Assembly (NCBI GenBank): GCA_019635485.1 | Contig: JAHBZL010000031.1 | Span: 1 to 62,482, forward strand | DNA from: Piscinibacter sp. | Lineage (GTDB): Bacteria; Pseudomonadota; Gammaproteobacteria; Burkholderiales; Burkholderiaceae_C | Direction: 5' to 3' | Length of the DNA: 62,482 bases | Shown: positions 1 to 62,482 of the stretch, piece by piece | Numbering within the stretch: position 1 is the first letter of the stretch | Layout: every line of letters begins with the position of its first letter | Translations under genes and position numbers: made by a program | The notes under the pieces: generated by a model | Database searches by the model: none | The model's input: only the letters and a program-made list of their open reading frames with translations | Told to the model about the DNA's origin: nothing

Positions 1-1104
1 ATGGACCGAGGCTGGTCACGCGAGACGTTCGCGTTCGCGATCGCGGTGCAGAACCTCGCCTGGGGCGCGGCCGGACCGTTCGCCGGTGCGCTGGCGGACC
101 GCTTCGGCGCCTTCAAGGTGCTGGTGGTCGGCAGCCTGCTGTACGCGCTCGGCCTGGTGCTGATGGGCCTGTCGACCTCCGGCCTGGCGTTCACCGGCAG
201 CGCCGGCCTGCTGCTGGGCATGGCGCAGTCCGGCACCACGTACGCGGTCGTGTATGGCGTGATCGGGCGCAATGTCGCGCCGGAGCGGCGCAGCTGGGCG
301 ATGGGCGTGGCGGCGGCCGCCGGATCGTTCGGCCAGTTCCTGATGGTGCCGGTCGAGAACTGGCTGATCGGCGGCTTCGGCTGGCAGTCGGCGCTGTTCA
401 TGCTCGGCGTGCTGGCGCTGGCCATCGTGCCGCTCGCCTTCGGCATGAAGGAGCCGGCGCAGGCCGCGGCGCACGGTGCCCACCATCAGAGCATCGGCGC
501 CGCGCTGCGCGAGGCGTTCGGCTACCGCAGCTTCCAGCTGCTGATGGCGGGTTACTTCGTCTGCGGCTTCCAGGTCGTCTTCATCGGCGTGCACATGCCG
601 AGCTACCTGAAGGACCATGGCCTGTCGCCGAACGTCGCGACGACGGCGCTGGCGCTGATCGGCCTGTTCAACGTGATCGGCACCTATGCGGCCGGCACGC
701 TGGGGGCGCGCCTGCAGAAGCGCCTCATCCTGGCGACCATCTACCTGCTGCGCTCGGTGGCGATCGTCGCCTTCCTGATGGCGCCGCTGACGCCCGCCAG
801 CGTGTACGTGTTCTCCTCGGTGATGGGCGTGCTGTGGCTGTCGACCGTGCCGCCGACCAACGCGGTGATCGCGCAGATCTTCGGCGTGCAGTACCTGTCG
901 ATGCTCGGCGGCTTCGTGTTCCTGAGCCACCAGGTCGGCGGCTTCCTGGGCGTCTGGCTGGGCGGCAAGCTGTACGACAGCACTGGCAGCTACGACGTCG
1001 TCTGGTGGATTGCCGTGGCACTGGGCGTGTTCGCCGCGCTCGTCAACCTGCCTGTCAGGGAACGGGCGATCGAGCGCACGCCGCTCGCACCCGCCGCCGC
1101 GTGA
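1..1104 (+). CDS. MFS transporter, 5'-truncated by the window edge
   Basis: Major facilitator superfamily permease in the inner membrane; substrate unknown. The readable 367 residues hold alternating hydrophobic helices and an MFS loop-2/3 signature near the start (GALADRFGAFK, about residues 29-39), so the first membrane helix lies outside the window. The ATG at base 1 is therefore probably an internal methionine and the true start is upstream. A family member usually has about 400 residues and 12 helices, so only some 30-50 residues are missing. The TGA stop overlaps the ATG of the next small gene (TGATG), which suggests translational coupling. The sequence resembles oxalate/formate or monocarboxylate-type MFS carriers, but I cannot assign a substrate. 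Confidence 0.85.
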   Translation: MDRGWSRETFAFAIAVQNLAWGAAGPFAGALADRFGAFKVLVVGSLLYALGLVLMGLSTSGLAFTGSAGLLLGMAQSGTTYAVVYGVIGRNVAPERRSWAMGVAAAAGSFGQFLMVPVENWLIGGFGWQSALFMLGVLALAIVPLAFGMKEPAQAAAHGAHHQSIGAALREAFGYRSFQLLMAGYFVCGFQVVFIGVHMPSYLKDHGLSPNVATTALALIGLFNVIGTYAAGTLGARLQKRLILATIYLLRSVAIVAFLMAPLTPASVYVFSSVMGVLWLSTVPPTNAVIAQIFGVQYLSMLGGFVFLSHQVGGFLGVWLGGKLYDSTGSYDVVWWIAVALGVFAALVNLPVRERAIERTPLAPAAA

Positions 1105-1229
1105 TGCGGGTACGCCGCCTGCTGGCCTGGGGCGCCGCCGCGGCGGTGCTGCTGGCGGTGTTCGCCGCCTACCTGCGGCCGGACATGGCGGTGACGCTGG
1201 CCAACCAGCTCTGGGCCTGCTTCCAGTGA
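1104..1229 (+). CDS. small membrane protein, 41 aa
   Basis: A short gene lies exactly between two larger genes. Its ATG overlaps the MFS stop codon by one base (TGATG), and its TGA stop overlaps the GTG start of the following methyltransferase (CAGTGAAT). The product begins with basic residues (MRVRRLLAW), continues with one hydrophobic helix (about residues 8-22) and ends in an amphipathic tail LANQLWACF. This looks like a single-pass inner-membrane peptide. The tight two-sided coupling is the main argument that it is real. I do not recognise a named family; the function is unknown. Confidence 0.55.
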   Translation: MRVRRLLAWGAAAAVLLAVFAAYLRPDMAVTLANQLWACFQ

Positions 1230-1780
1230 ATCCGGTCAGCGCTGGCCACGCGGGCCTCGCGCCCTCCCCCTGGGTGCAGCGCTGGTCGGCGCTGGTGGCG
1301 CCCGGCGCACAGGTGCTGGACCTGGCCTGCGGCAGCGGCCGGCATCTGCGCTGGTTCGCGCAGCGCGGCTGCCACGTGACCGGCGTGGACCGCGACGCGG
1401 CCGCACTGCAGGCCTCGCGCGAACTCGGCGAGTTGGTCACGGCGGATGTCGAGAACGGCCCCTGGCCGCTGCCCGGGCGCACGTTCGACGCGGTGGTCGT
1501 CACGAACTACCTGTGGCGGCCGCTGCTGCCGCACATCGTCGCCAGCGTCGCGCCGGGCGGCGTGCTGATCTACGAGACCTTCGCGGTCGGCAACGAGACT
1601 GTCGGCAAGCCGTCGAACCCGGATTTCCTGCTGCGGCCGGGTGAACTTCTGCGCGCCGCCGAGGGTCTGCGCATCGTCGCCTACGAGGACGGTTTCCTCG
1701 ACGCGCCACCGCGCTTCGTGCAGCGCATCGCCGCGCTGCGGGAAAGCCCCGACGGCGAAGCGGCGCGCCATCCGCTGTAG
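1226..1780 (+). CDS. class I SAM-dependent methyltransferase
   Basis: Predicted cytoplasmic methyltransferase of 184 residues with a Rossmann fold. SAM-binding motif I is VLDLACGSGRHLRWF (about residues 30-44), followed by the acidic GVDRD end of strand 2 and a GGVLIYETF strand near residue 120. I chose the GTG at 1226 because it overlaps the stop of the preceding small gene; the frame stays open further upstream, but that part overlaps the MFS gene in another frame. The C-terminal region (FLLRPGELL, then a strand with VAYEDGF) is typical of the SAM methyltransferase_11/TehB-like group. The substrate cannot be read from the sequence. It lies 56 bases upstream of dapA, which has its own promoter-like hexamer. 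Confidence 0.8.
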   Translation: MNPVSAGHAGLAPSPWVQRWSALVAPGAQVLDLACGSGRHLRWFAQRGCHVTGVDRDAAALQASRELGELVTADVENGPWPLPGRTFDAVVVTNYLWRPLLPHIVASVAPGGVLIYETFAVGNETVGKPSNPDFLLRPGELLRAAEGLRIVAYEDGFLDAPPRFVQRIAALRESPDGEAARHPL

Positions 1781-1806
1781 CGGGAGGGCGGGCACGGCGG
1801 CCCGGC

Positions 1807-1812
1807 TAAAAT
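1807..1812 (+). promoter_or_regulatory. -10 box upstream of dapA
   Basis: TAAAAT lies 25 bases before the dapA start codon, in the short gap after the methyltransferase stop. No good -35 hexamer is visible 16-18 bases upstream, so this is a candidate promoter supported mainly by its AT-richness in a GC-rich context. Confidence 0.4.
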
Positions 1813-1836
1813 CCGCCGATTGGCAAGGACCTTCCC

Positions 1837-2718
1837 ATGAAACCCATTGTTGGCAGCATCGTCGCGCTGGTCACCCCGATGCACGACGACGGCCGCGTCG
1901 ACTACGACGGCCTGCGCCGCCTGATCGACTGGCACGTGGCCGAGGGCACCGACTGCGTCGGTGTCGTCGGCACCACCGGCGAGTCGCCCACCGTCACGGT
2001 CGAGGAGCACTGCGAGGTCATCCGCGTCTCGGTCGAACACGCCAAGGGCCGCGTGCCGATCATGGCCGGCACCGGCGGCAACTCGACGGCCGAGGCGATC
2101 GAGCTGTCCCGCTACGCGAAGAAGGTCGGTGCGGACTGCACGCTGTCGGTCGTGCCGTACTACAACAAGCCGTCGCAGGAAGGCATCTACCGCCACTTCA
2201 GGGCGATCGCCGAGGCGGCGGACATCCCGATGGTGCTCTACAACGTGCCCGGCCGCACCGTCGCGGACATGCAGCACGACACGGTGCTGCGCCTCGCGCA
2301 GGTGCCCGGCATCGTCGGCATCAAGGAAGCCACCGGCAACATCGAGCGCGCGCAGTGGCTGATCAAGCAGGCGCCGAAGGGCTTCTCGATCTACTCCGGC
2401 GACGACGGCACCGCCGTCGCGCTGATGCTGCTCGGCGGGCACGGCAACGTCAGCGTCACGGCCAACGTCGCGCCGCGCCTGATGCACGAGCTGTGCAAGG
2501 CCGCCGTCGCCGGCCAGGCGCGCGACGCCGCGGCGCTGCAGTTGCGCCTGCTGGCCCTGCACCAGAGCCTGTTCTGCGAGCCCAGCCCCGCGCCGACCAA
2601 ATGGGCGATGGCGCGCCTGGGCCTGATCGGCGGCGGCCTGCGCCTGCCGATCGTGCCGCTGTCCACCGCGGGCCAGGAGAAGGTCGAACGCGCGCTGCGC
2701 GACGCCGGGCTGCTGTGA
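1837..2718 (+). CDS. dapA: 4-hydroxy-tetrahydrodipicolinate synthase
   Basis: Cytoplasmic aldolase of the lysine/diaminopimelate pathway. It condenses pyruvate with aspartate-4-semialdehyde through a Schiff base. At 293 residues it has the usual length for the family. The catalytic set is in place: Schiff-base lysine K163 in GIKEATGN, the proton-relay threonines T46 and T47 in GTTGES, tyrosines Y109 and Y135, and R140 in NVPGRT. The positions are shifted by two against E. coli DapA. bamC follows 112 bases downstream in the same direction, as in many proteobacteria. A TAAAAT hexamer lies just upstream. Confidence 0.97.
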
Positions 2719-2784
2719 GGGCCGCGCGTCCCGACCGCCCCGCGAAGCCCCCGGCCCGCGCCCGCCACCCCTGACCCCGCCCCT

Positions 2785-2812
2785 CCGCGCGCGCTTTCCG
2801 CTGCGCGCGCGG
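2785..2812 (+). other. GC hairpin between dapA and bamC
   Basis: A perfect 10-bp inverted repeat (CCGCGCGCGC, 8-base loop, GCGCGCGCGG) lies in the dapA-bamC gap, 19 bases before the bamC start. It has no T-tract, so it is not a classical intrinsic terminator. It could act as an mRNA-stabilising stem or reduce read-through. Confidence 0.5.
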
Positions 2813-2830
2813 CATCCGGAGAAGCTTCCC

Positions 2831-3958
2831 GTGACCCGTCCCGTCATCTCCCCCCTGTTGCGCATCACGCTGCTGGCCGCTGCGGCCTCGTTGGCGGCCT
2901 GTTCGTCGGTCGAGAACATGCTCGCCGGCGAGAAGATCGATTACCGCAACGGCGGCACCAAGGCGCCCAGCCTGGACGTTCCGCCCGACCTGACGCAGCT
3001 GACCCGCGAGGGCCGCTACCAGCAGTACGGCGCGCCCGTCAGCGCGGCGGCGTTCCAGGCCGGCGCCTCCGCGCCGATCGGCGTGCAGAGCAGCACCACG
3101 GTGGCGCCGGCGCAGCTCGGTGAGGTGCGCATCGAGCGCCAGGGCAACCAGCGCTGGCTGGTCGCGCCGATGACGCCGGAACAGCTCTGGCCGCGCCTGC
3201 AGACCTTCTGGAAGGACAACGGCTTCTCGCTCGTGGTCGACCAGCCCGCCGTCGGCGTGATGGAGACCGAGTGGAACGAGAACCGCGCCAAGCTGCCGAA
3301 GGACGTGATTCGCGCCACGCTCGGACGCGTGATCGACTTCCTGTACTCGACCAGCGAGCGCGACAAGTTCCGCACCCGCGTCGAGCGCACCGGCGACGGC
3401 GTCAGCGAGATCTACATCTCGCACCGTGGCATGGAAGAGGTCTACAGCAGCCAGCAGAAGGACTCGACGGTCTGGCAGCCGCGCCCGGCGGACCCGCAGC
3501 TCGAAGCCGAGTTCCTGGCCCGCCTGATGACGCGCCTGGGCGTCAAGGAAGAGACGGCCCGGGCCGCGGTCGCAACCACCGCCCCCGCGGTCGTGCGCGC
3601 CCGCGTGCTGGACGGCCAGCCCGGTGCCGCGCTGCAGGTGGACGACGCGTTCGACCGCGCCTGGCGGCGGGTCGGCCTCGCGCTCGACCGCAGCGGCTTC
3701 ACCGTCGAGGACCGCGACCGTGCCCAGGGGCTGTACTTCGTGCGCTACGTCGACCCGACCCGCCCGAAGTCCGAAGAGGGTTTCATCGCGCGCCTGTTCG
3801 GCCGCAACGACCAGGTGTCCGCGCCGGTGCGCTACCGCATCTCGGTCAAGGGCGACGGCGACCGCAGTACCGTGGCCGTGCTGAACACCCAGGGCGCGCC
3901 GGAAAGCGGCGAAGCCGGCAAGCGCATCGTCAAGCTGCTGGTCGAAGACCTGAAGTAG
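2831..3958 (+). CDS. bamC: outer membrane assembly factor BamC
   Basis: Lipoprotein subunit of the BAM complex that inserts beta-barrel proteins into the outer membrane. It has 375 residues, against about 344 in E. coli. The N-terminus is a lipoprotein signal with lipobox LAAC and lipidated C24. After that comes the extended stretch that wraps BamD (KIDYRNGGTKAPSLDVPPDLT, about residues 36-56), then two helix-grip domains (about 100-225 and 265-372) joined by an Ala-rich linker. The start is GTG at 2831, preceded by GGAGAAG. The dapA-bamC order is classical. It ends 21 bases before a metallo-hydrolase gene, so the three may be co-transcribed. Confidence 0.92.
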   Translation: MTRPVISPLLRITLLAAAASLAACSSVENMLAGEKIDYRNGGTKAPSLDVPPDLTQLTREGRYQQYGAPVSAAAFQAGASAPIGVQSSTTVAPAQLGEVRIERQGNQRWLVAPMTPEQLWPRLQTFWKDNGFSLVVDQPAVGVMETEWNENRAKLPKDVIRATLGRVIDFLYSTSERDKFRTRVERTGDGVSEIYISHRGMEEVYSSQQKDSTVWQPRPADPQLEAEFLARLMTRLGVKEETARAAVATTAPAVVRARVLDGQPGAALQVDDAFDRAWRRVGLALDRSGFTVEDRDRAQGLYFVRYVDPTRPKSEEGFIARLFGRNDQVSAPVRYRISVKGDGDRSTVAVLNTQGAPESGEAGKRIVKLLVEDLK

Positions 3959-3979
3959 CCGGTCGTCGCGCGGGCCGGC

Positions 3980-4744
3980 ATGCGGTTCTGCAGCCTGGGC
4001 AGCGGCAGCGGCGGCAACGCCACCGTCGTCGAGGCGGGCCGCAGCCGCGTGCTGATCGACTGCGGCTTCTCGCTGCGCGAGCTGGACAGCCGCCTCGCCC
4101 GCGCGGGCCTGGCCGCCGCGGATCTCGCCGCGGTGTTCGTGACGCACGAGCACGGCGATCACATCGGCTGCGCGACGGCGCTCGCCAAGCGCCAAGGCTT
4201 GGCACTGTGGATGAGCCGCGGCACCTGGCGCGCGATCGGCGCGCCGGAGTTGCCGGGGCTGCTGCGCTTCGCCCGCGACGGCGAGGCGATCCCGGTCGGC
4301 GATCTGGAACTGCAGCCGTTCACCGTGCCGCACGACGCGCAGGAACCGCTGCAGCTCAGCTGCAGCGACGGCGCGTCGCGGCTGGGCGTGCTGACCGACG
4401 TCGGCTCCGCGACGCCGCACCTGCTCGCGCAGCTGCAGCGCTGCCAGGCCCTGCTGCTCGAATGCAACCATGACACGGCCCTGCTGGCCGCGTCGCGCTA
4501 TCCGCCGTCGCTGAAGGCGCGCATCGGCGGGAAGTTCGGCCATCTGTCGAACGACGGCGCGGCCGCGATCCTGGCCGGGTGCCTGCACGGCGGGCTGAAG
4601 CACCTCGTCGCGGCGCACCTGAGCGAGCAGAACAACCGGCCCGAGCTGGCACGCCAGGCACTCGCCGCTGCCTGCGGCGGTGCGGCCGGCGACATCGTCG
4701 TTGCCGACCCGCTGCGCGGCTTCGACTGGCTCGAGCTCCGCTGA
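3980..4744 (+). CDS. MBL-fold metallo-hydrolase (YycJ/WalJ-like)
   Basis: Metallo-beta-lactamase-fold hydrolase of 254 residues, predicted cytoplasmic. The metal-binding motif HEHGDH is at residues 56-61. Further likely ligands are in the TVPHDA, LECNHD, FGHLSN and AHLSEQNN strands, the usual layout for this family. The N-terminus FCSLGSGSGGNATVVE matches the YycJ group, which shows nuclease/phosphodiesterase-like features in other bacteria. The true substrate is unknown. It follows bamC closely and precedes a strong bidirectional terminator, so it is probably the last gene of the dapA-bamC unit. Confidence 0.85.
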   Translation: MRFCSLGSGSGGNATVVEAGRSRVLIDCGFSLRELDSRLARAGLAAADLAAVFVTHEHGDHIGCATALAKRQGLALWMSRGTWRAIGAPELPGLLRFARDGEAIPVGDLELQPFTVPHDAQEPLQLSCSDGASRLGVLTDVGSATPHLLAQLQRCQALLLECNHDTALLAASRYPPSLKARIGGKFGHLSNDGAAAILAGCLHGGLKHLVAAHLSEQNNRPELARQALAAACGGAAGDIVVADPLRGFDWLELR

Positions 4745-4756
4745 CACCCGCAAGGA

Positions 4757-4782
4757 AAAAGGCCGCCTCGCGGCGGCCTTTT
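4757..4782. terminator. bidirectional rho-independent terminator
   Basis: AAAAGGCCGCC, a TCGC loop, then GGCGGCCTTTT: an 11-bp perfect stem with A and T flanks that works on both strands. It sits between the convergent metallo-hydrolase (+) and lipoprotein (-) genes. Confidence 0.9.
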
Positions 4783-4808
4783 CGTGGCAGACCCGAGGTC
4801 TGCGGCGA

Positions 4809-5111
4809 TCACTTCTTGACCGCGTCGGCGGCCTTGTTCGCCGCGTCCTTGACGGCGTCGGCAGCGGTCGCGGCAGCGGCCGAGGCGGCGTCGGCGGTCG
4901 CGGCAGCGGCCTGCGAAGCGGCACCGGCGACGGCGGCTGCAGCGGCTTCGGCGCCCGAGGCGGCCGAGTCCATCGCGGCCGAGGCGGCCTCAGCCATCGG
5001 TGCAGCGGCCGGCGCGGCCGGAGCAGCAGCGGGCGCGGCCTCTTCCTTCTTGCCGCAGGCCGCCAGAGCGACGGCGGCCACCAGGGAAGCCAGCAGAACA
5101 GTCTTCTTCAT
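4809..5111 (-). CDS. small Ala-rich lipoprotein
   Basis: A 100-residue secreted lipoprotein. It has a basic start (MKKT), a hydrophobic core and lipobox ALAAC with C19 as lipidation site, followed by GKKEEAAP. The mature part is almost entirely Ala with spaced Asp, Ser and Lys (for example DAVKDAANKAADAVKK at the end). That predicts a long amphipathic helix or coiled coil, as in Lpp-like or entericidin-like envelope proteins. No catalytic residues are present. It is monocistronic, with a candidate -10 box about 130 bases upstream and a strong terminator just downstream. The low complexity makes family assignment impossible by eye. Confidence 0.8.
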   Translation of the reverse strand: MKKTVLLASLVAAVALAACGKKEEAAPAAAPAAPAAAPMAEAASAAMDSAASGAEAAAAAVAGAASQAAAATADAASAAAATAADAVKDAANKAADAVKK

Positions 5112-5241
5112 GCTTGTGTCCTCGAATCAAAGAGTCGAACAATCGTGCAATTGTGGGAACCCTCCGATCAGACAGAGGCCCAACCCCGGGGCGCCGGGGG
5201 GTCGCCTGCATTGTGCGACCCCTCTTGGTGCCCAGCCTTCA

Positions 5242-5247
5242 AGTATA
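5242..5247 (-). promoter_or_regulatory. -10 box upstream of the Ala-rich lipoprotein
   Basis: On the minus strand this reads TATACT, a strong -10 match 130 bases upstream of the lipoprotein start. A clear -35 is not visible. The 155-base gap would give a long 5' leader, with short inverted repeats around 5130-5160 (CAATCGTGCAATTG). Confidence 0.4.
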
Positions 5248-5266
5248 GCCCGCCTAAGGGTCATCC

Positions 5267-5755
5267 CTAGAGTCCCAGGGTCGTCGCGGGGAAGCCCTCC
5301 TCCGACCGTTGCAAAACCGCGTCAACCTCTTCGCGCCAAAGCAGCGCGTCGCGTACCTCATCGGTCGCCACGCCGCGGTACTGGACGACATCGAACAGCC
5401 GCACCGAGGTCAGGCCGGGCGCGAGCAGCAGCGTCGGCATCTGCCCGGCTTCCAGTTCATTGTTGGTGCGGCAATGCACCACGTGCGCCCACTGGCGGCG
5501 CCACTCCACCCAGCGCGCGTGCCGCCGGACGACCTCGTCGAAATGGCGCGCGACGACAGTGAGTCGCCGGTGCGCGGAGGCCCACTGCGTCAGGTGCTCG
5601 ACCACGGCGCGCTCGTTCAGCGGCCAGTCGGCGAAGTCGCTGTCGACGATCCAGATCTCGCGGCAGCCCTTGGCGGCCGCCTCGCCGAAGGCCGCGCGCA
5701 AGGCGTCGTGGAACGCGCTGCGCGACTCGATGACCAGCCGGTGCGTCTCGCTCAT
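5267..5755 (-). CDS. conserved hypothetical protein, 162 aa
   Basis: Predicted soluble protein of 162 residues without signal peptide or membrane helix. It has alternating alpha/beta pattern with CREIWIVDSDFADWPL near residues 31-46 and RLTVVARHFDEVVRRH near 64-79. This resembles half of a phospholipase D-like fold (Burkholderiales DUF7931-type proteins, from memory), but no HKD motif is present. The ATG overlaps the stop of the upstream ribosomal oxygenase gene (ATGA, bases 5752-5755), so the two are translationally coupled. The frame stays open far upstream of this ATG, but that part is antisense or overlaps the oxygenase. Function unknown. Confidence 0.75.
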   Translation of the reverse strand: MSETHRLVIESRSAFHDALRAAFGEAAAKGCREIWIVDSDFADWPLNERAVVEHLTQWASAHRRLTVVARHFDEVVRRHARWVEWRRQWAHVVHCRTNNELEAGQMPTLLLAPGLTSVRLFDVVQYRGVATDEVRDALLWREEVDAVLQRSEEGFPATTLGL

Positions 5756-6909
5756 CGCTGTTCTCCAGGGTCGGTGTCCGCCGATTGTCCGTGCAGCCAG
5801 CCGGCCGCCGCCCAGTCGTCGACGAGCGCACGCGCCCCGCGGCTGAGCTGGCGCAGCGCGCCGGCATCCAGCGCGCGCCGGTCGGCCAGCGTGCGCATCA
5901 GCGCCGCATCGCGGCCGGCGGCGCGAAACGATTCGCCGTTCACGAACACGTGCCGTTCGTCGTAGAGCATGCGCGTGCGCCGGTCCAGTCTGAGCCCCTG
6001 CCCGGCGGCGGGCGGCGACCCCGGTTCGAACCAGACGCCCGGCTTGGGTTCGCTGAGCAGTTCGCCGAGTGCCGCATCGATCGACGGGCGTGCGGCGAGC
6101 CAGCGCTGCAACGCCTCCTGAGCAAAGGTATGCAGCCCGGCAGGCAATTGCGCGGGCCGCTCCGTCGCCGCCTGCCCGGGGTCGCGGTACAGCGGGTCGC
6201 CGTCCGCACGTTCGGTGGCGTCCAGCAGCTGCTGCAGCAGCCCCTGTGCGATTTCGTCGCGCGCCGGCGCGCGAAAGCCGATCGAGCAGGTGAGGCATTC
6301 GCCCTCCGCGATGCCGTCGTGCGCCCAGCGTGGCGGCAGGTACAGCATGTCGCCGGCCTCGAGCAGCCACTCCCGCTCCGCGATGAAGTTGGTCAGGATC
6401 TTCAGCGGCACGCCCGCCTGGAGCTCCGGCTGTGCGAGGCGACCGATGCGCCAGCGCCGCCGCCCCTGCAATTGCAGCAGGAACACGTCGTAGGAGTCGA
6501 AGTGCGGTCCGACGCCGCCGCCGTCGCTGGCGTAGGACACCATCACGTCGTCCAGCCGGGCATCCGGCACGAAGCGGAAGCGCTGCATCAGCGCGTGCGC
6601 GGCCTCCAGGTGCAGGTCCAGCCCCTGCACCAGCAGCGTCCAGCGCGGCTGCGCGAGCGGCGGCAGCGCGCGCCGCGCGAACGGGCCGTGGCGCAGCGAC
6701 CATCCCTGCGCATCGTGCCGGATCAGGCGCGACTCGACGTCGTCGCGCGCGGCCAGCGCGAACAGCTGCGCGCGCTCGACGACCCCCGCCGGAAGATCGA
6801 CGGCACCGCGCACCAGCAGCGGCTTCTTCTGCCAATGCCGGCGCATGAAGGCCGCGGGCGAGAGCCCGCCCAGCAAGGGCGTGGGCCGGTCGATCGTGCG
6901 CGTCGTCAT
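5752..6909 (-). CDS. roxA: JmjC/cupin ribosomal oxygenase (RoxA/YcfD family)
   Basis: 2-oxoglutarate/Fe(II) oxygenase of the cupin-8 JmjC type. E. coli YcfD/RoxA hydroxylates an arginine of ribosomal protein L16, and the same role is inferred here. The protein has 385 residues (E. coli 373). The iron triad is visible: H136 and D138 in GPHFDSY and H197 in PRWAHDG. A winged-helix-like C-terminal part follows (about residues 260-385). I chose the ATG at 6909; another in-frame ATG at 6930 would add seven residues but overlaps the divergent gene's upstream region. The stop overlaps the next gene by ATGA. It is divergent from the SlyD-type isomerase with only 27 bases between. Confidence 0.88.
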   Translation of the reverse strand: MTTRTIDRPTPLLGGLSPAAFMRRHWQKKPLLVRGAVDLPAGVVERAQLFALAARDDVESRLIRHDAQGWSLRHGPFARRALPPLAQPRWTLLVQGLDLHLEAAHALMQRFRFVPDARLDDVMVSYASDGGGVGPHFDSYDVFLLQLQGRRRWRIGRLAQPELQAGVPLKILTNFIAEREWLLEAGDMLYLPPRWAHDGIAEGECLTCSIGFRAPARDEIAQGLLQQLLDATERADGDPLYRDPGQAATERPAQLPAGLHTFAQEALQRWLAARPSIDAALGELLSEPKPGVWFEPGSPPAAGQGLRLDRRTRMLYDERHVFVNGESFRAAGRDAALMRTLADRRALDAGALRQLSRGARALVDDWAAAGWLHGQSADTDPGEQR

Positions 6910-6936
6910 GGGGCGCGATTGTGCGATCATCCCGCG

Positions 6937-7458
6937 ATGCTCATCACCGCCCCCTGTGTCGTCAGCCTCACCTGGCGCCTGCGCGACGCGCAGGGCGAAC
7001 TGATCGACGAATTGGCCGAGCCGGTCGAATTCTTCTACGGTGGGGAAGACCTGCTGGCCAAGGTCGAGGAGGCCCTGCTCGACCAGGAGACCGGCTTCGC
7101 GGCCGACCTGCACCTGGAACCCGAGCACGCGTTCGGGGAGTACGACCCGTCGCTGGTCTTCTTCGAGGCGCGCCAGATCTTTCCGCCGAACGTCGAGCCC
7201 GGCATGCAGTTCGACGGGCCGCCCGAGGGCGCGGTCACACCGGACATGCCGCGCGAGGCGGTCTACACCGTCACCGAGGTCTACCCGGAGCATGTCGTGC
7301 TGGACGGCAACCACCCGCTGGCGGGCATCGCGCTGCGCCTGGACCTGCAGGTGCGCGACGTGCGCGAGGCCACCGAAGAGGAGATCGAGGCCGGCAGCGT
7401 CGGCGCGCCGGTGCTGCAGGTGCTCGGCGGCACGCCGCCGGACACACCGTTGCACTGA
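6937..7458 (+). CDS. slyD: SlyD-type FKBP peptidyl-prolyl isomerase
   Basis: Cytoplasmic prolyl cis/trans isomerase and chaperone of 173 residues. The split FKBP domain flanks an insert-in-flap domain (about residues 65-125; GEYDPSLVFFEARQIFP, then GNHPLAGIALRLDLQVRDV). The GNHPLAG motif is the classical SlyD mark. There is no histidine-rich metal-binding tail; the C-terminus ends in TPPDTPLH, as usual in betaproteobacteria. The start ATG lies 27 bases from the start of the divergent oxygenase gene, so both promoters must sit in or overlap that short gap. The gene is convergent with dut. Confidence 0.9.
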   Translation: MLITAPCVVSLTWRLRDAQGELIDELAEPVEFFYGGEDLLAKVEEALLDQETGFAADLHLEPEHAFGEYDPSLVFFEARQIFPPNVEPGMQFDGPPEGAVTPDMPREAVYTVTEVYPEHVVLDGNHPLAGIALRLDLQVRDVREATEEEIEAGSVGAPVLQVLGGTPPDTPLH

Positions 7459-7464
7459 CGAGCG

Positions 7465-7914
7465 TCAGTGCTTGCCGGTGGAGCCGAAGCCGCCCTCGCC
7501 GCGCGTGGAGGCGCCGAACTCGTCGACGCGGCGGAATCCCGCCTGCACCACCGGCACGATGACCAGCTGGGCGATGCGTTCCAGCGGCTGCACCGTGAAC
7601 GCCGCAGCGCCGCGGTTCCAGCAGCTCACCATCAGCGGCCCCTGGTAGTCCGAATCGATCAGGCCGACCAGGTTGCCCAGCACGATGCCGTGTTTGTGCC
7701 CGAGCCCCGAGCGCGGCAGGATCATCGCGGCCAGTCCCGGGTCGCCGATGTGGATCGCGAGCCCGGTGGGAATCAGCTGCGCCTGCCCGGGCTCCAGCAC
7801 CAGCGGCGCGTCGAGGCAGGCCCGCAGGTCCAGCCCGGCGCTTCCCGGCGTGGCGTAGTGGGGCAGTTGCTCGGCCATGCGCGGGTCGAGCACTTTCACG
7901 TCAATGGTCGTCAT
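7465..7914 (-). CDS. dut: dUTP diphosphatase
   Basis: Trimeric dUTPase that hydrolyses dUTP to dUMP and pyrophosphate. It keeps uracil out of DNA and feeds thymidylate synthesis. It has 149 residues, normal for the family. All five motifs are visible: GSAGLDLRA (I), PRSGLG (II), GLIDSDYQG (III), ERIAQLVI (IV) and the flexible phosphate-binding tail [10 protein letters not shown] (V). The ATG overlaps the stop of coaBC by four bases (7911-7914), giving the familiar coaBC-dut pair. Confidence 0.97.
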
Positions 7915-9164
7915 GCGTTGGCGGCGGCGAGGCGGTCGGCGATCTCGCGCACCAGCGCGCGCGCGAGGCTGAGCTTGTCGGCGCGCGGCAGCTCGCGGTG
8001 CCCCTGTGCATCCACGAGCGTCAGCGCGTTGTCGTCCTGACCGAAGGTGGCCGGCCCGAGGTTGCCGACGACCAGCGGCACCTGCTTGCGCTCGAGCTTC
8101 TCGCGCGCGTGCTTGAGCAGGTCGTGGCTTTCGGCCGCGAAGCCGACGCAGTAAGGTCGGTCGGGCAGGCGTGCGACGGCCGCCAGGATGTCCGCGTTCT
8201 CGGTGAGCTCGAAGGTCGGCGCGACCTTGTGGCCGTCCTTCTTGATCTTCTGATCCGACAGCCGGGCCGGGCGCCAGTCGGCCACCGCAGCGGTCGCGAC
8301 GAACACATCGTGCGCCGCCGCCGCGGGCAGCACCGCATCGTGCATCTGCTGCGCGGTGCGCACGTCGATGCGCTGCACGCCGCGCGGCGTGTCCAGATGC
8401 ACCGGGCCGGCGACCAGCGTGACCTGTGCACCCGCCTCCGCGGCGGCCCGCGCGATCGCGAAGCCCATCTTGCCGCTGGACAGGTTGGTGATGCCGCGCA
8501 CCGGGTCGATCGGCTCGAAGGTCGGCCCGGCCGTGATCAGCACCCGCCTGCCTTGCAGCACCTTGGGCTGGAAGAATGCCACCACCTCGTCGAGCAGATC
8601 CGCCGCCTCGAGCATGCGGCCGTCGCCGATCTCGCCGCAGGCCTGGTCGCCGCGGGCCGGCCCGAGGATCGTCGCGCCGTCGGCACGCAGCTGCGCCACG
8701 TTGCGCTGCGTGGCCGGGTGCGCCCACATCTCGCGATTCATCGCCGGCGCGAGCAGCAGCGGACAGCGTTCGATCGGCCGCGCCAGGCACAGCAAGCTCA
8801 GCAGTTCGTCGGCACGGCCCTGCGCGAGCCTGGCCATCATGTCGGCACTCGCCGGCGCCACCAGCACCGCATCGGCCTCGCGGGTCAGGTTGATGTGCGC
8901 CATGTTGTTGGGTTCGCGTGCGTCCCACTGGCTCGTGATCACCGGGCGGTTCGAGAGCGCCTGCATCGTCACCGCAGTGATGAACTGCTCGGCGGCCTCG
9001 GTCATCACCACCTGCACGCCGGCCCCGGCCTTCACCAGCAGCCGCGTCAGCTCGGCGATCTTGTAGCAGGCGATGCCGCCGGACAGGCCGAGCACGAGGC
9101 GCCGCCCCGCCAGCGAGGAGGCCGAGTCGATCGGCAAGGCGGGAGTGCGGTCGGGTGGCGTCAT
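7911..9164 (-). CDS. coaBC: bifunctional phosphopantothenoylcysteine decarboxylase/synthetase
   Basis: Makes 4'-phosphopantetheine from 4'-phosphopantothenate in coenzyme A synthesis. It has 417 residues. The N-terminal CoaC flavoprotein half (about 20-195) shows [11 protein letters not shown], the catalytic-His strand NMAHINL, the PAMNREMW substrate clamp and the redox/catalytic Cys in [13 protein letters not shown]. The C-terminal CoaB half (about 205-415) shows [31 protein letters not shown] and the KIKK nucleotide-binding motif. The start ATG at 9164 follows a 20-residue N-terminal extension. It is coupled to dut by ATGA. Confidence 0.97.
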
Positions 9165-9311
9165 GGCGGCCGGGATTATCGGCCAAGGCCGTCGCGCTCG
9201 CCGACGCCGCCTTCGGGTGGGGGGCGTTTCGTAAGGATTCGTCCAAATGCATCGACAAAGCGCCGCCGGCGGGCGCAAGATGCCCCGTCGCGCACCGAAC
9301 GGACACCCCCG

Positions 9312-10262
9312 ATGCAGACACCCCGCTTCCTCCAGCGCCACCTCGCCGACGCGCAGCACGAACGCGACGCCGCCGGTGCGGCGCTGCGCGAGACACCCGC
9401 GCGCATCGCGCCCAAGTGGTTCTACGACCGGCTCGGCTCGAAGCTGTTCGAAGCGATCACCGAACTCCCGGAGTACTACCCGACACGCACCGAGGCCGCC
9501 GTCTTCGCCCAGCACGGCAGCGCCATCGCCGCGGCCATCGGCGCGGTCGGCACGCTCGTCGATCTCGGCGCCGGCAACTGCGCGAAGGCGGCGCGGCTGT
9601 TCCCGCTGCTCGAGCCGCGGCGCTATGTCGCGGTCGATGTCTCGGTCGAGTTCCTGCGCGAGTCGCTGCGCCGCATCGCCCAGGAGCACCCGCGCATCGA
9701 GACGATCGGGCTGGGCATCGACTTTTCCGCCACCCTCGATCTGCCGGCCGAGCTGATCGCCGGGCGGCCGATCTTCTTCTACCCCGGCTCCAGCATCGGC
9801 AACTTCACGCCCGCGGAGGCGCTCGCCTTCCTGCAGCGCGTGCACGAACGCGCCGGCGGCGGCGGCCTGCTGATCGGCGTGGACCTGCACAAGCCGGCGG
9901 CGCGCCTGGAACCGGCGTACGACGATGCGCTCGGCGTCACCGCAGCCTTCAACCTCAATGCGCTGCGGCACCTGAACGCGATGATCGGCACCGACTTCGT
10001 GCCGGGCGACTGGCGCCATGTCGCCCGCTTCGACACCGAGGCCTCGCGCATCGAGATGCACCTCGAGGCGCGCCACGCGGTGCTGGTGCAGTGGCCACAG
10101 GGCCGGCGCGCCTTCCGCGCCGGCGAGCGCATCCTGACCGAGTACTCGTACAAGTACCGCCCCGAGCAGTTCGCGGCGCTGCTGAGCGAGGCCGGATTCT
10201 CGACCCCGACCTGCTGGACCGATCCGGCCGGAGACTTCGCGGTGTACTGGGCGCCGGGCTGA
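9312..10262 (+). CDS. egtD: EgtD-family L-histidine N-alpha-methyltransferase
   Basis: SAM-dependent methyltransferase of the DUF2260/EgtD family. The characterised members trimethylate histidine to hercynine, the first step to ergothioneine. It has 316 residues (M. smegmatis EgtD 321). Family marks are [24 protein letters not shown] (SAM motif I, about 81-95), [11 protein letters not shown] (about 156-166), GVDLHKP and the C-terminal TEYSYKY. The usual partner egtB (sulfoxide synthase) is not next to it: coaBC is divergent upstream and an antiporter follows. Hercynine may be the end product, or egtB lies elsewhere. The 147-base gap upstream shows no obvious promoter. Confidence 0.85.
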
Positions 10263-10313
10263 GTGCGGGCATCGCCGGCGGCGCCGGCGTCCTGGGCTAC
10301 AGTCCGCACCCTG

Positions 10314-11570
10314 ATGACGACTGCCGCCTCCGCCGCCACCGCGGCTTCCGCTGCCGCTTCGGCGCCGTTGTGGACGCTGGACGGACTACGCGCGGCCGAC
10401 CCGGTGCTCGGCATCGCGGTGCTGATGCTGATCGCGATCCTGCTGGCCGAGGCGCTGCATCGCGCCTGGCGCATTCCGCGGGTCTGCGGCCACATGCTGA
10501 CCGGGGCCATCGCCGGCCCGGTGATGCTGCGCCTGCTCGATGGCCTCGAACTCGACCCGTGGAAGCCGGTGATCGACCTGGCGATCGGCGCGCTGCTGTT
10601 CGAGCTCGGCGCACGCATCCGCCCGCGCTGGCTGATCGACAACCCCTGGCTCGCGCTGAGCTGCGTGCTGCAGTCGCTGCTGGCCGGCGTGCTGGTGGCC
10701 GGCGCGCTGGCGCTGCTGGGCGCGCCGCCGCTGACCGCCGCGGTGGCCGGCACGGTGGCGCTGGCCAGCTCGCCGGTGATCGTGCTGGCGGTCGCGCACG
10801 AGACCCGCGCCCGTGGCCAGGTCACCGAACGGCTGCTGCTGATGACGGCGGTCAACGCAGTGATCGCCGTGGTCGGCCTGAAGGTCGTGCGCATCGTGCT
10901 CGCGTCGGAGAGCGGCGCGCTCGGCGAGGAGTTCGTCGGCGCGCTGATCAGCGCGCTGCGGGTCATCAGCGGCTCGTTCCTGCTCGGCGTGGCCTGCGGC
11001 TTCACGCTCGATCGCCTCAGCCCGCTGGTGCGCGGCACGCCGGCGATGCCGGTGCTGCAGATCGCGCTGGTGATCATCGCCAGCATGCTCGCGGCGCAAT
11101 GGACGCTGTCGCCGCTGCTGGCGCTGCTGGTCGCCGGCATGACCGCGCGCGCCCGGATGAAACACGGCCTGACCGTCGAGCCGCACCTCGGCTCGGCCGG
11201 TGCCGTGCTGACGGTGTTGCTGTTCATCTGCCTCGGCCTGCTGTGCACCGTCGACGGACTGCTTTCGCTGTGGCCCTGGGTGCTCGCGATCGTGCTCGCT
11301 CGGCTGGCCGGCACGGGGCTCGCGATCGGCGCGCTGGCGCGCGTCAGCGGCCTGGGCTGGCGCCAGGCGGCCGCGCTTGCGCTCGCGCTGCAGCCGATGA
11401 GCAGCCTGGCCGTGCTGCTGGCGGCCGATACCTTCGCGTGGAGCAGCCAGCTGCCGGGCGCGCACACGCCCACCGTGCAGGCGTTGCTGCTGGCGGTCAC
11501 GCTGATGCAGGTCAGCGGCCCTATCTGGACGCAGCTGTCGCTGCGCCACCTGGCGCGCGAAGCCGCCTGA
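10314..11570 (+). CDS. CPA2-type cation:proton antiporter
   Basis: Inner-membrane sodium/hydrogen exchanger family protein of 418 residues, with about 11-12 hydrophobic helices and no C-terminal RCK/TrkA nucleotide-binding domain. The first helices (GIAVLMLIAILLAEALH, then HMLTGAIAGPVM) match the CPA2 fold. I chose the ATG at 10314 and not an in-frame GTG at 10263, because TACAGT (10298-10303), a -10-like hexamer, sits between them. That would put the transcript start only a few bases before the ATG. The gene ends 9 bases before the YbdK-type ligase gene, so the two are probably co-transcribed. The ion transported is unknown. Confidence 0.8.
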   Translation: MTTAASAATAASAAASAPLWTLDGLRAADPVLGIAVLMLIAILLAEALHRAWRIPRVCGHMLTGAIAGPVMLRLLDGLELDPWKPVIDLAIGALLFELGARIRPRWLIDNPWLALSCVLQSLLAGVLVAGALALLGAPPLTAAVAGTVALASSPVIVLAVAHETRARGQVTERLLLMTAVNAVIAVVGLKVVRIVLASESGALGEEFVGALISALRVISGSFLLGVACGFTLDRLSPLVRGTPAMPVLQIALVIIASMLAAQWTLSPLLALLVAGMTARARMKHGLTVEPHLGSAGAVLTVLLFICLGLLCTVDGLLSLWPWVLAIVLARLAGTGLAIGALARVSGLGWRQAAALALALQPMSSLAVLLAADTFAWSSQLPGAHTPTVQALLLAVTLMQVSGPIWTQLSLRHLAREAA

Positions 11571-11579
11571 GGAACGCCC

Positions 11580-12713
11580 ATGCCGCTGCAGGACTTCACC
11601 CCCTCGCAGGCGCTGACGCTGGGCGTCGAGCTCGAGCTGCAACTCGTCAGCACGCATGACTTCGACCTCGCGCCGCAGGCCGAGGACCTGCTGCGCGTGC
11701 TGAAGAACCACAGCGGCGACTGGGACGTGAAGCCGGAGATCACGCGCAGCATGATCGAGATCGGCACCTCGATCCAGCGCCAGCACGGCAGCCTCGTCGC
11801 GGAGCTGCGCGACCTGCGCGGCCAGCTGGCGCGCGCCGCGCGCAAGCTGAACATCGGCATTGCGGGCGGCGGCACCCATGCCTACCAGCACTGGAGCCAG
11901 CAGCAGATCTTTCCCGGCGAGCGGTTCCACTACATCAGCGAGCTGTACGGCTACCTGGCCAAGCAGTTCACCGTGTTCGGCCAGCACGTGCACGTCGGCT
12001 GCGAGGACGGCGACCGCGCGCTCTGGCTGCTGCATTCGCTGTCGCGCTACGTGCCGCACTTCATCGCGCTGTCGGCCTCGTCGCCGTACGTCCAGGGCGT
12101 CGACACCGGCTTCGACTCGGCGCGCCTGAACTCGGTGTTCGCGTTCCCGCTGTCCGGCCGCGCGCCGTTCTGCCTGTCGTGGGAGGAGTTCGGCCGCTTC
12201 TTCGACAAGATGACCAGCACCGGCGTCGTGCAGTCGATGAAGGACTTCTACTGGGACATCCGGCCCAAGCCCGAGTTCGGCACGATCGAGCTGCGGGTCT
12301 GCGACACGCCGCTGACGGTCGAGAAGGCGGCCGCGCTCGCCTGTTACCTGCAGTGCATCTGCCGCTACCTGCGCGAGCAGAAGCCGTTCGAGCCGGCCGA
12401 GGACGACTACCTCGTCTACAACTTCAACCGCTTCCAGGCCTGCCGCTTCGGCCTGGACGGCGAGATCGTCGACCCGAAGACGAAGGAGCGCCACAAGCTG
12501 CGCGACGACATCCTGCGCACGCTGGCGCGCGTCGACGAGCATGCGCTGGACCTGCAGGCGCTGGACGCCAGCAACCTGATCCGCGAGAGCCTGTTCGCCG
12601 GCAACGACGCCGGCTGGCTGCGCACGCTGCACCACGAGGGCGAGCCGCTGTCCGGCGTCGTCGAGGCGGCAGCACGGCGCTGGATGGGCATGGAGCCCGC
12701 CGAGCCGCGCTGA
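11580..12713 (+). CDS. ybdK: YbdK-family carboxylate-amine ligase (GCS2)
   Basis: ATP-dependent ligase of the glutamate-cysteine ligase type 2 family, 377 residues, cytoplasmic. E. coli YbdK has weak glutamate-cysteine ligase activity; the physiological substrate of the family is mostly unknown. Seen in the sequence: LGVELELQLV (metal-binding Glu strand, about 13-22), EITRSMIEIGT, GGGTHAY, GQHVHVGCEDGD (about 133-144) and GTIELRVCDTP. It is the second gene after the antiporter, with a GAGGA ribosome-binding site in the 9-base gap. It is convergent with the protease gene. Confidence 0.88.
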   Translation: MPLQDFTPSQALTLGVELELQLVSTHDFDLAPQAEDLLRVLKNHSGDWDVKPEITRSMIEIGTSIQRQHGSLVAELRDLRGQLARAARKLNIGIAGGGTHAYQHWSQQQIFPGERFHYISELYGYLAKQFTVFGQHVHVGCEDGDRALWLLHSLSRYVPHFIALSASSPYVQGVDTGFDSARLNSVFAFPLSGRAPFCLSWEEFGRFFDKMTSTGVVQSMKDFYWDIRPKPEFGTIELRVCDTPLTVEKAAALACYLQCICRYLREQKPFEPAEDDYLVYNFNRFQACRFGLDGEIVDPKTKERHKLRDDILRTLARVDEHALDLQALDASNLIRESLFAGNDAGWLRTLHHEGEPLSGVVEAAARRWMGMEPAEPR

Positions 12714-12728
12714 GCCCGCGTCCCCGGT

Positions 12729-13703
12729 TCAGTCGCTGGGCCGCTCGACCGGCCGCACCGCGAGGTAGATCGCCTGGGTCGCACCGGGGCGCAGCAGCCT
12801 GAGCGTGATCTCGCGCCCGATGCGGTCCGCATCCAGCAGCTGGTGCAGCGCGTCGACCGAGGCGATGTCGCGCCCGTCGGCCCCGAGCAGGAGGTCGCCG
12901 ACGCGCAGCCCCGCCCGCTCGGCCGGGCTGCCCGGCTCCAGCGTGGCGATGCGCACCGCGCTGGCCTGCGTCAGGCCCAGCGCGACCACGATGCGCCGGT
13001 CCAGTGCCAGGGTGCTGCCACCCACGCCGAGGTGGGCGCGGCGCACGCGGCCGTGCTGCATCAGCTGCGGGATCACCCAGGCCGCGATGTCGATGGCCAC
13101 CGCGAAACTGATCGACTGCGCGCCGCGGATGATGGCCGTGTTGACGCCGATCACCTGTCCGGACGAGTCGAGCAGCGGGCCGCCCGAGTTGCCCGGGTTC
13201 AGCGCCGCGTCGGTCTGGACCACGTCCGGGATCAGCCGGCCGTTGCTGGCGCGCATGCTGCGGCCGAGCGCACTGACGATGCCCGCAGTGACGGTGTGCT
13301 CGAAACCGAGCGGATTGCCGATCGCGATCGCGATCTGCCCGCGCTGCAGGCCGGTCGAACGCCCCAGCGTCGCATGCAGCGACGCAGAGCCGGGCGGGCT
13401 GTCCAGGCGCAGCACCGCAAGATCGGTGTCCGGATCGTCACCGACCCAGCGCGCCGTGCGTTCGCTGCCATCGCTGAACGCGGCGCGCCAGCGCAGCCGG
13501 TCCGGCCGCGACGCGCCACCGGCGCGCACGACGTGCGAGTTGGTCAGCAGGTAGCCGTCGGGCGTGAAGCGGAAGCCCGATCCGCTGCCGGAGCGGCCCT
13601 CGGCGTCGACCCGCACGGCCGCGACGGCCGGACCGACGCGCTCGACCACCTCGACGATCCGCGCCGAGTAGGCATCGAGCAGGAACGCATCGTGGGCACC
13701 CAT
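12729..13703 (-). CDS. HtrA-like trypsin-fold serine protease with PDZ domain
   Basis: Serine endoprotease of the DegP/HtrA type, 324 residues. Catalytic triad: H57 in LTNSHVV, D94 in DTDLAVL and S173 in NPGNSGGPLL. A single PDZ domain follows (about residues 215-315; GLRVGDLLLGADGRDI). No signal peptide or N-terminal membrane anchor precedes the protease domain from this start: the first residues (MGAHDAFLLDAYSARIVEVV) form an amphipathic helix. This is unusual, because most HtrA proteases are periplasmic. Upstream in-frame sequence overlaps the neighbouring gene's end and is Arg-rich, so it gives no better signal. It lies 46 bases downstream of a GNAT gene on the same strand. Confidence 0.85.
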   Translation of the reverse strand: MGAHDAFLLDAYSARIVEVVERVGPAVAAVRVDAEGRSGSGSGFRFTPDGYLLTNSHVVRAGGASRPDRLRWRAAFSDGSERTARWVGDDPDTDLAVLRLDSPPGSASLHATLGRSTGLQRGQIAIAIGNPLGFEHTVTAGIVSALGRSMRASNGRLIPDVVQTDAALNPGNSGGPLLDSSGQVIGVNTAIIRGAQSISFAVAIDIAAWVIPQLMQHGRVRRAHLGVGGSTLALDRRIVVALGLTQASAVRIATLEPGSPAERAGLRVGDLLLGADGRDIASVDALHQLLDADRIGREITLRLLRPGATQAIYLAVRPVERPSD

Positions 13704-13749
13704 GGAATCCTTCCGACAGGCCCGAAGGTGGTGGGCGGGTGGTGCGAAT

Positions 13750-14295
13750 TCAAGCGCCCGGCGTCGCGGGCACGGCGGGAAGCTGCGGCGGGTCCGGGTG
13801 CAGCCGCGCCATCGCATAGACGTCGGCGTAGCGGCCGTGCCGCAGCGCATAGCCGCGGTGGGTGCCCTCGATCACGAAGCCGAACTTGCGGTACAGCGCG
13901 ATGGCCGGCTCGTTGTCCGTGTAGACGGTGAGCTCCAGGCGCAGCACGCCGGCCCAGTGGTCGGCGTAGTCGCAGATCGCGGCCATCAGCGCGCTGCCGA
14001 CGCCGCGGCCCTGGAACTCGCGCGCCACCGAGATGCCCAGGTGCATCACGTGGCGGCGGCGCAGCGCGGTCCCGGCCGGGTGCACGCCGGCCGAGCCGAC
14101 CACCTCGCCGTGCAGCTCGGCGGAGAGCATCAGGTCCTGGCGCTCCGGCTTGCACAGGTCCGCCAGGCGCGCCGCCCAGAGCTCCTCGCTGGGCATCGGC
14201 AGCTGCATCAGCCCGGCGTACACGGCCGGGTCGGCCATCAGCCGCGCGTAGGCGGCGGCGTCCCTCGGGCTGGCGCGACGAACCGTGATCGTCAT
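13750..14295 (-). CDS. GNAT N-acetyltransferase (AaaT/YhhY-like)
   Basis: Acetyl-CoA-dependent N-acetyltransferase of 181 residues. The pattern of E. coli YhhY/AaaT (L-phenylalanine/L-methionine acetyltransferase) is recognisable from memory: VYAGLMQLPMPSEELW (about 25-40), HLGISV, the acetyl-CoA P-loop QGRGVGSALM (about 95-104), RLELTVYTDNEPAIALYRKF and a conserved end with YALRHGRYADVYAMAR. The substrate here is inferred. It ends in a short Pro-rich tail. It starts 13 bases after alaS ends, so it is likely co-transcribed with alaS. Confidence 0.85.
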   Translation of the reverse strand: MTITVRRASPRDAAAYARLMADPAVYAGLMQLPMPSEELWAARLADLCKPERQDLMLSAELHGEVVGSAGVHPAGTALRRRHVMHLGISVAREFQGRGVGSALMAAICDYADHWAGVLRLELTVYTDNEPAIALYRKFGFVIEGTHRGYALRHGRYADVYAMARLHPDPPQLPAVPATPGA

Positions 14296-14308
14296 CGCCC
14301 GCCTCGCT

Positions 14309-16936
14309 TCAGACGCGTTCGGCCACCCAGCCGCGCACCGAGTCCAATGCGCCGGCCAGCTTGCTCGCGTCCGTTCCGCCGGCCATCGCCATGTCCGCCT
14401 TGCCGCCGCCCTTGCCGCCGACCTGCTGGGCGACGAAGTTGACCAGCTCGCCGGCCTTGACCTTGCCGGTGCTGTCGCTCGTCACGCCGGCGGCCAGCTG
14501 CACCTTGCCGCCCTCGACCGTGGCAAGCACGATCGCAGCGGTCTTCAGCTTGTCCTTCAGCTTGTCCAGCGTCTCGCGCAGCGTCTTCGCGTCGGCGCCG
14601 TCCAGGCGCGCCGCGAGCACCTTCAGGCCCTTGACGTCGACCGCCCGGCCCAGCAGCTCGTCGCCCTGTGCCGAGGCCAGCTTGCCCTTCAGCGCGGCCA
14701 GCTCCTTCTCGAGCGCGCGCACCTGGTCGAGCACCTGCACCAGCCGCGCCGGCACCTCGGCCGGCGCCGCCTTCAGCGTGCCGGCGATGCGGTTCACCGT
14801 GCCCTCCAGCGACTGCAGGTAGGCCAGTGCGTTCTCGCCGGTGACCGCCTCGACGCGCCGCACGCCGGCCGCGACGCCGCTCTCGGCCACGATCTTGAAC
14901 AGGCCGATGTCGCCGGTGCGCTGCACGTGCGTGCCGCCGCACAGCTCGCGGCTGCTGCCGATGTCCAGCACCCGCACCTCGTCGCCATACTTCTCGCCGA
15001 ACAGCATCACCGCGCCGAGCTTCTGCGCCTCGTCCATCGGCACGACACGCGCCAGCGTCGCCGCGTTCGCCAGGATCTCGGCATTGACGATCGCCTCGAC
15101 CTTGGCGATCTCGGCCTCGCTGACCGGCGCGTGGTGCGCGAAGTCGAAGCGCGTGCGCTCGGCGTTGACCAGCGAGCCTTTCTGCTGCACATACCCGCCG
15201 AGCACCTCGCGCAGCGCCTTGTGCATCAGGTGCGTGACGCTGTGGTTGCGCATCGTTCGGGCGCGCTGCAGCGCGTCGACGCGGGCGACGAACACGTCGC
15301 CGATCTCGACTTCGCCCTCGACGACGCGCCCGGCGTGGCCGTGCACCGCGGCCTGCACCTTGATCGTGTCCTCGACCAGCACGCGCGCACGCGTGTTGCG
15401 CAGTTCGCCGCTGTCACCCACCTGGCCGCCGCTCTCGGCATAGAACGGCGTGTGATCGAGCACGATCACCACGTCGTCGCCGGCACGCGCCTTCGTCACC
15501 GGCGTCCCGTCGACATACAGCGCGGTCACCTTGCTGTGTTCGCACACCAGGTGCTCGTAGCCGTGGAAGGCGGTGGGCGCACCGTCGTACTCCAGGCCGG
15601 CGGCCATCTTGAACTTGGCCGCGGCACGCGCCTGCTCGCGCTGGCGGTTCATCGCCGCCTCGAAGCCGGCCGAATCGACCGTCACGCCGCGCTCGCGGCA
15701 GACGTCGGCGGTCAGGTCGAGCGGGAAGCCGTAGGTGTCGTGCAGCTTGAAGGCGGTCTCGCCGTCGATCGACTTCGCCCCGCCGGCCAGCGCGGCTTCC
15801 AGGATCTCCATGCCGTTGGCGATGGTCTGGAAGAAGCGCTCCTCCTCCTGCTTCAGCACCTCGGTGACGCGCAGCTTCTCGCGCCGCAGCTCGGGGTAGG
15901 CCTCGCCCATCTCCTCGACCAGCGGCGCCACCAGCGCGTGGAAGAAGGGCTTGCGCGCGCCGAGCTTGTAGCCGTGCCGGATGGCGCGCCTCGCGATGCG
16001 GCGCAGCACGTAGCCGCGCCCCTCGTTGCCTGGGATCACGCCGTCGGTCACCGTGAAGGTGCAGGCGCGGATGTGGTCGGCGATCACCTTCAGCGAGGGC
16101 GAATCCTTGTCGCAGTCCTTGGCGCCCGCCGCGTCGACCGCCTGCTTGGCCGCGGCCAGCAGGTTCACGAACAGGTCGATCTCGTAGTTCGAGTGCACGT
16201 GCTGCAGCACCGCGGTGATGCGCTCCAGGCCCATGCCGGTGTCCACGCTCGGCTTGGGCAGCTTGTGCATCACCCCCGCCTCGTCGCGGTTGAACTGCAT
16301 GAACACGTTGTTCCAGATCTCGATGTAGCGGTCGCCGTCCTCTTCGGGCGAGCCCGGCGGGCCGCCGGGGATCTCCGGGCCGTGGTCGTAGAAGATCTCG
16401 GTGCACGGGCCGCACGGGCCGGTGTCGCCCATCATCCAGAAGTTGTCCGAGGCGTAGCGCGCGCCCTTGTTGTCGCCGATGCGCACGATGCGCTCGGCCG
16501 GCACGCCCACCGTCTGGTTCCAGATCTCGTAGGCCTCGTCGTCCTCGGCGTAGACGGTCACCCAGAGCTTGTCCTTGGGCAGCTGGAACTCCCCGGTCAG
16601 CAGCTCCCAGGCATAGACGATCGCGTCGCGCTTGAAGTAGTCGCCGAAGCTGAAGTTGCCCAGCATCTCGAAGAACGTGTGGTGCCGCGCCGTGTAGCCC
16701 ACGTTCTCGAGGTCGTTGTGCTTGCCGCCGGCGCGGATGCACTTCTGCGCCGTCGTCGCCCTGGAGTACGGCCGCTTGTCGAAGCCGAGGAACACGTCCT
16801 TGAACTGGTTCATCCCGGCGTTCGTGAACAGCAGCGTCGGGTCGTCGCCCGGGATCACGGGGCTGGAGGGCACGATGGCGTGGCCCTTGCCCTCGAAGAA
16901 CTTGAGGAATGCTTGGCGGATCTCGGCAGCTTTCAT
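14309..16936 (-). CDS. alaS: alanine--tRNA ligase
   Basis: Class II aminoacyl-tRNA synthetase charging tRNA-Ala. It has 875 residues (E. coli 876). Domains in order: catalytic core with [17 protein letters not shown] and [15 protein letters not shown] (about 14-55), tRNA-recognition region, editing domain with the zinc-binding [11 protein letters not shown] and CGGTH motifs (about 555-660), then the C-Ala coiled coil and a globular end (about 720-875). The start ATG at 16936 is the family start ([14 protein letters not shown]). A perfect TATAAT -10 box lies about 70 bases upstream. A GNAT gene and a protease gene follow in the same direction. Confidence 0.98.
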
Positions 16937-17007
16937 CCGGTGCTCGGGTGGTTCTTCGATGGGATGCCGAACCGCACTCCCAAGTGCTTGATTCAGCGGA
17001 ACTTTCG

Positions 17008-17013
17008 ATTATA
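17008..17013 (-). promoter_or_regulatory. -10 box upstream of alaS
   Basis: On the minus strand this reads TATAAT, the exact sigma-70 -10 consensus, 71 bases upstream of the alaS start codon in the 96-base gap to the MocR gene. No good -35 is recognisable. Confidence 0.55.
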
Positions 17014-17032
17014 TGAATGCGACCCGGACGAT

Positions 17033-18439
17033 TCAGCCCGAGGCCTGCTGAGCGATCTGCTGCGCCAGCACCTGCCAGAGCCGCTCGTCCTGGCTGAACG
17101 CGACGTTGAAGCGCAGCCAGCCGGTGGTGCGCGGCTGCACCAGGAACAGGTGTCCGGGGCCCAGCATGACGCCGTCGCCCGCGACCTGGCGCGACAACTC
17201 GGCGGCGTCGGTCAGGTCGGGATGGCGGGCCCACAGGTACAGGCCGGCCTTGGGTTCGCCGAACAGCTCGAACCCCAGCGCCACGAGACGCTGCGAGACC
17301 TGCCCGTGTGCGTCGGCGAGCCGCTCGCGCAGGGACTTCAGGTGCTTGCGCCAGCGGCCTTCGGTGAGTGCGCCGAAGGCGATGCGTTCGGTGATGTCCG
17401 ACGAGGTCAGGCCGGACACCATCTTGAGCTGCGTCAGTTCCTCGACCAGGCCCGGCGCCGCAGCGACGAAGCCGACGCGCAGGTTGGGCGAGATCGTCTT
17501 CGAGAAGCTGCCGATGTGCACGACGCGGCGCAACTGGTCCAGGCTCGCCAGCGAGGGCCGCTGCTGCGGGTCCATGTCGGCGTACAGGTCGTTCTCGACG
17601 AGTGTCAACCCATTCGCTTCGGCGATCTGCAGCACGCGGTACAGCTGCGCGATCGGCGTCACCGAGCCGGTCGGGCTCTGCAGGCGCGGCTGGGTGAAGA
17701 ACACGCTCGGGCGGTGCTCGGCGATCAAGGCCTCCAGCGCCGCGGTGTCGTAGCCCTGCGGCGTGCGCGGCACACCGACCAGCTTCGCGCCCAGGTAGCG
17801 CAGCATGTACATCTGGTTCGGGTAGCCGGGATCGTCGACCAGCACCGCGTCGCCCGGCTTCACCAGGCGCCGGGCCGCCAGGTCCAGGGCCTGGCTGGAA
17901 CCCTGCGTCAGCAGCACGTTTTCGGCCGTGGCCGCGATCTGCTGCTCGGCCAGCGTCTCGGCGATCAGCGCGCGCAACGCCATGTGCCCGTGTGGCGAGC
18001 CGTAGCCGCCCAGTTCGGCGCCGTCGGTCGCGAGCTGGCGCAGGCTGCGCCGCACACCGTCCTCGAACAGCCAGTCGTGCGGCAGCCAGCCGCAGCCGGC
18101 CTTGATCGGCAGACTGCGGCTCTCGAAGATCTGCTTCAGGTACCAGCGGGCATCGAAGTTGAGGTCGGCCGTGGCCGGCTCGCCGGGCGCCGGGGCATCG
18201 CCCGGCCGCCGCTTGACGAAGAACCCGGCGTTTGCGCGCGAGACCAGCCAGCCTTGCGCCACCAGCCGGTCGTAGGCCTCGACCACGGTGAACACGCTGA
18301 CACCGTGCGCCGCCGCGAAGGCGCGGATCGACGGCAGCTTGGCGCCGGACTGCAGCGACCGGTCGCCGATCATCCGGCGCAGGCCGTCGACGATCTGGCT
18401 GACCAGCGGGATGCTCGATTCGGGCTTGAGGATCAGCAT
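17033..18439 (-). CDS. MocR-type regulator (GntR wHTH fused to aminotransferase fold)
   Basis: Transcription regulator of 468 residues. It has an N-terminal GntR winged helix (about 1-75; LPSIRAFAAAHGVSVFTVVEAYDRL) and a fold-type I aminotransferase-like domain (about 95-468) that binds PLP. The PLP lysine is K314 in GSFSKTISP and the PLP-binding Asp is in VENDLYAD. It is divergent from gabT across a 227-base gap with repeated TGTACA-type palindromes. This is the layout of GabR/MocR regulators, which sense PLP plus an amino acid such as GABA. I infer that it activates the gabT operon and represses itself. A weaker alternative is another amino-compound effector. Confidence 0.88.
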   Translation of the reverse strand: MLILKPESSIPLVSQIVDGLRRMIGDRSLQSGAKLPSIRAFAAAHGVSVFTVVEAYDRLVAQGWLVSRANAGFFVKRRPGDAPAPGEPATADLNFDARWYLKQIFESRSLPIKAGCGWLPHDWLFEDGVRRSLRQLATDGAELGGYGSPHGHMALRALIAETLAEQQIAATAENVLLTQGSSQALDLAARRLVKPGDAVLVDDPGYPNQMYMLRYLGAKLVGVPRTPQGYDTAALEALIAEHRPSVFFTQPRLQSPTGSVTPIAQLYRVLQIAEANGLTLVENDLYADMDPQQRPSLASLDQLRRVVHIGSFSKTISPNLRVGFVAAAPGLVEELTQLKMVSGLTSSDITERIAFGALTEGRWRKHLKSLRERLADAHGQVSQRLVALGFELFGEPKAGLYLWARHPDLTDAAELSRQVAGDGVMLGPGHLFLVQPRTTGWLRFNVAFSQDERLWQVLAQQIAQQASG

Positions 18440-18554
18440 GTTCGACGCCCCGGGCGCACACTCGGTGCGTCTGCGGCCCCGATCGGCGCACCGCGCACCG
18501 ACATGGTCTCTGCCCTCCCGCCGGGGGGTTCGCCGCGCTCCATCCTAGGGCTTT

Positions 18555-18564
18555 CCTGTACAGG
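18555..18564. promoter_or_regulatory. palindrome CCTGTACAGG, candidate MocR operator 1
   Basis: A perfect 10-bp palindrome with TGTACA core lies in the divergent gap between the MocR gene and gabT. The same TGTACA core recurs 47 bases downstream, which suggests paired binding sites. On the minus strand it lies just upstream of a TAGGAT hexamer (18542-18547) that could be the regulator's -10 box. Confidence 0.45.
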
Positions 18565-18574
18565 TCCGGCCGCC

Positions 18575-18585
18575 TGCACAGTGCA
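18575..18585. promoter_or_regulatory. palindrome TGCACAGTGCA between the two TGTACA sites
   Basis: An 11-bp inverted repeat (TGCAC-A-GTGCA) lies midway between the two TGTACA sites. It is related in sequence to them and may be a third, weaker half of the same operator array. Confidence 0.35.
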
Positions 18586-18603
18586 ACGCGGCGCGATGAT
18601 CGG

Positions 18604-18609
18604 TGTACA
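18604..18609. promoter_or_regulatory. TGTACA, candidate MocR operator 2 near the gabT promoter
   Basis: The second TGTACA copy, in GGTGTACATGG. It ends 23 bases upstream of TAGAGT (18633-18638), a plausible gabT -10 box, and so lies at or just beside the -35 position, where an activator of the MocR type would contact polymerase. Confidence 0.4.
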
Positions 18610-18666
18610 TGGTAGCGTCCGCGTCTGGCGCCTAGAGTCCTGCCCGTCGTCACGCCGGAGAAGCTC

Positions 18667-19956
18667 ATGCAGCGCGAAGCCCATCTCACCAATGCCGCCC
18701 TGATGGCACGCCGCCACGCCGCCGTGCCACGCGGCGTCGGCCAGGCGCACCAGATCTTCATCGCCCGCGCGAAGAACGCCGAGTTCTGGGACGTCGAAGG
18801 CAAGCGCTACATCGATTTCGCCGGCGGCATCGCCGTGCTCAACACCGGCCACCTGCACCCCGGCGTGACCGACGCGGTCAGGCAGCAGCTCGACCTGTAC
18901 ACGCACACCTGCTTCCAGGTCGTCGCCTACGAGCCCTACGTCGAATTGGCCGAGCGCCTGAACGCGCTGGCGCCCGGTAACTTCGCGAAGAAGACACTGT
19001 TCCTGACCACTGGCGCGGAGGCGGTCGAGAACGCCGTCAAGATCGCCCGCGCCCACACCGGCCGGCCCGGCATCGTCGCCTTCACCGGCGGCTACCACGG
19101 CCGCACGCTGATGACGCTGGGCATGACCGGCAAGGTCGCGCCGTACAAGACCGGCTTCGGCCCGTTCCCGGGCGAGGTCTTCCACGCGCTGTTCCCGAAC
19201 CCGCTGCACGGCGTGAGCGTCGAGCGCGCGCTCGAGTCGGTCGAGACGATCTTCAAGAACGACATCGAGGCAAGCCGCGTCGCGGCCTTCATCGTCGAGC
19301 CGGTGCAGGGCGAAGGCGGCTTCTACGTCGCGCCGGACGAATTCATCGTCGGGCTCAAGGCCCTGGCCGACAAACACGGCATCCTGCTGATCGCCGACGA
19401 GGTGCAGACCGGCGCCGGCCGCACCGGCACCTGGTTCGCCAGCGAGCAGTGGAGCGTCGCGCCGGACCTGATCACGACCGCCAAGTCGCTCGCCGGCGGT
19501 TTCCCGATCTCGGGCGTGGTCGGCCGCGCCGAGGTGATGGATGCGCCCGCGCCCGGCGGCCTGGGCGGCACCTACGCCGGCTCGCCGGTCGGCTGCGCCG
19601 CGGCGCTGGCGGTGCTGAAGGCCTTCGAGGACGAGCAGCTCCTGGAACGCAGCCGCGCCGTCGGCGCGCGCCTGACCGCGGCGTTGCAGCAGATCGCGCG
19701 CGATCAGCGTGCCATCGGCGACGTGCGCGGCCTGGGTGCGATGGTCGCGATCGAGCTGTTCGAGCCCGGCACCAGGACGCCCGACGCCGAGCTGACGCGC
19801 CAGGTGGTGGCCGAGGCCGCGCGCCGCGGCCTCGTGCTGCTCTCCTGCGGCACCTACGGCAACGTGATCCGCGTGCTGGTGCCGCTGACCGCGCCGGACG
19901 CGCTGCTCGACGAGGGGCTGCGCATCCTGGCCGACAGCTTTGCCGCCGTCCGATGA
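18667..19956 (+). CDS. gabT: 4-aminobutyrate--2-oxoglutarate transaminase
   Basis: Class III PLP aminotransferase that converts GABA to succinate semialdehyde. It has 429 residues, like E. coli GabT (426). Visible marks: GGIAVLNTGHLHP (about 53-65), TTGAEAVENAVKIAR, the PLP-binding D244 in LIADEVQTGAGRTG and the Schiff-base lysine K273 in TTAKSLAGGFP. SD-like GGAG precedes the ATG. It is the first gene of a six-gene run (gabT, ABC ATPase, binding protein, two permeases, ureohydrolase, gabD). The stop overlaps the next start codon (ATGA). Confidence 0.96.
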   Translation: MQREAHLTNAALMARRHAAVPRGVGQAHQIFIARAKNAEFWDVEGKRYIDFAGGIAVLNTGHLHPGVTDAVRQQLDLYTHTCFQVVAYEPYVELAERLNALAPGNFAKKTLFLTTGAEAVENAVKIARAHTGRPGIVAFTGGYHGRTLMTLGMTGKVAPYKTGFGPFPGEVFHALFPNPLHGVSVERALESVETIFKNDIEASRVAAFIVEPVQGEGGFYVAPDEFIVGLKALADKHGILLIADEVQTGAGRTGTWFASEQWSVAPDLITTAKSLAGGFPISGVVGRAEVMDAPAPGGLGGTYAGSPVGCAAALAVLKAFEDEQLLERSRAVGARLTAALQQIARDQRAIGDVRGLGAMVAIELFEPGTRTPDAELTRQVVAEAARRGLVLLSCGTYGNVIRVLVPLTAPDALLDEGLRILADSFAAVR

Positions 19957-21149
19957 TGACCCCCCCCCGTAGCGCCTCCGGCGCTCCCCCCCAGGGGGGC
20001 GCCGCCAGCGGACCGGCCGAGCCGGATCCGCGGCGACCGCTTGATGCACCGGCCTCGGCCGAGCCGCTGGTGCGCTTCCGCGGCGTGCAGAAGACCTACG
20101 ACGGCGTGCAGCTGGTCGTGCGCCAGCTCGACCTGGACATCCGCCGCGGCGAGTTCCTGACCCTGCTCGGCCCCTCGGGCTCGGGCAAGACCACCACGCT
20201 GATGATGCTGGCGGGCTTCGAGTCGCCCACCGCTGGCGAGATCCTGCTCGACGGCCGGCCGATCACACGCACGCCGCCGCACAAGCGCCACTTCGGCATG
20301 GTGTTCCAGAACTACGCGCTGTTCCCGCACCTGACGGTGGGCCAGAACGTGGCCTACCCGCTGACGGTGCGCAAGGTGCCCAGGGCGGAGCAGCAGCAGC
20401 GTGTCGAGAAGGCCCTTGCGATGGTGCGTCTGGAGGGCAAGGCGGATCGCCTGCCGGGCCAGCTCTCCGGCGGCCAGCAGCAGCGCGTGGCACTGGCGCG
20501 CGCGCTGGTGTTCAACCCGCAGCTGGTGCTGATGGACGAACCGCTCGGCGCGCTCGACAAGCAATTGCGCGAGCACATGCAGCTCGAGCTGAAGGCGCTG
20601 CACCGCCAGCTCGGCGTGACCTTCGTCTACGTGACACACGACCAGGACGAGGCGCTGACGATGAGCGACCGCGTCGCCGTCTTCAACGACGGCGCGATCC
20701 AGCAGATCGAGGTGGTCGACCGCCTCTACGAGCAGCCGTCCAACCGCTTCGTCGCCGGCTTCATCGGCGACAGCACGGTGCTCGAGGGCACGGTGCGCGC
20801 CACCGGCGTCGACGCGAGCGGCGAGCGCTGCGGCATCGTGCTGCCCGACGGCCGCGTGATCACCGGGCTGAACGTCAACGACGCGCGCGTGGGTGACCGC
20901 GTGCAGGCCAGCGTGCGGCCCGAGCGCATCGTGCTGCATGCCGCGCCGCCCGGCGAGCGCGGCAACGTGCTGGAGGCGAGCGTCGCCGACGTCATCTACT
21001 TCGGCGACCACCTGCGCCTGATCTGCCGCATCGGCGAAGGGCAGGCCGAGGCCACCGTCAAGCTGCCGCTTGCGCCGGGCGGTGTGCCGCGGCCGGGCGC
21101 CAGCGCCTGGCTCGAGTTCCCGCCCGAATTCACCCGCATCTACGCCTAG
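19953..21149 (+). CDS. ABC transporter ATP-binding protein, polyamine type (PotA-like)
   Basis: ATPase of a PotABCD-type importer, 398 residues from this start. Walker A GPSGSGKTT (about 75-83), Q-loop FQNYALFPH, signature LSGGQQQR, Walker B LVLMDEP and switch His VTHDQDEA are all intact. A TOBE domain follows (about 300-395). The ATG overlaps the gabT stop by ATGA. Its first 30 or so residues (PPRSASGAPPQGG and so on) are encoded by an intergenic repeat that recurs at 24393. Homologues would begin near the GTG at 20070 (LVRFRGVQKTYDG), which would give 359 residues. The start is therefore uncertain. Confidence 0.9.
   Translation: MMTPPRSASGAPPQGGAASGPAEPDPRRPLDAPASAEPLVRFRGVQKTYDGVQLVVRQLDLDIRRGEFLTLLGPSGSGKTTTLMMLAGFESPTAGEILLDGRPITRTPPHKRHFGMVFQNYALFPHLTVGQNVAYPLTVRKVPRAEQQQRVEKALAMVRLEGKADRLPGQLSGGQQQRVALARALVFNPQLVLMDEPLGALDKQLREHMQLELKALHRQLGVTFVYVTHDQDEALTMSDRVAVFNDGAIQQIEVVDRLYEQPSNRFVAGFIGDSTVLEGTVRATGVDASGERCGIVLPDGRVITGLNVNDARVGDRVQASVRPERIVLHAAPPGERGNVLEASVADVIYFGDHLRLICRIGEGQAEATVKLPLAPGGVPRPGASAWLEFPPEFTRIYA
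19957..20043. repeat. intergenic palindromic repeat family R1, copy a
   Basis: Copy one of a roughly 87-bp element also found at 24393-24481. The two are nearly identical over the last 48 bases (GCCAGCGGACCGGC, one change, then GAGCCGGATCCGCGGCGACC). The element is rich in small palindromes (GCGCC-tccg-GCGC; CCCCCC-AGG-GGGG; CCGGATCCG). It starts at the end of gabT and is read through by the following ABC ATPase gene. Confidence 0.8.
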
Positions 21150-21183
21150 GTTTCTCTCACCCCTCCCTTCGGAGACCACCACG

Positions 21184-22212
21184 ATGAACAAGAGCTTCCT
21201 CGCCACCGCACTGCTGGCCGCCGGCCTCGCGCTGCCGGCCTTCGGCCAGCAGATCACGGTCGTCAACTTCGGCGGGGCCAACGGCAACGCGCAGAAGAAG
21301 GCCTTCTACGAGCCGTTCGAGAAGATGGGCACGAAGATCGTGCCGGTCGAATACAACGGCGAGCAGGCCAAGATCAAGGCGATGGTCGAGACCAAGAAGG
21401 TCACCTGGGACGTCGTCGAGGTCGAGTCGCCCGACGTGGCGCGCGGCTGCGACGAGGGCCTGTTCGAGCGCCTGGACTATTCGAAGATCGCGCCCAAGGG
21501 CGACTTCCTGCCCGCGGCGATCAGCGATTGCGGCATCGGCATCTTCGTCTGGTCCACCGTGATGGCCTACGACGGCGCCAAGCTGAAGACCGCGCCGACG
21601 ACCTGGGCCGACTTCTGGGACACCAAGAAGATCCCGGGCAAGCGCGGCATGCGCAAGGGCGCGCGATACAACCTCGAGTTCGCGCTGATGGCCGACGGCG
21701 TCAAGCCGGCCGACGTCTACAAGGTGCTGGCCACCAGGGACGGCGCCGACCGCGCCTTCAAGAAGCTGACCGAGCTGAAGCCGAGCATCCAGTGGTGGGA
21801 GGCCGGCGCGCAGCCGCCGCAGTTCCTGGTCGCCGGCGACGTGGTGCTGTCCACGGTCTACAACGGCCGCATCGACGCCGCCAACCGCGAAGGCAAGAAC
21901 CTGAAGATCACCTGGACCGGGGGCATCTACGACCTCGACTACTGGGTGATCCCGACCGGCACGCCGAACAAGGACGCGGCGCTCAAGTTCATCGCCTTCG
22001 CCAGCACGCCCGACGCGCAGGCCGAGTATGCGAAGAACATCGCCTACGGCCCGACCAACAACAAGGCGCTCGCCAAGCTCGACCCGAAGACGCTCGCCAA
22101 CCTGCCGACCGCGCCGGCCAACGCCAAGGATGCGCTGCAGTTCAGCATCAAGTTCTGGGCCGACCAGGGCGAGCAGCTCGAGAAGCGCTTCGCTTCCTGG
22201 GCCGCCCAGTAA
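21184..22212 (+). CDS. periplasmic polyamine-type solute-binding protein (PotD-like)
   Basis: Binding protein of the adjacent ABC importer, 342 residues. It has a signal peptide (basic MNKS, hydrophobic core, likely cleavage after AFG at about residue 21). The mature protein begins QQITVVNFGGANGNAQKKAF, which fits the extracellular solute-binding family 1/8 that handles spermidine, putrescine and related cations. Conserved binding-cleft elements WDVVEVESPD (about 79-88), WADFWDTKKIPGKRGMR and GGIYDLDYWVIP are visible. Given the catabolic neighbours, a guanidino or amino compound such as 4-guanidinobutyrate or GABA is a plausible ligand; this is inference. Confidence 0.88.
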   Translation: MNKSFLATALLAAGLALPAFGQQITVVNFGGANGNAQKKAFYEPFEKMGTKIVPVEYNGEQAKIKAMVETKKVTWDVVEVESPDVARGCDEGLFERLDYSKIAPKGDFLPAAISDCGIGIFVWSTVMAYDGAKLKTAPTTWADFWDTKKIPGKRGMRKGARYNLEFALMADGVKPADVYKVLATRDGADRAFKKLTELKPSIQWWEAGAQPPQFLVAGDVVLSTVYNGRIDAANREGKNLKITWTGGIYDLDYWVIPTGTPNKDAALKFIAFASTPDAQAEYAKNIAYGPTNNKALAKLDPKTLANLPTAPANAKDALQFSIKFWADQGEQLEKRFASWAAQ

Positions 22213-22233
22213 GCCGCGGCGGGACAGGACACG

Positions 22234-23487
22234 ATGAGCACGCTGGCCTCCGCCCTGCCGGGCCTGCCCGACACGCGGGCCCTGCAAGGGCAGCTGGCGC
22301 GCGCCGAGCGGCGGCGCAAGCTGCGAGCCTTCGCGCTGACGCTGCCGCTGCTCGTGTTCCTGCTCGCCACCTTCCTGGTGCCGATCGCGCTGCTGCTCAA
22401 GCGCGCGGTCGAGAACCCGGAGGTGGCCACCGCGCTGCCGCGCACCGTCGAGGCGCTGAGCGGCTGGAACCGGCGCGACGCGCCGCCGGACGCGGCCTAC
22501 GCTGCCGTGATCGCCGACCTGGCCTCGATGCCCGACGGCGCCGATGCCGGTGCGCTCGCCCGACGCCTGAACTCCGAAGTCGCCGGCGCGCGGTCGCTGG
22601 TGATGGGCACCTACCGCGCGCTGCCGATCGAGGCGTCCTCGCCGGCCGACGCCAAGGCGCGGCTGCTCGAGAAGGACGAACGCTGGGGCGAGCTCAAGTA
22701 CTGGCAGGCGATCGCCAAGAACGGCGCGCGCTGGACGCCGGACTACCTGCTCGCCTCGCTGGATTTCCGCCGCGACGCGGCCGGCGACATCGTGCGCATG
22801 CCCGAGGACCAGCAGGTGTTCGGCCGCATCCTGGCGCGCACCTTCGGCGTCAGCGCGCTGGTCACGCTCTGGTGCCTGCTGCTGGCCTACCCGCTCGCCT
22901 ACTGGCTCAGCATCCTGCCGGCGCGCCGCGCCAACGTGCTGATGATCCTGGTGCTGGTGCCGTTCTGGACCTCGGTCCTGGTGCGCGTGGCCGCCTGGAT
23001 CGTGCTGCTGCAGTCCGGCGGCCTCGTCAACGGCGCCCTCCAGGGGCTCGGCGTGATCGACCGGCCCCTCGAGCTGCTGTTCAACCGCACCGGCGTCGTG
23101 ATCGCGATGGTGCACATCCTGCTGCCGTTCATGATCCTGCCGCTGTACAGCGTGATGAAGAGCGTGCCGCCGACCTACCTGCGTGCCGCGGTATCGCTGG
23201 GCAGTGCACCGCTGGCGGCCTTCTTCCGCGTCTACGTGCCGCAGACCTATCCGGGCATCGGTGCCGGCGCGCTGCTGGTGTTCATCCTCAGCATCGGCTA
23301 CTACGTGACGCCCGCGCTGCTCGGCGGCGCGGACGACCAGATGCTGAGCTACTACGTGGCGCAGTACGCCAACGTGAACGTCAACTGGGGCATGGCGGCG
23401 GCGCTCGGCGCGATCCTGCTCACCGCGACGCTGCTGCTGTACGGCGTGTACCGGCGCGTCGTGAAGTCCGAACTCAGCCTGGGATGA
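22234..23487 (+). CDS. ABC transporter permease (PotB-like) with enlarged first periplasmic loop
   Basis: Inner-membrane permease of 417 residues. After a cytoplasmic N-terminus and TM1 (about 30-55, LTLPLLVFLLATFLVPIALLL) comes a hydrophilic, probably periplasmic, segment of about 140 residues before TM2 (about 200). Typical PotB proteins have about 285 residues, so this insertion is the main difference; related 400+-residue permeases exist in proteobacterial polyamine-type systems. The ABC-coupling EAA loop is YLRAAVSLGSAPLAAFFRV (about 313-331). The stop overlaps ATGACC, the upstream candidate start of the second permease. Confidence 0.88.
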   Translation: MSTLASALPGLPDTRALQGQLARAERRRKLRAFALTLPLLVFLLATFLVPIALLLKRAVENPEVATALPRTVEALSGWNRRDAPPDAAYAAVIADLASMPDGADAGALARRLNSEVAGARSLVMGTYRALPIEASSPADAKARLLEKDERWGELKYWQAIAKNGARWTPDYLLASLDFRRDAAGDIVRMPEDQQVFGRILARTFGVSALVTLWCLLLAYPLAYWLSILPARRANVLMILVLVPFWTSVLVRVAAWIVLLQSGGLVNGALQGLGVIDRPLELLFNRTGVVIAMVHILLPFMILPLYSVMKSVPPTYLRAAVSLGSAPLAAFFRVYVPQTYPGIGAGALLVFILSIGYYVTPALLGGADDQMLSYYVAQYANVNVNWGMAAALGAILLTATLLLYGVYRRVVKSELSLG

Positions 23488-23594
23488 CGACCATGTCCAC
23501 GAGCGAAACGGGCCCGAGCGCCGGGCCGCCCCAAGCCGGGCCCGATCCCCGCGGGGGGTCGACCGCGGTACGCCGCGGTCGAGGGGTCGTCATG
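23484..23594 (+). repeat. intergenic repeat family R2, copy a
   Basis: A segment of about 110 bp from ATGACGACCAT to GAGGGGTCGTCATG lies between the two permease genes. A related segment lies in the same position in the quinate/shikimate operon (49743-49852, minus strand). They share ATGACGACCAT, GCGCCGGGCCGC, CCAAGCCGG, CCCC-n-CGGGGG and a final GAGGGG ribosome-binding site followed by ATG. Confidence 0.65.
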
Positions 23595-24395
23595 TTCCCG
23601 GCCTACGCGACGCCGCTCGACAAGGCCGGCTGGTGGGCGCTGCGCGCCGCCTGCATCGGCGTGCTGCTGTTCCTGCTGCTGCCGATCCTGGTGATCATCC
23701 CGCTGTCGTTCAGCAACTCGTCCTTCCTCGCCTACCCGATCCCGGGCTGGTCGCTGCGCTGGTACGACAACCTGTTCGGCTCGCCCGAATGGGTGCGCGC
23801 GGCGAAGAACAGCTTCATCGTTGCCCCGGCCGCGACGCTGATCGCCACCGCGCTCGGCACCCTGGCCGCCGTCGGACTGGCACGCACGAACTTCGCGTTC
23901 AAGGGCGTGCTGATGAGCGTGCTGATCGCGCCGATGGTGGTCCCGATCATCGTCGTCGGCGTCAGCACCTACCTGTTCTTCGCTCCGCTCGGGCTGGCCG
24001 ACAGCTACGTCGGCCTGATCATCGTGCATGCCGCGCTCGGCGCGCCCTTCGTGCTGACCACCGTACTCGCGACGCTGCAGGGCTTCAATCACAACCTCGT
24101 GCGCGCGAGCCTGTCGTGCGGCGAGAACCCGCTCGCCACCTTCTTCCGCATCACGCTGCCGGTGATCGCGCCGGGGGTGATCTCGGGCGCGCTGTTCGCT
24201 TTCGCGACCTCGTTCGACGAGGTGGTGGTGACGCTCTTCCTCGCCGGCCCCGAGCAGGTGACGCTGCCGCGCCAGATGTTCACCGGCATCCGCGAGAACA
24301 TCACGCCGACGATCGCCGCGGTGGCGACGCTGTTGATCCTGTTCACGACCAGCCTGCTTCTGGCGCTCGAGTGGCTGCGCGGACGGAGGAAATGA
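23592..24395 (+). CDS. ABC transporter permease (PotC-like)
   Basis: Second permease of the importer, 267 residues from this start, the normal PotC length. The first helix is LRAACIGVLLFLLLPILVIIPLSF (in two parts, about residues 15-38), and the EAA coupling loop is ASLSCGENPLATFFRIT. I chose the ATG at 23592, preceded by a GAGGGG ribosome-binding site at 23581. An upstream in-frame ATG at 23484 overlaps the previous stop by ATGA, but would add 36 low-complexity residues encoded by repeat R2. Its own stop codon marks the beginning of repeat R1 copy b. Confidence 0.88.
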   Translation: MFPAYATPLDKAGWWALRAACIGVLLFLLLPILVIIPLSFSNSSFLAYPIPGWSLRWYDNLFGSPEWVRAAKNSFIVAPAATLIATALGTLAAVGLARTNFAFKGVLMSVLIAPMVVPIIVVGVSTYLFFAPLGLADSYVGLIIVHAALGAPFVLTTVLATLQGFNHNLVRASLSCGENPLATFFRITLPVIAPGVISGALFAFATSFDEVVVTLFLAGPEQVTLPRQMFTGIRENITPTIAAVATLLILFTTSLLLALEWLRGRRK

Positions 24396-24481
24396 CGCCC
24401 ACCCCCGCAGCGCCTTCGGCGCTCCCCCTCAAGGGGGCGTCGCCAGCGGACCGGCGGAGCCGGATCCGCGGCGACCGCTTG
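24393..24481. repeat. intergenic palindromic repeat family R1, copy b
   Basis: Second copy of the R1 element, in the 142-base gap between the PotC-like permease and the ureohydrolase gene. It begins at the permease stop and matches 19957-20043 almost base for base in its distal half. Here it is not translated as part of a gene. Confidence 0.8.
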
Positions 24482-24537
24482 GAACCGTCGGCGACAGACC
24501 TCAAGCGGATCGCTGCGGACACGCCTGCAGGGTGAAC

Positions 24538-25491
24538 ATGACCCAAGCAAAGAACCAACCCCTCTCCGGCAACGCCATGCCGCGCTTCGGCGGCCCGGGC
24601 ACGATGATGCGCCTGCCCGCCGCCGACTCGCCCGCAGGGCTGGGCGCCGCCTTCATCGGCGTGCCGCTGGACATCGGCACCAGCAACCGCGCCGGGGCGC
24701 GCTTCGGGCCGCGCCAGATGCGTGCCGAGTCGGCGCTGCTGCGGCCCTACAACATGGCCACCGGCGCCGCGCCGTTCGACACGCTGCAGGTGGCCGACCT
24801 GGGCGACGTGCCGATCAACACCTACTCGCTCGAGAAGTCGCTGCCGATCATCACGGCCTTCTACGAGCGTGTGCTGGCCGCCGGCTGCAAGCCGCTGACG
24901 CTGGGCGGCGACCACACCATCGCGCTGCCGATCCTGCGTGCGGTCGCGAAGCGGCACGGGCCGGTTGCGCTGGTGCACGTCGACGCCCACGCCGACATCA
25001 ACGACGAGATGTTCGGCGAGCCGATCGCGCACGGCACGCCGTTCCGCCGCGCGGTCGAGGAAGGCCTGCTCGCTTGCGACAAGGTCTGGCAGATCGGCCT
25101 GCGCGGCACGGGCTATGCGGCCGACGATTTCGACTGGCCACGCGCGCAGGGCTTCACCGTGGTGCCGGCGCACGAGATCTGGTGGACCTCGCTCGCGCCG
25201 CTCATGGAGCAGGTGCGCGCACGCATCGGCCCGACCCATCCGGTCTACCTCACCTTCGACATCGACGGCATCGACCCCTCGTACGCCGGTGGCACCGGCA
25301 CGCCGGAGATCGGCGGGCTGACGGTGCCGCAGGCGCTCGAGGTGATCCGCGGCTGCCGCGGGCTGAACCTGGTCGGCGCCGACCTGGTCGAGGTCGCCCC
25401 GCCCTACGACCCGACCGGCAACACCGCGCTGCTCGGGGCCAATCTGCTCTACGAGATGCTCTGCGTGCTGCCCGGTGTACGCTTTCGCTGA
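24538..25491 (+). CDS. gbuA: ureohydrolase, probably guanidinobutyrase (agmatinase family)
   Basis: Binuclear manganese ureohydrolase of 317 residues, cytoplasmic. Metal ligands: H126 in GGDHT, D149/H151/D153 in VDAHADIN and D241/D243 in FDIDGIDPS. The N-terminus (PLSGNAMPRFGGPGTMMRLP) and C-terminus (LLGANLLYEMLCVLPGV) match what I recall of P. aeruginosa GbuA, which splits 4-guanidinobutyrate into GABA and urea. Its position between a polyamine-type importer and gabD, with gabT in the same run, fits that product. If it were an agmatinase, a putrescine aminotransferase would be needed and none is present. The ATG at 24538 is preferred; a GTG lies 6 bases upstream. Confidence 0.85.
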   Translation: MTQAKNQPLSGNAMPRFGGPGTMMRLPAADSPAGLGAAFIGVPLDIGTSNRAGARFGPRQMRAESALLRPYNMATGAAPFDTLQVADLGDVPINTYSLEKSLPIITAFYERVLAAGCKPLTLGGDHTIALPILRAVAKRHGPVALVHVDAHADINDEMFGEPIAHGTPFRRAVEEGLLACDKVWQIGLRGTGYAADDFDWPRAQGFTVVPAHEIWWTSLAPLMEQVRARIGPTHPVYLTFDIDGIDPSYAGGTGTPEIGGLTVPQALEVIRGCRGLNLVGADLVEVAPPYDPTGNTALLGANLLYEMLCVLPGVRFR

Positions 25492-25509
25492 TTCCCCCGG
25501 AGACCCGAC

Positions 25510-26988
25510 ATGGACATGAAGACCTCGCCGCTGGCCACGCTGGCGGATGCGTCGCTGCTGAAGACGGATGCGCTGATCAACGGCGAATGGGTGGGCGGCG
25601 CCGCGCGCTTCGCCGTCACCGACCCGGCGACCGGGCTGAAGCTCGCCGACGTCGCCAACCTCGGCGCCGCCGAGACCGAGGCCGCGCTGAAGGTGGCCGA
25701 CAAGGCTTGGGGCGCCTGGCGCGCCAAGCCCGCGAAGGAACGCGGCGCGATCCTGATGAAGTGGTACCAGCTGCTGCACCAGCATGCCGACGACCTGGCG
25801 CGCATCATGACCGCCGAGCAGGGCAAGCCGCTCGCCGAAGCCAAGGGCGAGGTCGGCTACGGCGCCAGCTTCATCGAGTGGTTCGCCGAGGAAGGCCGGC
25901 GCGTCTACGGCGAAACCATCCCGACCACCGACAACAACAAGCGCTACCTGGTCATCAAGCAGCCGATGGGCGTGTGCGCGGCGATCACGCCGTGGAACTT
26001 CCCGATCGCGATGATCACGCGCAAGGTCGCGCCGGCGCTGGCCGCCGGCTGCCCGGTGGTGATCAAGCCGGCCGAGCAGACGCCGCTGTCGGCGCTCGCG
26101 GTGGCCGAGCTGGCACAGCGTGCCGGCATGCCGCCGGGCGTGCTGAACGTGATCACCGCCGACGGATCGAACTCGATCACGGTCGGCAAGGTGCTGTGCG
26201 CGAGCGACACGGTGCGCCACCTGTCGTTCACCGGCTCGACCGAGGTCGGCCGCATCCTCGCCGCGCAATGCGCGCCGACGATCAAGAAGCTCAGCCTCGA
26301 GCTGGGCGGCAACGCGCCCTTCATCGTCTTCGACGACGCCGACATCGACAGTGCCGTCGAGGGCGCGATGATCAGCAAGTACCGCAACGCCGGCCAGACC
26401 TGCGTCTGCGCGAACCGCCTCTACGTGCAGGACAAGGTCTACGACGCCTTCGTCGCCAAGCTGGCCGAGAAGTCCAAGGGCATCAAGGTCGGCAACGGCT
26501 TCGAGCCCGGCGTCAGCCAGGGCCCGCTGATCGACGGCCCCGCGATGGAGAAGGTCGAGCGCCACGTCGCCGATGCGGTCTCCAAGGGCGCGAAGGTGGT
26601 GGTGGGCGGCACGCGCATCGGCGAGCGCTTCTACACGCCCACCGTGCTGGCCGACGTGACCGGCGAGATGCTGTGCGCGCGCGAGGAGACCTTCGGCCCG
26701 GTGGCGCCGGTGTTCCGCTTCAAGACCGAGGCGGAGGCGATCGAGATGGCCAACGCCACCGAGTTCGGCCTGGCAAGCTACTTCTATAGCCGCGACATCG
26801 GGCGCATCTTCCGCGTCGGCGAGGCGCTCGAGTACGGCATGGTCGGCATCAACACCGGGCTGATCTCGACGGCCGAGGTGCCGTTCGGCGGCGTCAAGCA
26901 GTCCGGCCTGGGCCGGGAAGGCTCGCACCACGGCATCGACGACTACGTCGAGATCAAGTACCTGTGCCTCGGCGACATCCTGAAGTGA
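25510..26988 (+). CDS. gabD: succinate-semialdehyde dehydrogenase
   Basis: NAD(P)-dependent aldehyde dehydrogenase of 492 residues that oxidises succinate semialdehyde to succinate, the last step of GABA breakdown. The catalytic C298 is in NAGQTCVCANR, with the second Cys two residues on that is typical of GabD, and the general base E264 is in LSLELGG. The NAD(P)-binding part has ITPWNFPIAM and FTGSTEVG. A GGAG ribosome-binding site lies 10 bases before the ATG; a second in-frame ATG two codons on is possible. It closes the gabT-ABC-gbuA-gabD run and is convergent with the next gene after only 3 bases. Confidence 0.96.
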   Translation: MDMKTSPLATLADASLLKTDALINGEWVGGAARFAVTDPATGLKLADVANLGAAETEAALKVADKAWGAWRAKPAKERGAILMKWYQLLHQHADDLARIMTAEQGKPLAEAKGEVGYGASFIEWFAEEGRRVYGETIPTTDNNKRYLVIKQPMGVCAAITPWNFPIAMITRKVAPALAAGCPVVIKPAEQTPLSALAVAELAQRAGMPPGVLNVITADGSNSITVGKVLCASDTVRHLSFTGSTEVGRILAAQCAPTIKKLSLELGGNAPFIVFDDADIDSAVEGAMISKYRNAGQTCVCANRLYVQDKVYDAFVAKLAEKSKGIKVGNGFEPGVSQGPLIDGPAMEKVERHVADAVSKGAKVVVGGTRIGERFYTPTVLADVTGEMLCAREETFGPVAPVFRFKTEAEAIEMANATEFGLASYFYSRDIGRIFRVGEALEYGMVGINTGLISTAEVPFGGVKQSGLGREGSHHGIDDYVEIKYLCLGDILK

Positions 26989-26991
26989 GCT

Positions 26992-28020
26992 TCAGATGTC
27001 GATCAGCGTCATCGGCTTGACGGCCGGCAGCTTGCGCACCGCCGGCAGCTTGGCCTTCAGGTCCGATTCCTTCGCCTTGTAGAGCTTGGCGAGTTCCCGC
27101 GGCCACTGGTCGACGGGGCAGGCGCTGAGGATCTTGGCCGCCTTCGCGCGCAGGTCGGCGTTGTCCGCCGGCAGGCCGAAGGCCTGGACGATCTTCTGCA
27201 CGTCGGCATTGCCGAACTTCACCGGCGGCGCGCCCTTGGGCTCTTCCTTCGGCACCTGACCGAGCGCGATCAGGTCCTTGAGGATCCGGTTGGCGTTGGC
27301 GATGATGTCGTCGGCGTTGTCCAGGTCCTGCAGCAGCCACTGCACCTCGGTCTTGCGCTGGCGGTCCAGGTCCGGGTACTGCTTCGTGTACTTGTCGACG
27401 CGCACGCGGATCTCGATCGGCTTGGTGTCGAGCTTCAGCAGGTCGATCAGCGACAGGCGTGCCGCCGTCAGCGCCTTCTGGTCCTTCTTGTCCCAGGCCT
27501 TGCGCGCGTCCTTGTCGAGCTTCGGCGCCTCGGTGTTGAGGGTCGCCATCGCGGCCATCAGCTTCTTCGCCTGCGCCTGCAGCGCGCCGAGGTCGGCCTC
27601 GGCACCGATGTCGTCCTTCCTGATCGCCGCCAGCGCCTTGTCGACGCCGCGGTCGAGCTCGCGCGCCTTCGTCGCCTGCTCGGAGAGCCGCTTGCGCGTG
27701 TGGGCCACCGTCGTGACGAGCTTCTTGATCTGCTCGAACTTGGTCTCCATCAGGTCCTGGTCGGCCTGCAGCTGCTCGAGCAGCTTGCGGGCCTGCGAGA
27801 CGGTGTCGAGGCATTCGTCGATCTCGTCGCCGACCTGCGCCAGCTTCGGCCGGTACAGCTTGATTTCCTCCTCGCTGGAATCGTCGATGCCGGCCTGCAG
27901 GCCTTCGAAGAAGTCCTTGTAGCGCGGCTGGATCGCACGATCGAGCTTGTCGACTTGCTTGACCTTCTCGATCGTGTCGGCGAGCACCTTCGCGGTCTCG
28001 CGGCTGATGGTGGGGGGCAT
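26992..28020 (-). CDS. uncharacterised coiled-coil protein, 342 aa
   Basis: Soluble, highly charged protein of 342 residues with no signal peptide or membrane segment. Residues 1-260 are almost entirely helical with heptad-like Leu/Ala spacing (for example ARKLLEQLQADQDLMETKFEQIKK in two parts, about 77-100), which predicts long coiled coils. A linker KEEPKGAPP (about 258-266) leads to a helical C-terminal domain of about 75 residues. I do not recognise a family. The codon style is that of its neighbours, so recent transfer is unlikely. It shares no operon: it is convergent with gabD, and 100 bases with small hairpins separate it from the GGDEF-like gene upstream. Confidence 0.75.
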   Translation of the reverse strand: MPPTISRETAKVLADTIEKVKQVDKLDRAIQPRYKDFFEGLQAGIDDSSEEEIKLYRPKLAQVGDEIDECLDTVSQARKLLEQLQADQDLMETKFEQIKKLVTTVAHTRKRLSEQATKARELDRGVDKALAAIRKDDIGAEADLGALQAQAKKLMAAMATLNTEAPKLDKDARKAWDKKDQKALTAARLSLIDLLKLDTKPIEIRVRVDKYTKQYPDLDRQRKTEVQWLLQDLDNADDIIANANRILKDLIALGQVPKEEPKGAPPVKFGNADVQKIVQAFGLPADNADLRAKAAKILSACPVDQWPRELAKLYKAKESDLKAKLPAVRKLPAVKPMTLIDI

Positions 28021-28120
28021 GGAAACTCCGTGGGGGTTGTCGGGCGGCGCGCATCTTCGTGGCGCGCCACGGCGCGCACAACCCCCTTGGCGGGTTGTCC
28101 GGAACCTCGCACGGATTGCG

Positions 28121-29020
28121 TTAGGACGGGTCGTTGGCGGCGCCCGGACGCCCTGCGATGGCCCCCGCCGCGGTGGCGGTCGCGGCGAGGCCCGTGGCCA
28201 CGCGCAGCAGCGCGCCGGCCTCGCGTCCGTCCTGCGGATAGCGCGCCGCGCCGATCGCCGCGCCCACCAGCACGTCGTTGCCGCTCAGCGTGAACGGCGC
28301 GGCCAGCGCCTGCCGAAGTTTGCCGGCGACATGCTCCGCATCCTGTGCATCCTGCATGCGCGAGAGCAGCACGGCGAGCAGGTCCGGCCCGAGCGCGGCG
28401 ACCACGTCGCCGGCACGCAGGCCCACGCGCAGCCGCACGGCGACCTTGCGGCGCAGCGCGTTCGTGGCCTCGCGGCCGAAACGCGCTTCGGCCGTCGACA
28501 GCCCTTCGAGCCGCACCGCGAGCAGCGCCATCGGCGCCGGTTCGCGCTCGCGCAGCGCGAGCAGCTGCGTCATGTGCTCGGCGAGTTGCGCCTGGTCGGG
28601 CAGCCCCGTGAGCGCGTCGGTACCGAGCGCCTTGCGGGCGTTGTGTTGCAGGGTCCGCCGTTCGGCCGCGAGGCGCAGGGTCAGCGCCGGTGCCGCGGGC
28701 CGCACCACGACGTCCTGCACGCCGAGCTGCACCAGGCGCAACGCGAGCGCGGTGTCGGGCACGCCGTCGCAGAGCACCAGCACGGTCGCATCCGCCACCG
28801 CGCGTGGCAAGGTGGCCCAGTCCGCCAGATGCGCCAAGGCGTCGCGCGCGATCGACAGGGCCAGCACATCGAACGACGCCGACGCAAGGAGCGGCGCCGC
28901 GGCCTCGAGCGACGCGCAACGCGTCACGTCCAGCGCGCCGATCGCATCGGCCGCCGGCAAGCTCAGCGGGCCGTCCGATGCGGCATCGACCACCAGCACC
29001 CGCAACGCCTGCTCGCTCAC
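28121..29020 (-). CDS. degenerate REC-GGDEF domain protein
   Basis: A 299-residue cytoplasmic protein. The first 120 residues follow a response-regulator fold (VLVVDAASD, FDVLALSI, VLVLCDG, VQDVVVRPAA), but the phospho-acceptor Asp is not convincing: the FD at about 50-51 is followed by VLALS. Residues 133-280 follow a GGDEF domain (DALTGLPDQAQL at 135-146, YPQDG at 261-265). The active-site GGDEF is replaced by LGPDL (210-214), so diguanylate cyclase activity is unlikely. It may be a c-di-GMP or protein-binding remnant. Transcribed away from the tRNA-Gly gene that lies upstream of it. Confidence 0.8.
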   Translation of the reverse strand: MSEQALRVLVVDAASDGPLSLPAADAIGALDVTRCASLEAAAPLLASASFDVLALSIARDALAHLADWATLPRAVADATVLVLCDGVPDTALALRLVQLGVQDVVVRPAAPALTLRLAAERRTLQHNARKALGTDALTGLPDQAQLAEHMTQLLALREREPAPMALLAVRLEGLSTAEARFGREATNALRRKVAVRLRVGLRAGDVVAALGPDLLAVLLSRMQDAQDAEHVAGKLRQALAAPFTLSGNDVLVGAAIGAARYPQDGREAGALLRVATGLAATATAAGAIAGRPGAANDPS

Positions 29021-29060
29021 TCCGCGACTCCCGCCGCGCGCGCGGCGAAGGCATGTGAAA

Positions 29061-29080
29061 CGGGCCGCATCAGCGGCCCG
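29061..29080 (-). terminator. rho-independent terminator of tRNA-Gly
   Basis: On the minus strand this reads CGGGCCGC-TGAT-GCGGCCCG, an 8-bp perfect stem followed by TTTC, beginning 8 bases after the tRNA 3' end. Confidence 0.7.
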
Positions 29081-29087
29081 GGGGATG

Positions 29088-29161
29088 TGGAGCGGGTGAA
29101 GGGAATCGAACCCTCGTATGAAGCTTGGGAAGCTGCCGTTCTACCATTGAACTACACCCGC
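29088..29161 (-). tRNA. tRNA-Gly (anticodon CCC)
   Basis: 74 nt including an encoded CCA end. Acceptor arms GCGGGTG/CACCCGC, D arm GTTC-AATGGTA-GAAC, T arm GAGGG-TTCGATT-CCCTT, discriminator T. The anticodon loop is TTCCCAA, giving anticodon CCC for GGG codons. The anticodon stem reads GCAGC against GCTTC, so pair 28-42 is a C-U mismatch. A TAGAAT -10 box lies upstream and a terminator downstream. Confidence 0.95.
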
Positions 29162-29171
29162 GCAGCGCGAC

Positions 29172-29177
29172 ATTCTA
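29172..29177 (-). promoter_or_regulatory. -10 box of tRNA-Gly
   Basis: On the minus strand this reads TAGAAT, ending 11 bases before the tRNA 5' end, as expected for a short tRNA leader. The -35 is weak. Confidence 0.5.
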
Positions 29178-29320
29178 CCCGGCTCCTGCGCATGAACGGC
29201 GCCCCGGCTGCCCGCGTGCCGACGGTCGATCCCGGTGCCGAGTTCGATGTGCTTGCGCCGTCCGGGTGCTGCCGCGGTGCAGGCCGGCACCGACAGCGTG
29301 CCGCCCAAGGCCGCCGGGCC

Positions 29321-29334
29321 GGCATGCGCCTTGC
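29321..29334 (+). promoter_or_regulatory. sigma-54-like promoter upstream of the ethanolamine genes
   Basis: GGCATGCGCCTTGC has GG and GC exactly 12 bases apart, as in the -24/-12 consensus TGGCACG-N4-TTGCA (mismatches at T, C and final A). The predicted start would fall near 29346, leaving about a 24-base leader that contains the AGGAGG ribosome-binding site. Ethanolamine genes in Pseudomonas depend on sigma-54 and EatR, which supports the idea. Confidence 0.45.
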
Positions 29335-29369
29335 CTGTCGCGCCTCCTCGCACGAGGAGGGACCCTCTC

Positions 29370-30728
29370 ATGAGCAAGGCACCCGGACTGGACAAATCGC
29401 TGTCGACACTGCAGCTGTGGGGCATCGCGGTCGGGCTGGTGATCTCCGGCGAGTACTTCGGCTGGAGCTACGGCTGGGCCGGCGCCGGCACGCTGGGATT
29501 CCTGGTCACCGCGGCGTTCATCGCGCTGATGTACGCCACCTTCATCTTCAGCTTCACCGAGCTGACCACCTCGATCCCGCACGCCGGCGGGCCATTCGAG
29601 TACGGCCGGCGCGCGTTCGGCCCCACCGGTGGCTACATCGCGGGCTACGCGACGCTGATCGAGTTCGTGTTCGCGCCGCCGGCCATCTCGCTGGCGATCG
29701 GCTCGTACCTGAACGTGCAGTTCCCTGGTCTCGATCCGAAGACAGCCGCCGTCGGCGCCTACCTGATCTTCATGACGCTGAACATCCTGGGCGTGCAGAT
29801 CGCCGCCACCTTCGAGCTGCTCGTGACGCTGGTGGCGATCTTCGAACTGCTGGTCTTCATGGGCGTCGTGGCCCCGGGCTTCTCGATCGCGAACTTCGTC
29901 AAGGGCGGCTGGTCCGGGCAGGACGCCTTCAGCGCCGCGGCGATCCCGGGCATGTTCGCGGCCATCCCGTTCGCGATCTGGTTCTTCCTCGCCATCGAGG
30001 GCGTGGCGATGGCGGCCGAGGAGGCCAAGGACCCGAAGCGCTCGATCCCGATCGCCTACATCGCCGGCATCCTGACGCTGCTGGTACTGGCCGCCGGCGT
30101 GATGCTGTTCGCCGGCGGTGCGGGCGACTGGACCAAGCTCGCCAACATCAACGACCCGCTGCCGCAGGCGATGCGCCTGATCGTCGGCGATTCGAGCGGC
30201 TGGCTGCACATGCTGGTGTGGCTCGGGCTGTTCGGCCTGGTCGCCTCGTTCCACGGCATCATCCTCGGCTACTCGCGGCAGATCTACGCGCTGGCCCGCG
30301 CGGGTTACCTGCCGGCCGCCTTCGGCACCGTGCATCCGCGTTTCCACACCCCGCACCGCGCCATCCTGGCCGGGGGTGTGGTCGGCATCGTCGCGATCTT
30401 CAGCGACGAGTGGTTCAGCTTCGGCGGCCAGACGCTGACGGCCAACATCGTGACGATGAGCGTCTTCGGCGCGATCGTGATGTACATCGTCAGCATGGCG
30501 AGCCTGTTCCGGCTGCGCCGCACCGAGGCCGGCCTGGAGCGCCCGTACCGCGCCCCGCTGTACCCGGTCTTCCCGGCCTTCGCGCTGGCCGCGGCCGTGG
30601 TGTGCCTGCTGACGATGGTCTACTACAACGCGCTGATCGCGGCGCTGTTCGTGGTGCTGGGGGTGCTCGGCCACGGCTACTTCCGGCTGACGCGCAAACG
30701 TCGCGAAGGCGTGCTGGCTGCGGCATGA
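29370..30728 (+). CDS. eat: ethanolamine permease
   Basis: APC-family inner-membrane transporter of 452 residues with about 12 hydrophobic helices. The N-terminus STLQLWGIAVGLVISGEYFG (about 11-30) is typical of the ethanolamine permease Eat group, as are SIPHAGGPFEYGRRAFGP and the FHGIILGYSRQIYALAR segment. The ATG at 29370 is chosen because a perfect AGGAGG ribosome-binding site lies 9 bases upstream; the frame is open to 29235 but Arg/Pro-rich there. eutB starts 7 bases after its stop. With eutBC it would take up ethanolamine and deaminate it. Confidence 0.92.
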   Translation: MSKAPGLDKSLSTLQLWGIAVGLVISGEYFGWSYGWAGAGTLGFLVTAAFIALMYATFIFSFTELTTSIPHAGGPFEYGRRAFGPTGGYIAGYATLIEFVFAPPAISLAIGSYLNVQFPGLDPKTAAVGAYLIFMTLNILGVQIAATFELLVTLVAIFELLVFMGVVAPGFSIANFVKGGWSGQDAFSAAAIPGMFAAIPFAIWFFLAIEGVAMAAEEAKDPKRSIPIAYIAGILTLLVLAAGVMLFAGGAGDWTKLANINDPLPQAMRLIVGDSSGWLHMLVWLGLFGLVASFHGIILGYSRQIYALARAGYLPAAFGTVHPRFHTPHRAILAGGVVGIVAIFSDEWFSFGGQTLTANIVTMSVFGAIVMYIVSMASLFRLRRTEAGLERPYRAPLYPVFPAFALAAAVVCLLTMVYYNALIAALFVVLGVLGHGYFRLTRKRREGVLAAA

Positions 30729-30735
30729 TGCGCGC

Positions 30736-32142
30736 ATGGGCTACGCCAGCACGATCGGCGCGCAGCGCTTCCAGTTTCCCGACCTGCGCACGCTGATGGC
30801 GCGCGCCACGCCGGCGCGTTCCGGGGACGAGCTGGCCGGCGTCGCCGCACGCAGCGGCGAGGAGCGGGTCGCGGCGCAGATGGCGCTGGCCGACCTGCCG
30901 CTGTCCACCTTCCTGACCGAGGCGGTGGTGCCGTACGAGGCGGACGAGGTCACCCGGCTGATCATCGACGGCCACGACCGCGCCGCCTTCGCGCCAGTGG
31001 CGCACCTGACGGTCGGCGCCTGGCGCGACTGGCTGCTCTCCGACGCCGTGGACGCCGCGGCGCTCAGCGCGCTGGCGCCAGGGCTGACGCCGGAGATGGT
31101 GGCCGCGGTCAGCAAGCTGATGCGCCACCAGGACCTGATCGCGGTGGCGCGCAAGTGCCGCGTGCAGACCCGTTTCCGCGGCACCATCGGCCTGCCCGGC
31201 CGCCTGTCGACCCGCCTGCAGCCCAACCACCCGACCGACGATGCCGCCGGCATCGCCGCCAGCGTGCTCGACGGCCTGCTGTACGGCAGCGGCGATGCGG
31301 TGATCGGCATCAACCCGGCCAGCGACAACGTGGCGCAGGTCATGCGGCTGCTGCAGATGCTCGACGCGGTGATCCGCCGCTGGGACATCCCGACCCAGAG
31401 CTGCGTGCTGACGCACGTGACGAACACGCTGCAGTGCATCGAGCGCGGCGCGCCGGTGGACCTGGTGTTCCAGTCGATCGGCGGCACCGAGGGCACCAAC
31501 CGCAGCTTCGGCATCGACCTCGCGCTGCTCGGCCAGGCGCGCGACGCGGCCCTGTCGCTGCAGCGCGGCGCGCTGTTCGACGACGGCACGCGCGGCGCGA
31601 ACGTGATGTACTTCGAGACCGGCCAGGGCAGCGCGCTCTCGGCCCAGGCGCACCACGACTGCGACCAGCAGACCATCGAGGCCCGCGCCTACGGCGTGGC
31701 GCGCCACTTCGAGCCCCTGCTGGTCAACAGCGTGGTCGGCTTCATCGGCCCCGAGTACCTCTACGACGGCCGGCAGATCATCCGCGCCGGTCTGGAGGAC
31801 CACTTCTGCGCCAAGCTGCTCGGCCTCGCGATGGGCTGCGACATCTGCTACACGAACCATGCCGAGGCCGACCAGAACGACATGGACGTGCTGCTGACGC
31901 TGCTGGGCGTGGCCGGCTGCAGCTTCATCATGGGCATCCCGGGCTCGGACGACGTGATGCTGAACTATCAGACCACGTCGTTCCACGACGCGCTCTACGC
32001 CCGCCGCGTGCTGGGCCTGCGCCCGGCGCCCGAGTTCGAGCGCTGGCTCGAGGCGATGAAGATCACCGAGCCCGGCGCGCCCGACCGCCTCGCCGATGCG
32101 CTGCCGGCGGCGTTCGGCCGGCTGCTGGAGAAGACCGCGTGA
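30736..32142 (+). CDS. eutB: ethanolamine ammonia-lyase large subunit
   Basis: Catalytic TIM-barrel subunit of the adenosylcobalamin-dependent lyase that turns ethanolamine into acetaldehyde and ammonia. It has 468 residues (Salmonella 453). Conserved stretches are visible: [21 protein letters not shown] (in two parts, about 137-157), [35 protein letters not shown] and the B12-proximal [11 protein letters not shown] (about 374-384). No microcompartment genes are nearby, so this is the short aerobic type of pathway, as in pseudomonads. The stop overlaps the GTG start of eutC. Confidence 0.97.
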
Positions 32143-32927
32143 CGCGCGGTGTCATCGCCAACCCCTGGAGCGGGCTGCGCCGGCTCACGCCGGCGCGCAT
32201 CGCGCTCGGCCGCAGCGGCGTCAGCCAGCCGACCGCGCCGCAGCTCGCCTTCCAGCTCGCCCACGCGCAGGCGCGGGACGCGGTGCACCGCCGGCTCGAC
32301 GGCGCCGCCGTCGCGGCCGCCGTCGAGGCGCTCGGGCTGCCGACGCTGGCCCTGCACAGCGCCGCCGCCGACCGGCCCATCTACCTGCAGCGCCCCGACC
32401 TCGGGCGCCGGCTGGACGCGGCCTCCGCGCAGCGCCTGCAGGCGCTGGCACCGGCCGGCCGCGTCGACCTCGCGGTGGTGATCGCCGACGGCCTGTCCGC
32501 GCTCGCCGTCGAGCGGCACGCGGCGCCGCTGGTCGGCCTGCTGCACGCGCTGCTCGGCGACGCCTGGCGCTGGGCGCCGGTGGCAATCGTCGAGCAGGGG
32601 CGTGTCGCCGTGGGCGACCCGATCGGCGAAGCGCTGGCCGCCGATCTCGTCGTCGTGCTGATCGGTGAGCGGCCCGGGCTGAGTTCGCCGGACAGCCTCG
32701 GCGTCTACGTCACCTGGGCGCCGCTGCCGGGCCGCACGGACGCGGAGCGCAACTGCATCTCGAACGTCCGCCCCGAGGGCCTGCCGCTGGGCGACGCGGC
32801 GCAGCGCCTCGCCTGGCTGCTGAACGAGGCACGCCGGCGGCGGCTGACCGGCGTGGCGCTGAAGGACGAGAGCGCCCCCGCGCTCGAGACGGGCGGCGGC
32901 GCGATGACCAGCTTCCTGCTCGGCTGA
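32139..32927 (+). CDS. eutC: ethanolamine ammonia-lyase small subunit
   Basis: Cobalamin-binding small subunit of the lyase, 262 residues (Salmonella 298; the N-terminal tail is shorter here). Family marks: [15 protein letters not shown] (about 12-26), [43 protein letters not shown] and the end [14 protein letters not shown]. The GTG at 32139 overlaps the eutB stop by four bases (GTGA), and no better start exists. No aldehyde dehydrogenase or EatR-type activator gene follows; acetaldehyde must be handled by enzymes encoded elsewhere. Confidence 0.95.
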
Positions 32928-32948
32928 GAAGCGACGAGCGTCGGCGGC

Positions 32949-34472
32949 TCAGCCGTTCTCGGCCAGCCACTCGATCAGCGCGTCCAGCGCCGGCGTCGCC
33001 GCCGGGGCCTCGGCGTGGTTGACCATCGCGGCGACGGCGTACACCTTGCCGCTGCGCGCCTTCACGTAGCCCGCCAGCGCACGCGCATCCAGCAGACTGC
33101 CGGTCTTCAGGAAGGCATGGCCGGAGGCGGCGCCGTCCTGGAAGCGCCGCGCCAGCGTGCCGTCGACACCGGCGATCGGCAGCGAGTCGACGAAGTCGCG
33201 CGCATGCGGCCCGGTCCAGGCACGCGCGAGCAGCTGCGCCAGCGCGCGCGGCTTGCCGCGTTCGGTGCGCGACAGGCCCGAGCCGGTGTCCACCTCGATG
33301 TCGCTGGCCTTCAGCCCCTGTGTGCGCAGCCATTGCTGCACACGCTCGCCGGCCCCGGCCGCGGTGGCGCTGCGCAGCGGGAACTCCGGCGACAGCGTCA
33401 GCCACAGGTTGCGCGCCAGCAGGTTGTTGCTGTGCTTGTTGATCTCGCGCAGCACGATCGGCAGCTTCTCCGAGCTGTGCACCGCATAGGGCAGCTCGAA
33501 CTCCCCGTCGGCGTCGCGCTGCAGCACGCCGGCCTCGCCCGCACCGTGACGCTCGACCACGTGACCGGCGAGCGTGCCGCCGGTCTCGGCCCAGAGTGCG
33601 GCGATCGCGCGGGCACTGAACTCGGCGTGCGTCATCGGCAGCAGTGACAGCTGCTGCATGCCGCAGGCCGGCGAGGTGGTGCCCACCACCTTCAGCGTCA
33701 GCGCCGCGCCGTCCTTGGACGCGAGCTGCGCGTGCGCCTCGCAGCCCGGGCCGGTGGCCATCGCGGACACCAGCTGCACGCCCTCCAGCACCGGCTGCAT
33801 GCGCAGCTGCACCCGCCCCTTCGGTTCGGCGACGACCTGCACGCGCAGCACGCCCTCGTCGAGCGCCAGCGCGTCGGGCCAGGCATGGTGCGGCCGGTCC
33901 GGCTCGGGTTGCGGCGTACGCGCCAGATCTTCCGGGCTGAGCGTGAACGCCAGGCGGTCGAGCACGATGTTGCCGCCGATCTTGCGCAGGCCCTGCTCGT
34001 GCAGCCGGACGAACCAGCGCCGCAGCGCGTCGGAGGTCAGCATCGCGTTGCCGCCGCCGACGATCAGCAGGTCGCCATCGAGCCGGCCGTCGACGATCTC
34101 GCCCTTCGCGAAGGCATGGGTGGTCCATTGGTAGCCCGGGCCGAGCAGGTCGAGCGCGGCCAGCGTGGTGACGACCTTGGCGGTCGACGCCAGCACGAAC
34201 GGCTGTTCCTCGTTCAGCGCCGCCAGCGGCCGTGACTGGTCGACGCGCCGCACGTACAGGCCGAAGTGGCTGCTCGGCACGCCGGCCTCCTGCAGCAGGC
34301 GCAGCACGTGCGACGGCGGCAGCAGCTTCAGCCCGGCCAGCGGCGCCGGCTTGCCGCGCGCGGGCTGCCAGGGTTTCGGGCCGGCGTCGGCGCCCGGGTA
34401 GGCCATGGCGGCGGCCGGGCACAGCAGCGCCAGCAGCAGGCATCGGAGGATTCGGGGGAAGAGGCAGAGCAT
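32949..34472 (-). CDS. dacB: D-alanyl-D-alanine carboxypeptidase/endopeptidase (PBP4)
   Basis: Class C low-molecular-weight penicillin-binding protein that trims and opens peptidoglycan cross-links in the periplasm. It has 507 residues with a signal peptide ([20 protein letters not shown], cleavage near AMA-YP at about 24). Active-site motifs: SxxK at 96-99 (STAK), SxN at 348-350 (SNN) and KTG at 456-458. The large insert typical of PBP4 lies between SxxK and SxN. I chose the ATG at 34472; an ATG at 34526 would put a basic extension before the signal. It is divergent from trmB. Confidence 0.92.
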
Positions 34473-34565
34473 GGCGGTGCGGCACAATCCGCGCGCTCGA
34501 AGCTTAGGCAAGATTGTCCGGCGCACACCCCCCAGAAGCGGTGCCCGCGCCCCCGCCCTCCCCCT

Positions 34566-35258
34566 ATGTCAGCCCCCCCCACCGACGGCGCGCCGCGGCG
34601 CGCCATCCGCAGCTATGTCGTGCGTGCCGGCCGCATGGGCAGCGGCCAGCGCCGCGCGCTGTCCGAACTGGCCCCCCGCTTCGTGCTGCCGTTCCAGGCC
34701 GCGCCGATCGACTTCGCGCACTGCTTCGGCCGCAGCGCGCCGTGCGTGCTGGAGATCGGCTTCGGCATGGGCGATGCCACCGCCGCGATCGCCGGCGACC
34801 GGCCCGAGACCGACTTCCTCGGCATCGAGGTGCACCCGCCCGGCGTCGGCGCGCTGCTGCAACGCATCGAGGCACAGGCGCTGACCAACCTGCGCGTCGT
34901 GCAGCACGATGCCGTCGAGGTGGTGGAACGCATGATCGCCCCGGCCTCGCTGGCCGGCGTGCACGTGTTCTTTCCCGATCCCTGGCACAAGAAGCGTCAC
35001 CACAAGCGGCGCCTGATCCAGCCGCCGTTCGTCGCGCTGCTCGCCAGCCGGCTGGCCCCCGGGGGCTACCTGCACTGCGCGACCGACTGGCAGCCCTACG
35101 CCGAGCAGATGCTCGAGGTGCTGGGCGCCGAGCCCACCCTGCGCAACAGCGCGGACGGCTACGCGCCGCGGCCGGCCTACCGCCCGCCGACCAAGTTCGA
35201 GCAGCGCGGCCTGAAACTCGGCCACGGGGTATGGGACCTCGTGTTCATGCGCCGCTGA
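34566..35258 (+). CDS. trmB: tRNA (guanine(46)-N7)-methyltransferase
   Basis: SAM-dependent enzyme that makes m7G46 in the variable loop of many tRNAs. It has 230 residues. Motifs: [12 protein letters not shown] (SAM motif I, about 62-73), [32 protein letters not shown] (family signature, about 138-154), DWQPYAEQM and the C-terminal [18 protein letters not shown]. The start ATG follows a C-rich stretch without a clear Shine-Dalgarno site. The gene ends exactly where the convergent uppP gene ends (no spacer). Confidence 0.95.
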
Positions 35259-36089
35259 TCAGTCGGCCCAGGTGACCAGCCCGCTCCAGGCGGTGGCCAG
35301 CACGACGAGGCCGAAGGCGATGCGGTACCAGGCGAACGGCACGAAGGTGTGGCTCGAGATGTAGCGCAGCAGCCAGCGCACGCAGATCCAGGCCGAGACG
35401 AACGAGAACAGCAGCCCCACGCCGAACACCGGCAGGTCTGCCCACGACAGCAGCGCACGCTCCTTGTAGAGGCTGTAGGCACCGGCGCCGATCAGGGTCG
35501 GCATCGCGAGATAGAAGCTGAAGTCGGTCGCGCAGCGCCGCGACAGCCCGAGCAGCATGCCGCCGATGATGGTGGCGCCGGAGCGGCTGGTGCCCGGGAT
35601 CATCGCCAGGCACTGGACCAGCCCGACCTTCAGCGCGTCCCACGGGGTCATGTCGTCGACGGCGTCGATGCGCACCGCCGCCGTGCGGCGTTCGGCCCAC
35701 AGGATGACGAAACCGCCGGCGATGAAGGCGCTGGCCACGACGACCGGCGTGAAGAGATGGGCCTTGATCGCCTTGCCGAACAGCAGCCCCAGCACGACCG
35801 CCGGCAGGAAGGCGATCAGCACGTTGAGCACGAAGCGGCGCGACGCCGCGCTGTGCCCGAGGCTGGCGGCAGTGCTGCGCAGCTTCTCCGCGTAGACGAG
35901 GATCACCGCGAAGATCGCGCCGGTCTGGATCGCGATGTCGAAGACCTTGCTCTTGTCGTCGTCGAAGCCGAGCAGCGAGCCGGCGAGGATGAGGTGCCCC
36001 GTGCTCGAGATCGGCAGGAACTCGGTGAGGCCCTCGACCACGCCCATCACCGCCGCCTTCGCCAGGACCACCCATGCTGCCGCGTCCAC
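35259..36089 (-). CDS. uppP: undecaprenyl-diphosphatase
   Basis: Integral membrane phosphatase (BacA family) that recycles undecaprenyl pyrophosphate to the lipid carrier used for peptidoglycan and LPS. It has 276 residues and about 8 helices. The two signature motifs are [15 protein letters not shown] (about 19-33) and PGTSRSG (about 165-171). High copy of such genes gives bacitracin resistance in other bacteria. It starts 43 bases after the DUF1439 lipoprotein gene ends, in the same direction. Its stop abuts that of trmB. Confidence 0.96.
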
Positions 36090-36132
36090 GCCGGCTCCTT
36101 CGTCGCAAAGCCGGGGATGATAGCGAGCGCCC

Positions 36133-36681
36133 TCAGGGCGCCAGCACCAGCGTGATCTCGACGCCGCGCGCCGTGACGGTCACCGCGCCGGGGCGGTAGC
36201 CGCGCCGGCCGGCCTTGTCCAGATCCTCCGGCCGGAAGCGGTAGATCACCGCATCGCGCAGCACCTGCTCCGCGAGCAGGCCGCCCAGTCGATCGACCAG
36301 CGGCTGCAGCGCCTCGGAGTCCCCGTCGAACTGCAGCTGGCGCACGCGCACGTCGGCCAGCCGGACGGCCTGGGCCGATTCGTCGTAGCGCAGCCCCGAC
36401 TCCATCGCCAGCCGGCCGAGGTAGCGGCGCCCCGTCAGGCGCTCCAGTGCCTGCACCTCGATGTCGGTCGCCAGCCGGTTGCTTTCCGGCAGCAGCGTGA
36501 CCTCCGGCGTGCCCATGCGCAGTTCGAGCAGCCCGAACGCCCGCTGCTCGAGCGGGAAGTGCCGGGCGATGAGCCGGCGCAGTTCCGCCTCGTCGAGCGT
36601 GATGACCTTCGGGCCGACCAGCGTGCTGCAGGCCGCCAGTGCCAGCGCGGCGAGCCACGCGAGAGTCAGGCGTCGGGTCAT
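36133..36681 (-). CDS. DUF1439 lipoprotein
   Basis: Envelope lipoprotein of 182 residues. The signal ends in lipobox LAAC (C18: [18 protein letters not shown]), followed by STLVGPK. The body has the beta-rich pattern of DUF1439 proteins such as E. coli Yce[39 protein letters not shown] and a long strand-helix end with DAVIYRF. Function unknown, probably binding of a hydrophobic ligand or lipid by analogy with the fold. It may be co-transcribed with uppP. Confidence 0.82.
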
Positions 36682-36750
36682 CCTGGCGCGGGATTCTAGG
36701 CAGCCGGACCCTGCGCGCGGTCAGCTTCACACAGCTTCACCGTGGCATGC

Positions 36751-36779
36751 TTGACCGCCATGGCGGGCGCCACTACATT
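36751..36779 (+). promoter_or_regulatory. sigma-70 promoter of the RND efflux operon
   Basis: TTGACC (36751-36756), exactly 17 bases, then TACATT (36774-36779). This is the clearest complete promoter in the window. The predicted start (about 36786) falls inside the operator palindrome. The promoter position shows that coding starts proposed upstream of it (for example at 36742) are wrong. Confidence 0.7.
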
Positions 36780-36793
36780 ACTGACCAGTCAGT
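36780..36793. promoter_or_regulatory. TetR operator ACTGAC-CA-GTCAGT
   Basis: A perfect inverted repeat with 6-bp arms and a 2-bp centre, overlapping the transcript start of the promoter at 36751-36779 and lying before the TetR gene. It fits autorepression of the regulator and its efflux genes. Confidence 0.65.
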
Positions 36794-36816
36794 CATTATC
36801 GTTGGGGTCGCCGACC

Positions 36817-37446
36817 TTGTCCGACATCGCTCCCCCCCGCCAGCGCCGCAAGGAGGCGCGTCCGCAGGAACTGCTGGACGCCGCGCTCGACCTGTTCGCC
36901 GAGAAGGGCTTCGCCGCCACGCGCTCCGAGGAGGTCGCCGCGCGTGCCGGCGTCGCCAAGGGCACGCTGTACCTCTACTACCCGAGCAAGGAAGAGCTGC
37001 TCAAGGCGGTGATCCAGCAGCGCCTGTCCAGCGAGATCGCCGCAGCCGCCGCGCAGGCGGCCAGCTACCCGGGCCCGACCGAAGACCTCATGAAGGAGGT
37101 GCTGGCCGACTGGTGGATCAAGGTCTTCGACAGCCCGACTTCGGCGGTCTTCAAGCTGATCATCACCGAGGTGCGCAACTTCCCCGAGATCGCCGAGTTC
37201 TACGTGCGCGAGGTGGTCGAACCCGGCAAGCAGCTGGTGGGCCGCATCGTCCAGCGCGGCATCGAACGCGGCGAGTTCCGCCCGGTGGACGTGCCCACGG
37301 CGGTGCTCTCGCTGATCCTGCCGATGATCATGCTGTGCCTGCACAAGCACTCGATCGGCGCCTGCGCGCCGGCGCTCAACGAGGTCGATCCGCACGCCTT
37401 CATCCGGCAGCACGTGCAGCTGGTGCTGCAGGGGCTGCGCCGGTGA
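36817..37446 (+). CDS. TetR/AcrR-family regulator of the RND efflux operon
   Basis: Repressor of 209 residues. The N-terminal helix-turn-helix runs from about residue 15 to 60 ([45 protein letters not shown], given here only as landmarks [25 protein letters not shown] and SKEELL). The rest is a helical ligand domain with a TetR_C-type end. I chose the TTG at 36817, because the longer ORF from 36742 would run over the promoter and operator. A GGGG stretch lies about 10 bases upstream. The stop overlaps the ATG of the adaptor gene (TGATG). The inducer is unknown. Confidence 0.8.
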
Positions 37447-38588
37447 TGCGTCGCCACCTCAGGTGGCTCCTGCCGCTGCTGGCGCTGCTGCTGCTGGTGG
37501 CGCTGGTGGCGCGCACGCTGAGCGCGCGCCGCGCCGAGCAGGCCTCGCTGCTGCCCGGCGTGCGCGCGCCGCTGGCGCTCGACCTCGCACCGGCCGACGT
37601 GGTGGCGGCGCGTGTGCTGCCGCTCGCGCGCACGCTCGAGGTCTCCGGCGGGCTGAAGGCGGTCAACAGCGCGATGGTCAAGGCCAAGGTCGCCGCCGAG
37701 GTGCGCACGCTGACGGTCCGCGAGGGCGATGCGGTGAAGGCGGGCCAGCCGCTCGGCCAGCTCGACACCACCGAACTCGACTGGCGGCTGCGCCAGGCCG
37801 AACAGACCGCCTCGTCGGCGCGTGCCCAGCTCGATATCGCACGGCGCACGCTGGAGAACAACCGTGCGCTGGTGGCGCAGGGGTTCATCTCGCCGACCGG
37901 GCTCGAGACCTCCGTCTCCAACGAAGCCGCCGCGCAGGCGAACCACCAGGCGGCGATGGCGGCGGTCGAGATCGCCCGCAAGGCCCGCGCCGATGCGACG
38001 CTGGTCGCGCCGATCGGCGGCATCGTCTCGCAGCGCCTCGTGCAACCGGGCGAGCGCGTGCCGGTGGACGCGCGCCTGGTCGAGATCGTCGACCTGTCGC
38101 GCATCGAGCTCGAGGCCAGCGTCGCGCCGGAAGACGCCGGGGCACTGCAGGTCGGCCAGGAGGCGACGCTGCAGGTCGACGGCATCGCCGCGCCGGTGCC
38201 GGCGCGGGTCGCGCGCATCAACCCGAGCGCGCAGGCCGGCAGCCGCGCGATCCTCGTCTACCTCGCGGTCCAGGCCCAGCCGGCGCTGCGCCAGGGGCTG
38301 TTCGCGCGCGGCCGTGTCGTCGTCGCGCAGCAGCCGGCACTGGCCGTGCCGCTGTCGGCCGTGCGCACCGACCTGGCCCAGCCCTACGTGCTGCAGATCG
38401 CCGACAACCGGACCGTGCTGCGCCCGGTCAAGCTCGGCCTGCGCGGCGAGGTCAACGGCCAGCCCTGGGTGGCGGTGACCGAGGGCCTCGCCGACGGCGC
38501 GCTGGTGCTGTCCGGCAGCGCCGGCGCCGTGCGCGACGGCACCGCCGTGCGCCTCGTCGGGCCCGCCTCCGCCGCCGCGGCGCGCTGA
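37446..38588 (+). CDS. RND efflux periplasmic adaptor subunit (MFP)
   Basis: Membrane-fusion protein of 380 residues that links the inner-membrane RND pump with an outer-membrane channel. An N-terminal anchor or uncleaved signal helix (about 7-24) is followed by the barrel-sandwich (lipoyl) halves flanking an alpha-hairpin (about 105-190; [20 protein letters not shown] start), a beta-barrel and a membrane-proximal domain (about 290-375). No lipobox Cys is present, so it is probably anchored by its N-terminal helix. The ATG overlaps the TetR stop. Together with the next gene it forms a two-component HAE1-like pump. Confidence 0.92.
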
Positions 38589-38602
38589 TCGGGCTCTGCG
38601 CC

Positions 38603-41600
38603 ATGTGGTTCACCCGCGTCTCGATCGCCAACCCGGTGATGGCCGTGATGGTGATGCTCGCGTTCGTGGTGCTCGGCCTGTTCAGCTACCAGCGCCTCGC
38701 GGTCGACCAGTTCCCGAACATCGACTTCCCGACCGTCGTCGTGCAGATGGACTACCCCGGTGCGTCGCCGGAGATCGTCGAGTCCGAGGTCACGAAGAAG
38801 GTCGAGGAGGCGGTCAACACGGTCGCCGGCATCAATTCGCTGTACTCGCGCTCGTACGAGGGTTCGTCGGTCGTGATCGTCGAATTCAACCTCGACATCG
38901 ACGGCCGCAAGGCCGCCGAGGACGTGCGCGAGAAGGTCGCGCTGATCCGCCCCAACCTGCGCGAGGAGGTCAAGGAGCCGCGCATCTCGCGATTCGACCC
39001 CGCCAGCCAGCCGATCTTCAACGTCGCGATCCTGTCCGAGGACGGCCGGAAGTCGCCGCAGGAACTCACCACCTGGGCCAGCCAGGTGCTGCAGAAGCGG
39101 CTCGAGAACGTGCGCGGCGTCGGCTCGGTGTCCGTCGTCGGCGGGCTGGCGCGCCAGATCAACCTGTACGTGCGGCCGGCCGCGCTCGAGGAATACGGCA
39201 TCGGCGTGGACCAGATCGTCGCCGCGGTGCGCAGCGAGAACCAGGAACTGCCGATGGGCGCGCTGCGCTCGGCCGACCAGGAGCGCGTGGTGCAGATCAA
39301 CGCGCGGCTGAAGCGGCCGGAGGACTTCCGCGACATCGTCGTCGCGCGCAAGGCGACCGGGAGCGCCGCCTCCGGCGGCGGCAGCGTGCCGGTCAAGCTC
39401 TGGCAGGTGGCCGATGTCGTCGACGGCCCGCAGGAGATCGAGAGCCTGGCGCTGTACAACGGGCAGCGCACGGTGCTGCTGTCGGTGCAGAAGAGCCAGG
39501 GCGAGAACACCATCGCCGTGGTCGACGGGCTGCTCAAGGCGCTGGACGAGGCCAGGTCCGTGACGCCGCCGGGCGTGCGCCTGGAGGTCAACCGCGACAA
39601 CTCGCGCGCCATCCGCGTCTCGGTGGCCAACCTGCAGCGCACGCTGCTCGAAGGCGCGGCGCTGACGGTGCTGATCGTGTTCCTGTTCCTGAACTCCTGG
39701 CGCTCCACCGTCATCACCGGGCTGACGCTGCCGATCGCGCTGATCGGCACCTTCCTGTTCATGTACGTGTTCGGCTTCACGATCAACGGCATCACGATGA
39801 TGGCGCTCAGCCTGTGCGTGGGCCTGCTGATCGACGACGCGATCGTGGTGCGCGAGAACATCGTGCGCCACGTGCAGATGGGCAAGAGCGCGCACGACGC
39901 AGCGCTGGACGGCACCAACGAGATCGGCCTCGCCGTGCTGGCGACCACGCTGTCGATCGTCGCGGTATTCCTGCCGATCGGCTTCATGGGCGGCATCGTC
40001 GGCAAGTTCTTCCACGAGTTCGGCATCACCATCGTCGCCGCGGTGCTGATCTCGATGTTCGTCAGCTTCACGCTGGACCCGATGCTGTCCTCGGTCTGGC
40101 ACGACCCGGCCGCCCACGGCGCGCGGCACGGGCCGCCGGTGACGCTTTACGACAAGACCATCGGCCGGGTGACGCTGGCCTTCGACCGGCTCACCGAGCA
40201 GCTGGCCGGGCTGTACCAGGCCATCCTCGGCTGGTCGCTGCGCCACAAGCTCGCGACGCTCGGCCTTGCGCTGGCCACCTTCGTCGGCAGCTTCTTCGTC
40301 ATCCCGCTGCTGGGCGCGGAGTTCGTGCCGAAGGCGGACTTCTCGGAGACGCAGGTCAACTTCTACACGCCGGTCGGCTCCTCGCTCGAGGTCACCGAGA
40401 TGCGCGCGAAGCAGGTCGACGCGGCGCTGCGCGAGCTGCCCGAAGTGCGCTACACCGTGACGACGATCAACAGCGGCTTCGCGGCCGGCAAGATCTACGC
40501 CTCCACCTACGTGCGGCTGGTCGACCGCAAGGACCGCAAGCGCTCCGTCAACCAGATGTCCGTGCCGCTGCGCGAGCGCCTCGCGCGCATCCCGGGCATC
40601 ACGGTCACCAACATCGGCCAGGTCGACCTGGGCGGCGGCAAGAGCCTGCAGTTCTCGATCCAGGGGCGTGACCTCGGCGAACTGGCCCGGCTGTCGCAGA
40701 CCATCCTGGCGCGCCTGCGCGAGATCCCCGGGCTGGTCGACCTGGACAGCACGCTGAAGCCGGACAAGCCGACCGTCGCCGTCGAGGTGCGGCGCGCCGC
40801 GGCTGCCGACGCCGGGCTGAACGTCAACGCCCTCGCGGGCACGCTGCGCACGCTGGTCGCCGGCCAGACGGTGGGCAACTGGCGCGCGCCCGACGGCGAG
40901 AACTACGATGTCAACGTGCGCCTCACGCCGGCCAGCCGCGACGCGGTTGCCGACCTCGAGCGGCTGCCGATCTCGATCGCCCCGGCCGCCGACGGCAGCC
41001 CGCGCGTGGTCCGGCTGTCGCAGGTCGCCGACCTGCGCGCGTCGACCGGGCCGAACCAGATCAACCGGCGCGACCTGAACCGCGAGATCAACATCGATGC
41101 CAACGCGCTCGGCCGCAGCAGCGGCGAGGTGTCGGCGGACGTCAAGAAGGTGCTGGACTCGATCGCCTGGCCGCCCGGCTACCGCTACGTGTTCGGCGGC
41201 TCGACGAAGAACATGAACGAGTCGTTCGCCTACGCGGTCGGGGCGCTCGGCCTGGCGGTGGTGTTCATCTACATGATCCTGGCCAGCCAGTTCCGCTCGT
41301 TCCTGCAGCCGCTCGCGCTGATGAGTTCGCTGCCGCTGACGCTGATCGGCGTCGTGCTCGCGCTGCTGCTGTTCGGCTCGACGCTGAACATGTTCTCGGT
41401 GATCGGCATCGTGATGCTGATGGGCCTGGTGACGAAGAACGCGATCCTGCTGATCGACTTCGCGATCCGCTCGCGCCGCGGCGAGCACGCCGGCGAGCAC
41501 GGGCTGGACCACGACGTCGCGCCGCTGGACCGCGAGCAGGCCCTGCTGCACGCCGCCCGCGTGCGGCTGCGCCCGATCCTGATGACCACGCTGGCGATGG

Positions 41601-41827
41601 TGTTCGGCATGGTGCCGCTGGCCTTCGCGCTGTCCGAAGGTTCGGAGCAGCGTGCGCCGATGGGCCAGGCGGTGATCGGCGGGGTGATCACCTCGTCGCT
41701 GCTGACGCTCGTCGTGGTGCCGGTCATCTACTGCTATCTCGACGACTTCTCGACCTGGATCAAGCGCCGCCTGCGGGGACCCGCACCGGCCACCGGCCAG
41801 GGCTCGGCGCTCACACCCGCCAAATAG
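38603..41827 (+). CDS. RND efflux transporter, inner-membrane pump subunit
   Basis: Proton-driven AcrB/MdtBC-type exporter of 1074 residues with 12 transmembrane helices and two large periplasmic loops. It starts with FTRVSIANPVMAVMVML (TM1). The proton-relay Asp pair is in GLLIDDAIVVREN (TM4, about residues 409-421) and the TM10 Lys is in LVTKNAILLIDF. A His- and Glu-rich cytoplasmic insert (EHAGEHGLDHDVAP, about 968-981) between TM10 and TM11 is longer than usual. Substrate class is probably hydrophobic or amphiphilic drugs, but is not readable. The stop overlaps a -10-like TAGAAT before pcm. Confidence 0.95.
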   Translation: MWFTRVSIANPVMAVMVMLAFVVLGLFSYQRLAVDQFPNIDFPTVVVQMDYPGASPEIVESEVTKKVEEAVNTVAGINSLYSRSYEGSSVVIVEFNLDIDGRKAAEDVREKVALIRPNLREEVKEPRISRFDPASQPIFNVAILSEDGRKSPQELTTWASQVLQKRLENVRGVGSVSVVGGLARQINLYVRPAALEEYGIGVDQIVAAVRSENQELPMGALRSADQERVVQINARLKRPEDFRDIVVARKATGSAASGGGSVPVKLWQVADVVDGPQEIESLALYNGQRTVLLSVQKSQGENTIAVVDGLLKALDEARSVTPPGVRLEVNRDNSRAIRVSVANLQRTLLEGAALTVLIVFLFLNSWRSTVITGLTLPIALIGTFLFMYVFGFTINGITMMALSLCVGLLIDDAIVVRENIVRHVQMGKSAHDAALDGTNEIGLAVLATTLSIVAVFLPIGFMGGIVGKFFHEFGITIVAAVLISMFVSFTLDPMLSSVWHDPAAHGARHGPPVTLYDKTIGRVTLAFDRLTEQLAGLYQAILGWSLRHKLATLGLALATFVGSFFVIPLLGAEFVPKADFSETQVNFYTPVGSSLEVTEMRAKQVDAALRELPEVRYTVTTINSGFAAGKIYASTYVRLVDRKDRKRSVNQMSVPLRERLARIPGITVTNIGQVDLGGGKSLQFSIQGRDLGELARLSQTILARLREIPGLVDLDSTLKPDKPTVAVEVRRAAAADAGLNVNALAGTLRTLVAGQTVGNWRAPDGENYDVNVRLTPASRDAVADLERLPISIAPAADGSPRVVRLSQVADLRASTGPNQINRRDLNREINIDANALGRSSGEVSADVKKVLDSIAWPPGYRYVFGGSTKNMNESFAYAVGALGLAVVFIYMILASQFRSFLQPLALMSSLPLTLIGVVLALLLFGSTLNMFSVIGIVMLMGLVTKNAILLIDFAIRSRRGEHAGEHGLDHDVAPLDREQALLHAARVRLRPILMTTLAMVFGMVPLAFALSEGSEQRAPMGQAVIGGVITSSLLTLVVVPVIYCYLDDFSTWIKRRLRGPAPATGQGSALTPAK

Positions 41828-41830
41828 AAT
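41825..41830 (+). promoter_or_regulatory. -10 box upstream of pcm
   Basis: TAGAAT overlaps the RND pump stop codon and lies 23 bases before the pcm ATG, with a CGGAGG ribosome-binding site between. No good -35 is seen, so the gene may also be read from the efflux promoter. Confidence 0.4.
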
Positions 41831-41852
41831 CGAAGGTTGCCCGGAGGACTTC

Positions 41853-42506
41853 ATGAACATCGAACAAGCCCGCTTCAACATGATCGAGCAGCAGATCCGT
41901 CCGTGGGACGTGCTCGACCCCGCCGTGCTGTCGCTGTTGACCATCGTCAAGCGCGAGGACTTCGTGCCGGCCGCCTACCGCTCGCTGGCCTTCGTCGACA
42001 CCGAGGTGCCGCTGCCCGGCGGCCAGTGCATGCTGGCGCCGCGCGTCGAGGCGCGCCTGCTGCAGGAGCTGGCGCTGCACAAACACGAGCGCGTGCTCGA
42101 GGTCGGTGCCGGTTCGGGCTACATGGCCGCGCTGCTGGCGCATCGCGCGCAGCAGGTGATCACGCTGGAGATCGTGCCCGAGCTGGTGCAGCTGGCGGCG
42201 GCGAACCTGAAGCGCGCGGCGATCGTCAACGCCACGGTGCGCCAGGCCGACGGCTCGCGCGGCCTGCCGGGCGAGGCGCCGTTCGACGCCATCGTCCTGT
42301 CCGGCTCGATCGCCGAGGTGCCCCAGGGCCTGCTCGGCCAGCTCAAGGTCGGCGGGCGCCTCGTCGCGATCGTCGGCCAGCAGCCGGTGATGCGCGCGAC
42401 GCTCGTCACGCGCAGCAGCGAACACGGCTACGCCAGCGTCGAACTGTTCGATACCGTCGCCCCGCGGCTGGTCGGCTTCGACGAGCCGGCCCGGTTCAGC
42501 TTCTGA
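41853..42506 (+). CDS. pcm: protein-L-isoaspartate O-methyltransferase family protein
   Basis: SAM-dependent methyltransferase of the PCMT family, 217 residues. In typical members it starts repair of isoaspartyl residues. SAM motif I is VLEVGAGSGYMAALLA (about 80-95). The N-terminal region ARFNMIEQQIRPWDVLD (about 6-22) is typical of the Burkholderiales version that sits beside a rhodanese and tolC. This subgroup lacks some substrate-contact residues of E. coli Pcm, so the repair role is inferred. It precedes the rhodanese gene by 7 bases. Confidence 0.85.
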   Translation: MNIEQARFNMIEQQIRPWDVLDPAVLSLLTIVKREDFVPAAYRSLAFVDTEVPLPGGQCMLAPRVEARLLQELALHKHERVLEVGAGSGYMAALLAHRAQQVITLEIVPELVQLAAANLKRAAIVNATVRQADGSRGLPGEAPFDAIVLSGSIAEVPQGLLGQLKVGGRLVAIVGQQPVMRATLVTRSSEHGYASVELFDTVAPRLVGFDEPARFSF

Positions 42507-42513
42507 GCGCACC

Positions 42514-42846
42514 GTGAAGCAGCTGCGTGCCACCGAGGTGCAGGGCCTGCTGGACGGGAGCCAGCCGGCGCCGCTGCTGCTGGACGTGCGCGAGCCCTGG
42601 GAATTCCAGGCGGCGGCGATCCGCCTGCCCGGCACCACGACGCTGAACATGCCGATGAACCAGGTGCCGCAGCGCCTAACCGAACTGGATCCGGCGCAGC
42701 CCATCCTCTGCATCTGTCATCACGGCATGCGATCGGCGCAGGTCGTCGCATTCCTGGAGCGCGCCGGGTTCGACTCGGTCTACAACCTCGCCGGCGGCAT
42801 CGACGCCTGGTCGGTGCAGGTCGACTCGTCCGTGCCGCGTTACTGA
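42514..42846 (+). CDS. single-domain rhodanese-like protein
   Basis: Small cytoplasmic sulfurtransferase-like protein of 110 residues. The active-site loop CHHGMRS carries the candidate persulfide Cys C68, with a second Cys at 66. The CDC25/rhodanese landmarks LLLDVREPWEF (about 21-31) and YNLAGGIDAW (near 90-100) are present. The start is GTG at 42514, since no ATG fits. It lies between pcm and tolC, a conserved order in Burkholderiales; why these three genes travel together is not known. Confidence 0.9.
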   Translation: MKQLRATEVQGLLDGSQPAPLLLDVREPWEFQAAAIRLPGTTTLNMPMNQVPQRLTELDPAQPILCICHHGMRSAQVVAFLERAGFDSVYNLAGGIDAWSVQVDSSVPRY

Positions 42847-42873
42847 ACCCTCCGATCTCGAGAAGGAACCCCC

Positions 42874-44244
42874 ATGTCCGTCCTGTTCCCGCGCCTGCCG
42901 TCGACCCGGTCCGGCTGGCGCCGCCCAGCCCTGCTGCTGGCCCTGGCCGCCGCGTTCGCGGGCTCGGCCCGGGCGCAGAGCCTGCAGGAGCTGTACGACG
43001 CGGCGCGCGGCTACGACGCGAGCTACCTGGCGGCGCGCGCGCAGCTCGACTCGGCGCAGTACCGGGTCGAGCAGGCCAAGGCGCTGCAGCGCCCCAGCGT
43101 CGGCTTGCAGGTGGCCGGCACGCGCAGCAGCTCCGACACGCCCTACTCCAGCACGACGAACACCGACACCACCTCGCTCAACGCGGCCGTGAGCGCCAGC
43201 CAGACGCTGTTCAACCGCGCCAACTCGGCCACCGTCGCCCAGGCCGAGAAGTCTTACGACGTCGCGCGTGCCGACTTCGAGGGGGCCGAGCAGGAGCTGA
43301 TCGTGCGTGTCGCGCAGGCCTACTTCGACGTGCTGGCCGCGCAGGACACGCTGACCACCACGCGCACCAGCAAGACGGCGATCGCGGAGCAGCTCGCCTC
43401 GGCCAAGCGCAACTTCGAGGTCGGCACGGCGACGATCACCGACACGCGCGAGGCGCAGGCCCGCTTCGACCTCTCGACCGCGCAGGAGATCGCGGCCGAG
43501 AACGACCTGCGCACCAAGAGCATCGCGCTGGACCAGCTGGTCGGCCGCAGCGCGGTGGCGCCGAAGGGCCTGGCCACGCCGGTGGCCCTGCCGCCGGTAC
43601 CGGGCGTCGCCGAGGAATGGGTGATGCGGGCCGATGCCGAGCATCCGACGATCCGCAAGGCGCGGCTCGGACTGGACGTCGCGCAGCTCGAGACCGAGAA
43701 GGCGCGCGCCGGCAACCTGCCGACCGTGACGCTGAACGGCAGCTACGGCAAGGGTCACGTGTCGCTGGACGTCACGTCGCGCGGCGGCGGCAACTTCAGC
43801 GATTCGGGCACCGGCACCAACAGCAGCATCGGCGTGACGCTGAACCTGCCGCTGTTCGCGGGTTACTCGATCCAGAACCGCATCAAGGAGACCCTCGCGC
43901 TGGAGGAGAAGTCGCGCAACGACCTCGAGGCCGCGCGGCGCGGCGTCGCGCAGGGCACGCGGCAGGCCTTCTTCGGCGTGCAGTCCGGCCAGGCGCAGGT
44001 GAAGGCGCTGGAGGCGGCGGAGTCGTCCAGCCAGCTGGCGCTGGAGGCCACGCAGCTGGGCTACAAGGTCGGCGTGCGCGTCAACCTGGACGTGCTGAAC
44101 GCGCAGACGCAGTTGTTCACCACCAAGCGCGACCTCGCCAAGGCACGCTACGACGTGCTGGTCGGCGGGCTGCGCCTGCGCCAGGCGGCCGGCGTGCTGA
44201 AGCCGGACGACGTCGGCGCCGTCAACCAGCTGCTGGCGCGCTGA
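42874..44244 (+). CDS. tolC: TolC-family outer-membrane channel protein
   Basis: Outer-membrane efflux duct of 456 residues with a signal peptide (cleavage probably after ARA at residue 34). The mature protein shows the twofold internal repeat of long helices and short strands: SLQELYDAARGYDASYLAARA at the start of repeat one, and ADAEHPTIRKARLGLDVAQLE at the start of repeat two. The lumen helices are Ala/Gln-rich. A GAGAAGGA ribosome-binding site precedes the ATG. As the third gene after the RND operon, it could be the exit channel for that pump or a general TolC. Convergent with the next gene, without a terminator in the 18-base gap. Confidence 0.93.
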   Translation: MSVLFPRLPSTRSGWRRPALLLALAAAFAGSARAQSLQELYDAARGYDASYLAARAQLDSAQYRVEQAKALQRPSVGLQVAGTRSSSDTPYSSTTNTDTTSLNAAVSASQTLFNRANSATVAQAEKSYDVARADFEGAEQELIVRVAQAYFDVLAAQDTLTTTRTSKTAIAEQLASAKRNFEVGTATITDTREAQARFDLSTAQEIAAENDLRTKSIALDQLVGRSAVAPKGLATPVALPPVPGVAEEWVMRADAEHPTIRKARLGLDVAQLETEKARAGNLPTVTLNGSYGKGHVSLDVTSRGGGNFSDSGTGTNSSIGVTLNLPLFAGYSIQNRIKETLALEEKSRNDLEAARRGVAQGTRQAFFGVQSGQAQVKALEAAESSSQLALEATQLGYKVGVRVNLDVLNAQTQLFTTKRDLAKARYDVLVGGLRLRQAAGVLKPDDVGAVNQLLAR

Positions 44245-44262
44245 GCGCCCCCCGCGGAAGCG

Positions 44263-45693
44263 TCAGGCCGCGGCGGCCGCACGCACCTCGGCAGCGCGTC
44301 CCTGCGCGTCGAGCTGGAGCAGCAGCGCCAGCGGCGCGCGGCCGGCAAACCCGGCCTCGATGGACTCGACGACCCGGCCGATGAATTCGCCCGCCTCGGC
44401 CAGCCCTGCTTCGTCCAGCTTGCCGAGCAGTTCGCGCGCCGCGTTCCGGTTCGCCACGAACTCGGCCTTGCCGACGTAGTCCGGCACCGCGGCACCTTCC
44501 AGGCTGGTGTCGAGCCGGCGAGCCAGATCGCGGTCGGTCTCGACACCGGCTTCCAGCCGCGCGCGTGCGGCGCGCAGCGAAGCCACGGCCCCCGTGGCGG
44601 ATTCGCCCAGGGCCAGGCGCAGCAGATGCCAGCCGGCCAGCACGCGCGAGACCACTTCCAGCAGCCGCCGCAGGCCCTGCAGGTCGCGCAGCGCCGACAG
44701 CGAGCGCTCGAGCTGGACCTCGCCGAAACGCGGCGCCGCCGCCTGCGCTTCGATCTGGGCGCGCGCCGTTTCGGCCGCCTCGGCCACCGTTTGCCAGAGC
44801 TGCTCGGCCTGGGCCGTCGTATCGCCGACGCGGGCGATGAACACCGGCTTGCGGATCGCCCCGGCGTAGTTCTCCTCGGCTTCGCGCAGGTAGCGCGTCA
44901 GGTCCTGCAGCAGCGACTTCAGTTTGCCGTCCCCCTGCGCCATCAGCTTCGGGTGCAGCGCCGCCGCCAGCGACTTGGTTTCCGTGACGCGCGCGCGCAG
45001 GCCGCTCAGGTAGGTGGGCCCGCAATGCAGGGCCAGCATGATGGCCGCGACCCCCGCGGCCTGGGTGGGGTCGATCGCCTGCGGCGGCTCGGACTGCAGG
45101 TCACCCCCTGGGGCGCCCGCCAGTTCGCCCCGCGCCAGCGGCAGCGCAGTCCCGCCGCGCAGGCGCACGAGGAAGGTCGCCGCCGCCGTCGCGGCCTCCT
45201 CCGCGCCGGCCGGGTTGTCCAGGCGATCGGCATGCGCCAGCAGCGCGGTCAGCGCGTCGCGCTGCATCGGCGTCGGTTCGAGCGGCGCGGCCTGCGCCCA
45301 GGCAGCCCCGGACGCCCGCTCGAGCACCATCACCGGCCCGATCGGCAACGCGTCGCGCAGCACGAAGCGCGGGGCACGCGCCACCACCGGCGCCGGCGCG
45401 GCAGGCGCCACACTGCGTGGCGGCCGCGTGGCCGGCGCCGCCACCACGCCGGCCGGCGTGGTGGCCGGCGGGACGCGGGGCGCGGGCGGATGCGGCGTCG
45501 ATTCCGCCGCCGGGGCCTTGGCAACGACCGGAGGCGTCTCGGTTCGGGCCACCGGCGGCGCGGCCGGCTTCTCGGGCTCGGCGATCGGCTCGGCCGGCGG
45601 CGCCTCCGGCCGGCGTTTGCGCAGCAGCAGCCCGACGAGCACGGCACAGGCCAGCGCGAGCGCGACCACCAGCATCCAGACGGCTTCACCCAT
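44263..45693 (-). CDS. uncharacterised membrane-anchored protein with Pro/Ala linker, 476 aa
   Basis: Residues 1-22 form one transmembrane helix (MGEAVWMLVVALALACAVLVG), followed by a basic RKRRPE stop-transfer. A Pro/Ala/Thr-rich linker of about 80 residues comes next, then a folded, mainly helical domain (about 110-476). The charge pattern places the domain in the cytoplasm. No family was recognised; recurring features are HADRL, LHPKLMAQGDGKLKSLLQDLTRYLREAEENY (landmarks only: LKSLLQDL, REAEENY) and a QLERSL helix. The ATG at 45693 is chosen because AAGGAGG lies 8 bases upstream. ATGs at 45717 and 45792 are less likely. A palindrome lies just upstream. Confidence 0.75.
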   Translation of the reverse strand: MGEAVWMLVVALALACAVLVGLLLRKRRPEAPPAEPIAEPEKPAAPPVARTETPPVVAKAPAAESTPHPPAPRVPPATTPAGVVAAPATRPPRSVAPAAPAPVVARAPRFVLRDALPIGPVMVLERASGAAWAQAAPLEPTPMQRDALTALLAHADRLDNPAGAEEAATAAATFLVRLRGGTALPLARGELAGAPGGDLQSEPPQAIDPTQAAGVAAIMLALHCGPTYLSGLRARVTETKSLAAALHPKLMAQGDGKLKSLLQDLTRYLREAEENYAGAIRKPVFIARVGDTTAQAEQLWQTVAEAAETARAQIEAQAAAPRFGEVQLERSLSALRDLQGLRRLLEVVSRVLAGWHLLRLALGESATGAVASLRAARARLEAGVETDRDLARRLDTSLEGAAVPDYVGKAEFVANRNAARELLGKLDEAGLAEAGEFIGRVVESIEAGFAGRAPLALLLQLDAQGRAAEVRAAAAA

Positions 45694-45715
45694 GACACGG
45701 GCCTCCTTGCCGGAC

Positions 45716-45728
45716 ATCGTGCCACGAT
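45716..45728. other. palindrome ATCGTG-C-CACGAT
   Basis: A perfect inverted repeat with 6-bp arms, 23 bases upstream of the start of the membrane-anchored protein gene, in the divergent gap to the DUF1800 gene. A second palindrome, GAAACGTTTC (45767-45776), lies 38 bases further on. Either could be an operator; there is no independent support. Confidence 0.3.
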
Positions 45729-45842
45729 CTTTGCCGCCGGTGCGGCGGTCGGCGAACAAAGTCGGGGAAACGTTTCTTGACGACCCGCACATGCGGTGTT
45801 GACGCAGGCGCCCCAGCCTGTGCCACCAACCGAGGAGGCTCC

Positions 45843-47201
45843 ATGACCACGACGACCGAGGCCCGATGGCGCCCGGCGGCCATCGCGGCCCACCGCTTCG
45901 GCCTGGGCGAGCCGCGCCTGGACACCATCGCGACCGATCCGCAGGGCTGGCTGCTGGGGCAGATCGGGCCCGCCGAGCGAGCGCGCGGCGACGGGCTGCT
46001 GGACGCCGCCGCGGCCCTCGAGCGCCTGCGCGGCCCCGCGGCGATGCGCATCGAGGCGACGCGCGAGGTCGTGCAGGCCGACCAGCTCTCGCGCCAGGCG
46101 ACGGCGCTGGCCAGCGAGCGGCCGTTCGCCGAGCGGCTGGCGCGCTTCTGGGCCAACCACTTCACCGTGTCGCTCGGCAAGGGTGCGGTACGCGGGCTGG
46201 TCGGTGCGTTCGAGCGGGAAGCGATCCGCCCCCACATCGCCGGCACCTTCGAGCAGCTGCTGTGGGCGTCCACGACCCACCCGGGGATGCTGCGCTACCT
46301 CGACAACCAGTTCTCCGCCGGGCCGCACTCGCGCATCGTCGGCCGTGCCGCACGGCGCGCCGCGCGCATGGGCGAGGAACCCCGCGTGACCGGCCTGAAC
46401 GAGAACCTGGCGCGCGAGGTGCTGGAACTGCACACGCTCGGCGTGGACGGCGGCTACTCGCAGGCCGACGTGACGGCCTTCGCCGCGGTGCTCACCGGCT
46501 GGCGTGCCGACCCGCGCCAGCCGGGCCGCATGCCGCCCTTCGAGCCGGACTGGCACGAACCCGGCGACAAGCAGGTGCTCGGACGCCGCTACCGCGAGGG
46601 CCCGGAGGCCCTGCGGCAGGTGTTGTCGGACCTGGCCCGGCACCCATCGACCGCGCGCTTCCTGGCCACCAAGCTGGCACGCCACTTCGTCGCCGACGAC
46701 CCGCCGCCCGAACTGGTCGAGCGGCTCGTTGCACGCTACCGGGCCACCGACGGCCAGCTCTCCGAGTTGTACCGGACCCTGGTGCAGAGCCCCGAGCCCT
46801 GGGCGAGCGGGCCGGCGAAGCTGAAGTCCCCGGAAGACTACGTGATCTCCAGTGCGCGGCTGCTCGAGATCGGCCAGCCGGACACCGATGCCGGGCCGCT
46901 ACCGCGCCTGCTGGCCCAGGGCAGCGCGCTGCTCGGTCAACGGCCGCAGGCCGCACCCTCGCCGGCCGGCTGGCCTGACCGCGCCGAAGACTGGCTCGGC
47001 CCCGAATCGCTGTGGAAACGCGTCGAATGGGCCACGCGGGTGGGCGACCGACTCGGCCGGCGCGTCGATGCCCGTGCCCTCGCCGCCACCAGCCTCGGCC
47101 CCTGGCTGGGCGCTACCGCGCGGCAGCAGATCGAACGCGCGGCGGATGGCCCGCAGGCGCTGGCGCTGCTGCTGCTGGCCCCCGAGTTCCAGCGTCGCTG
47201 A
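45843..47201 (+). CDS. DUF1800 family protein
   Basis: A 452-residue protein of the DUF1800 family (PF08811 type), almost always paired with a DUF1501 gene, as here. Family landmarks: AAHRFGLGEPRL (about 15-26), ERLARFWANHFTVS (about 98-111), HPGMLRYLDNQFSAG, NENLAREVLELHTLGV (about 188-203), YSQADVTAFAAVLTGW and LATKLARHFV. No clear signal peptide is present. A strong GAGGAGG ribosome-binding site precedes the ATG. The pair's biochemical role is unknown; links to secretion or polymer metabolism in other bacteria are tentative. The DUF1501 gene starts 29 bases after its stop. Confidence 0.88.
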   Translation: MTTTTEARWRPAAIAAHRFGLGEPRLDTIATDPQGWLLGQIGPAERARGDGLLDAAAALERLRGPAAMRIEATREVVQADQLSRQATALASERPFAERLARFWANHFTVSLGKGAVRGLVGAFEREAIRPHIAGTFEQLLWASTTHPGMLRYLDNQFSAGPHSRIVGRAARRAARMGEEPRVTGLNENLAREVLELHTLGVDGGYSQADVTAFAAVLTGWRADPRQPGRMPPFEPDWHEPGDKQVLGRRYREGPEALRQVLSDLARHPSTARFLATKLARHFVADDPPPELVERLVARYRATDGQLSELYRTLVQSPEPWASGPAKLKSPEDYVISSARLLEIGQPDTDAGPLPRLLAQGSALLGQRPQAAPSPAGWPDRAEDWLGPESLWKRVEWATRVGDRLGRRVDARALAATSLGPWLGATARQQIERAADGPQALALLLLAPEFQRR

Positions 47202-47230
47202 AACCTCACCTCGAGAGGAAGGAACCCCCA

Positions 47231-48436
47231 ATGCGAACCCCCATCGATGCCGACCGCCGCCGCCTGCTGCGCGCCACCCTGCTGGCCGGTGCGGCCGGCC
47301 CGCTCGCGACGCTGAGCCTCGCCGCGCCGACCGTGCCCGGCGGCCCGCGCTTCGTGCTGGTGTTGCTGCGCGGCGGCCTGGACGGGCTGTACGCCGTGCC
47401 GTCGCTGGGTGATCCGGCCTTCGCGGAAGCCCGCGGCGTGCTCGGTCGCTATGCCAGCGCGCCGCTGCCGCTGGCCGACGGCTTTGCGCTGCACCCGAAT
47501 CTCGCCGGTCTGCACGCGATGTTCGGCCGCGGCGAGCTGGGCATCGTGCACGCGGTCGGACTGCCGTACCAGGAGCGTTCGCACTTCGACGCCCAGAACA
47601 TCCTCGAATCGGGCGGCACGCGGCCGTTCCAGGTCACCACCGGCTGGCTCGGCCGCGCGCTTGCCGCCGGCCCGGGCAAGGGACTGGCGCTGGCCACGAC
47701 GGTGCCGCTGGTGCTGCGCGGCGGTGCGGCCGTCGACACCTGGGCGCCGTCGGCCCTGCCGGACCCCTCGGCCGACCTGGTCGACCGGCTCGAGCGCCTG
47801 TACACCAGCGATCCGGCACTGGCCGGTGCGCTGGCACGCGCCAAGGCGCTGCACTTCGATCCGGCGATGATGGCCGAGGTCAACGCCGCGCCGGCCGGCA
47901 TGGCCGGCGCGCCGCGCCAGGGCGCATTCGTCGTGCTCGCGCAGCGCTGTGCGGAGTTTCTCGGGCAACCGAACGGTCCGCATGCCGCGGTGCTGGAGAT
48001 GGGCGGCTGGGACTCGCACGCCAACGAAGCCGCACCGCAGGGTCCGACCGCGAATGCGCTGCGCCAGCTTGATGCGGGCCTGAGCACGCTGCGCGAAGGG
48101 CTGGTGCAGTCGGGCGTGTGGCGGGAGACGGTGGTCGTCGTGGCCACCGAGTTCGGCCGCGAAGTGGCCGTCAACGGCACCCAGGGCACCGACCACGGCA
48201 GCGGCGGCGCGGCGTTCGTGCTGGGCGGGGCGGTCCGCGGCGGCCGCGTGTGGACCGACTGGCCCGGTCTCGCGCGGCGCGACCGCTTCGAGGGCCGTGA
48301 CCTGCGCACGACCACCGATTTGCGTGCGGTGCTCAAGGGCCTGCTGGCGGACCATCTGCGTGTGCCCGCGCGCCGGCTGGAGCGCGATGTCTTCCCCGGC
48401 AGCGAAGCCGTGCGTCCACTGGCCGTGCTGGCCTGA
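47231..48436 (+). CDS. DUF1501 family protein with twin-arginine signal
   Basis: A 401-residue protein with an N-terminal twin-arginine-type signal (DADRRRLLRATLLAGAAG, about 6-23), so probably exported folded by Tat. The body follows the DUF1501/sulfatase-like (alkaline phosphatase superfamily) pattern: FVLVLLRGGLDGLYAVP (about 42-58), HPNLAGLHAMF, VGLPYQERSHFDAQNILESG in part (YQERSHFDAQ), MGGWDSHANE (about 257-266) and TEFGREVAVNGTQGTDHGSGG in part (TDHGSG). Metal-binding Asp and His residues are therefore retained. Second gene of the DUF1800-DUF1501 pair. Confidence 0.88.
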   Translation: MRTPIDADRRRLLRATLLAGAAGPLATLSLAAPTVPGGPRFVLVLLRGGLDGLYAVPSLGDPAFAEARGVLGRYASAPLPLADGFALHPNLAGLHAMFGRGELGIVHAVGLPYQERSHFDAQNILESGGTRPFQVTTGWLGRALAAGPGKGLALATTVPLVLRGGAAVDTWAPSALPDPSADLVDRLERLYTSDPALAGALARAKALHFDPAMMAEVNAAPAGMAGAPRQGAFVVLAQRCAEFLGQPNGPHAAVLEMGGWDSHANEAAPQGPTANALRQLDAGLSTLREGLVQSGVWRETVVVVATEFGREVAVNGTQGTDHGSGGAAFVLGGAVRGGRVWTDWPGLARRDRFEGRDLRTTTDLRAVLKGLLADHLRVPARRLERDVFPGSEAVRPLAVLA

Positions 48437-48508
48437 CCCTCGGGGCGTCTATCGCGGCGATGCACGGTCGCGATTGGACCGTGGGCGCTTCCGCCGCCAC
48501 CATTCCAG

Positions 48509-48527
48509 ACAAGAATCATTCTCATCT
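48509..48527. promoter_or_regulatory. Fur-box-like site upstream of the DUF2061 gene
   Basis: On the minus strand this reads AGATGAGAATGATTCTTGT, which contains TGAGAAT-G-ATTCTTG, a 7-1-7 Fur-type inverted repeat (one half matches TGATAAT at 6 of 7 positions; the other is poorer). It ends 11 bases before the start codon, where bound Fur would block expression. In this GC-rich region such an AT-rich word stands out. Confidence 0.5.
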
Positions 48528-48537
48528 GGAGTTCCTA

Positions 48538-48741
48538 ATGGCCAAGACCGCAACCTTCGGCGTGCTGCACCTCGGCACCTCCTTCGGCGTCGGCTACGCC
48601 TTGACCGGCAGCGTCGCGATCGCCGGCGCGATCACCTTCGTCGAGCCGGCGGTGAACACCGTGCTGCACTACTTCTTCGACAAGTACTGGGACCGGCTGT
48701 GGTCGCGCCGATCGGCCGTTGCCGCCGCGGCACCAGCCTGA
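48538..48741 (+). CDS. small DUF2061 membrane protein, 67 aa
   Basis: A 67-residue inner-membrane protein with two short hydrophobic segments (about 6-22 and 26-45) and the DUF2061 pattern: FGVLHLGTSFGVGYALTGS, IAGAITFVEPAVNTVLHYFFDKYWDRL (landmarks EPAVNTV and HYFFDKYWD). The function of the family is unknown. A TGGAG ribosome-binding site lies just before the ATG. A Fur-box-like site overlaps the leader, so iron control is possible. It ends before a hairpin shared with the convergent catabolic operon. Confidence 0.8.
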   Translation: MAKTATFGVLHLGTSFGVGYALTGSVAIAGAITFVEPAVNTVLHYFFDKYWDRLWSRRSAVAAAAPA

Positions 48742-48800
48742 GTTCGTCCGGGCTCTCCCAGCCCGCGCGCCTGCATGCGCGCGGTCCTTCGCCAGGCGAC

Positions 48801-48822
48801 CGAGGGTCCGCAGGGACCCTCG
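48801..48822. terminator. hairpin between convergent genes
   Basis: CGAGGGTCC-GCAG-GGACCCTCG: a 9-bp perfect stem between the DUF2061 gene (+) and the end of the dehydroshikimate dehydratase operon (-). No long T-tract, so termination strength is uncertain. Two more GC inverted repeats lie at about 48752-48778. Confidence 0.5.
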
Positions 48823-48833
48823 TCCGTCCGGGC

Positions 48834-49745
48834 TCAGCCCCGCAGCTCTCCGCGGCCTTTCAGGCGCATGCGGTTGGGCAGCGGCACGGAGCGGCGCAGC
48901 ACTTCCTCGCCGAGCCACACCGCGGAACGCCGTGCGCGCTGCGCCACGGCCTCAAGCGGGATCTGCTGGTAGTCGTCGTTGAACACCTCGAAGCTGTAGT
49001 CGCCGCGGTAGCCCAGGCGGTCCAGCCGCAGCACCAGGTCGGCGATCGCGTCGCTGTGCACGCCTTCGCCGGGGAAGACGCGGAAGTGGCGTGCCGTCGT
49101 CATCCGTTCCTCGAACGAGCGCACTTCGGTCCACATGAAGTCGGCGAGCTGCACGAGGAACAGCTTGTCCGGATCGATGATGTCCAGGTCGTCCAGCGGC
49201 GTCTTGCTCGCCACCGCGTGGTACGAGTCGAAACCGAGCCCGAGATTGGGCGCGTCGGCGCGGCACACCACGTCCCAGGCGGTGGTGAACTCGTTGATGG
49301 TGCGGCCCCACGAAAGGCCCTCGAAGGCCACCTTGATGTCCAACGGCACCGCCAGCATCGCGAGCTTGCGCAGGTCGCGCGCCATCGCGTCGAGGTCGGT
49401 GCTGGCATGGGTCGAGGTCGACGAACAGACCAGCAGCACACGGCAGTCCAGCGCCGCGCACATCTCGAGCATGTGCTTGGCGATGTCGACCTTGTAGTCG
49501 TGCAGGTGGCCGGGGAGTCCCTCGAAATCGCGCAGCACCTGGAATCCGGTGACACGCAGGCCGCTGGCCTTGACCTCGTCGACCGCGGCGCGCCAGCCGC
49601 GCTCGTGGCCGACCAGGTCGCGCGCCGACAGCATCACCTGCGAGAAGCCGCCGGCACGGATCGCCCGAAGCTTGGCCGCAAGCGGCCCCGCAAGCGTGAT
49701 GGTGTCCATGCCGAAGTCGTCGATGTTGCCCTGCAGTTGGCTCAT
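48834..49745 (-). CDS. 3-dehydroshikimate dehydratase, TIM-barrel half (QuiC1 N-domain-like)
   Basis: A 303-residue xylose-isomerase-like TIM barrel. The characterised bacterial QuiC1 enzymes convert 3-dehydroshikimate to protocatechuate with a metal bound by Glu, Asp, Gln and Glu in this domain. The matching residues here are E142 (VAFEGLSW), D173 (GFDSYHAV), Q199 (LVQLADFM) and E253 (SFEVFND). In QuiC1 this domain is fused to a C-terminal HPPD-like domain; here that domain is a separate gene lying upstream in the operon. It is the last gene of the operon. The ATG at 49745 is preceded by GAGGGG supplied by repeat R2. A sugar-phosphate isomerase of other specificity is the alternative. Confidence 0.85.
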   Translation of the reverse strand: MSQLQGNIDDFGMDTITLAGPLAAKLRAIRAGGFSQVMLSARDLVGHERGWRAAVDEVKASGLRVTGFQVLRDFEGLPGHLHDYKVDIAKHMLEMCAALDCRVLLVCSSTSTHASTDLDAMARDLRKLAMLAVPLDIKVAFEGLSWGRTINEFTTAWDVVCRADAPNLGLGFDSYHAVASKTPLDDLDIIDPDKLFLVQLADFMWTEVRSFEERMTTARHFRVFPGEGVHSDAIADLVLRLDRLGYRGDYSFEVFNDDYQQIPLEAVAQRARRSAVWLGEEVLRRSVPLPNRMRLKGRGELRG

Positions 49746-49852
49746 GTTCGCCCCTCGTCCGACGGGTACATCGGCCGGTCCCCCGAGGGGACGCGGGCCG
49801 GCTTGGGAGCGGCCCGGCGCCCGGCCCGCGACTGCGTGTCGATGGTCGTCAT
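49743..49852 (-). repeat. intergenic repeat family R2, copy b
   Basis: Segment of about 110 bp filling the gap between the VOC gene and the TIM-barrel gene. On the minus strand it runs from ATGACGACCAT to GAGGGGCGAACATG and resembles 23484-23594 in order and content of its motifs. It contains a spurious 36-codon reading frame starting at its ATG. Confidence 0.65.
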
Positions 49853-49858
49853 GCGGCG

Positions 49859-50734
49859 TCAACCGTGGTGCACCAGCTCGAACATCACCGTGCCCAGGTG
49901 GGCCTGCGTCAGCGCACCGCGTTCGCCGCTGTGCACGCCGGTGGATTCGACGAAGCCCATGCCGCGCGCGCGCAGCGCCTGCACCGCGGCCAGCACGTCG
50001 GGCGTGCCGAAGCCGATGCGCTGCAGCGACTCGTCGCCCTCGACGTCGAGGATGCCGGGCTCCGGCTCGATCAGCTGCAGGAAGAAGGTGCCGCACGGGC
50101 TCTTCAGCACCTTGCCCTTGGGCAGGATGCCGAAACGCTCATCGTCCGGCAATTCGGCGAAGCCGAACAGCTCCGCGTAGAACTCGCACCAGTCGGCCAT
50201 GCGGTCGGTGCCGATGTACTGGACCACGCCGAACCAGTGCAGGCCGGCCAGCGCGGGCGGATCCGGATCGACGGTCGGAATGCGCGTGAAATCCACGTCG
50301 TAGATCGAGAACTCGCGATGCCGGTCGACGAAGTAGATGCGGCTCGCCCCGACACCGTGGATCGCCGGGATGTTCAGCTCCATCACCTCCACATGGGTCG
50401 GCACGGCCCAGGCACCGCGCTCGAGCGCGCGCCGGTACGCGGCCGCCGCGTCGCGCACGCGCAGCGCGATCGCCGCGATCACCGGTGTCTCGGTCGGCTG
50501 CACGGCGCGGGGATGGTGGCTCACGTGCGCATTGATCACGATGTTCATGCCGCCCTGGCGGTACAGCAGCACCTCGCGCGAGCGGTGCCGCGCGACGGGG
50601 CGGAAGCCCATCATCTCCAGCACCTGGCCAAGTGCCTGGGGCCGGCTGGTCGCGTACTCGACGAATTCGATGCCGTCCAGGCCGAGCGGGTTGGCGGCGT
50701 CGGTCAGGATCTCGCGGTCGGGGGGAGCGGTCAT
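49859..50734 (-). CDS. VOC/HPPD-like protein (QuiC1 C-domain-like)
   Basis: A 291-residue protein of two vicinal-oxygen-chelate modules (about 15-155 and 160-290), like 4-hydroxyphenylpyruvate dioxygenase and the C-terminal domain of QuiC1-type dehydroshikimate dehydratases. GLDGIEFVEYAT opens module one; GLHWFGVVQYIGTDRMADWCEFYAELFGF in part (HWFGVVQYIG) opens module two. Of the His-His-Glu metal set of HPPD, H166 and E286 (MFELVHHG) are visible, but the second His position is R239 (SLQRIGFGT), so iron dioxygenase activity is doubtful. It probably supports the TIM-barrel dehydratase encoded next. Its start lies 29 bases after the AroE-like gene ends. Confidence 0.82.
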   Translation of the reverse strand: MTAPPDREILTDAANPLGLDGIEFVEYATSRPQALGQVLEMMGFRPVARHRSREVLLYRQGGMNIVINAHVSHHPRAVQPTETPVIAAIALRVRDAAAAYRRALERGAWAVPTHVEVMELNIPAIHGVGASRIYFVDRHREFSIYDVDFTRIPTVDPDPPALAGLHWFGVVQYIGTDRMADWCEFYAELFGFAELPDDERFGILPKGKVLKSPCGTFFLQLIEPEPGILDVEGDESLQRIGFGTPDVLAAVQALRARGMGFVESTGVHSGERGALTQAHLGTVMFELVHHG

Positions 50735-50762
50735 TCGATGGTCTCCTGCAATCGGGAGCGGA

Positions 50763-51599
50763 TCAGTACGCGAGCGTGGCCACCTCGCGCAGCACCTCGG
50801 CGGTGGTGCTCGGCAGGCCGAAGAACTCGAGGTAGGCCGGGATCTGCTCGAACAGCATGTCGGTGCCGACCTGGAAGCGGCAGCCGCGTTCGCGCGCCGC
50901 GGCGAGGAAGGCCGTCATCTCCTGCTTCATCACGACCTCGCCGACGAAGGTGCTGCCGGCCAGCCGGTCCATGTCGATCGGCAGCGGGTCGCCGGCGTTC
51001 ATGCCCAGCGGCGTGGCGTTGACGACCACGTCCCAGCCGGCCGGGTCGTTGCTGCCGGTGCGCACGTCGATCGCCGGGTAATGCGTCTTCAGGCGCTCGC
51101 CGAGCGACTCGGCCGATTCGGACCGTGCGTCGAAGAGGCCCATCGTGCCGACGTCCGCGGCGGCCAGCGATGCGGCGATCGCCGAGCCGACGCCGCCGCA
51201 GCCGACCACCAGCGCGCGCGCCCCGGTCAGCGCGACGCCCTTGCGCAGCAGGCCGCGCACGAAACCCTCGCCGTCGAACATGTCGCCGACCAGCCGGCCG
51301 GTGGCGTCGCGGCGGACGGCGTTGCAGCTGCCCGCGATGCGCACGGCGGGCGTCACCTCGTCGAGCAGGTCGACCACGCTGACCTTGTGCGGCATCGTGA
51401 TCAGCGCACCGGTGACGTTCTCCAGCGTGAACAGCGCGCGCAGGAAGTTCGTGAAGTGCTCGGGTCGGCAACCCATCGGCACGACCACGCAGTCCACGCC
51501 GGCGCGCTCGAAGTACGGGTTGTAGATCATCGGCGCCTTGAAGCTGTGCGTCGGCCAGCCGACGTGCGCGATGAAGGAGGTCCGGCCGCTGATGTTCAC
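50763..51599 (-). CDS. AroE-like shikimate/quinate dehydrogenase
   Basis: Predicted NAD(P)-dependent dehydrogenase of 278 residues in the shikimate 5-dehydrogenase family. Kept: catalytic Lys in ITMPHK (about 76-81), the Asp of MFDGEGF (NTDG.G in AroE), the dinucleotide motif VVGCGGVGSA (about 130-139) and VNATPLGM. Changed: the substrate-binding SxS motif is HSFKAP, so the second Ser is lost, and NTDG reads MFDG. This suggests a catabolic enzyme for shikimate, quinate or a relative, not the biosynthetic AroE. The start is GTG at 51599 with GGAGGGT before it. Fits between aroQ and the dehydratase genes. Confidence 0.85.
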   Translation of the reverse strand: MNISGRTSFIAHVGWPTHSFKAPMIYNPYFERAGVDCVVVPMGCRPEHFTNFLRALFTLENVTGALITMPHKVSVVDLLDEVTPAVRIAGSCNAVRRDATGRLVGDMFDGEGFVRGLLRKGVALTGARALVVGCGGVGSAIAASLAAADVGTMGLFDARSESAESLGERLKTHYPAIDVRTGSNDPAGWDVVVNATPLGMNAGDPLPIDMDRLAGSTFVGEVVMKQEMTAFLAAARERGCRFQVGTDMLFEQIPAYLEFFGLPSTTAEVLREVATLAY

Positions 51600-51610
51600 G
51601 CCACCCTCCG

Positions 51611-52051
51611 TCAGTGCGTGCCGACCGCGGACACCGCCGCCCGCAGCGCAAGCAGGTAGCTGTCGACGCCGAAGCCGGCGATCTGGCCACGCGCGATCGG
51701 CGCGATCACCGAATGGTGGCGAAACTCCTCGCGGGCATGGATGTTGGACATGTGCACCTCGACGATCGGGCACTTCAGGATCGCCAGCGCGTCGCGGATG
51801 CCGTAGCTGTAGTGCGTCCAGGCACCGGCGTTGATCAGCACGGCCGCCACGCCCTCGGCATGGGCGGCATGGATGCGCTCGGCCATCGCGCCTTCGAAGT
51901 TGGTCTGGAAGCACTCGACCTCGACACCCAGCTCGGCCGCCAGCGCGTGCAGCTTGGCGTCGATCTCGGCCAGCGTCGCGGTGCCGTACTGGGCCGGGTC
52001 GCGCTTGCCGAACATGTTGAGGTTGATGCCGTTGAGCACCAGGAATTTCAT
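51611..52051 (-). CDS. aroQ: type II 3-dehydroquinate dehydratase, catabolic
   Basis: Small dodecameric dehydratase (146 residues) that interconverts 3-dehydroquinate and 3-dehydroshikimate. Kept: LNGINLNMFGKRDPAQYG (loop Arg18 and catalytic Tyr23), the Glu loop NFEGAMAERIH, NAG and the catalytic His in NAGAWTHYSYGIRDAL, and EVHMSNIHAREEFRHHS. Against biosynthetic enzymes the TS of THTSVALRDA is YS/YGIRDA, which marks a divergent subgroup. In this operon the flow would be from quinate-derived dehydroquinate to dehydroshikimate. Its start lies 9 bases after the Gfo/Idh gene ends and 11 bases separate it from the AroE-like gene. Confidence 0.92.
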   Translation of the reverse strand: MKFLVLNGINLNMFGKRDPAQYGTATLAEIDAKLHALAAELGVEVECFQTNFEGAMAERIHAAHAEGVAAVLINAGAWTHYSYGIRDALAILKCPIVEVHMSNIHAREEFRHHSVIAPIARGQIAGFGVDSYLLALRAAVSAVGTH

Positions 52052-52060
52052 CGGGTTCTC

Positions 52061-53110
52061 CTAGGAAACGAGTTCGATTCTGCGACCGGTGCGGGCCGCT
52101 TCGGCGATCGCCTCGGTGACGCGCAGGTTGGCCAGGCCGTCACGCGCGGACACGAGCGGCGCGGCCTCGCCGCGGACCACCGCGCCGAAGTGCGCCATCT
52201 GGCGCACGATCGGGTCCTCGCGCACCAGGCCGACGACACCGACCTCGAACGGCTTCCACCACGAGCGTGCTTCCGGCCGCGCATAGGTGTGCAGCCGCAT
52301 CGTCGGCACCGCGAGGCTGCCGTTGGTGCCGGTGACGACGTAGCAGTCCTGGTCGTCGTGGGTCGGGTAGGCCGGGTTCTCGCGCGAGGTCTGCTCCCAG
52401 CTGCGCGGGCAGGCCGCGGTGTCGCTGAGCAGGAAGCTGCCGAGCGCGCCGCCCGCGAACTGCAGGTTGATCGCCACGGTGTCCTCGACCGCGAAGCCGC
52501 GCACCGCGCTCGACGCGATCGCCTGCACCGCGACGATCTCGCCGGCCAGCAGGCGCAGGTTGTGCACCTCGTGGATCATGTTCAGCAGGATCGGCCCGCC
52601 GTCGGGCTCGCGGCGCCACGGTCCGTCGGCGAAGTAGCTGTCGGGCTTCAGGAAGGTCGCGCTGCCCATCACCGCGACCAGCCGGCCGAGCACGCCCGAA
52701 TCGACCACCTGGCGCGCCTTGGCCATGATCGGGCTGTGCGCGCGGTGGTGGCCGATCAGCACCGGCGTGCCCCCTGACTCGGCGGCGCGCACCAGCGTCT
52801 CCGCTTCCGCCACGGTCACCGCGATCGGCTTCTCCAGCAGCGTCGGCAACCCGGCCCGCAGGCAGCGCAGCGCCTGCTCGACGTGCAGCGCGTTCGGCGT
52901 CGCGAGCACGACACCGTCGGGCCGGTCGCGCTCGATCAGCTGATCGAGCGTCGCGTGGCAGGGCACGCCGGCGCGCGCCGCGATCGCTGCCGCCGCCGGT
53001 GCCGGGTCGACGATCGCCGACAGCACCAGGCCGGCCGTGGCCTGGACGGCAGCGATGTGGGCCTGGCCGATGTAGCCGGCCCCGGCGACCGCGATGCGGC
53101 TGCGAGTCAC
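52061..53110 (-). CDS. Gfo/Idh/MocA-family NAD(P) oxidoreductase
   Basis: Predicted NAD(P)-dependent dehydrogenase of 349 residues. The Rossmann N-terminus has AVAGAGYIGQAH (about 6-17); the catalytic motif is LLEKPIAVT (about 91-99, EKP lysine); and the second domain has a His-rich active-site helix NMIHEVHNLRLLAG (about 176-189) in the place of the usual DxGxHxxD. Members oxidise or reduce sugars and cyclitols such as inositol. Quinate is a cyclitol-like acid, so quinate dehydrogenase is a reasonable guess in this operon, which otherwise has no quinate oxidising enzyme. The ATG overlaps the dctP stop by four bases. Confidence 0.85.
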   Translation of the reverse strand: MTRSRIAVAGAGYIGQAHIAAVQATAGLVLSAIVDPAPAAAAIAARAGVPCHATLDQLIERDRPDGVVLATPNALHVEQALRCLRAGLPTLLEKPIAVTVAEAETLVRAAESGGTPVLIGHHRAHSPIMAKARQVVDSGVLGRLVAVMGSATFLKPDSYFADGPWRREPDGGPILLNMIHEVHNLRLLAGEIVAVQAIASSAVRGFAVEDTVAINLQFAGGALGSFLLSDTAACPRSWEQTSRENPAYPTHDDQDCYVVTGTNGSLAVPTMRLHTYARPEARSWWKPFEVGVVGLVREDPIVRQMAHFGAVVRGEAAPLVSARDGLANLRVTEAIAEAARTGRRIELVS

Positions 53111-54114
53111 TTGCGCAGCTTCGCCAGTTCGGCCTGCACTTCCTGCACCGTGGCTTCGCCGACCTTCTCGGAGTGCTTGGCGATCACCGGCTTCATCTTC
53201 TCGCGGAACTTCGCGATCTCGGCCGGCGGGAATTCCGTGACGGTCATGCCGTTCTTCTTCAGCGTCTCGAGCGCGGTGTTCATCATCGCGCGCGACTGCT
53301 CGCGCTCGTACTTGGCGGCCTCGTCGGCCGCGTCGTCGAGCAGCTTCTTCTCGGCCGGGCTCAGCGTGTCCCAGATCTTCTTGCTGAAGATCACCGACTG
53401 CGGGTTGTACTGGTGGTTGGTGATCGCCACGTACTTCTGCACCTCCCAGAACTTGTTGGCCGCGATCACGGTCAGCGGGTTCTCCTGGCCGTCGATGGCC
53501 TTCTGCTCGAGCGCGGCATAGACCTCGGGGAACGGCAGCGGCGTCGGGTTGGCGCCCAGCGCCTTGACCCAGTCGACGTTGATCGGGTTCGGGATCACGC
53601 GCAGCTTCAGGCCGTCGATGTCCTCGACCTTGTTCAGCGGCCGCTTGCTGTTCGTGATCTGGCGGAACCCCAGCTCCCAGAACGACAGGCCGACGAGCCC
53701 CTTTTCCTCCAGCTTGGCGTGCAGCTTCTTGCCGACCGCGCTGTCGACCAGACCGTCGGCCTCCTTGGCGTTGGCGAACAGGAACGGGAAGTCGAAGATC
53801 GCGAGTTCCTTGGCGACGCTGGCCAGGATGCCGGTGTTCATCACCACCATCTCCAGCGTGCCACCCTGGGCCGCCGACACGTTGGCCTGGTCGCTGCCGA
53901 GCTGGCCGCCGGGGAACAGGTTGATCTTGATCTTGCCGCCCGACTTGGCCGCGACGATCTCGGCGAACTTCTTCATCCCCAGCGCCACCGGGTGGCCCTC
54001 GGGGTTCTGGGTCGCGAACTTGAAGGTGTGCTCCTTGATGTCCTGGGCCTGCGACACGCCGCAGACGGCGAGCACGATGGCGGCGGCGAGGGTCTTGAGC
54101 ATCAGTCTTTTCAT
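53107..54114 (-). CDS. dctP: TRAP transporter substrate-binding protein (DctP family)
   Basis: Periplasmic binding protein of 335 residues with a signal peptide (MKRLMLKTLAAAIVLAVCGV, cleavage after SQA at about 23). The mature part starts QDIKEHTFKFATQNPEGHPV. Typical DctP features are visible: PGGQLGSDQ (about 72-80), the substrate-carboxylate Arg in GLKLRVIPNP (about 154-163) and AALEQKAIDGQENP (about 188-201). The ligand should be an organic anion; quinate, shikimate or dehydroshikimate are inferred from the downstream enzymes. It is the third gene of the operon (dctQ, dctM, dctP), coupled to the Gfo/Idh gene by ATGA. Confidence 0.92.
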   Translation of the reverse strand: MKRLMLKTLAAAIVLAVCGVSQAQDIKEHTFKFATQNPEGHPVALGMKKFAEIVAAKSGGKIKINLFPGGQLGSDQANVSAAQGGTLEMVVMNTGILASVAKELAIFDFPFLFANAKEADGLVDSAVGKKLHAKLEEKGLVGLSFWELGFRQITNSKRPLNKVEDIDGLKLRVIPNPINVDWVKALGANPTPLPFPEVYAALEQKAIDGQENPLTVIAANKFWEVQKYVAITNHQYNPQSVIFSKKIWDTLSPAEKKLLDDAADEAAKYEREQSRAMMNTALETLKKNGMTVTEFPPAEIAKFREKMKPVIAKHSEKVGEATVQEVQAELAKLRK

Positions 54115-54139
54115 GGGTGTCTCCGGTCGGGGTGGGAAA

Positions 54140-55420
54140 TCAGCGGTAGAAGAAGTTCAGCGGGGCGAGCACGAGCTGCGGGAACGCGACGAGCAGGAAC
54201 AGCACGATGAGCTGCGCCGCCATGAAGGGCAGCACGCCGCGCGCGACATGCTCCATCTTCATGCGGCCGACGCCGGCCACGACGTTGAGCACCGTGCCGA
54301 CCGGCGGCGTGACCAGCCCGATCACGCCGTTGATGACGAACAGCACGCCGAAGTAGATCGGGTCGATGCCGGCCGCCTTGACCACCGGCACCATCACCGG
54401 GGCGAGGATCAGGATGGTGGGCGTCAGGTCCATCGCCATGCCCACCAGCAGCAGCACGACCATCAGGATCACGAGCAGCAACGTCGGGCTGTCCATGAAC
54501 GGCCGCAGCAGTTCGATCAGCTGGGCCGGCAGGTTGGCGATCGTGATCAGCCAGGCACTGACCGCCGCGGCGGCCACCAGGAACATGATGATCGCGGTGG
54601 TCTTGGACGCGGCCACGAACACGCCGTAGAGCTGGCGCAGCGTCATCTCGCGATAGACCACGGTCGCGACGAACAGCGCGTAGACCGCTGCCACCACGGC
54701 CGCCTCGGTGGGCGTGAACACGCCCGCCTTCAGGCCGACCAGCACGATCACCGGCAGCACCAGCGCCCAGGTCGAGTCGCGCAGCGCCTTGAAGCGCTCC
54801 GCGCCGCTCGCCTTCGGCGCCGGCACGACGCCTTCGCGGCGCGCCGACAGCCACCAGGCGATCGCGATCGAGACGCCCATCAGGATGCCCGGCACGATGC
54901 CGGCCATGAACAGCTTGCCGATCGACAGGTTCGCGGTGACGCCGAAGATCACGAACGGGATCGATGGCGGGATGATCGGCGCGATGATCCCGGAGGTGGC
55001 GATCAGGCCGCCGGCGCGGCGCGGGTCGTGGCCGGCCTTGGCCATCATCGGCAGCAGCAGCGCCGTCAGCGCGGCCGTGTCGGCCACCGCCGAGCCGGAC
55101 AGCGAGGCCATCAGGCAGGCGGCGATGATGGTCACGTAGCCGAGCCCGCCGCGCACGTGCCCGACCAGCGCCAGCGCGAGGTTCACGATGCGCTTGGACA
55201 GCCCGCCGACGTTCATGATCTCGCCGGCCAGCATGAAGAACGGCACCGCCAGCAGCGGGAAGCTGTTCGCTCCCTCGATCACGTTCTGCGCCAGGATCTG
55301 CGCGTCGAAGGTGTTCAGGTGGATCATCAGCGCCACGCCCGAGAGCAGCAGCGCGTACGCGATCGGGATGCCCAGTGCGATGGCGCCGATCAGCGCGACG
55401 AGGAAGATGGCGATCGTCAT
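54140..55420 (-). CDS. dctM: TRAP transporter large permease (DctM family)
   Basis: Sodium-driven permease of 426 residues with 11-12 helices. It begins TIAIFLVALIGAIALGIPIAYALLLSG (first helix, split as FLVALIGAIAL and GIPIAYALLL). Family marks include FPLLAVPFFMLAGEIMNVGG (about 55-74), SLSGSAVADTAALTALLLPMM in part (GSAVADTAALT), ATSGIIAPIIPPSIPFVIFG in part (IAPIIPPSIP) and a C-terminal GLVTPPVGTVLNVV. Second gene of the operon, 15 bases after dctQ. Confidence 0.93.
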   Translation of the reverse strand: MTIAIFLVALIGAIALGIPIAYALLLSGVALMIHLNTFDAQILAQNVIEGANSFPLLAVPFFMLAGEIMNVGGLSKRIVNLALALVGHVRGGLGYVTIIAACLMASLSGSAVADTAALTALLLPMMAKAGHDPRRAGGLIATSGIIAPIIPPSIPFVIFGVTANLSIGKLFMAGIVPGILMGVSIAIAWWLSARREGVVPAPKASGAERFKALRDSTWALVLPVIVLVGLKAGVFTPTEAAVVAAVYALFVATVVYREMTLRQLYGVFVAASKTTAIIMFLVAAAAVSAWLITIANLPAQLIELLRPFMDSPTLLLVILMVVLLLVGMAMDLTPTILILAPVMVPVVKAAGIDPIYFGVLFVINGVIGLVTPPVGTVLNVVAGVGRMKMEHVARGVLPFMAAQLIVLFLLVAFPQLVLAPLNFFYR

Positions 55421-55435
55421 GGCCTGCTCCCCGGC

Positions 55436-56020
55436 TCAGCGATCGGACGCCGAGCCGCCGTCGCGGCGCTCGAACGCACGCGCCTCGGCCTGCGCCTCGG
55501 CACCCTCGCAGGCATGGTGCTGGGCGATCACCTGCCCCGGCGTCAGTTCGCCGCGCAGCGTGCGCCACAGGTCACTGCCCAGCATCAGCGCGGTCGAGAC
55601 CGAGAACACGAGGCCCGTTGCATAGACCCAGGCCATCGAGAAGCCGGTCACCGGCGCCTCGGCATCCCAGTTGATGCGCGTCTGCGCCAGGCTGCCGGAG
55701 AACATCAGCCAGGTCACCCACAGCATCAGCCCCTGGCCGAGCACCAGCACGGCCTTCTGCGCACCCTGCGGCATGCGCTCGAGCAGCAGTTCGGTGCCCA
55801 TGTGGGCGCGCTCGCGCACCGCGACGGTGGCGCCCAGGAACACCAGCCACAGGAACAGCCAGCGCGACATCTCCTCGGACACGGCGATGCCGGAATTGAA
55901 GCCGTAGCGCAGCACCACGTTGCCGAACACCATGGCCACCATCACCGCCAGCAGCAGCACGAGCACGGCCTCCAGCAGCCGGCAATAGGCGGCCAGGGCC
56001 TTGTCGATCGAGTGGGTCAC
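55436..56020 (-). CDS. dctQ: TRAP transporter small permease (DctQ family)
   Basis: Small integral membrane subunit of 194 residues with four helices. The DctQ mark is VSEEMSRWLFLWLVFLGATVAVRERAHMGTELL, visible as EEMSRWLFLWLVF (about 45-57) and RERAHMG. The C-terminal 40 residues are hydrophilic (Glu/Ala-rich) and longer than usual. Translation starts at GTG (56018-56020) with AGGAGA 8 bases upstream. First gene of the operon, about 50 bases downstream of a TetR-type operator. Confidence 0.9.
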   Translation of the reverse strand: MTHSIDKALAAYCRLLEAVLVLLLAVMVAMVFGNVVLRYGFNSGIAVSEEMSRWLFLWLVFLGATVAVRERAHMGTELLLERMPQGAQKAVLVLGQGLMLWVTWLMFSGSLAQTRINWDAEAPVTGFSMAWVYATGLVFSVSTALMLGSDLWRTLRGELTPGQVIAQHHACEGAEAQAEARAFERRDGGSASDR

Positions 56021-56069
56021 CTTGTCTCCTCTTGTTCGGGGGTCGCGACCGTTGCCGCGCCATGATCTA

Positions 56070-56089
56070 AATGTACTAACTAGTTCGTT
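56070..56089. promoter_or_regulatory. TetR operator in front of the TRAP/quinate operon
   Basis: AATGTACTAACTAGTTCGTT holds the palindrome ACTAAC-TA-GTTCGT (12 of 14 positions symmetric, perfect AACTAGTT centre). The flanking words AATGTACT and GTTCGTT recur at the start of the TetR gene (56806-56821). On the minus strand it lies 50-70 bases before the dctQ start, a good place for repression. Confidence 0.6.
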
Positions 56090-56137
56090 TTATGAGATGC
56101 GGGTTTACCCTCAATCACGCAGCCGGCCGGCGCAGCC

Positions 56138-56824
56138 CTACTTCCGGACGAACCGGACGATCATCTCGACGATCGAGTCGCGCCGCGCCACGATGGCCGC
56201 GGGCGAGTCGAGGTCGCGCTTGAAGATCAGCGAGAAGGTGTGCTTGTTGGCGACGTTGAACAGCGACAGCGCCGAGATCGACATGTGCAGGTCGACGGCG
56301 TCGATGCCGCTGCGGAACACGCCGGCGGCGAGGCCGCGTTCGTAGACGCGGCGCACGGCGTCGATGGCCGGCACGTTCAGGCGCTGGATCACGTCGCTGC
56401 GCGCCAGGTACTCGCCGCGGTGGATGTTCTCCGTCATCACCAGCCGGGTGAAATCGGGATGCCCGAGGTGGTAGTCGACCGTCGAGCCGACCAGCTTGCG
56501 CAGCGCGTCCTCGGGCGCCAGGTCCTCCAGGTGCAGCAGCGCCTCGGTTTCGCGGATGCGCCGGTACTCCTGCTCGAGGACAGCGATGTACAGGCCCTCC
56601 TTGCTGCCGAAGTAGTAGTAGATCATCCGCTTGCTGGTGCGGGTGGCCTCGGCGATCAGGTCGACACGCGCCCCCGCCAGCCCCTTCTCGGCGAACTCGC
56701 GCGTGGCCGCCTCGAGGATCTCCGCGCGGGTGCGTTCCGGGTCGTTGGTGCGGCCCGGCTCGCCGCGGGCGGTCGCCAGCCCTCGCGTCACGGGCGTCGG
56801 CGCTGAATGTACTGGTTCGTTCAT
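56138..56824 (-). CDS. TetR-family regulator of the quinate/shikimate operon
   Basis: Repressor of 228 residues. The helix-turn-helix lies at about 30-75: ILEAATREFAEKGLAGARVDLIAEATRTSKRMIYYYFGSKEGLY, landmarks ILEAATREFAEKG and RTSKRMIYYYFGSKEGLY. The C-terminal domain follows the TetR_C pattern of regulators of aromatic catabolism (YHLGHPDFTRLVMTENIHRGEYL). The ATG at 56824 is supported by a -10 box whose expected start falls on that A, so the mRNA is probably leaderless. It is transcribed towards the TRAP operon, with 117 bases and the operator between. Likely effector: an operon intermediate. Confidence 0.88.
   Translation of the reverse strand: MNEPVHSAPTPVTRGLATARGEPGRTNDPERTRAEILEAATREFAEKGLAGARVDLIAEATRTSKRMIYYYFGSKEGLYIAVLEQEYRRIRETEALLHLEDLAPEDALRKLVGSTVDYHLGHPDFTRLVMTENIHRGEYLARSDVIQRLNVPAIDAVRRVYERGLAAGVFRSGIDAVDLHMSISALSLFNVANKHTFSLIFKRDLDSPAAIVARRDSIVEMIVRFVRK
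56806..56821. promoter_or_regulatory. TetR operator at its own start codon
   Basis: AATGTACTGGTTCGTT shares AATGTACT and GTTCGTT with the operator at 56070-56089, but without the extra 4 bases of its centre. It covers the first codons of the regulator gene and the predicted transcript start, which fits autorepression. Confidence 0.5.
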
Positions 56825-56830
56825 TCAAGC

Positions 56831-56860
56831 AGTCTAGGCGATGCGATACGGGCGCCGCAA
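56831..56860 (-). promoter_or_regulatory. promoter of the TetR gene (leaderless start)
   Basis: On the minus strand: TTGCGG (56855-56860), 18 bases, TAGACT (56831-56836). The first transcribed base would be near 56824, which is the A of the ATG. Confidence 0.45.
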
Positions 56861-56861
56861 G

Positions 56862-56880
56862 CCCGCGGCCACGCCGCGGG
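56862..56880 (-). terminator. possible terminator after waaA
   Basis: CCCGCGGC-CAC-GCCGCGGG, an 8-bp perfect stem 13 bases after the waaA stop on the minus strand. No T-tract follows, so it may be only a weak terminator or a stability hairpin; it lies next to the TetR gene's -35 region. Confidence 0.4.
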
Positions 56881-56892
56881 CGGGAGGCCCGA

Positions 56893-58200
56893 TCAGGCCG
56901 AGGTGGTCGCCGCCGGGCGACGCAGCGCGTCGATCGCCTGCGCCATGCGCGCGGCCGCGCCGCGGTGCGCCGCCGCGAAGGCAAGGCTGCGCTGCCCCGC
57001 CTCGCGCAGCGCCGCCGGATCCGCCAGCAGCGACAGGCCCGCCGCCAAGCCGGCCTCGAGGTCGGGGACGCGCAGCGCCGCGCCGGCGGCCGCAGCGAGT
57101 TCGGCGGCCTCGGCAAAGTTGAAGGTGTGCGGCCCCATCACCACCGGGCAGCCGCAGGCGGCGGCCTCGATCAGGTTCTGCCCGCCCAGCGGCGCGAAGC
57201 TGCCGCCCAGCAGCGCGACCTGCGCCAGGCCGTAGTACAGCGACATCTCGCGCATCGAATCGCCCAGCCAGGCATCGGCCGCGAGAGCTTCGGCGGGCGG
57301 CGTGTCGCCCCAGGCGCTGCGCCGCGCCACCCGCAGGCCGGCGGCACGCAGCTGGTTCGCGACCTCGTCGAAGCGCTGCGGGTGGCGTGGCACGACCACC
57401 AGCAGCGGCCGCAGCGCATCGGCCGGGCGGCGCGCCCAGGCGGCGAGCAACTGCGCCTCCTCGCCTTCGCGCGACACCGCCAGCAGCAGCACCGGACGCG
57501 CCAGCGCGGCGCGCCAGGTGCGGCCGCGCTCGACCAGCGCCGCATCCGCGCTCAGGTCGAACTTCAGGTTGCCGCAGACCTGCACCCGGCCCACCCCGGC
57601 CGTGCGCAGACGGGCGGCATCGTCGTCTGTCTGGGCGAGCGCCAGCGCGATCGTCTCGACGGCCGGCCGCAGGACGGATGCGAGCCGCTCGCCCTTGCGC
57701 GCGCTCTTCTCCGAGAGCCGGGCATTGGCCAGCACCATCGGCACGCCATGCGTGCGCGCCGCCAGCAGCAGGTTCGGCCAGACCTCGGTCTCCATCAGCA
57801 CACCCAGCGCCGGGCGGAACTGGGCGAAGAAGCGCCGCACCACGCCGGGCGTGTCGTACGGCAGCCAGGCCTGCCGGTCGCCCTCACGCAGCAGCGCGGC
57901 GCCGGCCTCGCGGCCGGTGGCCGTGCCGTGCGTCAGCAACAGGCGCAGCGATGGGTCGCGCGCGCGTAGCGCGTCGATCAATGCGGCCGCCGCGCGCGTC
58001 TCGCCGAGCGAGACCGCGTGCAGCCACAGCCAGCCTTCCGAGGGGGCCCCGTGGTAGCGGCCGAGCCGCTCGGGAATCGCGTGCCGGTACAGCGGTTCGG
58101 CCCGCCCGCGCCACCACAGGCGCGCCACGTAGACCGGCTTGAGCAGCGCCAGCAGGGCCGAATAGGTGCCGCGCGCGGCGTGCTGCCGCCAGCGCGTCAT
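56893..58200 (-). CDS. waaA: 3-deoxy-D-manno-octulosonic acid transferase
   Basis: Inner-membrane-associated Kdo transferase (KdtA), which adds Kdo to lipid IVA in LPS synthesis. It has 435 residues (E. coli 425). A short N-terminal anchor (TYSALLALLKPVYVARLWW, about 12-30) precedes the GT-B fold. The catalytic Glu is E67 in AVSLGETRAA. The C-terminal donor-binding region has LLGGSFAPLGGQNLIEAAACG (about 350-370; landmark GGQNLIEAA) and VVMGPHTFNF. In many Burkholderiales this gene follows pcm-rhodanese-tolC; here it is 12.6 kb away on the other strand. Last gene of the pgm-waaC-waaA row. Confidence 0.95.
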   Translation of the reverse strand: MTRWRQHAARGTYSALLALLKPVYVARLWWRGRAEPLYRHAIPERLGRYHGAPSEGWLWLHAVSLGETRAAAALIDALRARDPSLRLLLTHGTATGREAGAALLREGDRQAWLPYDTPGVVRRFFAQFRPALGVLMETEVWPNLLLAARTHGVPMVLANARLSEKSARKGERLASVLRPAVETIALALAQTDDDAARLRTAGVGRVQVCGNLKFDLSADAALVERGRTWRAALARPVLLLAVSREGEEAQLLAAWARRPADALRPLLVVVPRHPQRFDEVANQLRAAGLRVARRSAWGDTPPAEALAADAWLGDSMREMSLYYGLAQVALLGGSFAPLGGQNLIEAAACGCPVVMGPHTFNFAEAAELAAAAGAALRVPDLEAGLAAGLSLLADPAALREAGQRSLAFAAAHRGAAARMAQAIDALRRPAATTSA

Positions 58201-58240
58201 CGTGCCCCTCCGGCCGGCGCGCGCCGGCCGAGCGCCGGCG

Positions 58241-59230
58241 TCATGCGTGGGCCACGCGCAGCACCGCGTTCCATGCCGACCACACCGCTTCCAGCGACGG
58301 CTGCGGCCGCGCCTCCACGGCCAGCTGGTGGCGGTGACCGTGGCTCTCCAGCGGCCCGGTGCGCCAGGCCGTCGGATGGTTGTAGAGCTGCACGTGCGGC
58401 AGGTCCAGCGCCACGGCGAGGTGGCTGAGGCCGCTGTCCACGCCGATCACACCCTGCGTGAGTGCGAGGCGGTCGAGCATCGCGTCAAGCGACATCGACG
58501 GCCAGACCTCGACGTGGAAGGCCTTCTCGTACTGCAGCCCGGCGGCGATCAGCTCGGCACGGGTCTGTTCCTCGTCGTTGCCCTGCGGCAGGCCGACACG
58601 CCAGTCGGCCCCGATCAGGCGCTTGCCGAGCGCGACCCAGTGCTCGACCGGCCACAGCTTGTCGTCGCGCGAGGTACCGTGCACCAGCGCGACCGTCGGC
58701 TGCGCGGTGCGGTAGACGCGCCGCGCCGGCCGCAGCCCGTACACCGGCGGGCCCTCGACAGGCCGGCCGAGCACCGCGGCGACCAGCGCGCGCGAACGGT
58801 CCATCGCATGGATGTGCGGCTCCACGCGCACCGGCCGGTCGACCAGCCAGCGCGCCGGCGCCTCGTAGCTCGAGCCGTCGGTCCGGTTCGCGAGGCCGAA
58901 GCTCATGCCGCGCGCCAGGCGCGCCACCAGCGCCGACTTGGTCAGCCCCTGCAGGTCGACGACCGCGTCGTATTCCTGCGCCTGCAGCTGCTCGCGGAAG
59001 GTGCGCCACTGCGCCCGCACCGCGCCGCTCCACCAGCCGCGGCGCCAGCGCCGCATCGCGCACTCGATCACCGTGCGCACGCCGTCGACGCGGCGCACCA
59101 GCGGCGCGAACGCCGGCTCGACGACCCAGTCGATCGCGGCATCGGGGAACGCGCTGCGGATGTCGTGCACGACCGGCATCGCGTGCACCACGTCGCCGAG
59201 CGACGAAAGCTTGACGATCAGGATGCGCAC
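58241..59230 (-). CDS. waaC: lipopolysaccharide heptosyltransferase I
   Basis: GT-B glycosyltransferase of 329 residues that adds the first L-glycero-D-manno-heptose to Kdo2-lipid A. The N-terminus RILIVKLSSLGDVVHAMPVVHDI (landmark KLSSLGDVVHAMP, about 6-18) is the classical WaaC mark with the acceptor-binding Asp. Further on: DLQGLTKSALVARLA, LVHGTSRDDKLWP (ADP-heptose site, about 183-195) and GVDSGLSHLAVAL (about 268-280). It lies between the mutase gene and waaA, with 40 bases on each side, so these LPS genes are probably one unit. Confidence 0.95.
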   Translation of the reverse strand: MRILIVKLSSLGDVVHAMPVVHDIRSAFPDAAIDWVVEPAFAPLVRRVDGVRTVIECAMRRWRRGWWSGAVRAQWRTFREQLQAQEYDAVVDLQGLTKSALVARLARGMSFGLANRTDGSSYEAPARWLVDRPVRVEPHIHAMDRSRALVAAVLGRPVEGPPVYGLRPARRVYRTAQPTVALVHGTSRDDKLWPVEHWVALGKRLIGADWRVGLPQGNDEEQTRAELIAAGLQYEKAFHVEVWPSMSLDAMLDRLALTQGVIGVDSGLSHLAVALDLPHVQLYNHPTAWRTGPLESHGHRHQLAVEARPQPSLEAVWSAWNAVLRVAHA

Positions 59231-59270
59231 GGGCGTCGGGCGCGGCCGGCCGGCACGGTGGCAGCGAGCA

Positions 59271-60662
59271 TCAGTGGGCGGCCGCGGCGACGTGCGCGTC
59301 CGGCTTGACGGCCCGCAGCGCGGCCATCATGTCGCCCTCGATGCGCGCCAGCGCCTCCGGCGTGTGGCCCTCGAAGCGCAGCACCAGCACCGGCGTGGTG
59401 TTGGAACTGCGGATCAGGCCGAAGCCGTCGTCGTACTCGACGCGCAGGCCGTCGATGGTGACGATCTCCTTCGCACCGGGGAAGTCGGCTCGCGCCAGCA
59501 GCTGCTCGACGACCTGCCGCGGTTCTCCCTCGGCGCAGGGCACGTTCAGCTCCGGCGTGTTGTGGCTGCTCGGCAGGGCATCCAGCACCGCGCTCGGATC
59601 GGCGCTGCGCGACAGGATCTCCAGCATGCGCGCCGCGGTGTAGGTGGCGTCGTCGAAACCGTACCAGCGCTCGCCGAAGAAGATGTGGCCGCTCATCTCG
59701 CCGGCGACCGGCGCGCCGATCTCCTTCATCTTCGCCTTGATCAGCGAATGGCCGGTCTTCCACATCAGCGGCACGCCGCCGGCGGCGCGGATCGCCGGTG
59801 CGAGCCGCTGGGTGCACTTGACGTCGAAGATCACCGTCCCGCCGGGGTGGCGCGCCAGCACGTCGGTGGCCAGCAGCATCAGCTGGCGGTCCGGGTAGAC
59901 GATGTGGCCGTCCACCGTGACGACGCCGAGCCGGTCGCCGTCGCCATCGAACGCCAGGCCGAGCTCGGCGCCGGTCTCGCGCACCGCGTGGACCAGGTCG
60001 GCCAGGTTCTCCGGCCGGCTCGGATCCGGGTGGTGGTTCGGGAAGTTGCCGTCCACCTCCGAGTAGAGCTCGACCACCTCGCAGCCCAGCGCACGCAGCA
60101 CGCCCGGCGCGGACGCGCCGGGGATGCCGTTGCCGGAGTCGACCACGATCTTCATCGGCCGGGCGAGCCGGCAGTCGGTCGCGATGCGCGCGGTGTACTC
60201 GGCGGCGATGTCCATCGGCGCCTGGCGGCCCGGGCCCTGCGCATAGTCCTCGGCCTCGATGCGCCGGCGCAGCGCCTGGATCGCGTCGCCGTAGATGGCG
60301 CGGCCGCCCAGCACCATCTTGAAGCCGTTGTAGTCCTTCGGGTTGTGGCTGCCGGTGACCTGGATGCCGCTGGTGCAGCCGTACCGGCCGCGCGTGGCGG
60401 CCACGTAGTACAGCATCGGCGTGGTGACCGGGCCGAGGTCGACGACATCCAGCCCGGTGGACACCAGGCCGCGGATCAGCGCCGCGGCCAGCCCCGGCCC
60501 GGACAGCCGGCCGTCGCGTCCGACCGCCACGGCGCGCTCGCCGGCCGCGACGGCCTCGCTGCCGAAGGCGCGGCCGAGGTGCTCGGCGAAGCGCTCGTCG
60601 ATGGTCTTGCCGACGATGCCGCGGATGTCGTAGGCCTTGAAGATGCTCGGGTCGACGTGCAT
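59271..60662 (-). CDS. phosphomannomutase/phosphoglucomutase
   Basis: Alpha-D-phosphohexomutase (AlgC/ManB type) of 463 residues. The phospho-serine loop is TGSHNPKDYNG with S105; the metal loop is DGDGDR (239-244); the sugar-binding loop is GEMSGHIFF (about 320-328) and the phosphate-binding loop is RSSNTTPVLVLRFE near 425-438. The length and motifs match the dual-specificity P. aeruginosa AlgC, which makes mannose-1-phosphate and glucose-1-phosphate for surface polysaccharide and LPS. Its position upstream of waaC and waaA supports a role in envelope sugars. It is divergent from the TauE/SafE gene with 45 bases between. Confidence 0.94.
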   Translation of the reverse strand: MHVDPSIFKAYDIRGIVGKTIDERFAEHLGRAFGSEAVAAGERAVAVGRDGRLSGPGLAAALIRGLVSTGLDVVDLGPVTTPMLYYVAATRGRYGCTSGIQVTGSHNPKDYNGFKMVLGGRAIYGDAIQALRRRIEAEDYAQGPGRQAPMDIAAEYTARIATDCRLARPMKIVVDSGNGIPGASAPGVLRALGCEVVELYSEVDGNFPNHHPDPSRPENLADLVHAVRETGAELGLAFDGDGDRLGVVTVDGHIVYPDRQLMLLATDVLARHPGGTVIFDVKCTQRLAPAIRAAGGVPLMWKTGHSLIKAKMKEIGAPVAGEMSGHIFFGERWYGFDDATYTAARMLEILSRSADPSAVLDALPSSHNTPELNVPCAEGEPRQVVEQLLARADFPGAKEIVTIDGLRVEYDDGFGLIRSSNTTPVLVLRFEGHTPEALARIEGDMMAALRAVKPDAHVAAAAH

Positions 60663-60707
60663 GACGTTGGCGGACGTGAAAATCGCGGCATTGTAGGGAG
60701 GCTGCCT

Positions 60708-61457
60708 GTGGACCCAGTCATGACCGTGATCGCCCTGGGCGCCGTCGTCGCCGGGTTCGTGCAGGGCCTGTCGGGCTTCGGCTTCGGGCTGGTGTCGCTG
60801 GCGATCTGGGCCTGGGCCGTCGAGCCGCAGCTGGCGGCGGTGCTGGCGGTGTTCGGCGGGCTCACCGGCCAGGTGATCGCCGCGTTCACGGTGCGGCGCG
60901 GCTTCGACCTGGCGCGCCTGGCCCCGTTCATCGCCGGCGGGCTGGCCGGGCTGCCGCTCGGGCTGTGGCTGCTGCCGCGGCTCGATGCGGCGCTGTTCAA
61001 GGTGCTGCTGGGCACGCTGCTGGTCACCTGGTGCCCGGTGATGCTGCTGGCGGCCCGGCTGCCGCGCCTGCGTTCCGGTGGCCGCCTGGGCGACGGCCTG
61101 GCCGGGGCCGCCGGCGGCGTGCTCGGCGGGCTGGGCGGCTTCACCGGCGCGATCCCGACGCTGTGGTGCCTGCTGCGCGGCTTCGACAAGGACGTGCAGC
61201 GTGCCGTGATCCAGAACTTCAACCTGACGATGCTGGCGGTGACCTTCGCCGGCTACCTGGCCAGCGGCCTGGTCACGCCGCGCGTGTGGCCGCTGCTGGC
61301 GCTGGTGGCGCCGGCCGTGCTGCTGCCGGTGCTGCTCGGCGCGCGCGTCTACGTCGGTCTCAGCGAGGTGGCGTTCCGGCGCGTCGTGCTGGCGCTGCTG
61401 ACGCTGGCCGGCGTGGCGCTGCTCGCCTCGGCGCTGCCGGTGCTGTGGCAGCGCTGA
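60708..61457 (+). CDS. TSUP-family (TauE/SafE) anion exporter
   Basis: Inner-membrane protein of 249 residues with 7-8 hydrophobic helices and the TauE/SafE pattern: GAVVAGFVQGLSGFGFGLVSLAIW in part (GFVQGLSGFGFGLV, about 14-27) and, in the second repeat, GGVLGGLGGFTGAIPTLW in part (GGLGGFTGAIPTLW). Members export sulfite, sulfoacetate or other organosulfur anions; the substrate here is unknown. The start is GTG at 60708 because GGGAGG lies 6 bases upstream; an ATG four codons further on is possible. Convergent with imuB after 6 bases. Confidence 0.88.
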   Translation: MDPVMTVIALGAVVAGFVQGLSGFGFGLVSLAIWAWAVEPQLAAVLAVFGGLTGQVIAAFTVRRGFDLARLAPFIAGGLAGLPLGLWLLPRLDAALFKVLLGTLLVTWCPVMLLAARLPRLRSGGRLGDGLAGAAGGVLGGLGGFTGAIPTLWCLLRGFDKDVQRAVIQNFNLTMLAVTFAGYLASGLVTPRVWPLLALVAPAVLLPVLLGARVYVGLSEVAFRRVVLALLTLAGVALLASALPVLWQR

Positions 61458-61463
61458 GCGGCG

Positions 61464-62482
61464 TCACGCGAAGCGCCCCTGCAGGAACCAGCCGCTGGAC
61501 GCCGCGCTCGGCAGCCGGGCGCGGTACAGCCACAGCAGCGCGCCCTCCCCGTCCTGCGCGATGAAATAGTCGCGCTCGGCCAGCTCGTGGTCCCACCAGC
61601 CGGCCTCGACGCGCTCCGGGCCGCTGAGCAGTTGCAGCGGCCGGCCGTCCAGCAGCGGCAGCAGGCCGCGCTCGGGCAGCGGCTCGGGCGGCGCGAGCAG
61701 CCAGACCGGACGCAGCGGCAGGGCCGCCGGCGCCTGCGGCGTCGTCGGGCGGCGCCGCCCGAGCCGGGCCGGATCGGCCGGCTGCACGGCGCTGGCCTTC
61801 TCGGGCCGGTGGTCGTGCAGCGCCTGCAGCTGCTGCACCTGCTCGACGCCGAGCCGCGCCTGCAGCCGCTCGATCAGCCGCAGCAGGCCTTCGCGCTCGC
61901 TGGCCGCGCTCGGGAACAGCTCCCCGTTCGGCGGCGCCTGCGGCACCACCTCGTCGGCCCACAAGTGCAGCTCCAGCGTGGACGCCGGCAGCACGAGGCG
62001 TGTCAGCCGCTCGCGCAGCAGCGCCTGCAGGTGCGCCGCGTCGCGCGCCGGCTCGGCCAGCGCGATCTCGAGCAGCGTTTGCACCGGGATCCGTGTCTCG
62101 CGGCGCCAGCGCGGCTCGTGCTGCATCGCCAGCGTGAAGCCGCGCGTGTAGGCGTGCTGCGCCGCCAGCCAGGCCGACAGGCGCGCCAGCAGCAGGCCGG
62201 CGGCGTGCAGCAGCTGCTCGGCGTTGTCGGCGCGGGTGAACAGCTCGAGGCGGCTCTCGAAGCGCGGCGGCAGCGTGATCGGCACGCGCGGGTCGGGCAG
62301 CTCGCCGTAGGCACGGTCGAGTGCCGTCAGCAGCGTCTGCCCGAAGCGGCGCGCCAGCCCGGCGCGCGGCAGGCGGCGCAGTTCGGCCAGCGTGCTCAGG
62401 CCCATGCTCCGGAAGGCCTCGTGATGCGCCGGCTCGGGCGTCAGCAGCTCGGCCGGCGTGGCGTCGAGCGCCCGCTGCAGCG
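61464..62482 (-). CDS. imuB: ImuB-type Y-family DNA polymerase-like protein, 5' part outside window
   Basis: C-terminal portion (about 339 codons) of an ImuB protein. The frame runs open to the window edge, so the start is missing. Visible: the end of the helix-hairpin-helix region with HHEAFRSMGLSTLAELRRLPRAGLARRFG in part (GLARRFG), the little-finger-like region RFESRLELFTRADN (about 70 residues on) and the C-terminal ImuB tail (WWDHELAERDYFIA, LLWLYRARLP, GWFLQGRFA). ImuB lacks polymerase activity and acts as scaffold with ImuA and DnaE2 in SOS mutagenesis. imuA would be expected upstream, beyond the right edge. Confidence 0.92.
   Translation of the reverse strand, partial: LQRALDATPAELLTPEPAHHEAFRSMGLSTLAELRRLPRAGLARRFGQTLLTALDRAYGELPDPRVPITLPPRFESRLELFTRADNAEQLLHAAGLLLARLSAWLAAQHAYTRGFTLAMQHEPRWRRETRIPVQTLLEIALAEPARDAAHLQALLRERLTRLVLPASTLELHLWADEVVPQAPPNGELFPSAASEREGLLRLIERLQARLGVEQVQQLQALHDHRPEKASAVQPADPARLGRRRPTTPQAPAALPLRPVWLLAPPEPLPERGLLPLLDGRPLQLLSGPERVEAGWWDHELAERDYFIAQDGEGALLWLYRARLPSAASSGWFLQGRFA

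Follow-up and report, generated by a model that had tools for sequence, protein, structure and literature searches.

The closest described systems are the two-domain 3-dehydroshikimate dehydratases (DSDs) QuiC1 (5hmq) and QsuB, single chains with an N-terminal TIM barrel and a C-terminal HPPD-like domain. According to the available part of the QsuB study (PMC7442255), removal of the C-terminal domain leaves the enzyme active, with an approximately threefold lower kcat and a twofold lower Km, alters product inhibition, and turns the octamer into a monomer; no activity of this domain on protocatechuate was seen, and a role in oligomerization was proposed. The single-domain DSDs AsbF and fungal Qa-4 are stand-alone barrels, and the accessible portion of the report on them (PMC9324987) describes no dedicated HPPD-like partner gene. 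No description of a two-gene QuiC1 was found in the open-licence literature, covered mostly at the title and abstract level. The locus reported here resembles QuiC1 and QsuB, so far as the excerpts of their description go, in having a barrel homologous to the N-terminal domain with the same metal residues, an HPPD-like partner and a quinate/shikimate context, and it has the stand-alone barrel in common with AsbF and Qa-4. It differs from the two-domain enzymes in that barrel and partner are encoded by two genes, with the HPPD-like gene first, that the barrel belongs to a separate clade, and that the partner is shorter, lacks the iron-binding His residues and is nearer to HPPD.

The analyzed window is a stretch of 62,482 nucleotides from Piscinibacter sp. 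(contig JAHBZL010000031.1), of which positions 48834 to 56020 carry, on the minus strand, an eight-gene operon (dctQ-dctM-dctP-Gfo-aroQ-aroE-VOC-TIM) running head to tail from 56020 down to 48834. An earlier note on this DNA had described the same eight genes on one strand, and both the positions and the Pfam families agree. The TRAP transporter comprises the small permease DctQ (55436..56020), the large permease DctM (54140..55420) and the solute-binding subunit DctP (53107..54114), each recognized by the Pfam family of that name and by NCBIfam. They are followed by a Gfo/Idh/MocA oxidoreductase (52061..53110; Pfam GFO_IDH_MocA), whose best NCBIfam match, IolG, reaches 115 bits, under the cut-off of 355, and by the type II 3-dehydroquinate dehydratase AroQ (51611..52051; Pfam DHquinase_II), which scores 187 bits with TIGR01088, above the cut-off of 170. 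The AroE-like quinate/shikimate dehydrogenase (50763..51602, with a start codon of our choice; Pfam Shikimate_dh_N) has 135 bits with the aroE model, below the cut-off of 200. Its protein contains GDMFDG where other AroE-like rows show G-NTD, a feature common to most AroE-like genes of these clusters. The last two genes encode an HPPD-like VOC protein (49859..50734; Pfam Glyoxalase_5, the HPPD N-terminal family) and a TIM-barrel protein (48834..49745; Pfam AP_endonuc_2), a probable DSD by its likeness to the QuiC1 N-domain; their lengths of 291 and 303 amino acids are as previously given. A TetR-family regulator gene (56138..56824, minus strand; Pfam) lies just upstream of dctQ, beyond the range of the earlier note, and accompanies the TRAP genes in relatives.

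The genes had been called tightly packed, which holds for the first seven, separated by 15, 25, −4, 9, 8 and 28 bases from dctQ to VOC, but not for the VOC-barrel junction, where the gap measures 113 bases (49746..49858). Within this gap, positions 49749 to 49829 are occupied by a dispersed repeat of ~80 bases with at least 44 matches in the same genome, itself counted, 40 of 95 candidates having been scored. In 30 VOC-barrel pairs, counting that of the window, this gap has a median of 3 bases and ranges from −4 to 834; nine of these pairs overlap by 4 bases, and the gap of 834 bases contains an AroE-like gene.

The best PDB match of the barrel is the N-domain of QuiC1 5hmq (132 bits), followed by IolI (45 bits); an AsbF chain is absent from its five PDB hits at E values up to 1. 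The NCBIfam QuiC model matches over positions 5 to 268 with 154 bits, under its whole-protein cut-off of 1200, and in place of the single chain of QuiC1 there are two genes in the opposite order. As claimed in the earlier note, the four metal residues E142, D173, Q199 and E253 are present, and they align with the same residues in QuiC1 N-domains. The E-D-Q-E tetrad is found in the window barrel and in 29 of 32 rows from its relatives; among the matches listed for a second set of named loci, 65 of 80 barrel rows (the window plus 79 rows from 78 loci) keep the tetrad; of the others, 12 carry substitutions and 3 are partial. The barrel alignment contains 41 invariant columns; identity reaches 90% or more at 24 of them in 58 fused QuiC1 N-domains, as against 12 in eight other isomerase-like barrels. 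A barrel unrelated to QuiC1, which would have refuted the earlier note, was not what emerged.

A tree of 101 barrels unites the 30 split ones in a single group (support, 87) that adjoins the fused QuiC1 N-domains; they are a clade of their own and do not fall within that of the N-domains. A tree that forces them together with 11 Burkholderiales QuiC1 N-domains is worse by 115 log units and is rejected (AU p, 1.5e-5; L284 was taken out before this test). Barrel row set A2 held 28 of the 32 rows (L063, L064, L073 and L078 omitted), and VOC row set A1 held 29 of 31 (L064 and L066 omitted). The AU constraints used here and for the VOC protein covered these Burkholderiales groupings, which were named after the first tree had been seen. 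Stand-alone barrels without a VOC neighbor also occur, namely L100 (G027), L092 (G146, beside a fused QuiC1), L231 and L232. The L100 barrel (L100:9637-10503) has intact metal residues, and its cluster also includes AroQ and two AroE-like genes.

Among solved structures, the VOC protein is closest to HPPD (1cjx; 139 bits), ahead of the QuiC1 C-domain of 5hmq (81 bits), and its mean identity is 34% to HPPD versus 25% to QuiC1 C-domains. It differs from HPPD in the iron site: in the window, G169 and R239 replace both His ligands and E286 is kept. Both His residues are replaced in 31 of 31 VOC relatives, all of which keep the Glu; in HPPD both His are present in 25 of 25 sequences and the Glu in 24, while in 58 QuiC1 C-domains the two His are present in 57 and 49 and the Glu in all. 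Among the matches listed for the named set, with the window, both His are lost in 81 of 81 VOC rows, and the Glu is found in 79 and gapped in two. The VOC protein also lacks the C-terminal tail as well as ~30 residues ahead of the last ligand: the median span from the second His position to the Glu is 47 residues, compared with 77 in QuiC1 C-domains and 80 in HPPD, and the median tail is 7 residues, compared with 33 and 35, respectively. Residues F168, G169, Q172, R239 and E286 are invariant in 31 of 31 sequences. Because it is unable to bind iron in the manner of HPPD, the VOC protein is probably a dedicated, non-catalytic partner of the barrel. The QsuB C-domain results, as far as they are given in the accessible part of that study (PMC7442255), are in keeping with a partner devoid of an iron site.

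Phylogenetically, the VOC protein is nested within HPPD in one tree and stands beside HPPD in another, and AU tests of its relation to the HPPD clade gave 0.44, for the joint tree described below, and 0.81. Grouping it with eight Burkholderiales QuiC1 C-domains costs 85 log units and is rejected (AU p, 0.00026). A tree joining VOC and QuiC1 C-domains against HPPD is not rejected (AU p, 0.44) and has the better score when the N-terminal half is taken by itself. The tree with VOC beside HPPD and those behind the AU rejection and the N-terminal-half analysis used 63 of 114 rows. A recruitment of the VOC partner independent of the QuiC1 C-domain is favored by identity; since the placement varies and the joint tree is not rejected, it is only possible.

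VOC orthologs (identity, 52 to 100%) are present in 31 of 149 genomes, the window's own included, clearly set apart from HPPDs, which reach at most 47%. Across the phylum, at least 5 of 398 genomes (own included) have VOC, all from the same family or order, whereas nearly full-length matches to the QuiC model number at least 66, in 65 of these genomes. Named loci among the matches listed include Piscinibacter, Sphaerotilus, Polaromonas, Ramlibacter, Acidovorax, Limnohabitans and Azohydromonas, the nearest named relative among them being Piscinibacter defluvii SH-1 (VOC, 93%). Of 80 named loci among the matches listed, 78 have a barrel open reading frame behind VOC in the same orientation; in the two exceptions, L148 and L171, the contig ends at that point. 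The VOC-then-barrel order is therefore general. By tblastn over half the barrel length, a barrel is found in 77 of these 80 listed loci. The named loci and the relatives are partly the same (e.g., L101/G003 and L151/G029), and counts from the two sets are therefore not independent. No avoidance between the pair and fused QuiC1 was seen among the 149 genomes, of which 31 have VOC, 10 a fused QuiC1 and 4 both (G029, G051, G059 and G073). In G051, a near-identical TRAP-Gfo-AroQ operon contains a fused QuiC1 in which the C-domain no longer has its second His (L071:5056-6918), with the VOC-barrel pair ~6 kb away.

The earlier note had read the pair as a QuiC1 divided between two genes whose order is reversed, with the HPPD-like gene as the freed C-domain. 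Such a division and reordering would account for the adjacency of the same two fold types and for the match of both parts to the QuiC model, but we regard it as very improbable: the barrels form a clade outside fused QuiC1, the AU tests reject the respective groupings of both barrel and VOC, the VOC protein is nearer to HPPD and is devoid of the His ligands that QuiC1 C-domains retain, as well as of their 30-residue stretch and tail, and the pair coexists with a fused QuiC1 in the four genomes named above. We accordingly dismissed a split QuiC1 on the trees and on the residues, and the VOC-barrel pair looks like a sister lineage of the two-domain enzyme rather than a broken QuiC1. An ancient pairing of a barrel with an HPPD-like protein might predate QuiC1, one line having fused them and the other having left them as separate genes, with loss of the iron site; this is conceivable but tentative, as the unrejected joint tree of VOC and QuiC1 C-domains and its better score on the N-terminal half speak for it, and the greater proximity of VOC to HPPD, together with the near-basal (weakly supported) position of the stand-alone barrels L092, L100 and L232 with respect to both barrel clades, speaks against it. 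Alternatively, and somewhat more doubtfully, DSD barrels might have gained an HPPD-type partner twice, once in the QuiC1 fusion and a second time as an upstream gene of its own, its iron site and tail removed; in about a dozen lineages whose barrel has lost its metal as well, with both genes still constrained, the pair would then have another function, independent of either metal site.

The neighboring genes suggest a catabolic context. Among the matches listed, an AroE-type gene is near 51 of 80 named loci, AroQ near 27 and either near 55, and 25 loci, some on short contigs, have neither; a TRAP permease is near 35 and a Liv-type ATPase near 27. A LigB, PcaGH or PcaB-like gene lies near 20 of these 80 listed loci, all neighbor counts being raw frequencies. 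Example LigA, PcaG, PcaH, PcaI and PcaF proteins pass curated cut-offs, and PcaB-like neighbors score below theirs. The genome of the window has adjacent LigA and LigB genes on two contigs, with one LigA above the curated cut-off. No fused QuiC1 was found in it, a weak absence because the genome is 84% complete. At other loci (L063:3024-8700, L067, L069, L072, L074, L076 and L077), a Liv-type ABC transporter operon, accompanied by a divergently oriented IclR gene, frequently precedes the pair.

The most economical reading of these sequence data is a route from quinate or shikimate through 3-dehydroshikimate and protocatechuate to 4,5-cleavage. The TRAP transporter would import quinate/shikimate-type acids; the AroE-like enzyme, perhaps the Gfo/Idh/MocA protein, and AroQ would carry out oxidation and dehydration to 3-dehydroshikimate; the stand-alone barrel would convert the latter to protocatechuate with a divalent metal at E142, D173, Q199 and E253, as in the QuiC1 N-domain; and LigAB 4,5-dioxygenase, encoded elsewhere in the genome, would open the ring. 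The HPPD-like partner would most likely stabilize or regulate the barrel in trans. Of the pathway proposed earlier, from uptake via dehydroshikimate to protocatechuate, the quinate/shikimate-type operon and a probable route stand, given the AroE and AroQ genes, LigAB and nearby Pca-type genes, but the AroE-like and Gfo proteins are under their cut-offs, and the operon substrate is therefore not fixed. The operon might instead serve a related compound, a different cyclic acid that the barrel isomerizes or dehydrates. This is unlikely, even with MFD in place of NTD in the AroE-like protein, a Gfo/Idh/MocA gene, transporters that vary between Liv-type and TRAP, and metal loss in 12 pairs among the matches listed; against it are QuiC1 as the best relative of the barrel, the LigAB/Pca genes near a quarter of the listed loci, and AroQ, which makes 3-dehydroquinate and 3-dehydroshikimate likely intermediates. 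We find it still harder to credit that the VOC protein has enzymatic activity of its own, at a new active site without iron: its five invariant residues would suit one, but no match suggests a reaction, and the QsuB C-domain was inactive on protocatechuate in the accessible part of that study (PMC7442255). A function as the DSD that feeds protocatechuate is the best-supported role for the barrel. From the genes, their order, conservation, residues and tree placement, we consider it likely that this is a quinate/shikimate operon with a barrel DSD and a non-catalytic partner of a lineage sister to QuiC1, in which the substrate, the reaction, a complex and the role of the partner are the proposed elements.

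In the 12 named pairs among the matches listed whose barrel metal ligands are substituted, the reading frame is still open. The barrels of L141, L144, L129, L149 and L159, for example, are without the metal tetrad, open and still constrained, and VOC is retained. Fused QuiC1 was compared in 50 of the 80 listed named loci, consisting of all 12 degenerate pairs and 38 hand-picked intact ones, mostly on longer loci or from isolates: a full-length fused QuiC1 is present in 5 of 12 degenerate versus 3 of 38 intact genomes (Fisher p, 0.014; counting a QuiC1-like piece at a contig end in the L129 genome lowers it to 0.003). Corrected for kinship, the association comes down to five independent pairs and is not significant, significance being out of reach with so few. 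Decay of the barrel alongside fused QuiC1 fits one shared job. Six of the 12 degenerate genomes, including the complete genome of L153, show no fused QuiC1, and the pair may therefore do something else there. Among the relatives, degenerate pairs occur in G024, without a fused QuiC1, and in G029 and G059, both with one; the pairs of G051 and G073 are intact and coexist with fused QuiC1. The dN/dS values, estimated by NG86 for 12 pairs of loci that we picked and rough, as several dS values exceed 1, are 0.25 to 0.56 for degenerate barrels in four comparisons and below 0.25 for intact barrels in seven of eight, one being undefined. Degenerate barrels are therefore not simply drifting freely. The barrel is less conserved than VOC in all four degenerate comparisons, and it is conserved as much as or more than VOC in six of the eight intact ones.

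An HPPD-like partner without an iron site bears on the question of what the HPPD-like domain of QuiC1 does, and since it is here a separate protein that can be added or omitted in trans, this question becomes directly testable. If an HPPD-type partner was indeed gained twice, its job would be structural or regulatory. The barrels would add a stand-alone line of bacterial catabolic DSDs for protocatechuate production, one that current models would miss, as the curated QuiC model stays under its cut-off.
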